Shown here: positions 1-42,707 of the stretch, one piece after another
Position numbering within the stretch: position 1 is the first letter of the stretch
Layout: each line of letters opens with the position of its first letter
Source: Chromobacterium piscinae
GTDB taxonomy: Bacteria > Pseudomonadota > Gammaproteobacteria > Burkholderiales > Chromobacteriaceae
DNA length: 42,707 nt
Direction: 5' to 3'
Assembly: GCF_021129175.1 (NCBI RefSeq)
Contig: NZ_JAJOHV010000033.1
Coordinates: forward strand, 1 to 42,707
The notes under the pieces: model-generated
Database searches by the model: none
Seen by the model: the letters and a program-made list of their open reading frames with translations, nothing else
What the model was told of the DNA's origin: nothing
Position numbers and translations under genes: made by a program

Positions 1-271
1 CCTCGCCGGTGGCCGTGGCCCGCCAGGCGGTGCGCCGCATCCTGACATCAACGCCGCGCTCCACCAAGCAGTTGACCATGGCCGCCGCGCCGGCCACCAG
101 CGCGATGCCCAGCGTGGCCGGCGCCACCACCGCGGCATCCGGCACGCCCGGGCTGGCGAGAAACATGCCGATGACCGCGCAGAACACGATCAGCGCCACC
201 ACCCGCGGCTTGGACAGCTGCCACAAGGCGTAAGCATGTTGCCGCCATAACGGCAGGCCGACGGCGCTCAT
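1..271 (-). CDS. ctaB: Protoheme IX farnesyltransferase (heme O synthase), N-terminal part
   Basis: Transfers a farnesyl group to heme b to make heme O, the step before heme A. Only the first 90 codons are inside the window; the gene runs off the left edge. The translated start contains the family pattern [19 protein letters not shown], a first membrane segment, then [14 protein letters not shown] and [13 protein letters not shown], which belong to the UbiA-type prenyltransferase active-site region. The ATG overlaps the ctaA stop codon in an ATGA tetranucleotide (268-271), so the two genes are probably translationally coupled. CyoE is a synonym; ctaB is chosen because the gene lies in an aa3/caa3 oxidase cluster. 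Confidence 0.9.
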
Positions 272-1302
272 CTCCCCTCTCCCGGCCCGCCCGCGCGCCT
301 CAAGTTAAAGGACGGCAGCCGCCAGCGGACAGACGACGTCCGCGCCACCCCCGCCTCAACTCGCAGCCGGGATCGCAGCAGCAGCGCCACGGCTAGCAGC
401 AAGGCGGCGCCGACGTTGTGCGCCACCGCCAGCGGCAAGGGCAGTTGCAGCAGCACGTTGGCGACGCCCAAGCCCACCTGAACCAGCCATGCGGCGCCCA
501 GGCACAGCAGGTGCGGGCGCAAAGCGCGCTCCCGCCAGCCCAGCCACAATGATGACAACAGCAGCAACGACACCAGCAAGGCGCCCAACCGGTGCAGCCA
601 ATGTATGGTCACCAGGCTGGCGAAATCGAGCAGGCTGCCGTCCGGCGCTTCGCCCAACTCGCGCAACAGATGAAAAGCGTGATCGAAACGCAACGCAGGC
701 CAGCTTTCGCCGTTGCAGGCTGGAAAGCCCTGGCAAGCCAGCGCCGCGTAGTTGCTGGACACCCAGCCGCCTAGCGCCAGTTGCAGCGCCAGCGCCGAGA
801 CCAGCCAAGCGGCAAGCCTGACTTGCCTTGCGGGAACCGCGACAGGCGGCAAGCCCGGGGACAAGGCCATCCAGCCGAGAATCTGCAGCACCGCCATGCC
901 GCCCAACAGATGCGAAGTGACAATGACGGGCTTGAGCAGCAAGGTGACGGTCAGCATGCCCAACAGGCCCTGCAAGCCCAGCGCCGCCAGCAACAGCCCC
1001 GCCGGCAGGCACTGGCGCTTTTCCCGCCAGGCCCGCCAGGCGATCAGCGCGATCAGCGCGCCCAGACTGCCCGCCAGATAGCGGTGCAGCATCTCGCGCC
1101 AGGCCTTGCCTGGGCTGACCGGGCCTTCCGGCGACAACGCCTGGGCCTGGAGTATGCTGTCGGCCGCATGCGCTGGCGAAATCTGGCCATAGCAGCCCGG
1201 CCAGTCGGGGCACCCTAGGCCCGCGTGGGACAATCTGACATAGGCGCCGAACGGCACCACGACGACGGCCAGCAGCAAAGCCAGCCAAACCAGTTTCCGC
1301 AT
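268..1302 (-). CDS. ctaA: Heme A synthase (COX15/CtaA family)
   Basis: Oxidises the C8 methyl group of heme O to give heme A for the cytochrome c oxidase encoded nearby. The 344-residue protein is hydrophobic throughout, as expected for an eight-helix membrane protein. The N-terminus carries [19 protein letters not shown], the family signature, with a cysteine pair at residues 31 and 37; a second pair lies at 190 and 196 (ACQGFPAC). Histidines at 73 and 131 fit the heme-ligand positions of the family. It is preceded by the Sco-like gene (48-nt gap) and followed by ctaB with a 4-nt overlap, so it sits in a surf1-sco-ctaA-ctaB transcription unit. Confidence 0.95.
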
Positions 1303-1350
1303 GGCGAGCGCCCCCCCAGTGCACAGCGTGTCCGCCGGTCAACCGCCGGC

Positions 1351-1860
1351 TCAGCCCAGCCCGTTGTTCACCTTCAACACCTTGGCCACTTCATCGATGA
1401 TCAAGCGCGGATCCGCGCCGTCTCGATAGAACATCACCTGATTGCCCAGCGGATCGACCAGATAAAAGCCCAGGTTGCCGGCCGGCAAGGCCGACTCCGT
1501 CGAATGCGGCAGCCGGTGCGGCACATCCAGCCGCGGCGCCTGCTCCGAAACCTGCAAGGCCACTCTGGTCAGGCGACCAGCCGCTTCGCCCTGCGCCCTT
1601 TCTATCTGGCGCATCGCATGCCAGCGCTGCTGGCAACGCCCATGGCACTCCGTGCCCAACACCGCCGCCAGCACCCACTTGCCTCGCGGCCATTGCGGCT
1701 GCGCCGCGGCGGCAAAAGGATGGGTGGGCAGCAATTGGCCATAGCTGCGCCCGCCTTGGGGCGGCAACAACCAATAAGCCAACAACGCGGCCAGCACCGG
1801 CGCCAGGCACAGCAAGCCCATCGCCAGCAACGCCACCCGCCCTCGGTTAATGGATTTCAT
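1351..1860 (-). CDS. Membrane-anchored thioredoxin-fold (Sco-like) oxidase assembly protein
   Basis: This 169-residue protein has one N-terminal membrane anchor (about residues 10-32) and a periplasmic domain. It carries a CxxxC motif (C72-H-G-R-C76) placed like the copper/thiol motif of Sco1/SenC proteins, and a late GFYLVDPLGN strand that resembles the YLIDPxG segment of that fold. Genes of this kind commonly sit between surf1 and ctaA in betaproteobacteria. Its start overlaps the end of surf1 by 14 nt. It is shorter than usual Sco proteins, the proline normally following CxxxC is a glutamine, and the distal copper histidine is not obvious, so copper delivery is uncertain. A thiol or assembly role at CuA is inferred from context only. 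Confidence 0.75.
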   Translation of the reverse strand: MKSINRGRVALLAMGLLCLAPVLAALLAYWLLPPQGGRSYGQLLPTHPFAAAAQPQWPRGKWVLAAVLGTECHGRCQQRWHAMRQIERAQGEAAGRLTRVALQVSEQAPRLDVPHRLPHSTESALPAGNLGFYLVDPLGNQVMFYRDGADPRLIIDEVAKVLKVNNGLG

Positions 1861-2566
1861 GCCTGCGCCTCCACATCAGCCAGCTGGCACCGCTGATGCA
1901 GACGCCCAGCAAAAACCATTGCAGCGCGTAAGCATAGTGGCGGTCTGGCATGAACTCCGGCACCACCGGCCAGTGCAACAGCGGTTCAGGGGAGCTTTCC
2001 AGCACCACCACGCCCTGGAACCAATGCCCAGGATATCGGCGGCGCAAGACCGCTTCGTCCACCGCGTCGACAGGACCTTCGGCACCCTTGACCGCGCCAG
2101 ACAGCACGAAATGGCGCGGCGTCGGCATCCGATAACCCTGGGCCTGCACCTGCTCCGGCCGGAAAGCCGGCAAGGGAGCGCCGTCGACCAGCCATCCCAG
2201 ATCCAGCAATACCAGCGAACGATCGTCCCCCTGCCGCCAGGGCTGCAGGATGCGCCTCCCTGCCTGGCCGGCCATGAAGCTGTTGCGCAGCTCGATCACC
2301 GGTCCGGCCGGCTCGGCCCGATTCAGCCTGACCCGGGTGAACTCCGGCGGCGGCTCCGCTTCGCGGTAGACCAGGTCCACCGGCGCCACGCTCATCGCGC
2401 TGGTCAGTGAGTTCAGCAGCGCCTCCTTGTCTTGCCCCCTTTGCCACTGCCATACTGCCAATACATATGGTAATAAGTTGATTACCAAAAGAAACAGCCA
2501 CAACGTTCGTTGCCATTTAGACTTTGGCTTGTTTTCCGGATCAGTTTGCGTGGAGGATACGGTCAT
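1847..2566 (-). CDS. SURF1 family cytochrome c oxidase assembly protein
   Basis: SURF1 (Shy1) proteins help insert heme A into oxidase subunit I. The 239-residue product has an N-terminal membrane segment (WLFLLVINLLPYVLAVWQWQRG) and a C-terminal one (ALQWFLLGVCISGASWLMW) flanking a periplasmic domain, which is the usual SURF1 topology. The conserved PVVPEFMPDRHYAYALQW stretch precedes the second helix. An upstream in-frame ATG at 2578 would add four residues, but it has no spaced ribosome binding site, whereas the ATG at 2566 has AGGA about 11 nt before it. The chosen start codon shares the palindrome CATG (2564-2567) with the divergent DUF2909 gene, an unusually tight head-to-head arrangement. 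Confidence 0.9.
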   Translation of the reverse strand: MTVSSTQTDPENKPKSKWQRTLWLFLLVINLLPYVLAVWQWQRGQDKEALLNSLTSAMSVAPVDLVYREAEPPPEFTRVRLNRAEPAGPVIELRNSFMAGQAGRRILQPWRQGDDRSLVLLDLGWLVDGAPLPAFRPEQVQAQGYRMPTPRHFVLSGAVKGAEGPVDAVDEAVLRRRYPGHWFQGVVVLESSPEPLLHWPVVPEFMPDRHYAYALQWFLLGVCISGASWLMWRRRHEIH

Positions 2567-2762
2567 GAAACTCGTCATCCTGTTGTTGCTTGCCTGTATC
2601 GTCCTGGCCCTGTTCTGGGGTTTGACTGGGCTGATGAAGGCCGAACACGGCTCTCAGCGCCTGGTGCGCTCCCTGACCCTGCGGGTTGGACTGTCCATTG
2701 GATTATTCCTGCTGCTGTTGCTGGGCGCGCTGTTCGGCTGGTGGCGCCCGCACCATGTCTGA
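2565..2762 (+). CDS. Twin-transmembrane protein, DUF2909 family
   Basis: A 65-residue protein with two hydrophobic helices (about residues 2-20 and 40-58) separated by a short basic loop (HGSQRLVRSLTLR). This matches small DUF2909 proteins found inside betaproteobacterial cytochrome oxidase clusters; their function is unknown. The start is ATG 2565 with GGAGG at 2552-2556. It is the only plus-strand gene in the first 8 kb: it converges on ctaE with a 6-nt gap and starts on the same CATG as surf1. The family assignment rests on length, topology and location. Confidence 0.8.
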   Translation: MKLVILLLLACIVLALFWGLTGLMKAEHGSQRLVRSLTLRVGLSIGLFLLLLLGALFGWWRPHHV

Positions 2763-2768
2763 TTTCCC

Positions 2769-3626
2769 TCATAGCCAGTAAACGAAGATAAACAGCAGCA
2801 GCCACACCACGTCCACAAAGTGCCAGTACCAGCTGGCCGCCTCGAAAGCGAAATGGTGATGGGCGTCGAAATGTCCGTTCATGCTGCGCAGCCACACCAC
2901 AAACAGGATGATGGACCCCAGCAGCACATGCAGGCCATGGAAACCGGTCAGCATGAAAAAAGTCATGCCGTACGCGCCCGAAGCCAGCGTCAGGTTCAGC
3001 TTGCTGAAGGCGTGCCCATACTCGTGCATCTGCAAGGCCAGGAAGGTGCAGCCCAGCACCACGGTCAACAACAGCCCCAGCGTGAACTGGCTTCTCTTCT
3101 CCTGCAGCAGTCCCCAATGCGCCCAGGTGACGGTGGCGCCTGAACTCAACAAAATCATCGTATTCAGCGATGGCAAGCCCCAGGCTTCCATCGCCTGATA
3201 AGCCTGGGTGATGCCCGGGCCGGTGGACAGCGGCCAGGACGCTTCGAAATCCGGGTACAGGATCTTGTAGTCCAGCGATCCCAGCTCCGGCACCGACACC
3301 GTTCTCACCCAGAACAGCGCGCCGAAGAACGCGCCGAAGAACATCACCTCGGAAAAAATGAACCAGCCCATGCCCCAGCGGAAGGACATGTCCTCTCGCC
3401 CCAGATAGACGCCGAGCCTGCTTTCCCGAATCACGTCGCCGAACCAGCCCACCAGCATCGCCACCAGGATCAGCATCCCAAGCGCCAGCGACACCTTGCC
3501 CAGCAGCATCCCGTTGACTGCGAACGCTGCGCCCAGGCCGATGCAGAACAGAGCCAGCGAGCCCACCATGGGCCAGCGCGACGGCGTCGGCACGAAATAA
3601 CGGTCCTGCTCTTCTACGCTTGCCAT
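2769..3626 (-). CDS. ctaE: Cytochrome c oxidase subunit III
   Basis: The 285-residue, seven-helix subunit III of the heme-copper oxidase supports the stability and proton uptake of subunit I but binds no metal. Clear family segments are RWGMGWFIFSEVMFFGAFF in the first third, the GPGITQAYQ loop, and the C-terminal GFHGLHVLLGSI and ASWYWHFVDVVWLLLFIFVY, which contain the conserved histidines and the WHFVDxVW signature. It is the last gene of the ctaC-ctaD-ctaG-DUF2970-ctaE run and starts 10 nt after the DUF2970 stop codon, with an AGGAGG-type ribosome binding site (RC of 3635-3640). Confidence 0.97.
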   Translation of the reverse strand: MASVEEQDRYFVPTPSRWPMVGSLALFCIGLGAAFAVNGMLLGKVSLALGMLILVAMLVGWFGDVIRESRLGVYLGREDMSFRWGMGWFIFSEVMFFGAFFGALFWVRTVSVPELGSLDYKILYPDFEASWPLSTGPGITQAYQAMEAWGLPSLNTMILLSSGATVTWAHWGLLQEKRSQFTLGLLLTVVLGCTFLALQMHEYGHAFSKLNLTLASGAYGMTFFMLTGFHGLHVLLGSIILFVVWLRSMNGHFDAHHHFAFEAASWYWHFVDVVWLLLFIFVYWL

Positions 3627-3636
3627 CTCACTCCTC

Positions 3637-3813
3637 CTAGCGGGTCACCCAGGACACCAGCAGCAGCAGGGCTGCGATCAGCCCTGCCGCCAACACCAGC
3701 GCGGTGACGATCAATTGCCACGGCTTGAGCGCCTGGTCGACCTGCGAGGCCGCCCCCTTGCGCACGCCGATGAATGCGCCCAGCACTGCCTTGACCCCTT
3801 GTCCCCAGCTCAT
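3637..3813 (-). CDS. Small membrane protein, DUF2970 family
   Basis: A 58-residue protein starting MSWGQGVKAVLGAFIGVRKG and ending in a single membrane helix (LIVTALVLAAGLIAALLLLV). The pattern of a short basic N-terminus containing 'AFIGVRKG' and one C-terminal helix is typical of DUF2970 proteins encoded between ctaG and ctaE in betaproteobacteria. Its function is not known; co-location suggests a role in oxidase assembly or stability. The ATG overlaps the ctaG stop codon in ATGA (3810-3813), so translation is probably coupled. Confidence 0.82.
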   Translation of the reverse strand: MSWGQGVKAVLGAFIGVRKGAASQVDQALKPWQLIVTALVLAAGLIAALLLLVSWVTR

Positions 3814-4358
3814 GGCAATCCCTTCCCTTGGCCCGGCACGTCGAACACGGTATAGGCCAGCGTGATGCTGGTGATCGAGGCCGGCAGCTTGCGGTCTATC
3901 ACGAACACGACCGGGAAGGTGCGGGTCTCGCCCGGTTTGAAGCGTTGCTGGGTAAAGCAAAAGCATTCCAGCTTCTTGACATACTCGCCGGCCTCGGCCG
4001 GCAAATAACGCGGCAGCGCCTGGCCTACCACCTCGCGCGAACTGGCGTTGGTGATCCGGTACTGCACCTGGACGAAGGTCCCCGGCTTGACCTTGAGGTG
4101 GGTTGTCATCGGCTGCACCTGCCACGGCAGCCCGGCCTGCACGGTAGAATCGAAAGTCATCCTGACTTCGCCGTCACCGGCGATCAGGTCCTCCTTCTCC
4201 AGCTCGTCCGCCTTGACGACATCGTTGAGGCCGGTTTTCTCGCACACGATGCGGTACAGCGGAATCATCGCCCAGGCGAAAGCGAACATCAGCGCGACAA
4301 TCAGTACCAGTCGCTTCACCAGCCGATGGTTGCGCCGCCGCATCGCCATCGCGTCCAT
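3810..4358 (-). CDS. ctaG: Cytochrome c oxidase assembly protein CtaG (Cox11)
   Basis: Cox11/CtaG delivers copper to the CuB site of oxidase subunit I. The 182-residue protein has one N-terminal membrane anchor (about residues 14-34) followed by a periplasmic immunoglobulin-like domain. The diagnostic copper motif is KLECFCFTQQ with cysteines at 132 and 134; the third family cysteine (C39, YRIVCEKTG) lies just after the membrane helix. The motif TVFDVPG near the C-terminus is also typical. Methionines 4 and 6 are possible alternative starts because the N-terminus MDAMAMRRRN is ambiguous. It lies directly between ctaD and DUF2970. Confidence 0.95.
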   Translation of the reverse strand: MDAMAMRRRNHRLVKRLVLIVALMFAFAWAMIPLYRIVCEKTGLNDVVKADELEKEDLIAGDGEVRMTFDSTVQAGLPWQVQPMTTHLKVKPGTFVQVQYRITNASSREVVGQALPRYLPAEAGEYVKKLECFCFTQQRFKPGETRTFPVVFVIDRKLPASITSITLAYTVFDVPGQGKGLP

Positions 4359-4372
4359 GCCGGCCTCCCTTC

Positions 4373-6010
4373 TCAGTGCGAATGCCCCCCACCGCCTTCC
4401 TGGCAGGACAGGATCACGCCGTTTTCGCCAACCTCGACCCGCGGCGCCTGTTCGAAGCTATGGTAGGGCGCAGGAGTCGGCAGATCCCACTCCAGCGTGT
4501 TGGCGCCCTCCCAGGGCTTGTGCGGCGCTTTTTCGCCGTGACGCAGCGCATGCAGGATGTTGTACAGGAAGATCAGCTGGCCCAGTCCGAACATGAAGGC
4601 GCCGACGCTGGCGATGCGGTTGAAGTCGGTGAATTGCAGCGCGTAGTCCGGAATCCGCCGCGGCATCCCGGCGAGCCCCAGAAAGTGCATCGGAAAGAAG
4701 GTGACGTTGAACCAGATCATCGACCACCAAAAATGCAGCTTGCCCAGCTTCTCGTTGTACATCCGGCCGCTCATCTTGGGGAACCAGTAGTAGATCGCGG
4801 AAAACAGGCTGAACAACGCGCCCGCCACCAGCACATAGTGGAAATGGGCCACCACGTAGTAGCTGGCGTGCAACTGGATGTCCACCGCCGCCACGCTGAG
4901 CGTGATGCCGGACAGGCCGCCGATGGTGAACAGCAGGATGAAGCCTATCGAGAACAGCATCGGCGTCTCGAAGCTCATCGCGCCTTCCCACATGGTGGCG
5001 ATCCAGTTGAACACTTTCACGCCGGTGGGCACCGCGATCAGCATCGTCGCGTACATGAAGAACAGCTGCGCGGTGGCCGCCATGCCGGTGACGAACATGT
5101 GGTGCGCCCACACCATGAAGGACAGGATGCCGATGGAGCTGGTGGCGTACACCATCGAGGTATAGCCGAACAGCGGCTTGCGGGCGAAGGTCGGGATCAC
5201 CTGGCTGACGATGCCGAAAGCCGGCAGCGCCATGATGTAGACCTCGGGGTGGCCGAAGAACCAGAACACATGCTGGTAAAGAATGGGGTCGCCGCCGCCC
5301 GCCGCATTGAAGAAGTGAGTGCCGAAATGGCGGTCGGTCAGCACCATGGTCACCGCGCCGGCCAACACCGGCATCACCGCGATGATCAGGTAGGCGGTGA
5401 TCAGCGAGGCCCAGGCGAACATCGGCATCTTCATCAGCGTCATTCCCGGCGCGCGCAGATTGAGGATGGTGACGATGATGTTGATCGACCCCATGATGGA
5501 ACTGATGCCGAGGATGTGGATGGCGAAGATGGTCATGTCCATGCCCATGCCCATCTGCGTGGACAGCGGCGCGTACAGCGTCCAGCCGGCCGCGGCCGCG
5601 CCGCCCGGCACCGCGAACGACATCAGCAGCAGCAGCGCCGCCGGCGGCAGCAGCCAGAAGCTCCAATTGTTCATCCGCGCGAAAGCCATGTCCGGCGCGC
5701 CTATCATCAGCGGCAGCATCCAGTTGGCCATGCCGGTGAAGGCCGGCATGATGGCGCCGAACACCATGATCAGGCCATGCAGCGTGGTCAGCTGATTGAA
5801 CAGCTCCGGCTGGAAGAAGCGCAGGCCGGGGCTGAACAGCTCGGCGCGGATGCATAGCGCCAGCACGCCGCCGGTCAGGAACATGGTGAACGAGAACCAC
5901 AAATACATCGTGCCGATGTCCTTGTGATTGGTGGCCATCAGCCAGCGGGCGATGCCATGCGGCTTGCCGTGGTGGGCGCCGCCGGCGTGGGTGGTTTCCG
6001 CGATTGCCAT
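4373..6010 (-). CDS. ctaD: Cytochrome c oxidase subunit I
   Basis: The catalytic subunit holding heme a and the heme a3-CuB oxygen-reduction centre. The 545-residue, twelve-helix protein shows the HGLIMVFGAIMP segment with the low-spin heme ligand, the WFFGHPEVYI motif with the CuB histidine and the tyrosine of the His-Tyr cross-link, the HHMFVTG copper-ligand pair, and VVAHFHYVLVAG near the high-spin heme. It ends in a histidine-rich tail (QEGGGGHSH). It lies 13 nt downstream of ctaC and 14 nt upstream of ctaG, so it belongs to the same operon. Length is normal for A-type oxidases. Confidence 0.98.
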   Translation of the reverse strand: MAIAETTHAGGAHHGKPHGIARWLMATNHKDIGTMYLWFSFTMFLTGGVLALCIRAELFSPGLRFFQPELFNQLTTLHGLIMVFGAIMPAFTGMANWMLPLMIGAPDMAFARMNNWSFWLLPPAALLLLMSFAVPGGAAAAGWTLYAPLSTQMGMGMDMTIFAIHILGISSIMGSINIIVTILNLRAPGMTLMKMPMFAWASLITAYLIIAVMPVLAGAVTMVLTDRHFGTHFFNAAGGGDPILYQHVFWFFGHPEVYIMALPAFGIVSQVIPTFARKPLFGYTSMVYATSSIGILSFMVWAHHMFVTGMAATAQLFFMYATMLIAVPTGVKVFNWIATMWEGAMSFETPMLFSIGFILLFTIGGLSGITLSVAAVDIQLHASYYVVAHFHYVLVAGALFSLFSAIYYWFPKMSGRMYNEKLGKLHFWWSMIWFNVTFFPMHFLGLAGMPRRIPDYALQFTDFNRIASVGAFMFGLGQLIFLYNILHALRHGEKAPHKPWEGANTLEWDLPTPAPYHSFEQAPRVEVGENGVILSCQEGGGGHSH

Positions 6011-6023
6011 GAGGTCCGACTCC

Positions 6024-7139
6024 TTATGCCGCCTTGCCGCGCGCAGCCTTCACTTCCTTGGGCTGCACGATCTGGCCGGTATGATTGCCCCAGCTGTTGC
6101 GCTCGTAGGTGATCACCGCCGCGATGTCGGTATCGGACAATTGCTTGCCCCAGGCCGCCATCGCCGGATTCTTCTTGCCGCCGAACAGCACGATCTCGAT
6201 GTGGCCGGCCTTGTCGCCGGTGACGATGGGCGAGCCGTCCAGCGCCGGGAAAGTGCCCGGGATGCCCTTGCCGTTGGCCTGGTGACAGGGCACGCAGTTC
6301 TGGGCGTAGATTTTCTCGCCGCGCGCCTTCAGGTCCTCCAGCTTCCACACCTTGTTGGGATCGTCGGCGGCGGCTGCCATCTGCTTGAGCTTGGCCCCGC
6401 GCCATTTCTCATAATCGGCCGGCGACTTGGCCTCCACCACGATGGGCATGAAGCCGTGGTCCTTGCCGCACAGCTCCGAGCACTGGCCGCGGTAGACGCC
6501 GGGCTTCTCGATCAGCATCCAGCTGTCGCGCAGGAAGCCGGGAATCGCATCCTGCTTGACGCCCAGCTGCGGCACCCACCAGGAATGGATCACATCATTC
6601 GCCGTCAGCAGCAGGCGGATCTTGCGGTCGGTCGGCACCACCAGCGGCTCGTCGACTTCCAGCAAGTAGTTGGCAGGCTTCTGGATGGTTCCCTCGATCG
6701 CTTCCCTGGGAGTGGCGAGATGGCTGACGTAGCCGAAATTGTCGTCCAGGTAGTCATAGCGCCACTTCCACTGGTAACCAGTGATCTTGATGGTCATGTC
6801 CTCGCTGCGCGTGCTCTTCTGCGCCAGCACCGCGCGGGTGGCGGGAACCGCGATGACTACCAAGATCAGCAGCGGCACCACGGTCCAGATGATCTCCACC
6901 GTGGTGTTCTCGTGGAATTGCTTGGCCTCGTTGCCAGCCGATTTGCGGTGATGAAAGATGGAATACAGCATCACCAAGAACACCACGGCGAAGATCACGC
7001 CGGTGACGATCAGCAGCATGGTGTGCAGATGATATTCAGTGCGCGCCAGTGGGGTGACCGGCTGCTGCAGGTTGAATTCGGCCGCGGCCGCGCTCTGAAC
7101 GGCCAGCAGCAGGCATAGCGGAATGCGCAAACAAGACAT
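6024..7139 (-). CDS. ctaC: Cytochrome c oxidase subunit II with fused cytochrome c domain (caa3 type)
   Basis: Accepts electrons into the CuA centre and passes them to subunit I. The 371-residue precursor has a signal peptide (MSCLRIPLCLLLAVQSAAAA), two membrane helices (about 40-60 and 83-103) and a cupredoxin domain with CuA ligands H185, C220, C224, H228 and M231 (CSELCGKDHGFM). A C-terminal cytochrome c domain follows, with CVPCH at 282-286. The fusion marks a caa3-type oxidase. The ATG at 7139 was chosen because it has AGGGGG four nucleotides before it and opens the signal peptide; a longer reading frame begins at 7190 but lacks both. This is the first gene of the oxidase operon. Confidence 0.96.
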   Translation of the reverse strand: MSCLRIPLCLLLAVQSAAAAEFNLQQPVTPLARTEYHLHTMLLIVTGVIFAVVFLVMLYSIFHHRKSAGNEAKQFHENTTVEIIWTVVPLLILVVIAVPATRAVLAQKSTRSEDMTIKITGYQWKWRYDYLDDNFGYVSHLATPREAIEGTIQKPANYLLEVDEPLVVPTDRKIRLLLTANDVIHSWWVPQLGVKQDAIPGFLRDSWMLIEKPGVYRGQCSELCGKDHGFMPIVVEAKSPADYEKWRGAKLKQMAAAADDPNKVWKLEDLKARGEKIYAQNCVPCHQANGKGIPGTFPALDGSPIVTGDKAGHIEIVLFGGKKNPAMAAWGKQLSDTDIAAVITYERNSWGNHTGQIVQPKEVKAARGKAA

Positions 7140-7203
7140 GTTGCCCCCTAGGTCAAGACGACCGACACAATGCACTGCATGCACAAGCACCGGCTTGTCG
7201 CCG

Positions 7204-7232
7204 GCATGTTTTCATCGTAGGAGCAATGTCAA
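7204..7232 (-). promoter_or_regulatory. Candidate sigma-70 promoter of the ctaC operon
   Basis: Reading the minus strand, a perfect TTGACA (7227-7232) is followed after 17 nt by ACATGC (7204-7209), about 65 nt before the ctaC start. The -35 element is consensus; the -10 element is poor. A short hairpin (CCGGC-TTGTC-GCCGG, about 7191-7205) overlaps the predicted transcript start. Confidence 0.4.
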
Positions 7233-7314
7233 GAAAAACAAGAATGCGTCATGACGCGGCGCAATGCGCGCGGACCGGGGCCATGGACGGCGGCGGCCGC
7301 CCATGGGAAGACGC

Positions 7315-7947
7315 TCAGGCCGCGGGCCGGTAGGGGATTTCCAGCAGCAGCGGAGCCGGAATGTGGCGTTTGAGCGTGGCCAGGTTCTCCGCGTAGGCCG
7401 CCTGCGGCGGCTGCGCGCAGTTGGCCACCCAGCCGGCCAGCTCCAGCCCGCTGTCTCGCACCGCCTTCGCCGTCAGCAAGGCGTGGTTGATGCAGCCCAG
7501 CCGCATGCCCACCACCAGGATCACCGGCAGCGCCAACGCTTGCGCCATATCGGACATGAACAGGCTGTCGGACAGCGGGGCCAGCCAGCCGCCCGCGCCC
7601 TCCACCAGCACGATATCCGCCTGCTCCCGCAAACGCCGGTAATGATCGACGATGCGCGGCAACTCGATTTCCACCCCGGCTTCGCGCGCGGCGATGTGCG
7701 GCGACACCGGCGGCAGGAAGCGGTAGGGGTTCATCAGCTCCAGATCAGTCTGCCCGGTAGCCGCGGTGAGCCGCGCCACATCATCGTTCCACCAGCCGCC
7801 GTCCGGCAGAATTTCACAACCGGACGCCACCGGCTTCATCGCCAACACGATCTTGCCCTGCTCTCGATACGAACGGATCAGTTCGACGGCGGAATGGGTC
7901 TTGCCGATCTCGGTGTCGGTGCCGGTGATGAAATAGCCTTGGCCCAT
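7315..7947 (-). CDS. bioD: ATP-dependent dethiobiotin synthetase
   Basis: Closes the ureido ring of dethiobiotin from diaminopelargonic acid, CO2 and ATP, the penultimate step of biotin synthesis. The 210-residue protein starts MGQGYFITGTDTEIGKTHSA, giving the P-loop GTDTEIGKT at residues 9-17 typical of BioD. Further family segments are LAMKPVASGCE, the VEGAGGWLAPLSD motif that binds nucleotide and substrate, and GMRLGCINHALLTA. No other biotin gene lies in the window, so it stands alone here. It has its own upstream intergenic region, divergent from the small membrane protein gene at 8171. Confidence 0.95.
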   Translation of the reverse strand: MGQGYFITGTDTEIGKTHSAVELIRSYREQGKIVLAMKPVASGCEILPDGGWWNDDVARLTAATGQTDLELMNPYRFLPPVSPHIAAREAGVEIELPRIVDHYRRLREQADIVLVEGAGGWLAPLSDSLFMSDMAQALALPVILVVGMRLGCINHALLTAKAVRDSGLELAGWVANCAQPPQAAYAENLATLKRHIPAPLLLEIPYRPAA

Positions 7948-8170
7948 GCTCTCTCCCGATATGGTTGTCCCGCGCCGCGCTCCATGCGGGCCGGGACCGA
8001 CGTTTTACACTAGGCCGCGCCGATCTTTCAATACTTCCGGCGTCCACTGGCCACGGCCTCCGCTCTCGACGGAAACACACAACCCATCAAGCATAAAGAT
8101 CAGGTAGCCAGGTCAAGGCCTGTTTGCGCCATGCGAAAATCGCAATTCTCAACTTTTTTAGGAACTCGCC

Positions 8171-8614
8171 ATGAAAGAGAGCGAAGCTTTGGCCGCCTTG
8201 GCCGGCATGGGCATCATGGTGCTGGTGGTGGTGGGCGCGCTGGTGCTGGCGGTCAGCATCTTCTATTTCCTGACCTTGCACCAGACGATGAATGCCGTTG
8301 GGGAGGAACGCCGCCCGCTAGCCGGCGGCCTGATCTGGCTGGCGCTGATTCCGGGCCTGGGATTGGTCTGGTACATGATCTACATCCTGCTGCTGTCCAG
8401 CGCGTTAAGAAAAGAGCTGGCCCAGCGGCAATTGCCGGGCGACGGCGGCTTCGGCATCAGCCTGGCGCTGGTGATCTTGCAGGTGCTGTGCTTCATCCCC
8501 TACATCAATCTGTTGGCCGCGATTCCCGCCCTTGCTCTGTGGATTGTCCATTGGGTAAGGATGGCCGGCTACCGCAGATTGCTGCAACCCGCCCAGACAG
8601 CGCTGGCGGTATAA
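8171..8614 (+). CDS. Small multi-pass membrane protein of unknown function
   Basis: I do not recognise this 147-residue protein. It has about four hydrophobic segments: residues 12-36, 52-76, 92-112 and 113-127. Between the first two is a cytosolic-looking loop (TLHQTMNAVGEERRP), and a basic loop (RKELAQRQ) follows the second. The start codon is supported by AGGA 7 nt upstream. Codon usage matches its neighbours. It is monocistronic: bioD is divergent and leuA is convergent. Stretches such as LIPGLGLVWYMIYILL suggest a simple membrane-spanning protein rather than a transporter of known class. Confidence 0.75.
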   Translation: MKESEALAALAGMGIMVLVVVGALVLAVSIFYFLTLHQTMNAVGEERRPLAGGLIWLALIPGLGLVWYMIYILLLSSALRKELAQRQLPGDGGFGISLALVILQVLCFIPYINLLAAIPALALWIVHWVRMAGYRRLLQPAQTALAV

Positions 8615-8679
8615 ACACCGGCGGTCTAGCAGTGGACGCCCGCGATGCCGGTTGCGGGGGCCGCGCCCTCGACGTGCCA

Positions 8680-8702
8680 ACGCCGACCTTGTGGGTCGGC
8701 GT
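8680..8702. repeat. Inverted repeat (hairpin) downstream of the small membrane protein gene
   Basis: A perfect 9-bp stem, ACGCCGACC and GGTCGGCGT, encloses a 5-nt loop (TTGTG). It lies between two convergent genes (ending 8614 and 8895) in a 280-nt gap. There is no T-run on either side, so it is either a weak or Rho-assisted terminator or part of a short dispersed repeat. The rest of the gap shows no credible reading frame. Confidence 0.55.
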
Positions 8703-8894
8703 CGTGCCGTCGGCCTTTTGGGCGTGGGCGCGATGAGTTCGGCCGGATAGGCCTGCGCAGGATTTCACGCGGGATGGAGTGAAAGCCTTTTGGCTTGGCG
8801 GCTCGGGCCGCGGGGCGCAACGACAAGAACGGGATGTAAAACCTTGCCGCCTCCCCGCGGCCACGGACCGCCGCGCCGGGAAACTTCAGTCGGC

Positions 8895-10682
8895 TCAGAC
8901 CACGGCCTGAGCGCTCACCTTCTCCTCTACGGTCAGCTTGTTCAGCGCCGACAGATAAGCTTTGGCGCTGGCGACGATGATGTCGGTGTCTGCGCCCTGG
9001 CCGTTGACGATGCGGCCGCCGCGCGACAGGCGTACCGTCACCTCGCCCTGGGACTCGGTGCCCTTGGTGATGGCGTTCACCGAATACAGCTCCAGCTCGG
9101 CGCCGCTGTCGACCACCGCTTCGATCGCCTTGAACGCCGCGTCCACCGGACCAGAGCCGCTGGACTCGCCGCGCTGCTCTTCTCCGTGCTCGACGAACAC
9201 GATGCTGGCCAACGGCGGCTCGCCGGTTTCGCTGACCACTTTCAGCGACACCAGCTTGTAGTCCTCGCGCTCGATGTTGACCATCTCGTCGGATACCAGC
9301 GCGTGCAAGTCTTCGTCGAAGATCTCGCGCTTCTTGTCGGCCAGCTCCTTGAAGCGGGCGAAGGCGGCGTTCAATGCCTCCTCGCTGTCCAGCACGATGC
9401 CCAGCTCGGACAACTTGGTCTTGAACGCGTTGCGACCGGACAATTTGCCCAGGGTCAGGCGGTTGGCGCTCCAGCCCACCGATTCGGCCGACATGATTTC
9501 GTAGGTTTCGCGGTGCTTGAGCACGCCGTCCTGGTGGATGCCGGACTCGTGGGCGAAGGCGTTGGCGCCGACGATGGCCTTGTTCGGCTGCACCGGATAG
9601 CCGGTGACGGTGGACACCAGCTTGGATGCCGGGACGATCTGGGTAGCGTCGACGCGGCTGTCCACGCCGAACACGTCGCGGCGGGTCTTCACCGCCATCA
9701 CGATCTCTTCCAGGCTGGCGTTGCCGGCGCGCTCGCCCAGGCCGTTGATGGTGCACTCCACCTGGCGCGCGCCGCCCAGCACCGCCGCCAGGCTGTTGGC
9801 CACCGCCATGCCCAGGTCGTTGTGGCAATGGGCGGACCAGACCACCTTGTCGCCGCCCGGGGTGCGGGCGATCAGCTCGCGGAAGAAGGCTTCGGTCAAG
9901 CGCGGCACCGCGTAGCCGACGGTGTCCGGCACATTCAGCGTAGTGGCGCCGGCCTTGATCACCTCGCCGAAGATGCGGGCCAGGAAGTCGATGTCGGAAC
10001 GCAAGGCGTCCTCGGCGGAAAATTCAACGTCGTCAGTGTATTCGCGGGCGATCGTCACCGCCTTCACCGCAGCCGCCACCACCTCGTCCGGGCTCATCCG
10101 CAGCTTCTTTTCCATGTGGATCGGGCTGGTGGCGATGAAAGTGTGGATGCGGCCGCGCGCGGCCGGTTTGATCGCTTCGCCGGCGGCGCGCACGTCGCGC
10201 TCGTTGGCGCGCGCCAGGCTACAGACGGTGGAGTCCTTGATGGTTTCGGCGATCGCGCGGATAGCGTCGAAATCGCCGGGGCTGGCGGCGGCGAAGCCAG
10301 CTTCGATGATGTCCACGCCCAAGCGTTCCAGTTGGCGCGCGATGCGGATCTTCTCTTCCTTGGTCATCGAGGCGCCCGGCGACTGCTCGCCATCGCGCAA
10401 GGTGGTGTCGAAAATGTAGAGGCGCTCGCCCATGTCGATAGTTCTCCCTGCCGCCTGGTTCGGCTCTCCGACCAGATAGTCGTTGAAATCAAAGCGCCTG
10501 CCCTGTCCTGCGGCCAGCTGCGCCAGCCGGCTCAGCTGGGTCAGCGGCAGGCTGCCGCGTTCTCTCCATTTGTATATCGCTGCGCGGCTCACCGGCTCGT
10601 CGGGGAACAGACGGTTCAGTTCGTCGGCCAGATGGCTCGGCCCTCCGAAGTCCGCGACCAGTCGTTCAATATCCACTTGCAT
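8895..10682 (-). CDS. leuA: 2-isopropylmalate synthase with N-terminal helix-turn-helix domain
   Basis: Condenses acetyl-CoA with 2-ketoisovalerate, the first committed step of leucine synthesis. Residues 84-595 are a full-length Leu[14 protein letters not shown] near the start, the metal-binding [11 protein letters not shown], the GLGERAGN motif and a C-terminal leucine-binding regulatory domain. In front lies an 83-residue domain with a Cro-like helix-turn-helix pattern ([14 protein letters not shown], then [17 protein letters not shown]) and a FDFNDYLVG end. The ATG at 10682 has AGGAG 7 nt upstream, so the extension is likely translated. The ATG at 10433 (residue 84) also has AGGGAG about 10 nt upstream, so a short LeuA may be made from the same mRNA. 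DNA binding by the extension is inference. Confidence 0.93.
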
Positions 10683-10736
10683 CAATGTGCTCCTGCAGCA
10701 TGTTTTGAATCAGACTACTCAAAAATGAGACATAAG

Positions 10737-10748
10737 GTCAAATTTGAC
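10737..10748. promoter_or_regulatory. Perfect 12-bp palindrome upstream of leuA, candidate operator
   Basis: GTCAAATTTGAC is a perfect dyad, 55-66 bp upstream of the leuA ATG in the AT-rich leader. A related half-like copy (TATCAAATTCGTCAC) follows at 10761-10775. It could bind a regulator, possibly the HTH domain fused to LeuA itself; that link is a guess from position. No convincing -10/-35 pair could be assigned. Confidence 0.4.
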
Positions 10749-10823
10749 AGGAAAAATCTGTATCAAATTCGTCACAGTACATGTCCAACTTTATTTTTTA
10801 GACAAATTGTAGAATTTAACTGT

Positions 10824-10846
10824 AAAAAAGGGTGCCCGCAGGCACC
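10824..10846 (-). terminator. Rho-independent terminator of the histidine kinase operon
   Basis: On the minus strand a 6-bp perfect stem (GGTGCC, loop TGCG, GGCACC) is followed by six T residues. It lies 22 nt after the histidine kinase stop codon and upstream of leuA. Confidence 0.85.
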
Positions 10847-10867
10847 TGGACAAACCTTGCCAAGCCT

Positions 10868-12271
10868 CTAATTTGGCGACCACCAAGGCAGACTGACATG
10901 AAACGCCACGCCCCGGCCCTCCAGCCCCTCCGCCATCCGGATGCGGCCGCCCTGCGCCCGCACCGCCTGCCAAACAATGGCGAGCCCCAGGCCGGAACCC
11001 GGAGTAGATGCCGCCTTGCCCCGGTAAAAGCGCTCGAACAGATGCTGTCTGTCCTCGGCGGCGATGCCAGGCCCGTCATCCGCCACCGCCAACTCGATTC
11101 GTCCATCTACGGCGGCAAGGCGCACCCGGACGCGACCGCCGGCGCGGCCATACGCCACCGCATTGGACAGTAAATTGTCCACAATCGAGAGGAAGGAAAC
11201 CAAGGCCAGGCTGGCCAGCAAGCCATCTGGCGAGTCCAGCTCCAGCTCCATGCCCTTTTCTTCCGCCCGCGGCGACAAGCCGATCAAGGCATTGCGCGTC
11301 ACCTCGACCAGATCAACCTGTTGCCGGCGCTCGCTCTCCGCGCCTTCCAGCGCCGCCAGCCGCAACAGCTGCTGCACCAAATGGGAATGGCGGGCCACCG
11401 CCTGCTCCAAAGCGGCTAGGTTTTGCTGCCTGGCTTCGGCATCCTCCTCGCGGGCCAAGGCATGCGCTTGCGTGGAAATCACCGCCAACGGCGTGCGCAT
11501 TTCATGGGCGGCGTCCTGCACGATGGCGCGTTCGCGAGCGATGCTGTCGCGACTGCGCCTGAGCAACTGGTCCAGCGCCAGGACAATCGGCTTCAACTCC
11601 CGATAAGGCAAGCGCATGGACAAGGGAGAAAAATCATCGGAGGCGCGATGGTTCAGGTAATCGGCCAAGCGCCTCAGCGGCAGCAAGCCGCGCGAAATGG
11701 CAAACCACAGCGGCAGCAGGGTGAACGAAAAGGAGATGGCCAGGGGCGCGATAAATTGCTTAGTGAGGAAAGGCAGCACTTCCTCATCAGGAATCACCGG
11801 CTCGAACAAAGTCAAATATCCAGCAGGATAGAGACGCTCCTCCACTCGATACGCTTTTCCTTGCAGCTGCACCACGCCCTTATTCAAATCGCGCGCCGGC
11901 AGCGCGATGGCTGGGACGCCCGGCGAAGCATAGATCCGCTCACCTTGCCGCGTGCGCGCGGAAATCAACAAATCGCCCGGGTAATCGACCTCGACCTTGG
12001 AAGCCACATTGATGCGCCGCGATGCGTTGAACAAGCGATCCGCCGTCTCCAAGGCTTGCCGATTGCGCTCCATTCTGTCAGGCGACAGCGTCACGGAAAT
12101 CAGATCGGCCACTTTCCACAAAACTTGGCGGCGGGATTCCGATGACCTCGACTCCTGATATTCCCGCCCGACCAGCGCGAGCCATATCAAGGCGAAAGCC
12201 AGCAACAAAGCCAGCAACACCCGCCTCGTCAGCGACGGCGCCAAACCGTCCGCCAGCCGCTTAAACCACAT
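10868..12271 (-). CDS. Two-component sensor histidine kinase (OmpR/EnvZ-class, QseC/TctE-like)
   Basis: A 467-residue inner-membrane kinase. It has a first membrane helix (about residues 16-36), a periplasmic sensor of about 130 residues, a second helix (about 172-192), a short HAMP-like linker, then the H-box DAAHEMRTPLAVIS (phospho-accepting His near residue 255) and an ATPase domain with N-box NLLSNAVAYG, G1 DDGPGI, and G2 GSGLGLAIV. The gene overlaps the response regulator by 11 nt, so the two are co-expressed. The signal is unknown. The adjacent divergent outer-membrane barrel gene is a plausible target. Confidence 0.92.
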   Translation of the reverse strand: MWFKRLADGLAPSLTRRVLLALLLAFALIWLALVGREYQESRSSESRRQVLWKVADLISVTLSPDRMERNRQALETADRLFNASRRINVASKVEVDYPGDLLISARTRQGERIYASPGVPAIALPARDLNKGVVQLQGKAYRVEERLYPAGYLTLFEPVIPDEEVLPFLTKQFIAPLAISFSFTLLPLWFAISRGLLPLRRLADYLNHRASDDFSPLSMRLPYRELKPIVLALDQLLRRSRDSIARERAIVQDAAHEMRTPLAVISTQAHALAREEDAEARQQNLAALEQAVARHSHLVQQLLRLAALEGAESERRQQVDLVEVTRNALIGLSPRAEEKGMELELDSPDGLLASLALVSFLSIVDNLLSNAVAYGRAGGRVRVRLAAVDGRIELAVADDGPGIAAEDRQHLFERFYRGKAASTPGSGLGLAIVWQAVRAQGGRIRMAEGLEGRGVAFHVSLPWWSPN

Positions 12272-12917
12272 ATTGATAGCCCACGCCGCGTACGGTGCGG
12301 ATGCGTTCGGCGCCGATCTTGCGGCGCAAATTGGACAAGTGCACCTCTATCGTCGCGCCATCGACAATATCGCCAAGCGGCTCCAGGCGTTGCCCCAGCA
12401 CCGTTTTCGACACGATGCGGCCAGGATCGCGCGCCAGTTCCACCAGCAAGCGGAATTCGCGAGGCGACAAGTCCAACGCCAGTCCGTCCAGCCAAGCCAA
12501 ATGCACGCGGGGTTTAAGACTCAGCGCGCCCAGGCTCCAGACTTCGCTGGCCTGGCGGGCGCTGCGGCGGCATACCGCCCGCACTCTCGACACCATTTCC
12601 GACACCGCGAACGGCTTGCACAGATAATCATCAGCGCCATCGTCCAAACCCGCCAATTTATCGTTCAAATCAGCGCTGGCCGTGATCATGATCACCGGCA
12701 CGGCGATCTGCCTGGCCCGCCAGGCGCGCAACAATGCCAAGCCGCTGCCGTCCGGCAGGCCCAAGTCCAGCAATACGCAATCGAACCGGTCCGGCTCGAA
12801 CAGGGCGTCCGCATCCGCCAACTGGCGCACCCATTCGGTCGTCACCGCTTCGGCTTTCAATGCGGCCTGCAAAGCCCGCCCCAGGTCCAAGTCATCCTCA
12901 ACAATCAATAGATGCAT
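12261..12917 (-). CDS. OmpR/PhoB-family response regulator
   Basis: A 218-residue regulator with an N-terminal receiver (MHLLIVEDDLDLG acidic pair, phospho-acceptor in CVLLDLGLPDGSG, conserved K in YLCKPF) and a C-terminal winged-helix domain ending in RIRTVRGVGYQYVV. An upstream ATG at 12938 would add MVAVKTK; neither start has a clear ribosome binding site, and the shorter one matches the usual receiver N-terminus. It is the first gene of the pair with the overlapping histidine kinase. It is divergent from the outer-membrane protein gene at 13124, 206 nt away, a usual arrangement for a regulator and a target. Confidence 0.92.
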   Translation of the reverse strand: MHLLIVEDDLDLGRALQAALKAEAVTTEWVRQLADADALFEPDRFDCVLLDLGLPDGSGLALLRAWRARQIAVPVIMITASADLNDKLAGLDDGADDYLCKPFAVSEMVSRVRAVCRRSARQASEVWSLGALSLKPRVHLAWLDGLALDLSPREFRLLVELARDPGRIVSKTVLGQRLEPLGDIVDGATIEVHLSNLRRKIGAERIRTVRGVGYQYVV

Positions 12918-13123
12918 TTTCGTTTTCACCGCGACCATCTTTGGCTTAGCAAAAGGTTGGCATACGCATACTTACACCATGCAAACGGGATGCCCTCTCT
13001 TTGCGCTAGCCATGGAGTATATGGTCGCGCGCTCAAGACAGACAATCGGCTTGGCCATCCAACGCCAGGGTGAATTGCCCGCCCGGCGACCCGCTCTTTT
13101 CACTCCATCCAAAGGAATATCCG

Positions 13124-14110
13124 ATGAAACATCATGCCGTATTGATACTGCTCGCACCTTTGCTGGCAGTCGCCGCAGAGAATGAACAAGACGGTTTCTC
13201 CGGGACCTTCCAGTTAGGCGTCAGCCACTATCAACTGGCCAGCAATTTCCTCAAGGCGCCGAACGATGGCCGCCCCAGCGCCACCAGCCTGACGCAATCG
13301 CCGGCTTCGCAATCCGGCACCGCCCCCCTGTTCGACGGCGAATGGAGCTATGGCTTCGCCGGCACAGGCACCCGGCTCTTCATATCGCCTTCCAATACCA
13401 GCACGTTTGCTGCGGGAGGCGGCATGCAGTTCGGAGTGCGCCAGCAACTGCCGCAAGCCGGCGCGGTGTCGGCAGCACTGACTTATGGCCAGAGCGAGGT
13501 CTGGCTGGACCCCTATGCTTTGAATGTCGCCCGCCAGGACGGCAAGCTGAAAAGCGCCGGCCTGGCGCTGGGTTGGTCGAACATACTGAATACGCCGTTC
13601 AGCGCCAACTTCAGCTACTCCAGGCAAAAGCTAGACAATGAGCGGAGCGGACAGGCGCAAGGCTTGACGCTGGCCAATCAAGCCCTACTGCAGCGCAATG
13701 GCAACAACTACGGCGTCCAAGCCGCTTATGCTTGGAAATTGGACAGCCAGGGCGCGCATACGTTGTCCCCCGGCCTGATATACGCGCGCGCGGATCTGGA
13801 CGGCAAGGCGATGAGCACCCGACGCTACGGGGTGCAATTGGCTTACGCCTATCAAGGCGCGGACTGGGACGCCACGACCTCACTCCTCGCGCTTCGCACC
13901 CGCTATCAAGCCGGCAATCCGGTTTTCGCCGGCCAGAAAGCGGATAGCCGCAACGCTTTGCTCAGCCTGGGCCTGACCCGGAAAAACCTGTTCGGCGCCA
14001 AAGCCTGGTCCGCCTTTCTCAGCGGCAACTATGGCCGCTCCAACTCGGACCTCGCTTATTTCAACGAGCATATCCGGGAGGTGTCCATCGGCATGGGCTA
14101 CCATTTCTGA
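13124..14110 (+). CDS. Outer-membrane beta-barrel protein (DUF2860-like)
   Basis: A 328-residue precursor with a signal peptide (MKHHAVLILLAPLLAVAAE). The mature part has alternating strands rich in Tyr, Ser and Gly and ends in IGMGYHF, whose C-terminal phenylalanine fits the BamA-recognised beta-signal. The opening FSGTFQLGVSHYQLASNFL and overall layout resemble DUF2860 outer-membrane proteins; this is a tentative match. The start has AAGGA 7 nt upstream, while a longer frame from 13070 has no such site. It is divergent from the response regulator and kinase genes. Transported substrate, if any, is unknown. Confidence 0.8.
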   Translation: MKHHAVLILLAPLLAVAAENEQDGFSGTFQLGVSHYQLASNFLKAPNDGRPSATSLTQSPASQSGTAPLFDGEWSYGFAGTGTRLFISPSNTSTFAAGGGMQFGVRQQLPQAGAVSAALTYGQSEVWLDPYALNVARQDGKLKSAGLALGWSNILNTPFSANFSYSRQKLDNERSGQAQGLTLANQALLQRNGNNYGVQAAYAWKLDSQGAHTLSPGLIYARADLDGKAMSTRRYGVQLAYAYQGADWDATTSLLALRTRYQAGNPVFAGQKADSRNALLSLGLTRKNLFGAKAWSAFLSGNYGRSNSDLAYFNEHIREVSIGMGYHF

Positions 14111-14289
14111 TCCAGCCGAAACGCGCGGCTATCGTCGCCAAGGCGCACACTGGCGGCCCGCCATTCAGCGCAGCGCCAGATGGCTGCGGCGCTTTCTGTC
14201 GCGCGCTCGGCCATCAGGGAAAATCGGCATGGCCCGCGCGAAAGCGCCGCGCCCTCGGCAGACGGCGGGCCAGCCTCGCTTAGCTGCGA

Positions 14290-14295
14290 TATAAT
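14290..14295 (+). promoter_or_regulatory. Candidate -10 box of psd
   Basis: A perfect TATAAT stands about 31 nt upstream of the psd start, in a GC-rich region where it is not expected by chance. No good -35 hexamer is seen at the right spacing. Confidence 0.4.
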
Positions 14296-14326
14296 GGGCG
14301 GTTAAACTCATCATCAGGAAATGCCC

Positions 14327-15169
14327 GTGTCCGAGCGCCTGTTCGTGCTGTCTCAACATATCCTGCCCAAACTGGCGCTGACCCGGCTGGCAGGCTGCTT
14401 CGCCGGCTGGAAGGGCGGCGGCTTCACCACGGCCGCCATCCGCCGTTTCATCGCCCGCTACCACGTAGACATGAGCGAAGCCGCCAACAGCGACCCGGCC
14501 GCCTACGCCACCTTCAACGACTTCTTCACCCGCGCGCTGCGGCCCGGCGCGCGGCCGCTGGCCGACGCCCGCCTGGTTTGCCCGGTGGACGGCGCGGTCA
14601 GCCAGCTGGGCTCTATAGACAGCGGCCGCATTTTCCAGGCCAAGGGCCGCGACTACAGCGCCGCGGCGCTGCTGGCTGGCGACGCCGAGCTGGCCGCCCG
14701 CTTCGCCGACGGCCACTTCGCCACCATCTACCTCAGCCCGCGCGATTACCATCGCATCCACATGCCCTGCGCCGGCAAGCTGATGGAAATGACTTACGTT
14801 CCCGGCGAGCTGTACTCGGTGAACCCCGCCACCGCCCGCGGCGTGGACCGGCTGTTCGCGCGCAACGAGCGCGTGGTGTGCGTGTTCGAGGACGAGCAAG
14901 GGCAACCGTTCGCGATGGTGCTGGTGGGTGCCACCATCGTCGGCAGCATGGCCACCGTCTGGCATGGCGTGATCAACCCGCCGCGCCGGCCGGCCGTGGA
15001 AAAATGGGATTACCGCGGCCAGGACATCCGTCTGGCCAAGGGCGAGGAAATGGGCCGCTTCCTGCTTGGCTCCACCGTGGTGCTGCTGTATCCGGCCGGC
15101 CCGCTGAAGTTCAATCCTCAATGGCAGGCCGCCAGCCCGGTGCGGCTGGGCGAGGCGATGGCGTCGTAA
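14327..15169 (+). CDS. psd: Phosphatidylserine decarboxylase proenzyme
   Basis: Converts phosphatidylserine to phosphatidylethanolamine at the inner membrane. The 280-residue proenzyme has the catalytic VCPVDGAVSQLG and YLSPRDYHRIHMP segments, and the LGST motif (in GRFLLGSTVVLLY), where autocleavage between Gly and Ser creates the pyruvoyl group. The GTG at 14327 is preferred because AGGA (14316-14319) is 7 nt upstream; the ATG at 14321 is only 1 nt from it. Either start gives the same family N-terminus, SERLFVLSQHILPK. It stands alone, followed by a long hairpin at 15194. Confidence 0.95.
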   Translation: MSERLFVLSQHILPKLALTRLAGCFAGWKGGGFTTAAIRRFIARYHVDMSEAANSDPAAYATFNDFFTRALRPGARPLADARLVCPVDGAVSQLGSIDSGRIFQAKGRDYSAAALLAGDAELAARFADGHFATIYLSPRDYHRIHMPCAGKLMEMTYVPGELYSVNPATARGVDRLFARNERVVCVFEDEQGQPFAMVLVGATIVGSMATVWHGVINPPRRPAVEKWDYRGQDIRLAKGEEMGRFLLGSTVVLLYPAGPLKFNPQWQAASPVRLGEAMAS

Positions 15170-15193
15170 AGCCGCGCCGCGGATTAGAACGCA

Positions 15194-15243
15194 AAACGGC
15201 TGTCCTTGGTACGCAGCGCCCACTGCGATACCGACAGCCGTTT
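15194..15243. terminator. Long hairpin between convergent psd and lipoprotein genes
   Basis: Outer arms AAACGGCTGTC and GACAGCCGTTT pair perfectly over 11 bp. Inside, GGTA/TACC and CGCAG/CTGCG can pair as well, with small bulges. A-runs and T-runs at the ends suit a bidirectional terminator for psd (stop 15169) and the minus-strand lipoprotein gene (stop 15300). Confidence 0.7.
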
Positions 15244-15299
15244 GTCCAAGCCGCGCCAGCCACAAGGCCGACAGAAGCTAGGCGAAGCGATGCCTTAGC

Positions 15300-15662
15300 T
15301 TACTCGCACTTGCACTGCAGCGTGACCTTGTAGTCCTCATCCCCGCCGCGGGAAACAATGCCCAGCGTGCCCAGCTTGAGCACGATGTCCGCGGCGGTTT
15401 TCGCCGCCTTCATCACCTCGCCGTCTCCCTGGTCTTTGGACTCTTCCTTCCGATCCAGGATGACCAGCTTCTTGTCCTGCTTCTTGCAAACCTCGCCAGC
15501 CTTGCCGACCGCGTTCTCCACCGCATCCTTGTATGAAGCCGCGGTGGCCACCGCAGTGAAGCTGCCTTCCTGCTGCGGCAGGATCGTGGCTTTAAAAGAC
15601 GAGCATGCCGACAACCCTGCGACGACACCCACCAACAACGGCAAACAGATTCTGTGTTTCAT
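15300..15662 (-). CDS. Small lipoprotein of unknown function
   Basis: A 120-residue precursor with a lipoprotein signal: MKHRICLPLLVGVVAGLSAC, lipobox LSAC with Cys20 as the lipidated residue, followed by Ser-Ser, compatible with outer-membrane sorting. The mature part has an alpha/beta look with a lysine-rich middle (CKKQDKKLVILDRKEESKDQ) and ends in a Cys-Lys-Cys-Glu tail with two cysteines. It may be a distant relative of other short secreted proteins with a 'VTLQCKC' end, but I do not recognise the family. The upstream 180 nt are AT-rich and probably hold its promoter. Confidence 0.8.
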   Translation of the reverse strand: MKHRICLPLLVGVVAGLSACSSFKATILPQQEGSFTAVATAASYKDAVENAVGKAGEVCKKQDKKLVILDRKEESKDQGDGEVMKAAKTAADIVLKLGTLGIVSRGGDEDYKVTLQCKCE

Positions 15663-15791
15663 GAATTTATCTTGGTTTTCAACAGCTTTTCAGCAGTAGA
15701 TCAATTACTCGGAATCTACAATATTAATGAAAACTAACATTTACTACAAAGTTTATTTATAAGCTTATTTCTTTATGTTATTTGCGTGGAA

Positions 15792-15813
15792 AAGCCGGGC
15801 TTGCGCCCGGCTT
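15792..15813 (-). terminator. Rho-independent terminator of the ilv operon
   Basis: On the minus strand, AAGCCGGGC, loop GCAA and GCCCGGCTT form a 9-bp stem followed by TTTTCC. It lies 28 nt after the ilvC stop codon. Confidence 0.88.
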
Positions 15814-15840
15814 CGTCATCGAAAACAGAACGTTGGCCGA

Positions 15841-17395
<1,555 letters not shown>

Positions 17396-17405
17396 GCCGG
17401 CCGCC

Positions 17406-19172
17406 TTAGCACATATTGCCGTAGTCACGGTTGTTCTCGAAAGGCACCTGCTGGATGGCGCGCATATGCGGCGGCAGGTCCATCTGATCCAAGCCCTTGC
17501 CGTTCTGGATCATCGGGAACACGTTCTCCGACTGGTCGGTGCGGAAGTCCAGGAACACCAGGCGCTCCTTCAGCTTGTCGCTGAACGCCTCGCGCAGCAC
17601 CGGCTCCACGTCGGCCGGGTTCTCCACCTTGAAGCCGATATGGCCGTAGGCCTCGGCGATCTTGACGAAGTCCGGCAGCGCGTCCATATAGGACTCGGAG
17701 TAGCGGGTGCCGTAGAAGAACTCCTGCCACTGGCGCACCATGCCCAGATAGCGGTTGTTCAGCGCCACCACCTTCACCGGCGTGTGGTACTGCTTGGCGG
17801 TGGACAGCTCCTGGATGTTCATCTGGATCGAGCCCTCGCCGGTGATGCAGGCCACCTGGGCGTTGGGGTTGGCCAGCTGCGCGCCGATGGCCGCCGGCAG
17901 GCCGAAGCCCATGGTGCCGAGGCCGCCGGAATTCAGCCATTGCTTGGGCCGGTCGAACTTGTAGTACTGCGCCGCCCACATCTGGTGCTGGCCGACGTCG
18001 GAGGTGACGATGGCCTGGCCGCCGGTGATGTCATACAGCGTCTCTACCACCATCTGCGGCTTGATCAGCTCGTCGGACGGCGTATACAGCAGGCAGTCGT
18101 GTCCGCGCCATTCCTCGATCTGCTTCCACCACTGGTTCAGCGCCGCGCCGTCCGGCTTCTGGCCGGATTGCTTGAGCTGGTCCAGCATCTCGCGCAGCAC
18201 CAGCTTGACGTCGCCGACGATGGGTATGTCGGCCTTGACGCGCTTGGAGATCGACGACGGATCGACATCGATGTGGATGATCTTCTTGGCCTGGCCGAGG
18301 AAATGCGACGGCACGCTGATCACGCGGTCGTCGAAGCGCGCGCCCACGGCGATCAGCACGTCGCAGTACTGCATCGCCATATTGGCTTCGTAGGTGCCGT
18401 GCATGCCCAGCATGCCCAGGAACTGGCGGTCCGAGCCCGGATAAGCGCCCAGGCCCATCAGGGTGTTGGTGCACGGCAGGTTCAGGGACCGCACCAGCTC
18501 GGTCACTTCGGCCTCGGCGCGGCCCTGCACCGCTCCGCCGCCGACATAGATATAAGGACGCTTGGCCTCAAGCAGCAGGTTCACCGCTTTCTTGATCTGT
18601 CCGCTATGCCCGCGGGTGGCCGGCACGTAAGAGCGGATGTGCACGCTGTCCGGATAGCGGAACTCGGCGCGCGCCTGGGTAATGTCCTTGGGGATATCCA
18701 CCACCACCGGGCCGGGACGGCCGCTCATGGCGATGTAGAACGCCTTCTTGATGGTCGCGGCGATCTCGTTCACGTCCTTGACCAGGAAGTTGTGCTTCAC
18801 ACAGGGACGGGTGATGCCCACCATGTCCACTTCCTGGAACGCGTCCAGGCCGATTGCCGGAGAAGGCACCTGGCCCGAGATCACCACCATCGGGATGGAG
18901 TCCATGTAGGCGGTGGCGATGCCGGTCACGGCATTGGTCGCGCCGGGACCGGAGGTCACCAGCGCCACGCCTACCTTGTCGCTGGAGCGGGAATAGGCGT
19001 CGGCGGCGTGGACGGCCGCCTGTTCATGCCTCACCAGCACATGTTTGAATTTGTCCTGTCGGAAGATGGCATCGTAGATTTCCAGTACTGCGCCCCCTGG
19101 GTAGCCGAAGACAAATTCGACCCCCTCTTCCTGCAGGCAGCGGACTACTATTTCGGCGCCCGATATCTGCAT
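17406..19172 (-). CDS. ilvB: Acetolactate synthase large (catalytic) subunit
   Basis: A thiamine diphosphate and FAD enzyme that condenses pyruvate with pyruvate or 2-ketobutyrate. The 588-residue protein starts MQISGAEIVVRCLQEEGVE and shows the catalytic-glutamate region FVFGYPGGAVLEIYD, the RHEQAAVHAADAYSR loop and the thiamine motif TGEGSIQMNIQEL...NNRYLGMVRQWQ. The ATG at 19172 has GAGG 4 nt upstream and the family N-terminus; the upstream ATG at 19199 lacks a spaced ribosome binding site. In E. coli terms it resembles ilvI; ilvB is used here. It is the first gene of the operon and is divergent from the sigma factor gene. Confidence 0.96.
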   Translation of the reverse strand: MQISGAEIVVRCLQEEGVEFVFGYPGGAVLEIYDAIFRQDKFKHVLVRHEQAAVHAADAYSRSSDKVGVALVTSGPGATNAVTGIATAYMDSIPMVVISGQVPSPAIGLDAFQEVDMVGITRPCVKHNFLVKDVNEIAATIKKAFYIAMSGRPGPVVVDIPKDITQARAEFRYPDSVHIRSYVPATRGHSGQIKKAVNLLLEAKRPYIYVGGGAVQGRAEAEVTELVRSLNLPCTNTLMGLGAYPGSDRQFLGMLGMHGTYEANMAMQYCDVLIAVGARFDDRVISVPSHFLGQAKKIIHIDVDPSSISKRVKADIPIVGDVKLVLREMLDQLKQSGQKPDGAALNQWWKQIEEWRGHDCLLYTPSDELIKPQMVVETLYDITGGQAIVTSDVGQHQMWAAQYYKFDRPKQWLNSGGLGTMGFGLPAAIGAQLANPNAQVACITGEGSIQMNIQELSTAKQYHTPVKVVALNNRYLGMVRQWQEFFYGTRYSESYMDALPDFVKIAEAYGHIGFKVENPADVEPVLREAFSDKLKERLVFLDFRTDQSENVFPMIQNGKGLDQMDLPPHMRAIQQVPFENNRDYGNMC

Positions 19173-19214
19173 ATCGCCTCTATTTCGTGTTGATTTCATC
19201 CCGTTTGCTCAAAG

Positions 19215-19244
19215 ACCTTAGCTTATTGCTCAAAGTACGGTCAA
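19215..19244 (-). promoter_or_regulatory. Candidate promoter of the ilvBHC operon
   Basis: On the minus strand TTGACC (19239-19244) and TAAGGT (19215-19220) are 18 nt apart, about 40 nt before the ilvB start. The short leader leaves no room for a classical attenuator, and none was found. Confidence 0.4.
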
Positions 19245-19303
19245 GTGATTTTGTGCAGGTGCAAAATACCGCTAAGCCACGGTTATTTCAGAAGAAAAAC
19301 TGC

Positions 19304-19316
19304 CACTAGCCTAGTG
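19304..19316. promoter_or_regulatory. 13-nt palindrome between ilvB and the sigma factor gene
   Basis: CACTAG-C-CTAGTG is a perfect 6-bp dyad with a 1-nt centre, 50 bp upstream of the sigma factor start and between the two divergent promoters. It may be an operator; no regulator is assigned. Confidence 0.3.
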
Positions 19317-19365
19317 AATCATGCTCTGCTACCATCTTTGGTTGGCATCAACCTGAAATGCACAG

Positions 19366-19932
19366 ATGGCAAGCCGCAAGGAAATGGCCGACTTCCTCGA
19401 GTCGGTAGAGAAGCGCGCCTTCAAGCAGGCGCTGTACGCGGTTCGGCATGAAGACAATGCGCTCGACATCGTGCAAGACTCGATGATGAAGCTGGCCGAC
19501 CGCTACGCGCACGCGCCCGCGCACGAGCTGCCGCTGATCTTCCAGCGCATCTTGCAGAACACCATCCGCGACCACTACCGGCGCAGCAAGGTGCGCAGCT
19601 TCGTCAGCACGCTGCTGTCGTCGCTGATCCCCACCCACGCCGAAGACGACTCCCTCGACCCGCTCGAAACGCTGGATGTCGCCGCCGACGAGGCGCACAC
19701 CAATCCGGAGCAGTGGTACCAACGCAAGGAAGTGGCGCTGATGATAGACGCGTCGCTGCAACTACTGCCCGCCCGTCAACGCGAAGCGTTTCTGCTGCGT
19801 TACTGGGAAGGACTGGATGTTGCCGAAACCGCTCTGGTCATGGGTTGCTCCGAGGGCAGCGTGAAAACGCACTGCTCGCGCGCCAACCACACCCTGGCGG
19901 CCATTCTTGCGCAGAAGGGAGTTTTGCTATGA
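19366..19932 (+). CDS. RNA polymerase sigma factor, ECF/RpoE-like
   Basis: A 188-residue sigma-70 family protein. Region 2 is visible in ALDIVQDSMMKLADRY and ELPLIFQRILQNTIRDHYRR; region 4 in LLPARQREAFLLRYWEGLDVAETALVMGCSEGSVKTHCSRA, whose last part is the -35-binding helix-turn-helix. Between them lies an acidic linker (HAEDDSLDPLETLDVAADE). The start ATG 19366 fits the family N-terminus (MASRKEMADFLESVEKRAFKQ); ATG 19384 is an alternative and neither has a well-spaced ribosome binding site. It is the first of four overlapping genes (DUF3619, DUF3106, RDD follow), a neighbourhood I recognise from other betaproteobacteria next to ilvBHC. Confidence 0.9.
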   Translation: MASRKEMADFLESVEKRAFKQALYAVRHEDNALDIVQDSMMKLADRYAHAPAHELPLIFQRILQNTIRDHYRRSKVRSFVSTLLSSLIPTHAEDDSLDPLETLDVAADEAHTNPEQWYQRKEVALMIDASLQLLPARQREAFLLRYWEGLDVAETALVMGCSEGSVKTHCSRANHTLAAILAQKGVLL

Positions 19933-20309
19933 AACACACCAATGACGGGCAGGGGGACCATTTGCCCGTCCATATCGCCCGCATACTGGACAATCCCCAT
20001 TCCGATCCGACGCCCCGGCAGCTTGCCCGCCTGAGGGACGCTCGATCCGCCGCGATGCGCCGCTTCGAACAGCGCGCCGCCGAAAACTGCGGCCTGCAGG
20101 AGAAAATCCTGCTCTGGGCGCAACGCCACACCCTGCTGTTGAAGCGCGGCAGCGCCGCTCTGGGCTTCGCCGTCGTCACCGGCGTCGGCCTGATGCTGGT
20201 GGAAGGCCTGATGGCCGAAACCGACGCGGTGGACGCCACCGTGCTGTCCCAGGACCTGCCGCTGGATTCCTTGCTGGAGCCGCATTTCAGCCGGGGGTTG
20301 CATGAATAA
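19929..20309 (+). CDS. DUF3619 family membrane protein, possible anti-sigma factor
   Basis: A 126-residue protein with a soluble N-terminal part of about 75 residues, rich in Arg and Ala (PRQLARLRDARSAAMRRFEQR), one membrane helix (about residues 79-96, GFAVVTGVGLMLVEGLM) and a short acidic C-terminal part. This single-pass layout next to a sigma factor is what an anti-sigma factor would look like, but DUF3619 has no proven function known to me. The ATG overlaps the sigma factor stop in ATGA (19929-19932), indicating coupled translation; the next gene overlaps its end by 8 nt. Confidence 0.82.
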   Translation: MKHTNDGQGDHLPVHIARILDNPHSDPTPRQLARLRDARSAAMRRFEQRAAENCGLQEKILLWAQRHTLLLKRGSAALGFAVVTGVGLMLVEGLMAETDAVDATVLSQDLPLDSLLEPHFSRGLHE

Positions 20310-20697
20310 GGCCGGATGGCTGGCCAAGGCTGTCTGCCTGGCCGGCCTGCTGATTCCCAACTTCGTCCACTCCTCCCCCCTGGCGGATCCGCGCTGGGAA
20401 CAACTGAACAGCGAGCAGCAGCAGGTGCTGGCGCCGCTGGCCGCCGACTGGAACCGCTACGCGCCCGACAAGAAGCAGGATCTGCTGACCATCGTTCCGC
20501 GCTTCTCCGAGCTGACATCCGGCCAACAGCAGCGGCTGCAACGCCGGCTGAAGGCCTGGACCGAGCTGAGCGAACCCCAGCGCGACGAAATCCGCGCCAA
20601 CTGGAAAAAACTGCAGCAACTGCCTCCCGCCCAGCGCGAACAGGCGCTGAGCCGGCTGCGCTCGCGCGACGCCAAACCACTCGCCCCCTCCCCATGA
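20302..20697 (+). CDS. DUF3106 family secreted protein
   Basis: A 131-residue precursor with a signal peptide (MNKAGWLAKAVCLAGLLIPNFVHS). The mature protein is helical and built of repeated Leu/Gln-rich turns: WEQLNSEQQQVLAPLAADWNRY, LTSGQQQRLQRRLKAWTELS and LPPAQREQALSRLR. This matches DUF3106, whose members have the pattern 'W..L...Q...L.PL...W' repeated. A periplasmic partner or sensor role in the sigma/anti-sigma system is possible but unproven. It overlaps the DUF3619 gene by 8 nt and the RDD gene by 4 nt. Confidence 0.82.
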   Translation: MNKAGWLAKAVCLAGLLIPNFVHSSPLADPRWEQLNSEQQQVLAPLAADWNRYAPDKKQDLLTIVPRFSELTSGQQQRLQRRLKAWTELSEPQRDEIRANWKKLQQLPPAQREQALSRLRSRDAKPLAPSP

Positions 20698-21215
20698 CCG
20701 ATAACGCCACTCCCAGCCTCGCCCGCTGCCTGGCCAGCCTGTTCTATGAATCGCTGCTGATCGTCGCCATGCTGCTGATCACCAGCGCCGCGATCACGCC
20801 GCTGCAACTGGCGCTGGGCCAGGATTCCTGGCTGCTGCACAGCCTGATCCAGCTGACCGCCGCCAGCGTGCTGTTCGCCTACTTCGGCTACTGCTGGACC
20901 CGCGGCGGCCAGACCGCCGCGATGAAAACCTGGCACATCCGGCTGGTGACCGCCGATGGCCGGCTGCTGAACTGGCAGCAATCGCTGATGCGCTTCATCG
21001 TCGCGGCGATGCTGTTCGTCGGCCTGCCGGTGATCTCCTACCTAGGCTGGCAGCGCAGCTACGGCGACCATCCGGCGGCGAAATGGCTGGCGCTGGTCTG
21101 GTGGCTGCTGCCTTTCCTGGCCCGCTATTACGACAAGGACCGCCGCCACCTGCACGACCGCCTGTCCGGCACCCGGCTGGAGCTGCTGCCCAAGCCCCCG
21201 CGCGGCGGGAAGTAA
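20694..21215 (+). CDS. RDD family membrane protein
   Basis: A 173-residue protein with membrane segments at about residues 17-40, 47-68, 98-118 and 130-146. The RDD signature is visible: an early Arg/Glu pair in LARCLASLFYESLLI, GQTAAMKTWHIRLVTADG after the second helix, and the C-terminal DRRHLHDRLSGTRLEL containing the paired HDRLSGT motif. RDD proteins are small membrane proteins, some linked to Na+/H+ exchange. The ATG overlaps the DUF3106 stop codon in ATGA (20694-20697). It is the last gene of the sigma factor operon. Confidence 0.88.
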   Translation: MTDNATPSLARCLASLFYESLLIVAMLLITSAAITPLQLALGQDSWLLHSLIQLTAASVLFAYFGYCWTRGGQTAAMKTWHIRLVTADGRLLNWQQSLMRFIVAAMLFVGLPVISYLGWQRSYGDHPAAKWLALVWWLLPFLARYYDKDRRHLHDRLSGTRLELLPKPPRGGK

Positions 21216-21285
21216 GCGCGGCAGAGCCGCGCCGCCGGTGCTGCATGCATTGGCACGCGCGGCCTCGAACGCACGCCGATGCTTG

Positions 21286-22179
21286 TCAACCACGCAGTTG
21301 CGGCAGATCCTCGGAAAATTCCAACAGCGCGTCCAGCACCGCGCGCACCCGCGCCGGCAAGGCGCGCCGCTCCGGCCACACGGCGTAGACCGGCCGGGTG
21401 GCGATTTCCCATTCTTCCAGCACCCGGACCAGACGGCCGTCCGCCAGCTGCCGATGGCAGATGCTGAGCGGGCTGACCGCGATGCCGGCGCCGCCCTCGG
21501 CCAGCCGGCGCGTCAGCAGCATGTCGTTGGCCAGCAGGCCCGGCTCGGCCGGCCAAGCGGCCTCCTCGCCGCTGTCCCGGCGCCGCAGCTTCCAGCGCTC
21601 GAACGGCTCGGCCAGCAGCAAACGATGCGCGGCCAGGTCCGCTGGCCGCTCGGGCGCGCCATGCGCGGCCAGATAGGCGGGCGATGCCGTCAAGATGGTG
21701 CGCACCTCGCCCAGCCTGCGCTGCCGCAGCGAGGCGTCCGATTGCTCGCCCACCCGCAAGGCCAGATCGGCCATGCCGCTGTATAAATCGTCCAGGCTGT
21801 TGCTCAGCTTCAACTCCAGTCGGAGCCGCGGATGCTCACGCAGCAGGCTAGCCCACACCGGCACCAGCATGTCGTTGGCCATGCTCAGCGGCGCCAGCAG
21901 CCTTACTACCCCCTCCACCCGGTTCAAGGTCCCGTCCAGCGACGCCGTCTCCTGCCGCAACGCCGCCAGCAGCGGCTTGCAGCGCTCGTAGTACTGCCAG
22001 CCCTCATTGGTCGGCGCCAGCCGGCGCGCGCTGCGGCTCAGCAGCTTGCAGCCCAGCCGCGCCTCCAGCGCCTGCAGGCGACGCGTCAGCGTCGGGGCCG
22101 GCATCCGCAGCCGGCCGGCCGCCGCGCTGAGGCTGCCGGCGTCCACGATCGCCACGAACAAGTCCAGATCATCCAGCAT
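21286..22179 (-). CDS. LysR-family transcriptional regulator
   Basis: A 297-residue regulator. The N-terminal winged HTH is MLDDLDLFVAIVDAGSLSAAAGRLRMPAPTLTRRLQALEARLGCKLLSRSARRL-type sequence, with GSLSAAAGRL as the turn. The rest is the LysR effector-binding domain, with GVVRLLAPLSM at the start of the first lobe and GAGIAVSPLSICH in the second. It is divergent from the DUF2798 and carboxymuconolactone-decarboxylase-like genes, with about 100 nt between, so these are its most likely targets. Effector unknown. Confidence 0.93.
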   Translation of the reverse strand: MLDDLDLFVAIVDAGSLSAAAGRLRMPAPTLTRRLQALEARLGCKLLSRSARRLAPTNEGWQYYERCKPLLAALRQETASLDGTLNRVEGVVRLLAPLSMANDMLVPVWASLLREHPRLRLELKLSNSLDDLYSGMADLALRVGEQSDASLRQRRLGEVRTILTASPAYLAAHGAPERPADLAAHRLLLAEPFERWKLRRRDSGEEAAWPAEPGLLANDMLLTRRLAEGGAGIAVSPLSICHRQLADGRLVRVLEEWEIATRPVYAVWPERRALPARVRAVLDALLEFSEDLPQLRG

Positions 22180-22277
22180 GATTGCAAAAATGGAATTTGA
22201 AATTGATTCTTTGATTCTATTTTCATAATGCGCTTTTGACTAGACTCGTCTCATCGCTAACCCGAATGGAGCGCGCC

Positions 22278-22547
22278 ATGAGCCCCGCCCTGCGCCAACG
22301 CCTGCTGTTCTCTTCGCTGATGTCGGCGGCGATGTCCCTGGTGATGACTGCCTGGTTCACCGCCCTGAATCATGGACTTCATTCGGGCTTTGCCGGCTGG
22401 TGGCTGCTCGCCTTCGCCGAAGCCTGGCCCGTGGCGCTGGGCTCGGTGCTGCTGCTGGCGCCGGCCGTGCAGAAACTGACCCTGCGCCTGCTGAACAGGC
22501 GCGGCCCTGCCGCCGGCAGCCAGCCGGCGCTGAAACCGAGAGGATGA
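22278..22547 (+). CDS. DUF2798 family small membrane protein
   Basis: An 89-residue protein with two membrane helices, residues 13-33 (SLMSAAMSLVMTAWFTALNH) and 42-62. The first helix begins after a short LRQRLLF stretch and the loop GLHSGFAGWWL is typical of DUF2798. The ATG at 22278 has GGAG 6 nt upstream, which makes it better than the in-frame ATG at 22266. It is 4 nt upstream of the carboxymuconolactone-decarboxylase-like gene and divergent from the LysR gene. Function unknown. Confidence 0.82.
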   Translation: MSPALRQRLLFSSLMSAAMSLVMTAWFTALNHGLHSGFAGWWLLAFAEAWPVALGSVLLLAPAVQKLTLRLLNRRGPAAGSQPALKPRG

Positions 22548-22551
22548 AATC

Positions 22552-22974
22552 ATGAGAATCGACTATGCCCAGCTGTCGCCCAAGGCCTACCAGGGGCTGC
22601 TCGCCTGCAAGAACGCGCTGGCGGAAAGCAGCCTGGGGCTGCCGCTGATCGAGCTGGCCTACCTGCGCGTTGCTCAGCTCAACGGCTGCGCCTTCTGCCT
22701 GAAACTGCATAGCCAGGCGCTGCGCCGCCGCGGCGAAAGCCAGGAAAAACTGGACATGCTGGCTGGATGGGACGTGGCGGACTCGCTGAGCCCGCGCGAG
22801 GCGGCCGCCATCGCCTGGACCGAAGCGGTGACCCGGATAGGCGAAACCCGCGCGCCGGACAGCGTTTTCCAGCCGCTGCGCGAGCATTTCAGCGACGCGG
22901 AAATCGCCGACCTGACGCTGGCCATCGCTCTGATGAACGCCTTCACCCGAGTGGCGGTGGCGGTGAGACAGTAA
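22552..22974 (+). CDS. Carboxymuconolactone decarboxylase / AhpD-like protein
   Basis: A 140-residue protein of the AhpD-like superfamily. The redox CxxC with its following histidine is seen in LNGCAFCLKLHSQALRRRGES, preceded by LIELAYLRVAQ; this is the peroxidase-related active-site arrangement. EAAAIAWTEAVTRI and SDAEIADLTLAIALMNAFTRVAVA complete the all-helical fold. Such proteins usually detoxify alkyl hydroperoxides or act as thiol-disulfide enzymes; a true decarboxylase role is unlikely. It follows DUF2798 by 4 nt with GAGAGGA as ribosome binding site. Confidence 0.92.
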   Translation: MRIDYAQLSPKAYQGLLACKNALAESSLGLPLIELAYLRVAQLNGCAFCLKLHSQALRRRGESQEKLDMLAGWDVADSLSPREAAAIAWTEAVTRIGETRAPDSVFQPLREHFSDAEIADLTLAIALMNAFTRVAVAVRQ

Positions 22975-22988
22975 GCGTCTGTCGCGCC

Positions 22989-23021
22989 GGGTCCGGCGAA
23001 ACCACGGGCGTATCCGGACCC
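22989..23021. repeat. 8-bp inverted repeat after the AhpD-like gene
   Basis: GGGTCCGG and CCGGACCC pair perfectly across a 17-nt loop, 15 nt past the stop codon. No T-run follows, so terminator function is uncertain. Confidence 0.5.
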
Positions 23022-23028
23022 GATCAAC

Positions 23029-23037
23029 TTATGCACA
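23029..23037 (+). promoter_or_regulatory. DnaA-box match (TTATGCACA)
   Basis: TTATGCACA agrees with the DnaA consensus TTATNCACA. It is in the 116-nt gap between the AhpD-like gene and guaD, 29 bp before a second box in the same orientation. Confidence 0.5.
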
Positions 23038-23057
23038 GAAATGGAAATAAACCGGAG

Positions 23058-23066
23058 TTATCCACA
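23058..23066 (+). promoter_or_regulatory. Perfect DnaA box (TTATCCACA)
   Basis: TTATCCACA is the strongest DnaA consensus box. It is close to and in line with the box at 23029. No dnaA, dnaN or AT-rich unwinding region is nearby, so this is not the replication origin. Confidence 0.6.
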
Positions 23067-23090
23067 GCAAGCGGATTCACCCGCCGCCAC

Positions 23091-24407
23091 TCAGGCGGAA
23101 CGCCCGGACTTGCGGTATACCCGCTTGCCCGCGGCATAGGTGGCGGCGACCGCGCGATCGTCGCCCAGCATCATCTGCACGAACAGCGCCTCGGACAGGT
23201 CGCGGACATGGCGCATGCGGAAGTCCAGCAGCGGGGTGGAGCGCAGGTCCAACACCGCCAGATCGGCCTCCATGCCGGCTTCGATGCCGCCCACCTTGTC
23301 CGCGATGCCCAGCGCCTCCGCGCCGCCGCGGGTGGCCAGATAGAAAGCCTGGGCCGCGGTCAGCGGCTTGCCATGGGTCTGCGACGCCATGTAGGCGGCG
23401 TTCATCGTCTGCAGCATCGAGAAACTGGTGCCGGCGCCCAGATCGGTGCCCAGCCCCAACTTGACCGGTTTCTCCGCCTCGACGCAGCGGCGCAGGTTCA
23501 GGCTGCCGGAACCGAGAAAGAAATTGGACGTCGGGCAATGCGCCAGCGAGGCGCCGCTGTCATGCAGCATTTCCAGCTCCGCATCAGACAGATGCACCCC
23601 GTGGCCGTAGATCGCGCGCGGCCGCAGCAGGCCGTAGCGCTGGTAGACGCCGGCGTAATCGCGGCAGCTGGGGAACAGCTGGCGAACCCAGGCGATCTCG
23701 TCCAGGTTCTCGGAAATATGCGATTGGATGGCGATATCGGGAAACTCCGCCGCCAGCGCCCCCAGCATTTCCAGCTGGCCGTGGCTGGAGGTCGGCGCGA
23801 AGCGCGGCGTGATCACGTACTCGGCGCGCCCCTTGCCGTGCCAGCGTTCGATCAGCGCGCGCGACTCCTCGTACGCGGTCAGCGGCGTGTCCAGCAGCGC
23901 GGCCGGCGCGTTGCGGTCCATGCACACCTTGCCGGCCAGGATGCGCAGATCGTGGCGCGATGCCTCTTCGAACAACGCGTCCACCGACGCCGCGTGGACG
24001 GTGCCGAACACGCAGCCGGTGGTGACGCCGTTGCGCAGCTGTTCGCCGAGAAACACCCGCGCCACTTCGCGCGCGTGGTCCGCGTCGCCAAAGCCTTGCT
24101 CGGTGACGAAGGTGTAATGGTTCAACCAGTCCAGCAACTGTTCGCCGAAGGCGGCCATCATCTCGGTTTGCGGATAATGGACGTGGCAATCGATGAAGCC
24201 CGGTAGGATCAGGTGGTCGGGATAGTGCTCTATCCGCGCGTCCGGCGGCAGCGACGGCAACAGCTCATCCGCCGGGCCCCAGGCCGCGATGCGTCCGTTT
24301 TCCATCACCACCAGCGCGTCGCGCTGGAACACCAGGCTGTCGCGCTCGGCCTCCCAGAACGGATTGCCCCGGAAAGTCAGCACATCGCCGCGTACCGCTG
24401 TTTTCAC
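23091..24407 (-). CDS. guaD: Guanine deaminase
   Basis: Deaminates guanine to xanthine in purine salvage. The 438-residue amidohydrolase carries the zinc motif FIDCHVHYPQTEMM, SHISENLDEI, the GHGVHLSDAE histidine and GTDLGAGTSFSMLQTMN with the catalytic Asp, the last being characteristic of guanine deaminases. The GTG at 24407 is the likely start: GGGAG lies 6 nt upstream and the protein then begins as family members do (KTAVRGDVLTFRGNPFW). It is divergent from a PecS/HucR-type MarR gene, with two matching 18-bp dyads in between. Confidence 0.95.
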   Translation of the reverse strand: MKTAVRGDVLTFRGNPFWEAERDSLVFQRDALVVMENGRIAAWGPADELLPSLPPDARIEHYPDHLILPGFIDCHVHYPQTEMMAAFGEQLLDWLNHYTFVTEQGFGDADHAREVARVFLGEQLRNGVTTGCVFGTVHAASVDALFEEASRHDLRILAGKVCMDRNAPAALLDTPLTAYEESRALIERWHGKGRAEYVITPRFAPTSSHGQLEMLGALAAEFPDIAIQSHISENLDEIAWVRQLFPSCRDYAGVYQRYGLLRPRAIYGHGVHLSDAELEMLHDSGASLAHCPTSNFFLGSGSLNLRRCVEAEKPVKLGLGTDLGAGTSFSMLQTMNAAYMASQTHGKPLTAAQAFYLATRGGAEALGIADKVGGIEAGMEADLAVLDLRSTPLLDFRMRHVRDLSEALFVQMMLGDDRAVAATYAAGKRVYRKSGRSA

Positions 24408-24468
24408 ACTCTGCTCCCGCCGCGCTGTGCGGCCTTCGCGCCGGGCAGAGATTGCTGAGCCCGACAAT

Positions 24469-24486
24469 TATCTTCATATAAAGAAT
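24469..24486. promoter_or_regulatory. Candidate MarR operator, guaD side
   Basis: TATCTT-CATATA-AAGAAT fits an 18-bp dyad TATCTT-N6-AAGATA with one perfect half. It overlaps a second dyad, ATAAAGA-A-TCTTTAT (24478-24492). It lies 62 bp upstream of the guaD start. Confidence 0.5.
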
Positions 24487-24567
24487 CTTTATGTGTAAAT
24501 ATAGCTTCGTTCCCTCCCCGAAGCAAGTTCGCCCTGGATAAACGGCCAGTGCCTGATGCGCGGCAAT

Positions 24568-24585
24568 TGTCTTTAGATGAAGATA
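24568..24585. promoter_or_regulatory. Candidate MarR operator, marR side
   Basis: TGTCTT-TAGATG-AAGATA fits the same 18-bp dyad with the other half perfect. It overlaps a possible sigma-70 promoter (TTGTCT, 16 nt, TATTTT) for the MarR gene. Confidence 0.5.
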
Positions 24586-24659
24586 GTATATTTTTAAGTC
24601 GTGATACTCTTGCGCCCGACCGGATTTGCCGCATTTACCTTTGCTCAGGAACCCGCAGC

Positions 24660-25157
24660 ATGCAGCACGCACCCGACCAGATTGACCGCATCGTCGCCCT
24701 TTGGAACGAAGTCCGCCCCGACCTGGACACCTCAGCCACCCAGGTCATCGGCCGCATTGTGCGGATGGAGTACTTCATCACCCGCCGGGTATTGCAGGAT
24801 TTGGCCCGCCATAATCTCAATGTAGGCGAATTCGACGTGCTGGCGGCGCTGCGCCGCGGCGGCGAACCCTACCAGCTGTCGCCCAACCAGCTGCAAGGCA
24901 TGGTGCTGATCTCCTCCGGCGCGCTGACCAACCGCATCAACCGGCTGGAAGAAGCCGCCCTGGTCAGCCGCTCTCCCGATCCCGACGACCGCCGCGGCGT
25001 GATCGTCACGCTGACGCCCAAGGGCCTGCAGGTGATCGAAGACGCCGCCGGCCACCACCTTGCCGCCGAGGCCGAGCTGATCGAGATGCTGGACGCCGAT
25101 GAGCGCCAGACCCTGTCCCGCTTGCTGAAAAAGATGCTGCAGGCGCAGGAAGACTGA
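24660..25157 (+). CDS. MarR-family regulator, PecS/HucR/MftR (urate-responsive) type
   Basis: A 165-residue winged-helix regulator. It has the extra N-terminal helix of the urate-responsive subgroup (RIVALWNEVRPDLD, Trp15) and then ATQVIGRIVRMEYF, GEFDVLAALRRGGEPYQLSP and LISSGALTNRINRLE, followed by the wing PDPDDRRGVIVTLTP. Trp15, Asp59, Arg66 and Arg92 are placed as the ligand-binding residues of this subgroup by eye. It is divergent from guaD, whose product xanthine is one step from urate, so purine-responsive control of guaD and itself is a natural inference. The ATG at 24660 has AGGA 9 nt upstream. Confidence 0.9.
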   Translation: MQHAPDQIDRIVALWNEVRPDLDTSATQVIGRIVRMEYFITRRVLQDLARHNLNVGEFDVLAALRRGGEPYQLSPNQLQGMVLISSGALTNRINRLEEAALVSRSPDPDDRRGVIVTLTPKGLQVIEDAAGHHLAAEAELIEMLDADERQTLSRLLKKMLQAQED

Positions 25158-25166
25158 TCGCTGAAC

Positions 25167-25193
25167 AGGCCGCCCCCGGGCGGCCTTTGTTTT
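25167..25193 (+). terminator. Rho-independent terminator of the MarR gene
   Basis: AGGCCGCCC, CC and GGGCGGCCT form a strong stem followed by TTGTTTT, 10 nt after the stop codon. Confidence 0.88.
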
Positions 25194-25226
25194 GCCCGTC
25201 GCACGACAAAGAGGCGCAATCCCGCA
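25194..25226. repeat. Intergenic direct repeat, copy 1
   Basis: A 33-nt unit containing GCACGACAAAGAGGCGCAA. It matches copy 2 (25287-25319) with about four differences. The start-to-start distance is 93 nt. It may belong to a dispersed intergenic repeat family. Confidence 0.6.
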
Positions 25227-25286
25227 ACGGCCTTTCCCCTGAGCTGCTGGGAAACGCCCGAGGCAAGGCGCGCCGACGCAGACAGT

Positions 25287-25319
25287 GCCCGTTGCACGAC
25301 AAGGAGGCGCAACGCCGCA
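25287..25319. repeat. Intergenic direct repeat, copy 2
   Basis: The second 33-nt unit, containing GCACGACAAGGAGGCGCAA, ends 20 nt before the Nramp stop codon. Both copies lie in a 180-nt gap without a gene. Confidence 0.6.
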
Positions 25320-25338
25320 TCGAGCGTTTTCCAGCCGC

Positions 25339-26646
25339 TCAGCCGAAAAGCAGCGCGCAATTGGCGGCCAATATCAGCCAGAACAATCCCCAGCCGCAGA
25401 CGACTACCCAGCGCGGCGCGGCGTGCGCGCCCATCAACGTTTCATCCCCCGTCATCCGCAGCAACGGCCACATCGCCAGCGGCAGTTGCAGGCTCAACAC
25501 CACCTGGCTCCACACCAGCAGCGGCCCCACCGCCTGCTCGCCCAGCCACGCGATGCCGGCCGCCGCCGGCAGCAGGGCCAGCGCGCGGGTGATCAGCCGC
25601 CGCTGGTAGCAGGGGATGCGGATCTTGAGGAAGCCATCCATGATCACCTGGCCGGCGACGGTGCCGGTCAAGGTGGCGCTCTGCCCGGCCGCCAGCAGCG
25701 CGACGCCGAACAGCAGCGCCGCCAGCGAGCCGGCCAGCGGACGGATCAGCTCGTGCGCGTCGGCGATGTCGGCCACCGCGATATGGCCCGCGGCGTGAAA
25801 GGCGCTGCCCGCCAGCACCAAGATGGCGCCGTTGACCAGCATCGCCAGCAACAGCGAGCCTATGGTGTCGATCCGGCACAGCAGCAGCGTCTGCCACAGC
25901 GCGCCGTCCCCGCCGCCGTCCACCCGCCGGGTCTGCACCACCGACGAGTGCAGATAGAGGTTGTGCGGCATGATGGTGGCGCCGACGATGCCCAGCGCCA
26001 GCACCACAGCTTTGTCCATGCCCTGCGCCGGCAAGCTGGGCGCCAGGCCCGCCGCCACCGCCGGCCAATGGGTGTCCAACAGCGCCAACTGCGCCAGGAA
26101 GCACAGCGTGATGGTGGCGATCAGCCCCAGCACGATGGCCTCCAGCTGGCGGAAGCCACGCCCCTTCAGCCCCAGCACGATTAGCGTGTCGAACGCGGTC
26201 AACCCCACGCCCCACAGCAGCGGCACGCCGAACAGCAGCTTGAACGCCAAGGCGCAGCCCAGCACTTCGGCGACGTCGCAGGCGATGATGGACACTTCGG
26301 CGCTCAGCCAGTGGAGCAAGCGGCCGGCGCGGCCGTAGCGCGCGGCGCTGGCCTGCGCCAGATCCATACCGGTCACCAGCCCCAGCCGCGCCGCCAGCAT
26401 CTGCAGCAGCATCGCGGCGACGCCGGACAGCATCACCACCCACAGCAGCTGATAGCCGAAGCGCGAGCCGGCCTCGATGTCGGTCGCCCAGTTGCCCGGG
26501 TCCATATAGCCGACGGCGACCAGCAAGCCGGGGCCGGCGAAGCGGCGCAAGCGCTGGCCGAAGGAAGCGTTCGGGTCTATGCGCACGCTGCCGTTGACCT
26601 CGGATGGGCAGAACGGCGCGGTGGCGGTGCGGGGAAGGGAGAACAT
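25339..26646 (-). CDS. Nramp-family divalent metal transporter (MntH-like)
   Basis: A 435-residue, roughly eleven-helix H+-coupled importer, most likely for Mn2+. The metal-binding helix 1 motif is seen in GYMDPGNWATDIEAGSRFGY (Asp and Asn of DPGN), and the helix 6 motif in GATIMPHNLYLHSS, with the methionine that selects transition metals. ACDVAEVLGCALAFKLLFGV and the AGQSATLTGTVAGQVIMDGF segment are also diagnostic. No Fur or MntR site was identified upstream. It is the only gene between the MarR gene and the lytic transglycosylase gene. Confidence 0.94.
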   Translation of the reverse strand: MFSLPRTATAPFCPSEVNGSVRIDPNASFGQRLRRFAGPGLLVAVGYMDPGNWATDIEAGSRFGYQLLWVVMLSGVAAMLLQMLAARLGLVTGMDLAQASAARYGRAGRLLHWLSAEVSIIACDVAEVLGCALAFKLLFGVPLLWGVGLTAFDTLIVLGLKGRGFRQLEAIVLGLIATITLCFLAQLALLDTHWPAVAAGLAPSLPAQGMDKAVVLALGIVGATIMPHNLYLHSSVVQTRRVDGGGDGALWQTLLLCRIDTIGSLLLAMLVNGAILVLAGSAFHAAGHIAVADIADAHELIRPLAGSLAALLFGVALLAAGQSATLTGTVAGQVIMDGFLKIRIPCYQRRLITRALALLPAAAGIAWLGEQAVGPLLVWSQVVLSLQLPLAMWPLLRMTGDETLMGAHAAPRWVVVCGWGLFWLILAANCALLFG

Positions 26647-26687
26647 GGCGGCCGGAAGGAGTCAGTCCACCGGCAGCATAGCGCGGA

Positions 26688-27329
26688 TCAGCGGGGGCGC
26701 GGAAGGCTGTCGCCGGCCATCTTCAATGATGGCGGCGCGGTCCACGCCCAGCGGCGCTTCCAGGCGCCGACCACCAGATCGGGGTAGTCCGGCTTGCCCA
26801 GGCTGCCGTTGTAGCGGCCCAGCGCGCGGTACAGATCGCCGCGCTCGATGTCGAGATAGTGGCGCAGGATGGTGCAGCCGTAGCGCAGATTGGTGCTGAG
26901 GTCGAACAGATTATGCTGCGGCGTGCCGATGTGGCGCGGCCAGAACGGCATCACCTGCATCAGGCCGCGCGCGCCGGCGCCGGAGATCGCGTACTTGTTG
27001 AAGCCGCTTTCCACCTGGATCAGGCCCAGCACCAACTGCGGATCGAGCCCGGCGCGGGTGGATTCATACTGGATGGCGGTAAGCAGGCGCTCGCGCATCC
27101 AGGCATCGGGAATCTTCTTCTGCAGCCGCGTCGACATCTCCGCCAGCCAGGCCTGGCCCTGCCGCGGGTCGTCGAACACCAGCCGGGGCGCGTTGACGTC
27201 GGAGATCGAGCGGCTCATCGCCGAGGCGACGTTGGCCGACAGCGCCTCCTCCTTCTGCGCGCCGGCCCATGCCGGCGCATGCGCCAGCACAAGGCAGAAC
27301 GGCAGTAGAAAAAGGAGGCGCGTCTTCAT
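26688..27329 (-). CDS. Lytic transglycosylase (SLT domain)
   Basis: Cleaves the glycan strand of peptidoglycan with formation of 1,6-anhydromuramic acid. The 213-residue precursor has a signal peptide ([22 protein letters not shown]). The goose-lysozyme-like catalytic region is seen in LGLIQVESGFNKYAISGAGA, where the Glu in VESGF is the catalytic acid, followed by RGLMQVMPFW and ALGRYNGS. The start ATG overlaps the proS stop codon by one base (TGATG), so it is probably co-transcribed with proS. Length is short, with only the catalytic domain and an N-terminal helix. Confidence 0.93.
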   Translation of the reverse strand: MKTRLLFLLPFCLVLAHAPAWAGAQKEEALSANVASAMSRSISDVNAPRLVFDDPRQGQAWLAEMSTRLQKKIPDAWMRERLLTAIQYESTRAGLDPQLVLGLIQVESGFNKYAISGAGARGLMQVMPFWPRHIGTPQHNLFDLSTNLRYGCTILRHYLDIERGDLYRALGRYNGSLGKPDYPDLVVGAWKRRWAWTAPPSLKMAGDSLPRPR

Positions 27330-29035
27330 CAGGCCAGCTTGGAGAGGACATGCTCCAGAATAGCATCGGCGGCGACGGCGGTGGCTTCGCTGTCGCGGCG
27401 GTGCTGGTACTCGACCTTGCCTTCCTTCAGGCCGCGGTCGCCGATGGTGACGCGGTGCGGCGCGCCGATCAGCTCCCAGTCGGCGAACATCGCGCCCGGG
27501 CGCTCGCCGCGGTCGTCGAGGATGGCGTCCACGCCCTTGGCCAGCAGTTCGGCGTGCAGCTTGTCGGCGGCTTCCTTCACCGCTTCGGAGCGGTCGTAGC
27601 CCACCGGGCACACCGCCACCGCGAACGGGGCGATGGAATCGGGCCAGATCATGCCCTTGTCGTCGTAGTTCTGCTCGATGGCGGCGCCCAGGATGCGGGT
27701 CACGCCGATGCCGTAGCAACCCATCTCGAACGGTTTCGGCTTGCCGTCTTCGTCCAGGAAGGTGGCGTTCATCGCGGCGGAATACTTGGTGCCCAGGTAG
27801 AACACGTGGCCGACCTCGATGCCGCGCTGGATCGCCAGCGCGCCCTGGCCGTCCGGCGACGGGTCGCCTTCCACCACGTTGCGGATGTCGAACACTTCCG
27901 GCTCGGCGCAATCGCGGCCGAAGTTGGCGCCGGTGTAGTGCTGGTCATCCTCGTTGGCGCCGATGACGAAGTCGGCCATCTTGGCCACGGTGCGGTCGGC
28001 GATCACGCGGCCCTTGAAGCCCACCGGGCCCAGCGAGCCGGGATTGGCGCCGAAAGCGGCGCGGATGGCGGCCGGGCTGGCGAAGGTCAGCGGGTTCTTG
28101 ATGCCGGCGATCTTCTGCGCCTTCACCTCGTTCAGCTCGTGGTCGCCGCGCACCATCATCAGCACCGCCTCGTCCTCTGCGCCCTCCACCACCACCGCCT
28201 TGACGGTTTGCTTGATGTCGATCTTGAGGAAGTCCACCAGCTCGGCGATGGTCTTGACCTTGGGCGTGTGCACTTTGGTCAGCGCCGCCGATGCGGCGGC
28301 GCGCTCGCCGGCCGGGGCCACGGCCTCGGCCAGCTCGATGTTGGCCGCGTATTCGGAGTTCGGGCAGTAGACGATGGCGTCCTCGCCGGTGTCGGCAATC
28401 ACCTGGAATTCGTGCGAGCGATCGCCGCCGATGGCGCCGGTGTCGGCAGCCACCGCGCGGTAGGTCAAGCCCAGGCGGTCGAAGATGCTGCGGTAGGCGG
28501 CATACATATTGTCGTAGCTCTTGAGGGCGTCCTCAGCGCTGCGGTCGAACGAGTACGCGTCCTTCATGGTGAACTCGCGGCCGCGCATCACGCCGAAGCG
28601 CGGACGGCGCTCGTCGCGGAACTTGGTCTGGATCTGGTAGAAGTTCTTCGGCAGCGCGCGGTAGCTGCGCAGCTCGCGGCGGGCGATGTCGGTGATTACC
28701 TCCTCCGCGGTCGGCTGCAGCGCGAAATCGCGCTCATGGCGGTCCTTGAAGCGCAGCAGCTCGGCGCCCATCGCGTCCCAGCGGCCGGTTTCCTGCCACA
28801 GCTCGGCCGGCTGCACCACCGGCAGGCTCACCTCGATGCCGCCGGCGCGGTTCATTTCCTCGCGGATGATGGTCTCGACCTTGCGCACCACGCGCAGGCC
28901 CATCGGCATCCAGGAATAGATGCCGGCGGCCTGCTTGCGGATGAAGCCGGCGCGCAGCATCAGCTTCTGGCTGACGATGTCGGCGTCGGCGGGGGCCTCT
29001 TTCTGGGTGGAAATGAAAAACTGCGATGCGCGCAT
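27329..29035 (-). CDS. proS: Prolyl-tRNA synthetase
   Basis: Charges tRNA-Pro. The 568-residue protein is the bacterial type: class II motif 1 region ([21 protein letters not shown]), motif 2 area with [26 protein letters not shown], an editing insertion domain (about residues 225-400, with [24 protein letters not shown]), motif 3 ([17 protein letters not shown]), and the C-terminal anticodon-binding domain ([29 protein letters not shown]). The start [20 protein letters not shown] is typical. It is followed by a lytic transglycosylase gene with 1-nt overlap. Confidence 0.98.
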
Positions 29036-29338
29036 GGTGCGTCCTTGAAAATTCGGCTAAATGTAGACGATTGTAGCGTCGTCCCCGCCCCCCGGCCAAG
29101 CGCCGCCCGGTCGGACTCGCGGTTTTCGCCAGTTGTTGCAGTACAACAATCCTGCGCACAGCCCGCCGCGCTGTACTTGGCGGCCCCGCCGCTCTGGAGT
29201 AACCTGCGCGCTGCCGGGGTTTACGGCTTTTTTATTTTGCCCATGTCGTCGACAATGAGAGGGCATCCAGCCATGAACAACCCGGCCCCTCGCCGCCGCG
29301 CCTCCTCCGGCGGCGGCGTCCAACCGTAATGGAAGCTT
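29036..29338. other. Divergent promoter region of proS and kup
   Basis: A 303-nt gap with no credible gene. It holds a dyad TTGTTG-CAGTA-CAACAA (29133-29149) and a weak 4-bp stem (GCCG...CGGC) followed by six T residues at 29213-29233, in the kup leader. Neither can be assigned with confidence. Confidence 0.4.
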
Positions 29339-31204
29339 ATGCAGGATCACAATAAACAGGCGATGGCGGGCCTGACCCTGGCCGCGCTCGGCGTAGTTTA
29401 CGGCGACATCGGCACCAGCCCGCTGTACACCTTGCGCGAGTGTTTCGTCAGCCAGAACCTCCCCACCACGCCCGACAACATCTTCGGCATTCTGTCGCTT
29501 ATCTTCTGGTCGCTGATATTCGTGGTGTCGATCAAATACGTGGCCTTCGTGCTGCGCGCCGACAACCGCGGCGAAGGGGGCATCATGGCGCTGATGGCGC
29601 TGGCCCGCCATTACACCACCCATGCCGCGCGCTGGAAGATCGTGATGCTGGGCCTGTTCGGCGCCGCGCTGTTCTACGGCGACGCCATCATCACCCCTGC
29701 GGTGTCGGTGCTGTCCGCTGCAGAAGGCATGGAAGTCCTCTCCCCCGGCATGGAAGCCTATGTGCTGCCGATGGCGGTCGGCGTGCTGGTGGGCCTGTTC
29801 CTGCTGCAGCGCCACGGCACCGCCAGGGTCGGCCTGATGTTCGGCCCGGTGATGATGATCTGGTTCGCCATCCTCGGCATCCTCGGCCTGCACCAGATCA
29901 TCCAGCAGCCGGCGGTGCTGCAGGCGCTGAACCCGTGGCACGCAGTCACCTTCGTCAGCCAGAACGGCTTCCACGCCTTCCTGACGCTGGGCTCGGTGGT
30001 GCTGGCGCTGACCGGCGCCGAAGCGCTGTACGCCGACATGGGCCACTTCGGCAAAACGCCGATCCGCCGCGCCTGGTTCAGCTTGGTGCTGCCCGGCCTG
30101 GGGCTGAACTATTTCGGCCAGGGCGCGCTGCTGATGAGCAACCCGGCCGCGATCAAGAACCCCTTCTTCCTGCTGGCACCGGACTGGGCGCTGCTGCCGA
30201 TGATCGCGCTGGCGACGCTGGCCACGGTGATCGCGTCGCAGGCGGTGATCTCCGGCGCCTACTCGCTGACGCGCCAGGCCATCCTGCTGGGCTACTGCCC
30301 GCGCCTGGAGGTGAACCACACCTCGGAGAAGGAGATCGGCCAGATCTACATGCCCTTCATCAACTGGGCGCTGCTGGTCGCGGTGCTGGTGGTGGTGCTC
30401 ACCTTCAAGACCTCGTCCAGCCTGGCCGCCGCCTACGGCATCGCCGTCACCGGCACCATGCTGATCACCACCGCGCTGTTCTTCGTCGTCGCGCGCGTGA
30501 ACTGGCGCTGGCCGCTGCCGCTGGCCCTGGGCATCACCCTGCTGTTCGGCGTGATCGACACCGCCTTCTTCGCCGCCAACATCCATAAAGTGGCCGACGG
30601 CGGCTGGCTGCCGCTGGTGATGGGCATGGTCATCTTCACGCTGATGAGCACCTGGAAACAGGGCCGCGACATCCTGTTCAAGCGCCTGCGCGAACAGGCG
30701 CTGCCGCTGGACGACTTCATCCACAATCTGGAAGCCTATCCGCCGGCGCGGGTGGAAGGCACCGCGGTATTCCTGACCAGTACCCTGCACGGCGTGCCGC
30801 ACGCGCTGCTGCACAATCTGAAGCACAACAAAGTGCTGCATGAGCGCGTCGTGCTGATGACGGTGCGCACCGAGGACGTGCCCTATGTGGCGGAGGAGGA
30901 GCGGCTGGAAATCGTGCAGATGTCGGCGTCGTTCTGGCGGGTGATGGCCCGCTACGGCTTCAAGGAAGACCCGAACGTGCTGGAAGTGCTGGATATGTGC
31001 GCCAAGGAAGGCTTCCAGATGGAGCTGATGGACACCTCGTTCTTCCTGTCGCGCGAAACCATCGTCTCCACCGACCATCCCGGCATGGCCCGCTGGCGCG
31101 AGAAGGTATTCGTGTGGATGAGCAAGAACGCGTTGCGCGCCACCGACTTCTTCCAAGTGCCCACCAACCGCGTGGTGGAGCTAGGCGCCCAGGTCGAGCT
31201 GTAG
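29339..31204 (+). CDS. kup: Low-affinity potassium transporter Kup
   Basis: A 621-residue K+/H+ symporter of the KUP/HAK/KT family. It begins with the signature LAALGVVYGDIGTSPLYTLRE and has about twelve membrane helices to residue 430, including FYGDAIITPAVSVLSAAEG, FLTLGSVVLALTGAEALYADMGHFG and the GIAVTGTMLITT segment. A soluble C-terminal part of about 190 residues follows. The start has GGAAG 5 nt upstream. It stands alone and ends at a very strong terminator shared with the convergent gene. Confidence 0.96.
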   Translation: MQDHNKQAMAGLTLAALGVVYGDIGTSPLYTLRECFVSQNLPTTPDNIFGILSLIFWSLIFVVSIKYVAFVLRADNRGEGGIMALMALARHYTTHAARWKIVMLGLFGAALFYGDAIITPAVSVLSAAEGMEVLSPGMEAYVLPMAVGVLVGLFLLQRHGTARVGLMFGPVMMIWFAILGILGLHQIIQQPAVLQALNPWHAVTFVSQNGFHAFLTLGSVVLALTGAEALYADMGHFGKTPIRRAWFSLVLPGLGLNYFGQGALLMSNPAAIKNPFFLLAPDWALLPMIALATLATVIASQAVISGAYSLTRQAILLGYCPRLEVNHTSEKEIGQIYMPFINWALLVAVLVVVLTFKTSSSLAAAYGIAVTGTMLITTALFFVVARVNWRWPLPLALGITLLFGVIDTAFFAANIHKVADGGWLPLVMGMVIFTLMSTWKQGRDILFKRLREQALPLDDFIHNLEAYPPARVEGTAVFLTSTLHGVPHALLHNLKHNKVLHERVVLMTVRTEDVPYVAEEERLEIVQMSASFWRVMARYGFKEDPNVLEVLDMCAKEGFQMELMDTSFFLSRETIVSTDHPGMARWREKVFVWMSKNALRATDFFQVPTNRVVELGAQVEL

Positions 31205-31221
31205 CGCCGGTTTCGCCCAAG

Positions 31222-31252
31222 AAAAAAGCGCGCCTCGACGGCGCGCTTTTTT
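31222..31252. terminator. Bidirectional terminator between kup and the HD-family gene
   Basis: A 13-bp perfect stem (A6-GCGCGCC and GGCGCGC-T6) with a 5-nt loop. It gives a T-run on each strand, 17 nt after kup and 13 nt after the convergent minus-strand gene. Confidence 0.93.
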
Positions 31253-31265
31253 ATTTCCCGGCGCG

Positions 31266-31832
31266 TCAGCGCGCCGCAGGCTGTCGCAGCCGGATCTGCG
31301 CCGATGACGACCAGGCCCGGCACTGCTCGTACATCGCGCAAAAACTGGCCAGCCCCTGGGCGATGGTCATCGGCCAGATGCGCTCCGGCAGCGGCTGCAC
31401 CCCAGTCAGGATGGGCCAGTCGATATTGTCCGGCGGCATCAGGTCGCGCCGCTCGGTCGCCAGCAGGCGGGCGTCGGCCATCGCCAGCTCTGCCCGATCG
31501 TCGCCGGACAGGTGCAGGCCGAAGCGCGCCTCCACCGCCGCGGTCAGCCGGTGCTGCAGCGGCGGGCGGTCCTGAATGTCGGGCCTCACCACCTCGCCGG
31601 CGTACGCCTTGGCCGCGCCATACAGCAAGCCCGCCAACTTCAGCCGCGGCGGCAGCAGATCCGCCATCCTGACCGCATGCTCGGCCTCGCTGTAAAACTG
31701 GCGGCAGGCACCGCCGAAGCGGCAGACATGCGCCAGATGATGGGCGATGTCGGCGATGTCGATGTCGTCCGGCTGGGGATCCAGCACGTTCAGATAGCGT
31801 CCCGACACCGTTTGTATGAATGCGCCTCTCAT
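31266..31832 (-). CDS. HD-superfamily phosphohydrolase-like protein lacking the HD motif
   Basis: A 188-residue protein related to small HD phosphohydrolases of the YfbR/phage type, as shown by IQTVSGRYLNVLDPQPDDIDIADIAHHL, CRFGGACRQFYSEAEHAVRMADLL and the late LLATERRDLMPP. In that family the metal site includes an LLHDAxEAYxGD segment. Here the matching stretch is GLLYGAAKAYAGE: the His-Asp pair is Tyr71-Gly72, the next Glu is Lys75 and the Asp is Glu80; the first His (52) is kept. The enzyme is therefore probably inactive or altered. The ATG at 31832 follows GGGAGAGGCG; the frame to 31970 has no support. Confidence 0.85.
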   Translation of the reverse strand: MRGAFIQTVSGRYLNVLDPQPDDIDIADIAHHLAHVCRFGGACRQFYSEAEHAVRMADLLPPRLKLAGLLYGAAKAYAGEVVRPDIQDRPPLQHRLTAAVEARFGLHLSGDDRAELAMADARLLATERRDLMPPDNIDWPILTGVQPLPERIWPMTIAQGLASFCAMYEQCRAWSSSAQIRLRQPAAR

Positions 31833-32284
31833 CGCCTCTCCCTCCCGCGGCGGCCGATGCCGCCGCGCAACCATCCCGCCGTCACTGATTTCATCCCTGT
31901 CATCCCTGCGCCCAGCAATTATTTCGACTTGATCATTGATCAAAACAATTTCAACAGCATAAAATCTCAAAGACTAAAATGGCCCCGCCTGGACGGACTA
32001 AATAATCCTGGCATTTTCAAACCAAAATGGTTCCTACTCCAAGGCAAAAAAGGAACGATTTCATTCTACGGAAAACCCTGGAAAAACTTTCTAGAACTGT
32101 CCAGATTTATCTCTTTCAAAACAACAACTAATAATCCAGATATGACATAGATCATAAGAACTCAAATCTAGCACAGCCACCTGGTCTTTTTCCAGAAAAA
32201 CGTTAAACGCCTTTTGGTATTTATTCTTGAATAAATATATCAAAACTTAAAATATTTGAATAAGGACCAATTGGAAAATCCGAA
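31833..32284. other. AT-rich control region upstream of the four-gene operon
   Basis: A 452-nt gap, from about 31920 onward much more AT-rich than the rest of the window. It contains three dyads: TTGATC-ATT-GATCAA (31929-31943), TATGA-CATAGA-TCATA (32141-32156, CRP/FNR-like in layout) and the perfect 20-bp dyad at 32218. No credible gene was found; an open frame through it is discussed among the rejected items. Confidence 0.5.
32218..32237. promoter_or_regulatory. Perfect 20-bp palindrome, candidate operator of the HTH-VUT operon
   Basis: TATTTATTC-TT-GAATAAATA is a perfect dyad 48 bp upstream of the HTH regulator start. It overlaps a possible -35 (TTGAAT, 32228-32233) with AATATT 17 nt later. 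Position and symmetry suggest autoregulation by the first gene product. Confidence 0.5.
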
Positions 32285-32812
32285 ATGCAGGCAAAGAATC
32301 TTTTCAAACCCCACTCTGTATTGCATGAATTCAAGCTCAACGCGCTGCGCAGAATCCGGGACCGCAAACTATCGATCAGCGAACTGGCGCGCATTACCGG
32401 TATCAAGCAGTCCACGCTGCACCGCGGCCTGTTTGAAGACCGTGAGCTGACATTCAGCAACGCCCACGCGATTGGACATGCGCTGGACATCAATCTGGGT
32501 GGCGGCGAGCCCCCCAGGATGGCGCCGGTCATCACCGGTTTCGACCAATTGAGCGGGTTGAGAGAAGGCAGACAGCCCCTCTGGGACGAATTCATCCTGC
32601 TGGAGCCCGCGCTGGACGACACGATGCTGGCCATAGACCAGGCACTGTTCCGCCAACGCGTATTCCCCCGCCGCGCGGTGGTGCTGTTGCAAACCGACCA
32701 CCCCAAGCACGGCCGCCTGGCGTATCCCGACCACGGCGCGCTCAGCCTGGAAGACAACGGCCATGCCGCCATCGGCGTGGTAGCGGGCATTCTTTTCCGG
32801 AAAAACGCATGA
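32285..32812 (+). CDS. Helix-turn-helix regulator with possible S24/LexA-like C-terminal domain
   Basis: A 175-residue protein. Residues about 15-70 form a Cro/C1-type HTH: LNALRRIRDRKLSISELARITGIKQSTLHRGLFE, with SISELARITGIKQSTLHR as the HTH itself. The C-terminal part (about 85-175) has strands such as EFILLEPALDDTMLAIDQAL, RRAVVLLQTD and HAAIGVVAGILFR, which resemble the fold of LexA/CI repressor C-termini. The Ser/Lys dyad is not visible, so cleavage is unlikely. It is the first of four overlapping genes. The product probably controls this operon through the 20-bp dyad upstream. The start codon has only a weak GGA-type site. Confidence 0.75.
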   Translation: MQAKNLFKPHSVLHEFKLNALRRIRDRKLSISELARITGIKQSTLHRGLFEDRELTFSNAHAIGHALDINLGGGEPPRMAPVITGFDQLSGLREGRQPLWDEFILLEPALDDTMLAIDQALFRQRVFPRRAVVLLQTDHPKHGRLAYPDHGALSLEDNGHAAIGVVAGILFRKNA

Positions 32813-33552
32813 AACTGCTCAAAAACTTGGCTGGCCGCATGCTGGCCTGCATTGATCCCATCGTGATCCTGTCCTTCCTGATCCTGATTTCGGCGATCGC
32901 CTCCAATCTAACCTCATACAAGGTGGTGCAGGTGTTCGGCACCGAGGCCAGCCTGGGCACCTTCACCATGCCCATCATCCTGATGCTGCTCAACCCGATC
33001 GCCGAGGTCTACGGCAAGAAGCGCTCCAACCAGATCCTGTTCGCCACCTGTCTGGCCGAGATCCTGTTCGCCGTCTCCTTCACCGCGCTCAGCCAATCTC
33101 AGCGCGACTGCGGCCTACTGCCGCTGGCCGACCGCGGACATTGCGAGGCGCTGAACCAGAGCTATGTGCTGATCAGCGAACACATCGTGCGCGGCTCGAT
33201 CTCGTTCGCGATCGGTTGCTTGATCGGCAGCCAGTTCAACACGCGCTTCCTGCTGTACCTGAAGAACCTGTGGTCGAGCCGGCTGTACTTCATCCGCGAC
33301 ATTTTTTCGTCGGTGGTAGGCGAGGTGGTGTACACCGCCATCTGCTTCATGATCGCCTTCTACGGCGTCTTCCCCTTCGCCACCATCCTGAAGATCTTCG
33401 CCTTCAGCCTGATGTTCAAGTTCTCGTCCACCGTGGTCCTGTCCTGGATCTCGCAATACATCGTGCTGCTGCTGTACCGCTACCAAGCCTGGAGCGAGGG
33501 CGTTTCCGGCGGCCGCAAAGTCAAATTTTCTTCCCGGTATCTGCAAGTATGA
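32809..33552 (+). CDS. VUT-family (queuosine-precursor-type) membrane transporter
   Basis: A 247-residue membrane protein with about six helices. The family pattern is visible in ILISAIASNLTSYKVVQVFG, the LLNPIAEVYGKKRSNQ motif after helix 2 (matching the 'D/N-x-x-x-E-x-YG' block of YhhQ/QueT-like proteins) and YFIRDIFSSVVGEVVYT. VUT proteins import deazaguanine precursors of queuosine or related vitamins; the substrate here is not known. An extra cysteine-containing loop (SQRDCGLLPLADRGHCEALNQ) is unusual. It overlaps the HTH gene and the next gene by 4 nt each (ATGA). Confidence 0.8.
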   Translation: MKLLKNLAGRMLACIDPIVILSFLILISAIASNLTSYKVVQVFGTEASLGTFTMPIILMLLNPIAEVYGKKRSNQILFATCLAEILFAVSFTALSQSQRDCGLLPLADRGHCEALNQSYVLISEHIVRGSISFAIGCLIGSQFNTRFLLYLKNLWSSRLYFIRDIFSSVVGEVVYTAICFMIAFYGVFPFATILKIFAFSLMFKFSSTVVLSWISQYIVLLLYRYQAWSEGVSGGRKVKFSSRYLQV

Positions 33553-34874
33553 ACAAAATCAGGCTGCACTCCGTCGAGGCGCCGTCCGTAAGCGCCCGCC
33601 CGCCGCTGTTCGCGCTGCGCTGCAACTACGACTACAGCGGCAAATACGCGCTGCACAGCCGCGCCATCGAACGCGCCGCGCTCAGCGCGCTGTTCTTCGC
33701 CGACCGCGTTCTGCTCGTCCCGCGCAGCCGCAACGGCGTCCGCATCGCCGAGGCGCTGGCACCGCGGCTTGGCGATGCGGACGCCGCCGCGCCCAGCGCG
33801 CTCCGGCTGCCTCTCGACCCCGCCGCGCCGCTGGCATCCCGGCTGCAGCGGCTGCTGGACATCCCCGCCTGCTTCGACGCGGATCCGCGCTTCGGCCTGT
33901 ACGGCTTTTTCTGCTATGAATTGATCCACGCCAAGCTGGGCCTGGACGCCGGCCTGCTGGGCGTGTTCCACCTGCCGGAACGGCTGAGCGAAAACGGCGC
34001 CGCCATCGACCTGCTGCAGGACCCGGCCGCTGCCGGCGGCGAAACCTGGCCGCTGGCGCTGGGCCCGCTGCTGGACGCGGAGGATTTCGCCGCCGGCAGC
34101 GGCCTGCCCTACGAGCGGATGTACGCCATCGCCAGCCGGCGCATCGCCGACGGCGGCCTGCGCTCGGTCAATCCCAGCTATGCGATCCAGCGTCCCTGCC
34201 CGCGCGACGGCTACCAGATCCACCAGGACCTGCTGGCGCGCAATCCCGCGCCTTACAACCTGTATTTCGACGGCGGCGACTTCCAGCTGGCCGGCTCCTC
34301 GCCGGCGATGTTCCTGCGCCTGCGCGACGGCCGGCTCTCCACCAGCCCCATTTGCGGCACCGTCGCGCGCGGCCGCGGCGAGGCCGAAGATCAAGCGCAA
34401 GTGGAAAAGCTGCTGGCGTCGGACAAGGACAGGTTCGAGCTGGAGGAATGCGTGAAGGCCGACATACAGGCCAAAAAAGCAAGCTGCGAGGACATCCGCA
34501 TCGACGTCGAACGGGAAGTGGAGCGCTTCGCCAATGTATTCCACACCTCGGCCAGCGTCAGCGCGCGGCTGAAGCCGGGCAAGACCCTTGCCGACGCGAT
34601 CTGCGACCACCTATGGCCGGCCACCGTCATCGGCACGCCGGTGGACTCGGCTGCTCGATTGATCGCGGAACATGAAAGCCGCCGCTGGTACGCCGGCGCC
34701 TTCGGCTATCTGTGCGCCGACGAAGCGGAGCTCGGCACCATGATCCGCACCGCGCTGCTGACGGACGGAAAAGCCACCACCCGGGTCGGCAGCACGCTGA
34801 GCGCGCGCTCCAGCCCGCAGTTGGAGCGCAGCGAACTGGAAGCCAAAGCCTCTCTGATCCTGGAGGTGTTGTGA
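33549..34874 (+). CDS. Divergent chorismate-binding enzyme (TrpE/PabB/PhzE superfamily), no glutaminase domain
   Basis: A 441-residue protein of the chorismate-utilising fold. The C-terminal domain shows NPAPYNLYFDGGDFQLAGSS, TSPICGTVARGRGE (residues 266-279), VFHTSASVSARLKPGK with the catalytic-type His332, and PATVIGTPVDSAARLIAEHE...WYAGAFGY. The last block is closest in style to PhzE and TrpE(G)-type enzymes. Several usual residues differ: PI(A/K)GT reads PICGT, GSSPE reads GSSPA, and the EH...D.RND block reads EL...D.IQA. There is no glutamine amidotransferase gene nearby. A product cannot be named. It is coupled to its neighbours by 4-nt overlaps. Confidence 0.8.
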   Translation: MNKIRLHSVEAPSVSARPPLFALRCNYDYSGKYALHSRAIERAALSALFFADRVLLVPRSRNGVRIAEALAPRLGDADAAAPSALRLPLDPAAPLASRLQRLLDIPACFDADPRFGLYGFFCYELIHAKLGLDAGLLGVFHLPERLSENGAAIDLLQDPAAAGGETWPLALGPLLDAEDFAAGSGLPYERMYAIASRRIADGGLRSVNPSYAIQRPCPRDGYQIHQDLLARNPAPYNLYFDGGDFQLAGSSPAMFLRLRDGRLSTSPICGTVARGRGEAEDQAQVEKLLASDKDRFELEECVKADIQAKKASCEDIRIDVEREVERFANVFHTSASVSARLKPGKTLADAICDHLWPATVIGTPVDSAARLIAEHESRRWYAGAFGYLCADEAELGTMIRTALLTDGKATTRVGSTLSARSSPQLERSELEAKASLILEVL

Positions 34875-35326
34875 GCGCCCTCACCATAGAGGACATCGAC
34901 GCCGACGCGATCACGATACGACTGGTCAACACCGCTAAGACTTACCTTGTGCCGCTGGACCGGGTGATCCGCTTGCAATGCCTGCTGGGGCTGCCGCGGG
35001 ATGAAATCCTGTTAGCCGGCGTGCTGGCCGGCAAGGTGGCGCGCAAGCGCCCCGCCCTCTTGGCGCAGTACGACTTCTCCGACGTCGCCGTCTCCGGCGA
35101 CTTCCGGCCGCAACATGTGGTGTTCGAACGCAGCGTCGGTTTCCTCGCCGACGGCGACGCCCGGGTGGACCTGCCGTTCCGCGAGTTGCTGGGCAATCTG
35201 GACGCCATCTCGCGGCTGAGCGACGAGACGGCGTTCTATCTCGGTTTCAGCTACGCGTTGTTCGCGCTGCCGGGCGAGGATCTGGCCTTCGACGACCACC
35301 CCCGCCCCTACCTGACGCTGAAATAG
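34871..35326 (+). CDS. Protein of unknown function, last gene of the four-gene operon
   Basis: A 151-residue soluble protein I do not recognise. It starts at GTG 34871 (GGAGG 4 nt upstream), overlapping the previous stop codon in GTGA. The sequence opens SALTIEDIDADAITIRLVNT, looks alpha/beta, has no signal peptide or membrane helix, and is acidic at both ends with a conserved-looking HVVFERSVGFLADGDARVDL middle. The tight overlap says that its dose is tied to the chorismate-binding enzyme, so a partner or accessory enzyme is plausible. No catalytic motif is visible. Confidence 0.75.
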   Translation: MSALTIEDIDADAITIRLVNTAKTYLVPLDRVIRLQCLLGLPRDEILLAGVLAGKVARKRPALLAQYDFSDVAVSGDFRPQHVVFERSVGFLADGDARVDLPFRELLGNLDAISRLSDETAFYLGFSYALFALPGEDLAFDDHPRPYLTLK

Positions 35327-35330
35327 CGGC

Positions 35331-36350
35331 TCAGAACCCCAGCCCGCTGTCGTCCTGGGCGCGGCGCCAGTCGAACCAAGGGCCAGGGTCTGTCTTGCGC
35401 CCGGGCGCGATATGCTCGTGGCCGGCGATGGCGGACAGCGGCAACGCGCGCCGCAGCTCGCGCGACAACGCCGCCAGCGTGCGGTACTGCGCCTCGCTGA
35501 AAGGCTCGAAATCGCAACCTTCCATCTCCACGCCGATGGAGAAGTCATTGCACTTCTCGCGCCCCCTCCAGCTGGAAACGCCGGCATGCCAGGCGCGCTT
35601 GCCCACCGGCACGAACTGCAGCAGGCGGCCATCGCGCCGGATGAAGAAATGCGATGACACCCGCAGCTGGTGCACGCCTTGGTAATAGGGGTGCTCATCC
35701 GGGTCCAACCGGTTGGAAAACAGCTGCTCGACGCCGGCGCCGCCGTAGCGGTAAGGCGGCAGGCTGATATTGTGGATCACCAACAGCTCTGGCGCGCAGC
35801 CTGGGCTGCGTTCGTCGCAGTTCGGCGACGGCAGCTGCTGGGCGCCCTGCATCCAGCCGTCCGCGCCCAGCGCCAGCGCCGGCGCCGCGGACGGCCGGTA
35901 AACCAGCCGCCACAGCGCCAGCCCGTCGGTGGTGTTCCAACGCTGCTCCAGCACGAAACCGGCCTTGTGGTACAGCGCGATGGCCGCCTGGTTGACCTCG
36001 GCGGTATCCACGCTGACGCGGTCTTCGCCCTGCAGCGCGCGGTTCAGCAACCGATAACCCCAGCCCTGCTGCAAATGCGCCGGATCCACCACCGTGCGTT
36101 CGATGTGCATGCCCCCATCGGAGCCCCGGGACGTCACCAACAAGCCGCGCAGCTCATCCCCTTCGAAGGCCGCCAGAATCCGGTCCCGGCAAGAATGCAA
36201 CGCCGCCAGGTCCGTCCACATCACCGGCAGGGCTGGATAATTCAGCCACTCCACCTCCAGCCTGTGCGCGTCCAGCTGCAGCCGCAGGGCACGCCGCGCC
36301 AGCGCCGCGTCGCCGCGGGCCAATTCCGTCACTTCGAACGGCAACTCCAT
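35331..36350 (-). CDS. GNAT acetyltransferase-AmpD amidase fusion
   Basis: A 339-residue two-domain protein. Residues 1-155 are GNAT-like (IERTVVDPAHLQQGWGYRLLNRAL, then SVDTAEVNQAAIALYHKAGFVLEQRW). Residues 163-339 are a complete AmpD, the cytosolic 1,6-anhydro-N-acetylmuramyl-L-alanine amidase of cell-wall recycling: GWMQGAQQLPSPNCDERSPG, VIHNISLPPYRYGG, SSHFFIRRDG, GVEMEGCDF and AGHEHIAPGRKTDPGPWFDW. Zinc ligands His193, His311 and Asp321 and the catalytic Lys319 are all present. No start codon lies just before the AmpD part, so the fusion is translated as one protein. AmpD alone is usually about 180-190 residues. The acetyl acceptor is unknown. Confidence 0.9.
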   Translation of the reverse strand: MELPFEVTELARGDAALARRALRLQLDAHRLEVEWLNYPALPVMWTDLAALHSCRDRILAAFEGDELRGLLVTSRGSDGGMHIERTVVDPAHLQQGWGYRLLNRALQGEDRVSVDTAEVNQAAIALYHKAGFVLEQRWNTTDGLALWRLVYRPSAAPALALGADGWMQGAQQLPSPNCDERSPGCAPELLVIHNISLPPYRYGGAGVEQLFSNRLDPDEHPYYQGVHQLRVSSHFFIRRDGRLLQFVPVGKRAWHAGVSSWRGREKCNDFSIGVEMEGCDFEPFSEAQYRTLAALSRELRRALPLSAIAGHEHIAPGRKTDPGPWFDWRRAQDDSGLGF

Positions 36351-36473
36351 TTCATCTCTCCGTCATCTTCGGATCGGATCATCTCGTACAATTCCGGCTT
36401 GTGTTCCATCGCGCAAAGCGGTATCAAGAACTTGCGTCGCGCGTCGCGCGGGCGGAAAAGCGTCGCTCACCGC

Positions 36474-36487
36474 TTGAGGCGCATCAT
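36474..36487. promoter_or_regulatory. FNR/ANR-like site in the hemerythrin promoter
   Basis: TTGAGGCGCATCAT matches the FNR consensus TTGAT-N4-ATCAA at 8 of 10 positions. Its centre (36480.5) is 41.5 bp upstream of the start site expected from the CACAAT box at 36510-36515, the classic class II activator position. Confidence 0.45.
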
Positions 36488-36509
36488 GTCCACGGCCCTG
36501 GCATGGCGG

Positions 36510-36515
36510 CACAAT
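36510..36515 (+). promoter_or_regulatory. Candidate -10 box of the hemerythrin gene
   Basis: CACAAT, 32 nt upstream of the start codon, correctly spaced from the FNR-like site. Confidence 0.4.
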
Positions 36516-36546
36516 CATGCCAGAACCCACGCAGGAGACCATCTTC

Positions 36547-37077
36547 ATGCTCACACTCGACACCTTGGGCAAAGCCGCCACCGCGCCCAGCTTCGAACAA
36601 CCGCTGGAAATGCTGCAGGCCTGTCACGACAAGATCCGCCGTTTCTGCGATCAACTGGACAAGCTGCCGCCCTATATCGAGGAGCACGGCGTCGACGACG
36701 CCGCGCGCAACACCATAGACGACGTGGTCCGCTACTTCGACGTCGCCGGCCCCGCCCATCATACCGACGAAGAGGAAGAGCTGTTCCCTCTGTTGGAAGA
36801 GCGCCTCCCCACCGCGGCCTCGCGGCTGGAGCAGCTATCGGCCGAACACGGCTATCTGCATTCCTGCTGGAACGCCATTCGCGACGACCTGGTCGCGCTG
36901 CGCGACGGACGCATCCGCCAGATCAGCAGGACCGAGCTGCAGGAATTCGCCCGCCAGTACCGCGAGCACGCGGCAACCGAGGAAGAATGGCTGTTCCCCG
37001 CCGCGGCCAACGCGCTCAGCGCCGAAGAGCTGCGCCAGGCCGGCGCCAATATGGCCAGGCGCCGCCAGAGTGGCTAA
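36547..37077 (+). CDS. Hemerythrin HHE-domain protein
   Basis: A 176-residue four-helix protein that binds a non-heme di-iron centre. Metal-site candidates are His27 (ACHDKIRRFC), His71/His72 and the following acidic run (GPAHHTDEEEELFP), His101 and His105 (SAEHGYLHSCW), and His141 with Glu145 (REHAATEEEWLFP). Such proteins bind O2 or NO or help in iron or nitrosative stress. The ATG at 36547 has AGGAG 9 nt upstream; an ATG at 36517 in frame does not. A likely FNR-type activator site upstream fits low-oxygen expression. It is divergent from the GNAT-AmpD gene. Confidence 0.92.
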   Translation: MLTLDTLGKAATAPSFEQPLEMLQACHDKIRRFCDQLDKLPPYIEEHGVDDAARNTIDDVVRYFDVAGPAHHTDEEEELFPLLEERLPTAASRLEQLSAEHGYLHSCWNAIRDDLVALRDGRIRQISRTELQEFARQYREHAATEEEWLFPAAANALSAEELRQAGANMARRRQSG

Positions 37078-37096
37078 ACCCGCCTCTGCAAGCGAA

Positions 37097-37126
37097 ACGG
37101 GCTGCCCGCTTCCGCCGGCAGCCCGT
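37097..37126. terminator. Hairpin between convergent hemerythrin and transaldolase genes
   Basis: ACGGGCTGCC and GGCAGCCCGT form a 10-bp perfect stem with a 10-nt loop. Only short T-runs follow on either strand, so this is a likely but weak bidirectional terminator. Confidence 0.65.
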
Positions 37127-37158
37127 CGCTGTCTTCACCCTTTGACTCGGCGGTCCGC

Positions 37159-38220
37159 TCAGGCGGTCAGCTTCAGCAACTGGGCGAAAGCATCCTCGAA
37201 CAACTTCAAACCATCTTGCTGCAGCTTCTCGCCGACCGCGGCCAAGTCGATGCCGGCGGCTTCCACCGCGGCCAGCAGCGCCTTGGCTTCATCCATGTTC
37301 TGCGGCAGCGTCAGCGCGGCGTCGCCGTGGTCGCGGAAGGCGGCCATGGTCGCATCCGGCACGGTGTTGACGGTTTCGTCGCCGATCAGGCTCTCCACGT
37401 ACAGCACGTCGCGGTAAGCCGGGTTCTTGGTGCCGGTGGACGCCCACAGCAAGAATTGCGGACGGGCGCCGGCGGCGCGCAGCTTGGCGAACTCTTCGCC
37501 GTGGAAGCGCTCCTGATAGCGGGCATACGCAGCCTTGGACAGCGCGATCGCCACCTTGCCCTGATGCGGCTCGGCCACTTGCGGATCCAGCAGGCTGTCG
37601 ACGCGCGACAGGAAGAAGCTGGCCACGGCCTTGACGCCGGCCACCGGCTGGCCGTCGGCCAGGCGAGCGGACAGGCCGGCGATGTAGGCGTCCCAGACCG
37701 CTTCCACCTGCGGCAGCGAGAACAGCAGCGTGATGTTGACGTTGACGCCTTCGCGGGTCAGCGTCTGGAACGCGCGGATGCCTTCGGCGGTGGCGGGGAT
37801 CTTGATCATCGCGTTGGCGCGGCCGATCTCGGCCCACAGGCGGCGCGCGGCGGCCAGGGTGCCGGCCTCGTCGCGCGACAGCTCGGGCGACACTTCCAGG
37901 CTGACGTAACCGTCGTTGCCCTGGCTGGCTTCGTACTGCGGCAGCAGCAGGTCGCAAGCGGCCTGGATGTCGGCCACCACCAGCTTCTCGTAGCGGGCCT
38001 CGGCCGACAGGGCGGCGTTCTGCTTCAAAACGGCCAGTTCGCCCTGGTAGCTGGCGTCGCCGCTGATCGCCTTGTAGAAGATGGCCGGGTTGGACGTCAC
38101 GCCGGCGATGCCGTCGTCGGCCAGCAGGCGGGCCAGTTCGCCGGAGGCGATCAGTTCACGGGACAGGTTGTCCAGCCAGATGCGCTGGCCGAAGGGACGG
38201 ATGGCTTGCAAACGATTCAT
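37159..38220 (-). CDS. tal: Transaldolase
   Basis: Transfers a dihydroxyacetone unit between sugar phosphates in the non-oxidative pentose phosphate pathway. The 353-residue protein is of the longer type. It opens MNRLQAIRPFGQRIWLDNLSREL and then has GIAGVTSNPAIFYKAIS; the Schiff-base lysine is in IGRANAMIKIPATAEGIRA, followed by GVNVNITLLFSLPQ and ASTGTKNPAYRDVLYVESLIG. The ATG at 38220 gives the family N-terminus. A longer frame from 38286 adds an unlike arginine-rich stretch, and no start here has a clear ribosome binding site. Confidence 0.95.
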   Translation of the reverse strand: MNRLQAIRPFGQRIWLDNLSRELIASGELARLLADDGIAGVTSNPAIFYKAISGDASYQGELAVLKQNAALSAEARYEKLVVADIQAACDLLLPQYEASQGNDGYVSLEVSPELSRDEAGTLAAARRLWAEIGRANAMIKIPATAEGIRAFQTLTREGVNVNITLLFSLPQVEAVWDAYIAGLSARLADGQPVAGVKAVASFFLSRVDSLLDPQVAEPHQGKVAIALSKAAYARYQERFHGEEFAKLRAAGARPQFLLWASTGTKNPAYRDVLYVESLIGDETVNTVPDATMAAFRDHGDAALTLPQNMDEAKALLAAVEAAGIDLAAVGEKLQQDGLKLFEDAFAQLLKLTA

Positions 38221-38314
38221 GGTGAGGCGTCCGGGTATTGCTTGAGATAAAGAATCCATCCTACCCCGGCAACGCCGCCGCGCCAAGAGGAGAGGCGCGG
38301 CGATTTGCGCTGGC

Positions 38315-39622
38315 TCAGGCGGCCTGGCTGTCGTTGCGGCGCTCGCGCGGGAACACCGCGCTGAAGGTGCTGCCTTTGTCAGGCTCGCTCTTGATTTCCA
38401 GCCGGGCGTGGTGGCGGGCCAGCACGTGCTTGACGATGGCTAGGCCCAGCCCGGTGCCACCACTGCCGCGCGAGCGGCCGCGGTCGACGCGGTAGAAGCG
38501 CTCGGTCAGCCGCGGGATATGCTCGCGCGGGATGCCGATGCCAGTGTCGGCGACGGAAAAACGCAGCTGCTCGCCCTCGTCCTGCCAGGACAGGGTGATG
38601 CTGCCGCCCTCAGGCGTGTAGCGCACCGCGTTGGACACCAGATTGCCGAACGCCGAATGCAGCTCCTGGCCGCTGCCCCAGAGGCCGGCGTCGCAGCAGC
38701 GCGCCAGCTTCACCTGATGCCTGCCCTGGGACAGCCCTTCGGCCTCCACCATCAGCGTGTCCAGCATCATCTGCATGTCCACGTGCTCGGAGCTGACCGC
38801 CTTGGGGCTGTTCTCCAGCCGGGACAGCGCCAGCAGGTCTTCCACCAGGCTCTGCATCCGCCGCGACTGCTCCATCATCATCGGCAGGAACTGGCGCAGC
38901 GTGCGCTCGTCCACTTCCGGCATGTCGTTCAGCGTTTCCAGGAAGCCGCCGACCACGGTCAGCGGCGTGCGCAGCTCATGCGAGACGTTGGCGACGAAAT
39001 CGCGGTGCACGGTCTGCACCCGCTCCAGCTGGGTGATGTCGCGGGTCAGCAGCAGCTTGCGGGTGGAGTCGAACGGCACCAGCTGCAGCGAGATCACCAG
39101 TTCGCGCGGCTGGCTGAAGCTCAGCGTCAGCGGCTGGCTGAAGCTGGCGTTCTTCATATAGGCGTGGAAGGCAGGCTGGCGGATCAGGTTGAGGATCTGG
39201 TTGCCGACGTCGCGCTTGCGGTCCAGGCCCAGATGCTCCACCGCCATCGGGTTCACCCATTCGATGCGGTCGTGCTCGTCCAGCACCACCACGCCGTCCG
39301 GCATCGCCTCGCCGGCGTTGATGAAACGCTCCAGCGCGTGGGTCAGCTTCTTCTTGCTCTGGCTCTGATTGCGCATGGTGCGATAGAGGATCATGAACAC
39401 CGAGTGCCAGACGCCGAAGCCGTCCGGCACCCGCTCGGGCACCGGATGGCGCAACCAGCGCAGCAGCAGCGCGATGTGGTAGAGGTTGAAGGCCAGCCAG
39501 CCGCCCAGCGAAATGGCCAGCACCAGCAGCGCGTCGGTCGCCGACGACAGCGCCCAGAAACCGGCGCTGACGATCAGGATGGCCGCCAGCCACAGCGCGG
39601 TGCGTTGCAGTAGTTCTCGCAT
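38315..39622 (-). CDS. phoR: Phosphate regulon sensor histidine kinase
   Basis: A 435-residue kinase that senses phosphate status through the Pst/PhoU complex and phosphorylates PhoB. Two membrane helices fill residues 10-55 with no real periplasmic domain, as in PhoR. A PAS domain follows (INAGEAMPDGVVVLDEHDRIEWVN...), then the H-box VANVSHELRTPLTVVGGFLE and the ATPase motifs NLVSNAVRYT, DTGIGI and GGTGLGLAIVKHV. The ATG overlaps the phoB stop codon by one base (TAATG). No pst genes are in the window. The assignment to PhoR rests on topology and its phoB neighbour. Confidence 0.93.
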   Translation of the reverse strand: MRELLQRTALWLAAILIVSAGFWALSSATDALLVLAISLGGWLAFNLYHIALLLRWLRHPVPERVPDGFGVWHSVFMILYRTMRNQSQSKKKLTHALERFINAGEAMPDGVVVLDEHDRIEWVNPMAVEHLGLDRKRDVGNQILNLIRQPAFHAYMKNASFSQPLTLSFSQPRELVISLQLVPFDSTRKLLLTRDITQLERVQTVHRDFVANVSHELRTPLTVVGGFLETLNDMPEVDERTLRQFLPMMMEQSRRMQSLVEDLLALSRLENSPKAVSSEHVDMQMMLDTLMVEAEGLSQGRHQVKLARCCDAGLWGSGQELHSAFGNLVSNAVRYTPEGGSITLSWQDEGEQLRFSVADTGIGIPREHIPRLTERFYRVDRGRSRGSGGTGLGLAIVKHVLARHHARLEIKSEPDKGSTFSAVFPRERRNDSQAA

Positions 39623-40311
39623 TACTGCTGGACGGAGAAGCGGTAGCCGGTGCCGCGCACGGTCTGGATCAGGCTGTCGTGCTCGGTGCCCTCCAGCGCG
39701 CTGCGCAGGCGGCGGATGTGCACGTCCACCGTGCGCTCCTCGACGAAGACGTGGTCGCCCCACACCTGGTCCAGCAGCTGGGCGCGGGAGTGGACGCGCT
39801 CCGGATGGGTCATGAAGAAGTGCAGCAGGCGGAATTCGGTGGGGCCAAGCTCGATCACGCTGCCGTTGCCGGTGACGCGGTGGGTCACCGGGTCCAGCCG
39901 CAAGCCCTGCACATCGACCGCGTCGTCGGTCATCTGCGGCGCGCGGCGGCGCAGCACGGCCTTGATGCGTGCCAGGAGCTCGCGCGGCGAGAACGGCTTG
40001 GTGATGTAGTCGTCGGCGCCGGTTTCCAGGCCGGCTACCTTGTCCTGCTCGTCGGAGCGGGCGGTCAGCATGATGATGGGGATATGGCGGGTGCGCTCGT
40101 CGGCGCGCAGACGCTTGGCGACGTCGATGCCGCTAGCTCCCGGCAACATCCAGTCCAGCAGCACCAGGTCGGGCAAGGCGTTCCTCACCAGCGTCAGCGC
40201 CGCCTCGGCGGTGCCCGCGCGCAGCACATGATGGCCGGCCTGGGCCAGATTGAAGGCGATCAGCTCCTGAATCGCCGGTTCGTCTTCGACAAGCAGAATG
40301 TTGGCGGCCAT
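39622..40311 (-). CDS. phoB: Phosphate regulon response regulator
   Basis: A 229-residue OmpR-class regulator that activates phosphate-starvation genes at PHO boxes. The receiver starts MAANILLVEDEPAIQELIAFNL, with phospho-acceptor Asp in LVLLDWMLPGASG and Lys in YITKPFSPREL. The winged-helix domain contains GPTEFRLLHFFMTHPERVHSR, QLLDQVWGDHVFVEERTVDVHIRRLR and IQTVRGTGYRFS, all close to PhoB. The ATG at 40311 has GAGGA 8 nt upstream; the frame to 40350 is not supported. A PHO box sits just upstream. Confidence 0.96.
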   Translation of the reverse strand: MAANILLVEDEPAIQELIAFNLAQAGHHVLRAGTAEAALTLVRNALPDLVLLDWMLPGASGIDVAKRLRADERTRHIPIIMLTARSDEQDKVAGLETGADDYITKPFSPRELLARIKAVLRRRAPQMTDDAVDVQGLRLDPVTHRVTGNGSVIELGPTEFRLLHFFMTHPERVHSRAQLLDQVWGDHVFVEERTVDVHIRRLRSALEGTEHDSLIQTVRGTGYRFSVQQ

Positions 40312-40357
40312 GTGGCTATCCTCGGGTTTGATTTTGCGGCAAGCATACAAACGCCAG

Positions 40358-40375
40358 ATGACACTAATATGACAT
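40358..40375 (-). promoter_or_regulatory. PHO box of phoB, with -10 element downstream
   Basis: On the minus strand TGTCAT-ATTAG-TGTCAT gives two TGTCA repeats exactly 11 bp apart, the PHO-box spacing. A TATGCT -10 (40342-40347) follows 10 bp downstream, as in PhoB-activated promoters that lack a -35 box. Confidence 0.75.
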
Positions 40376-40434
40376 GTCTTGGAAAGTTCCCGCGCCGCGA
40401 TTTTCCCGTAAACCGCCCTCTCGCGCCAGACCCC

Positions 40435-40467
40435 AAAAAAAACGGGCCTGCCTATCAGGCAGACCCG
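40435..40467 (-). terminator. Strong minus-strand terminator with no gene in front of it
   Basis: On the minus strand CGGG-CTGCCT pairs with AGGCAG-CCCG around one mismatch (loop GAT), followed by eight T residues. The next minus-strand gene upstream (gapA) has its own terminator at 41175-41208, so this one must end a different transcript. Confidence 0.85.
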
Positions 40468-40683
40468 GAATGGTCGTCGTCAAAAACATTGATCTGACAA
40501 GAGACCAGGGACAAAGAGATCACCAGGACAGTCTCAAATGAGGGGGTCGAGCGACTCGCTCATCCGCAACCAATCTTGGAGCGGAGCAAACGGCGGGACG
40601 TGCCGCTTGTTCCAGATACGGGCTGCATTTTACGTAGCAATACCGCTGCACTGACCACTCGACAATAGGATTTTTCTACATTT
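40435..40683 (-). ncRNA. Candidate small RNA upstream of phoB
   Basis: A stretch of about 220-250 nt with no credible reading frame, ending in a strong terminator on the minus strand. Possible -10 boxes on this strand are GATAAT (40690-40695) and TATTGT (40662-40667), both without a good -35. Small internal hairpins exist (CGAG-TCG-CTCG; ATGAG...CTCAT). A segment GGAACAAGCGGCACGTCC faintly recalls the 5' side of 6S RNA, but the match is too weak to name it. The right end is a guess. Confidence 0.35.
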
Positions 40684-40731
40684 AGCTTTATTATCCATCT
40701 TTATTTCGTCATATTTCCTTTGATTCGAAAC

Positions 40732-41175
40732 ATGGATAGATTCGATCGAAAAATCCTCGCTGCGCTGCACGAAAATGCCAGGATCAGCTTCGCCGAACTG
40801 GCGCGGCGGGTGAACTTGTCGGCGCCGGCGGTGGCCGACCGAGTGGCCAAGCTGGAGCAATCCGGCGTGGTCACCGGCTACCATGCCCGCATCGATCCCA
40901 ACCGGATCGGCCTGCCCATCGCCTGCCTGATCGAATTGACAGTCAAGCACTTGGAGTACTACCTGGTGATCGAGCAGATCCGCAATACGCCGGAAGTGAT
41001 CGAGTGCGCGTCCATCACCGGCACCAGCGGCCTGATGATACGGGTGGCGGTAGACACCATGCCGGCGCTGCAGGCGCTGATCGCGCGGCTGATGCAGTTC
41101 GGCGACACCAAGACCTCGATCATCATCGACACGCCGGTTCCGCCGCGGATGCCGATGCTGAGCGAAGACGAATGA
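40732..41175 (+). CDS. Lrp/AsnC-family transcriptional regulator
   Basis: A 147-residue regulator. The N-terminal HTH reads MDRFDRKILAALHENARISFAELARRVNLSAPAVADRVAKLEQSGVVTGYHARIDP, typical of Lrp/AsnC. The C-terminal RAM domain includes IACLIELTVKH, NTPEVIECASITGTSGLMIRVAV and a short tail. Its effector is probably an amino acid, not identifiable here. The ATG has no obvious ribosome binding site; a TTG at 40720 in frame is possible but less likely. It is divergent from the candidate small RNA and convergent with gapA. Confidence 0.92.
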   Translation: MDRFDRKILAALHENARISFAELARRVNLSAPAVADRVAKLEQSGVVTGYHARIDPNRIGLPIACLIELTVKHLEYYLVIEQIRNTPEVIECASITGTSGLMIRVAVDTMPALQALIARLMQFGDTKTSIIIDTPVPPRMPMLSEDE

Positions 41176-41208
41176 AAAAACGGCCGGGGCCCCGATGGGC
41201 GCCGGCCG
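41175..41208 (-). terminator. Rho-independent terminator of gapA
   Basis: On the minus strand a CGGCCGG/CCGGCCG stem (7 bp, 14-nt GC-rich loop) is followed by six T residues, just past the Lrp stop codon on the other strand. Confidence 0.82.
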
Positions 41209-41243
41209 GAACAGAGAACAACTCTCCCTTACAGCGTCGCGGC

Positions 41244-42257
<1,014 letters not shown>

Positions 42258-42376
42258 TCAGCTTGTGGCAGCTCAATGAACGATTCGATGGAGTAAACAT
42301 CGCCACCGAAAAATGCGAATTCCGCGGACGGGGCCTGTCGCCGCCGGGCAGGGGCAGCGCGCCCCGCCAAACAAAA

Positions 42377-42407
42377 ACAGCGCAGACCGTTTCCGATCCC
42401 GCGCTGT
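42377..42407 (-). terminator. Rho-independent terminator of the PTS gene
   Basis: On the minus strand ACAGCGC and GCGCTGT form a 7-bp stem with a 17-nt loop, followed by TTTTG TTTG. It is about 65 nt after the PTS stop codon. Confidence 0.7.
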
Positions 42408-42471
42408 CACTTTCCTCTGATTTTCGCTTGTAATCAACACGCTACATCAAGTGTTTGCGATTTTAGCGGCC

Positions 42472-42707
42472 TCATCCTTGCAAAACCGCGGCATACGGCG
42501 CGGCATCGGCCTGCAGCACCACGTGCAGCAGGCTGGAGGACACCGCCGTAACGCCGCTGGCGCCCAGCTGCAGCAGCGCGGCCTGGTCCACCAGCGCAGC
42601 GTCGGCCACTTCCACCCGCAGCCGGCTGCCAGCCACCGCCTCGATCTTGCACACATTGCCGGCGCCGCCCAGCGCCGCCAGCCAGCGCGCCTTGTCGATG
42701 CTGGCGC
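42472..42707 (-). CDS. PTS EIIB-like domain, C-terminal end of a phosphotransferase protein (partial)
   Basis: The last 77 residues of a gene that enters from the right edge. The sequence ARWLAALGGAGNVCKIEAVAGSRLRVEVADAALVDQAALLQLGASGV matches the EIIB domain of the glucose/N-acetylglucosamine PTS family (LVAALGG-N-I..IDACxTRLRV). In active EIIB domains the phospho-cysteine lies just before TRLR; here that position is Val (IEAVAGSRLR). The only cysteine is three to four residues earlier (NVCKIE). It is likely a degenerate second EIIB domain, as some NagE-type proteins carry. Sugar specificity cannot be told from this piece. Confidence 0.7.
   Translation of the reverse strand, partial: ASIDKARWLAALGGAGNVCKIEAVAGSRLRVEVADAALVDQAALLQLGASGVTAVSSSLLHVVLQADAAPYAAVLQG

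What the first reader, a model, noticed from the sequence alone, without database searches (positions are those of the whole stretch)
32285..35326. Unfamiliar four-gene operon: HTH regulator, VUT transporter, divergent chorismate-binding enzyme, unknown protein
All four genes overlap by 4 nt (ATGA, ATGA, GTGA), so they are probably made as one unit. A VUT-family transporter is normally linked to queuosine precursors, and a TrpE/PabB/PhzE-type enzyme normally works with a glutaminase subunit; I know of no pathway joining them. The fourth protein has no family I recognise. The operon is preceded by a 450-nt AT-rich region unlike the rest of the window, which hints at acquisition or a specialised promoter. 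An aromatic, chorismate-derived signal or cofactor with its own uptake is one reading.
Basis: partly seen in the sequence, partly recalled or inferred. Interest (0 to 1): 0.8.

Follow-up and report, generated by a model that had tools for sequence, protein, structure and literature searches.

The report
Chromobacterium operon with altered chorismate enzyme
Some Chromobacterium species carry a tightly packed four-gene unit whose central protein resembles the enzymes that start tryptophan, folate and siderophore production but has lost the residues that do that chemistry while keeping those that bind the substrate, so it probably does something different.

Summary
The operon is real: HTH, VUT, CHOR and ORF4 overlap by 4 nt at all three joins in the window and in 8 further Chromobacterium genomes. 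HTH, VUT and ORF4 are in the same 9 of 61 family genomes, all one genus; CHOR is beside them in all 9. In 8 of 10 congeners without them kup and the amidase gene adjoin. Outside the genus only distant relatives of CHOR and VUT turned up, none convincing of ORF4.

CHOR is not a plain TrpE or PabB: the genome has those, an isochorismate synthase and a canonical queuosine-precursor transporter elsewhere. In 9/9 copies the MST-family general acid (Glu in 47/47 relatives) is Ala and the general-base position is Ser, while the Mg2+ and substrate ligands stay. I infer a repurposed chorismate-type binding protein (sensor or half-reaction enzyme) tied to a transporter and a regulator; no ligand is shown. 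ORF4 has no known family or fold. Two operon types conflict with the flanking-gene tree, suggesting exchange as a block. New variant of a known kind.

The parts
32285..32812 (+). HTH regulator, 175 aa: Cro/C1-type N-terminal domain plus about 100 aa C-terminal domain without a known family
   Evidence: HTH_26 24.7 bits, cut-off 22; no PDB sequence match better than E 0.02, none over the C-terminal domain alone; 9 of 61 family genomes; C-terminal part diverges more than the DNA-binding part
32809..33552 (+). VUT/QPTR-superfamily membrane transporter, 247 aa, divergent subfamily
   Evidence: Vut_1 74 bits; TIGR00697 55.6 bits, cut-off 50.95
33549..34874 (+). CHOR: MST-fold chorismate-binding protein, 441 aa, general acid and general base replaced
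   Evidence: (Chorismate_bind 193.5 bits)
34164..34166 (+). Ser206 codon, at the general-base position (Lys205 of MbtI; Gln or Glu in TrpE types)
34305..34307 (+). Ala253 codon, at the general-acid position (Glu252 of MbtI; Glu in 47 of 47 relatives)
   Evidence: role from passages of PMC8008425
34353..34355 (+). Cys269 codon in PICGT (Ala 31, Ser 15, Lys 1 of 47 relatives)
34871..35326 (+). ORF4, 151 aa, GTG start here (ATG in three relatives), no known family
32141..32156 (.). Palindrome TATGA-N6-TCATA, candidate operator in the AT-rich intergenic region
   Evidence: exact in 7 of 9 genomes, one mismatch in the other 2; 2 places in the 5.0-Mb genome; reversed control pattern 1. Alone it is not rare: a two-mismatch form was found once in the window and in 17 of 100 shuffles
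31833..32284 (.). AT-rich divergent intergenic region, 452 nt, 40.7% GC
31266..31832 (-). Divergent neighbour: phage-type dNMP-phosphatase (HD) relative without the HD pair; loosely linked to the operon
   Evidence: no Pfam match; phrog_318 6.2e-43

Best explanation
A genus-restricted cassette that senses or processes a small aromatic (chorismate-type) metabolite. (1) Shown: the four genes overlap and sit together in all nine genomes that have any of HTH, VUT or ORF4 in this form. (2) Inferred: the HTH protein controls the divergent promoter region through the palindrome TATGA-N6-TCATA and is itself controlled through its fast-changing C-terminal domain. (3) Shown by sequence: CHOR keeps the Mg2+ and substrate ligands of the MST family but lacks its general base and general acid, so by known chemistry it should not carry out the shared first step, in which a nucleophile is added at C2 while the C4 hydroxyl leaves. 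(4) Inferred: it binds chorismate or a relative (isochorismate, aminodeoxyisochorismate) either as a ligand sensor or scaffold, or as an enzyme that runs only a nucleophile-free step such as pyruvate elimination. (5) Inferred: ORF4, encoded directly after CHOR where fused relatives carry their glutaminase domain, is its partner, and VUT moves the ligand or product across the membrane. My split of step 4: binding or sensing about 0.3, half-reaction about 0.2.
For: Catalytic map against 47 relatives: position 253 Glu 47/47 versus Ala 9/9; position 206 Gln/Glu/Lys 45/47 versus Ser 9/9; SGxPK lysine 47/47 versus 0/9. Kept 9/9: E297, E426, E429 (Mg2+), T359, Y381, R400, K433, and H332. Roles of Lys205, Glu252, Glu297, Glu431, Glu434, Thr361, Tyr385, Arg405 and Lys438 in MbtI, and of the base/acid pair in plant ICS1, are from passages of PMC8008425 and PMC11444293. 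No glutaminase gene in the operon; a GATase domain is present in 6 of 6 long relatives scanned (of 15). Purifying selection on all genes (dN/dS of CHOR 0.23-0.36, VUT 0.05-0.12 in four close pairs); the 35 pocket and motif positions listed are invariant while the two operon types differ at about 33% of positions in the catalytic half. Same 9 of 61 genomes for HTH, VUT and ORF4. TrpE, PabB, isochorismate synthase and a canonical transporter elsewhere in the genome.
Against: No ligand, product or expression data. Lost residues can be replaced from elsewhere (R205, E300 and C269 are also invariant), so activity is not excluded. ORF4 has no fold assignment (mean pLDDT 54), so partnership is inferred from gene order alone. 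The regulator's target and the transporter's direction and substrate are unknown; the palindrome by itself is not rare by chance. CHOR has the highest dN/dS of the five genes in three of four pairs, which could mean relaxed constraint as well as new function.
Confidence: 0.5

Rival explanations
1. CHOR is still a synthase, with catalysis taken over by other invariant residues (for example Cys269, placed where PabB has its recalled nucleophilic Lys274, or Arg205/Glu300), giving an unusual chorismate-derived product that ORF4 finishes and VUT exports.
For: Cys269, Arg205, Ser206 and Glu300 are invariant in 9 of 9; the pocket is otherwise complete; the operon looks like a minimal biosynthesis-transport unit.
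Against: The general acid of every one of 47 relatives is missing and no replacement can be pointed to without a structure.
Confidence: 0.22
2. Queuosine-precursor salvage: VUT imports preQ0 or preQ1 and the other genes serve that.
For: VUT passes TIGR00697 (55.6 bits, cut-off 50.95).
Against: A far better QPTR lies elsewhere in the genome (203 bits); no preQ1 riboswitch or other Rfam family reaches its threshold in 31200-35500 (16 sub-threshold matches); no queuosine gene in the operon; the VUT subfamily has no match at E <= 1e-12 in 298 other genomes.
Confidence: 0.05
3. A competition or defence cassette: the fast-changing HTH C-terminal part, CHOR and ORF4 form exchangeable specificity types, and the altered-enzyme parts (CHOR and the HD neighbour) act as decoys or ligand traps.
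For: Two types, A (6 genomes) and B (3), conflict with the flanking-gene tree (AU p 8e-39; flank tree); island present or absent at one site; neighbour 31266-31832 is a phage-type HD protein without the HD pair.
Against: No match for any of the five proteins in PADLOC at E <= 0.01; the HD neighbour also occurs without the operon (G012); recombination among ordinary metabolic genes would look alike.
Confidence: 0.08
4. Genes in decay: CHOR is a former TrpE losing function, kept by chance near a transporter.
For: Long stem in the tree (3.8 changes per column) and higher dN/dS than most neighbours.
Against: Open frames and overlaps kept in 9 of 9, all 35 positions listed invariant, dN/dS well below 1.
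Confidence: 0.05

Closest known systems
Fused TrpE-TrpG anthranilate synthase (TrpE-clade3, TIGR01815/PRK13566)
   Same: Closest relatives of CHOR by score and tree; Mg2+ and substrate ligands and the HT motif shared
   Different: No glutaminase domain (441 aa against 713-846 aa for the 15 long relatives; GATase found in 6 of 6 scanned), general acid Glu to Ala, base position Glu to Ser, PISGT to PICGT, SGxPK lysine lost
PabB / aminodeoxychorismate synthase component I
   Same: Same fold family
   Different: General acid, SGxPK lysine and base position changed; Tyr210, which passages of PMC7617670 report as contacting the glutaminase thioester, falls at Arg205 if the 5-residue offset holds
MbtI/Irp9 salicylate synthase and isochorismate synthases
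   Same: Mg2+ glutamates and substrate-contacting Thr, Tyr, Arg and Lys present
   Different: Lys205 and Glu252 replaced by Ser206 and Ala253
QPTR (YhhQ, COG1738, Vut_1)
   Same: Membrane family; passes Vut_1 and narrowly TIGR00697
   Different: Divergent subfamily, close relatives found only in Chromobacterium here; no queuosine gene in the operon; canonical copy elsewhere in the genome

Membership tests
MST (chorismate-utilizing) family, fold level | Chorismate_bind domain | tested here: met
   PF00425 193.5 bits, cut-off 27
MST (chorismate-utilizing) family, fold level | Mg2+ ligands and substrate ligands (MbtI E297, E431, E434, T361, Y385, R405, K438) | tested here: met
   All retained in 9 of 9
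Active MST synthase (TrpE, PabB, ICS, salicylate synthase) | General acid Glu in SPE | tested here: not met
   Ala in 9 of 9; Glu in 47 of 47 relatives
Active MST synthase (TrpE, PabB, ICS, salicylate synthase) | General base or equivalent residue (Lys, Gln or Glu) | tested here: not met
   Ser in 9 of 9; Lys/Gln/Glu in 45 of 47 (one Leu, one gap)
Anthranilate synthase / aminodeoxychorismate synthase | Glutaminase partner or domain | tested here: inconclusive
   None fused or in the operon; ORF4 shows no profile match to the fused glutaminase region (hhalign probability 0.1%). A partner from another locus was not excluded
Anthranilate synthase / aminodeoxychorismate synthase | Passes curated family models | tested here: not met
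   Best 188 bits against cut-off 645; the genome's own TrpE and PabB pass theirs
QPTR queuosine-precursor transporter | TIGR00697 cut-off | tested here: met
   55.6 bits, cut-off 50.95; far below the canonical copy at 203 bits
QPTR queuosine-precursor transporter | Transports preQ0, preQ1 or queuine | not testable with these tools
   Needs an uptake assay
XRE-type regulator | Cro/C1 HTH domain | tested here: met
   PF13443 24.7 bits, cut-off 22
HD phosphohydrolase (neighbour 31266-31832) | HD metal-binding pair | tested here: not met
   YG or HG in 9 of 9; HD present in both phage relatives fetched and in all four paralogous loci away from the kup site

The most novel reading that the evidence does not exclude
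A chorismate-family protein that has given up synthase chemistry and become the ligand receptor (or a lyase-only half-enzyme) of a regulated transport operon, with ORF4, a protein of unknown fold, in the glutaminase's place as partner, and with two exchangeable specificity types in one genus.
Probability: 0.3. Interest if true: 0.75.

Novelty: new variant of a known kind. Interest (0 to 1): 0.6.

Why it matters
MST enzymes share one first step, and the glutamate that protonates the leaving hydroxyl is present in all 47 relatives compared here. A family kept under selection without it, in a compact operon with its own transporter and regulator, would be either a chorismate sensor or a half-enzyme; in both cases it would show how a central metabolic branch-point enzyme was turned to another use. 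ORF4 and the VUT subfamily are also targets with no assigned function.

Tried and rejected
Queuosine salvage: canonical transporter elsewhere and no riboswitch at threshold. 3,6-dihydroxy-1,2-benzisoxazole cluster (reported from Chromobacterium; section 6 and passages of PMC11481567 seen): the genes described there are an oxygenase pair and ring-closure/N-O genes, not these. Known defence systems: no PADLOC match (the rival was set from 0.10 to 0.08 for this). Mobile-element signs: no tRNA in the window; plasmid records hold no ORF4 (E <= 0.01) or VUT (E <= 1e-5) relative; CHOR matches 357 plasmid records, all below 60% identity, one of them (a Rhizobium, 28%) over 80% of its length, and 17 phage records, none over 80%; viral contigs none. 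HD neighbour as a strict operon member: rejected because G012 has it next to kup without the operon, and distant homologs occur in other genomes. ORF4 as a relic of the glutaminase, of the HTH C-terminal domain or of the other genes: no profile match. ORF4 fold: model weak (mean pLDDT 54.1, pTM 0.55) and no Foldseek match at E <= 0.001 in PDB or BFVD. Loss of the D..RND loop, which the first alignment suggested, is not claimed, because the larger alignment pairs the residues otherwise. VUT residue changes not used: the comparison set was picked by a motif search and left out the own canonical copy. My notes put the palindrome as exact in 8 of 9 genomes; on re-reading it is 7 of 9.

Literature: searches. 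In the listings and abstract beginnings shown, and in the passages read (PMC8008425, PMC11444293, PMC11130926, PMC7617670, PMC11481567), I saw no description of this operon or of an MST pseudoenzyme; only open-licence PMC text is held, and no paper was read whole.
Full report
OBSERVATION. Reading the homologous loci in eight other genomes gave the same order, relative strand and 4-nt overlap at every junction. The family labels are right but weak: VUT is barely above the queuosine-transporter cut-off, and CHOR is below the cut-off of each of the 25 NCBIfam models shown of 26 matched.

WHERE IT OCCURS. In 61 genomes of the same family, ORF4 is found in 9, HTH in the same 9, and VUT in the same 9 plus one weak hit of 26 bits in a tenth, G024. 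All 9 belong to one genus (9 of its 19 genomes); CHOR is present in all nine. CHOR was not searched separately through the whole genomes of the other ten; it is absent from their site stretches. The genome-contig scan with the CHOR alignment returned six loci from 115 candidate stretches: Chromobacterium vaccinii, C. sinusclupearum, C. amazonense, C. subtsugae, C. sphagni, and a Barnesiella protein at 27% identity. That scan uses short degenerate patterns and records near the window's genome may be left out. A profile search of 369 class genomes for ORF4 gave, besides the own genome, three partial matches of 15-16 bits (E 0.009-0.02) that I take as noise. The VUT profile had no match at E <= 1e-12 in 298 other phylum genomes; distant VUT-family members are common (13 of 56 class genomes). 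CHOR gave only distant matches in 398 other order genomes (144 at E <= 1e-28, best 129 bits against 979 for itself) and in 397 other phylum genomes (33 at E <= 1e-40, best 205 bits against 878).

THE SITE. In the nine genomes the order is kup, divergent HD-like gene, HTH-VUT-CHOR-ORF4, amidase/acetyltransferase gene, hemerythrin-like gene, transaldolase. The amidase gene is in all 19 genomes. Of the ten genomes without the operon, eight have the kup and amidase matches about 70-220 nt apart; in one (L089) kup was not found on the stretch read, and in one (L090, G012) the contig begins beside the amidase gene. In G012 kup lies on another contig with the HD-like gene but no operon genes on the 12 kb read. 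On a tree of amidase, hemerythrin and kup DNA, presence needs three changes, for example one gain and two losses.

TWO TYPES. The operon falls into type A (six genomes) and type B (three). Holding together the five genomes that the flanking genes unite (100/99) is rejected for the whole operon (AU p 8e-39) and for CHOR+ORF4+HTH (2e-48), weakly for VUT alone (0.03). L050 has a long branch and I had seen both trees before naming the group, so the p-values are optimistic. Exchange of the operon as a block is the simplest reading. Between types VUT is 84% identical on average, the HTH DNA-binding part 65%, its C-terminal part 45%, the CHOR N-terminal part 51%, the CHOR catalytic part 67%, ORF4 65%.

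CHOR. The tree of 56 proteins places the nine copies as one clade (100/100) beside the 15 relatives over 650 aa (97/92), on a stem of 3.8 changes per column; the program warns that long branches meet there, so the place is not certain. The 15 were grouped by length; the six of them scanned all carry a GATase domain. The 47 relatives compared are 29 TrpE-type proteins (28 from the same order plus the genome's own), the 15 long ones, the genome's PabB, one salicylate synthase and the Barnesiella protein; many are close kin and not independent. Position 253: Glu in 47/47, Ala in 9/9. Position 206: Gln 29, Glu 15, Lys 1, Leu 1, gap 1, against Ser 9/9. Position 269: Ala 31, Ser 15, Lys 1, against Cys 9/9. 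Position 365: Lys 47/47, against Val, Thr or Ala. Kept in all 56: E297, Y381, R400, E426, E429, K433; T359 and H332 in 55 of 56. Passages of PMC8008425 give Lys205 as likely activating water and Glu252 as protonating the leaving hydroxyl in MbtI, with Mg2+ at Glu297 and Glu434 and ligand contacts at Thr361, Tyr385, Arg405 and Lys438; a Pseudonocardia salicylate synthase carries the numbering over. PMC11444293 gives the same kind of base/acid pair in plant ICS1. Hence the ligand site is whole and the two residues of the shared first step are gone. That E. coli PabB has Lys274 and Glu258 at these places is recalled and fits the 5-residue offset.

THE REST OF THE CELL. The same genome has three other chorismate-family genes. 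They pass the models for anthranilate synthase component I (560 bits, cut-off 517.7), aminodeoxychorismate synthase component I (630, cut-off 514) and isochorismate synthase (301, cut-off 224.75). It also has a canonical QPTR (203 bits).

SELECTION. In four close pairs dN/dS is 0.23-0.36 for CHOR, 0.04-0.29 for ORF4, 0.05-0.12 for VUT, 0.07-0.18 for HTH and 0.11-0.19 for the HD neighbour (simple Nei-Gojobori). All are constrained; CHOR is highest in three of the four pairs and ORF4 in one.

CONTROL REGION. The intergenic region holds a conserved block across the nine genomes, including TATGA-N6-TCATA at 32141-32156, exact in 7 of 9 and with one mismatch in 2. The pattern occurs at two places in the 5.0-Mb genome, the reversed control at one, and a looser form turns up in 17 of 100 shuffles of the window, so the case rests on conservation, not on rarity. 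No Rfam family reaches its threshold. The two sigma-70-like matches found lie at 31936-31980, against 0.8 expected. The HTH protein as binder is inference.

ORF4. No family, no PDB sequence match better than E 0.036, a weak model mixing helices and strands and no fold match. Its role is open.

MECHANISM AND WEIGHT. I hold it likely that CHOR does not run the normal synthase reaction, and commit at 0.5 to a repurposed chorismate-type binding or half-reaction protein working with ORF4, VUT and HTH. Nothing here shows a ligand.

Noticed in passing
window 31266-31832, minus strand: Phage-type dNMP-phosphatase (HD) relative that has lost the HD pair (LYGAAKAY or LHGAAKAY for LHDAAEAY) in 9 of 9 genomes, and in G012 (L159), with dN/dS 0.11-0.19; homologs with the HD pair lie elsewhere in Chromobacterium genomes (L160-L163).
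   Followed up: partly
window 35331-36350, minus strand: One 339-aa protein joins an acetyltransferase domain to an AmpD-like amidase domain; a match is present in all 19 Chromobacterium genomes searched.
   Followed up: partly
window and L043-L050: Two operon types whose distribution conflicts with the flanking-gene tree.
   Followed up: yes
L159 (G012): Beside kup and the HD-like gene lie open frames other than the operon, and the amidase gene is on another contig: apparently a rearranged version of the site.
   Followed up: no
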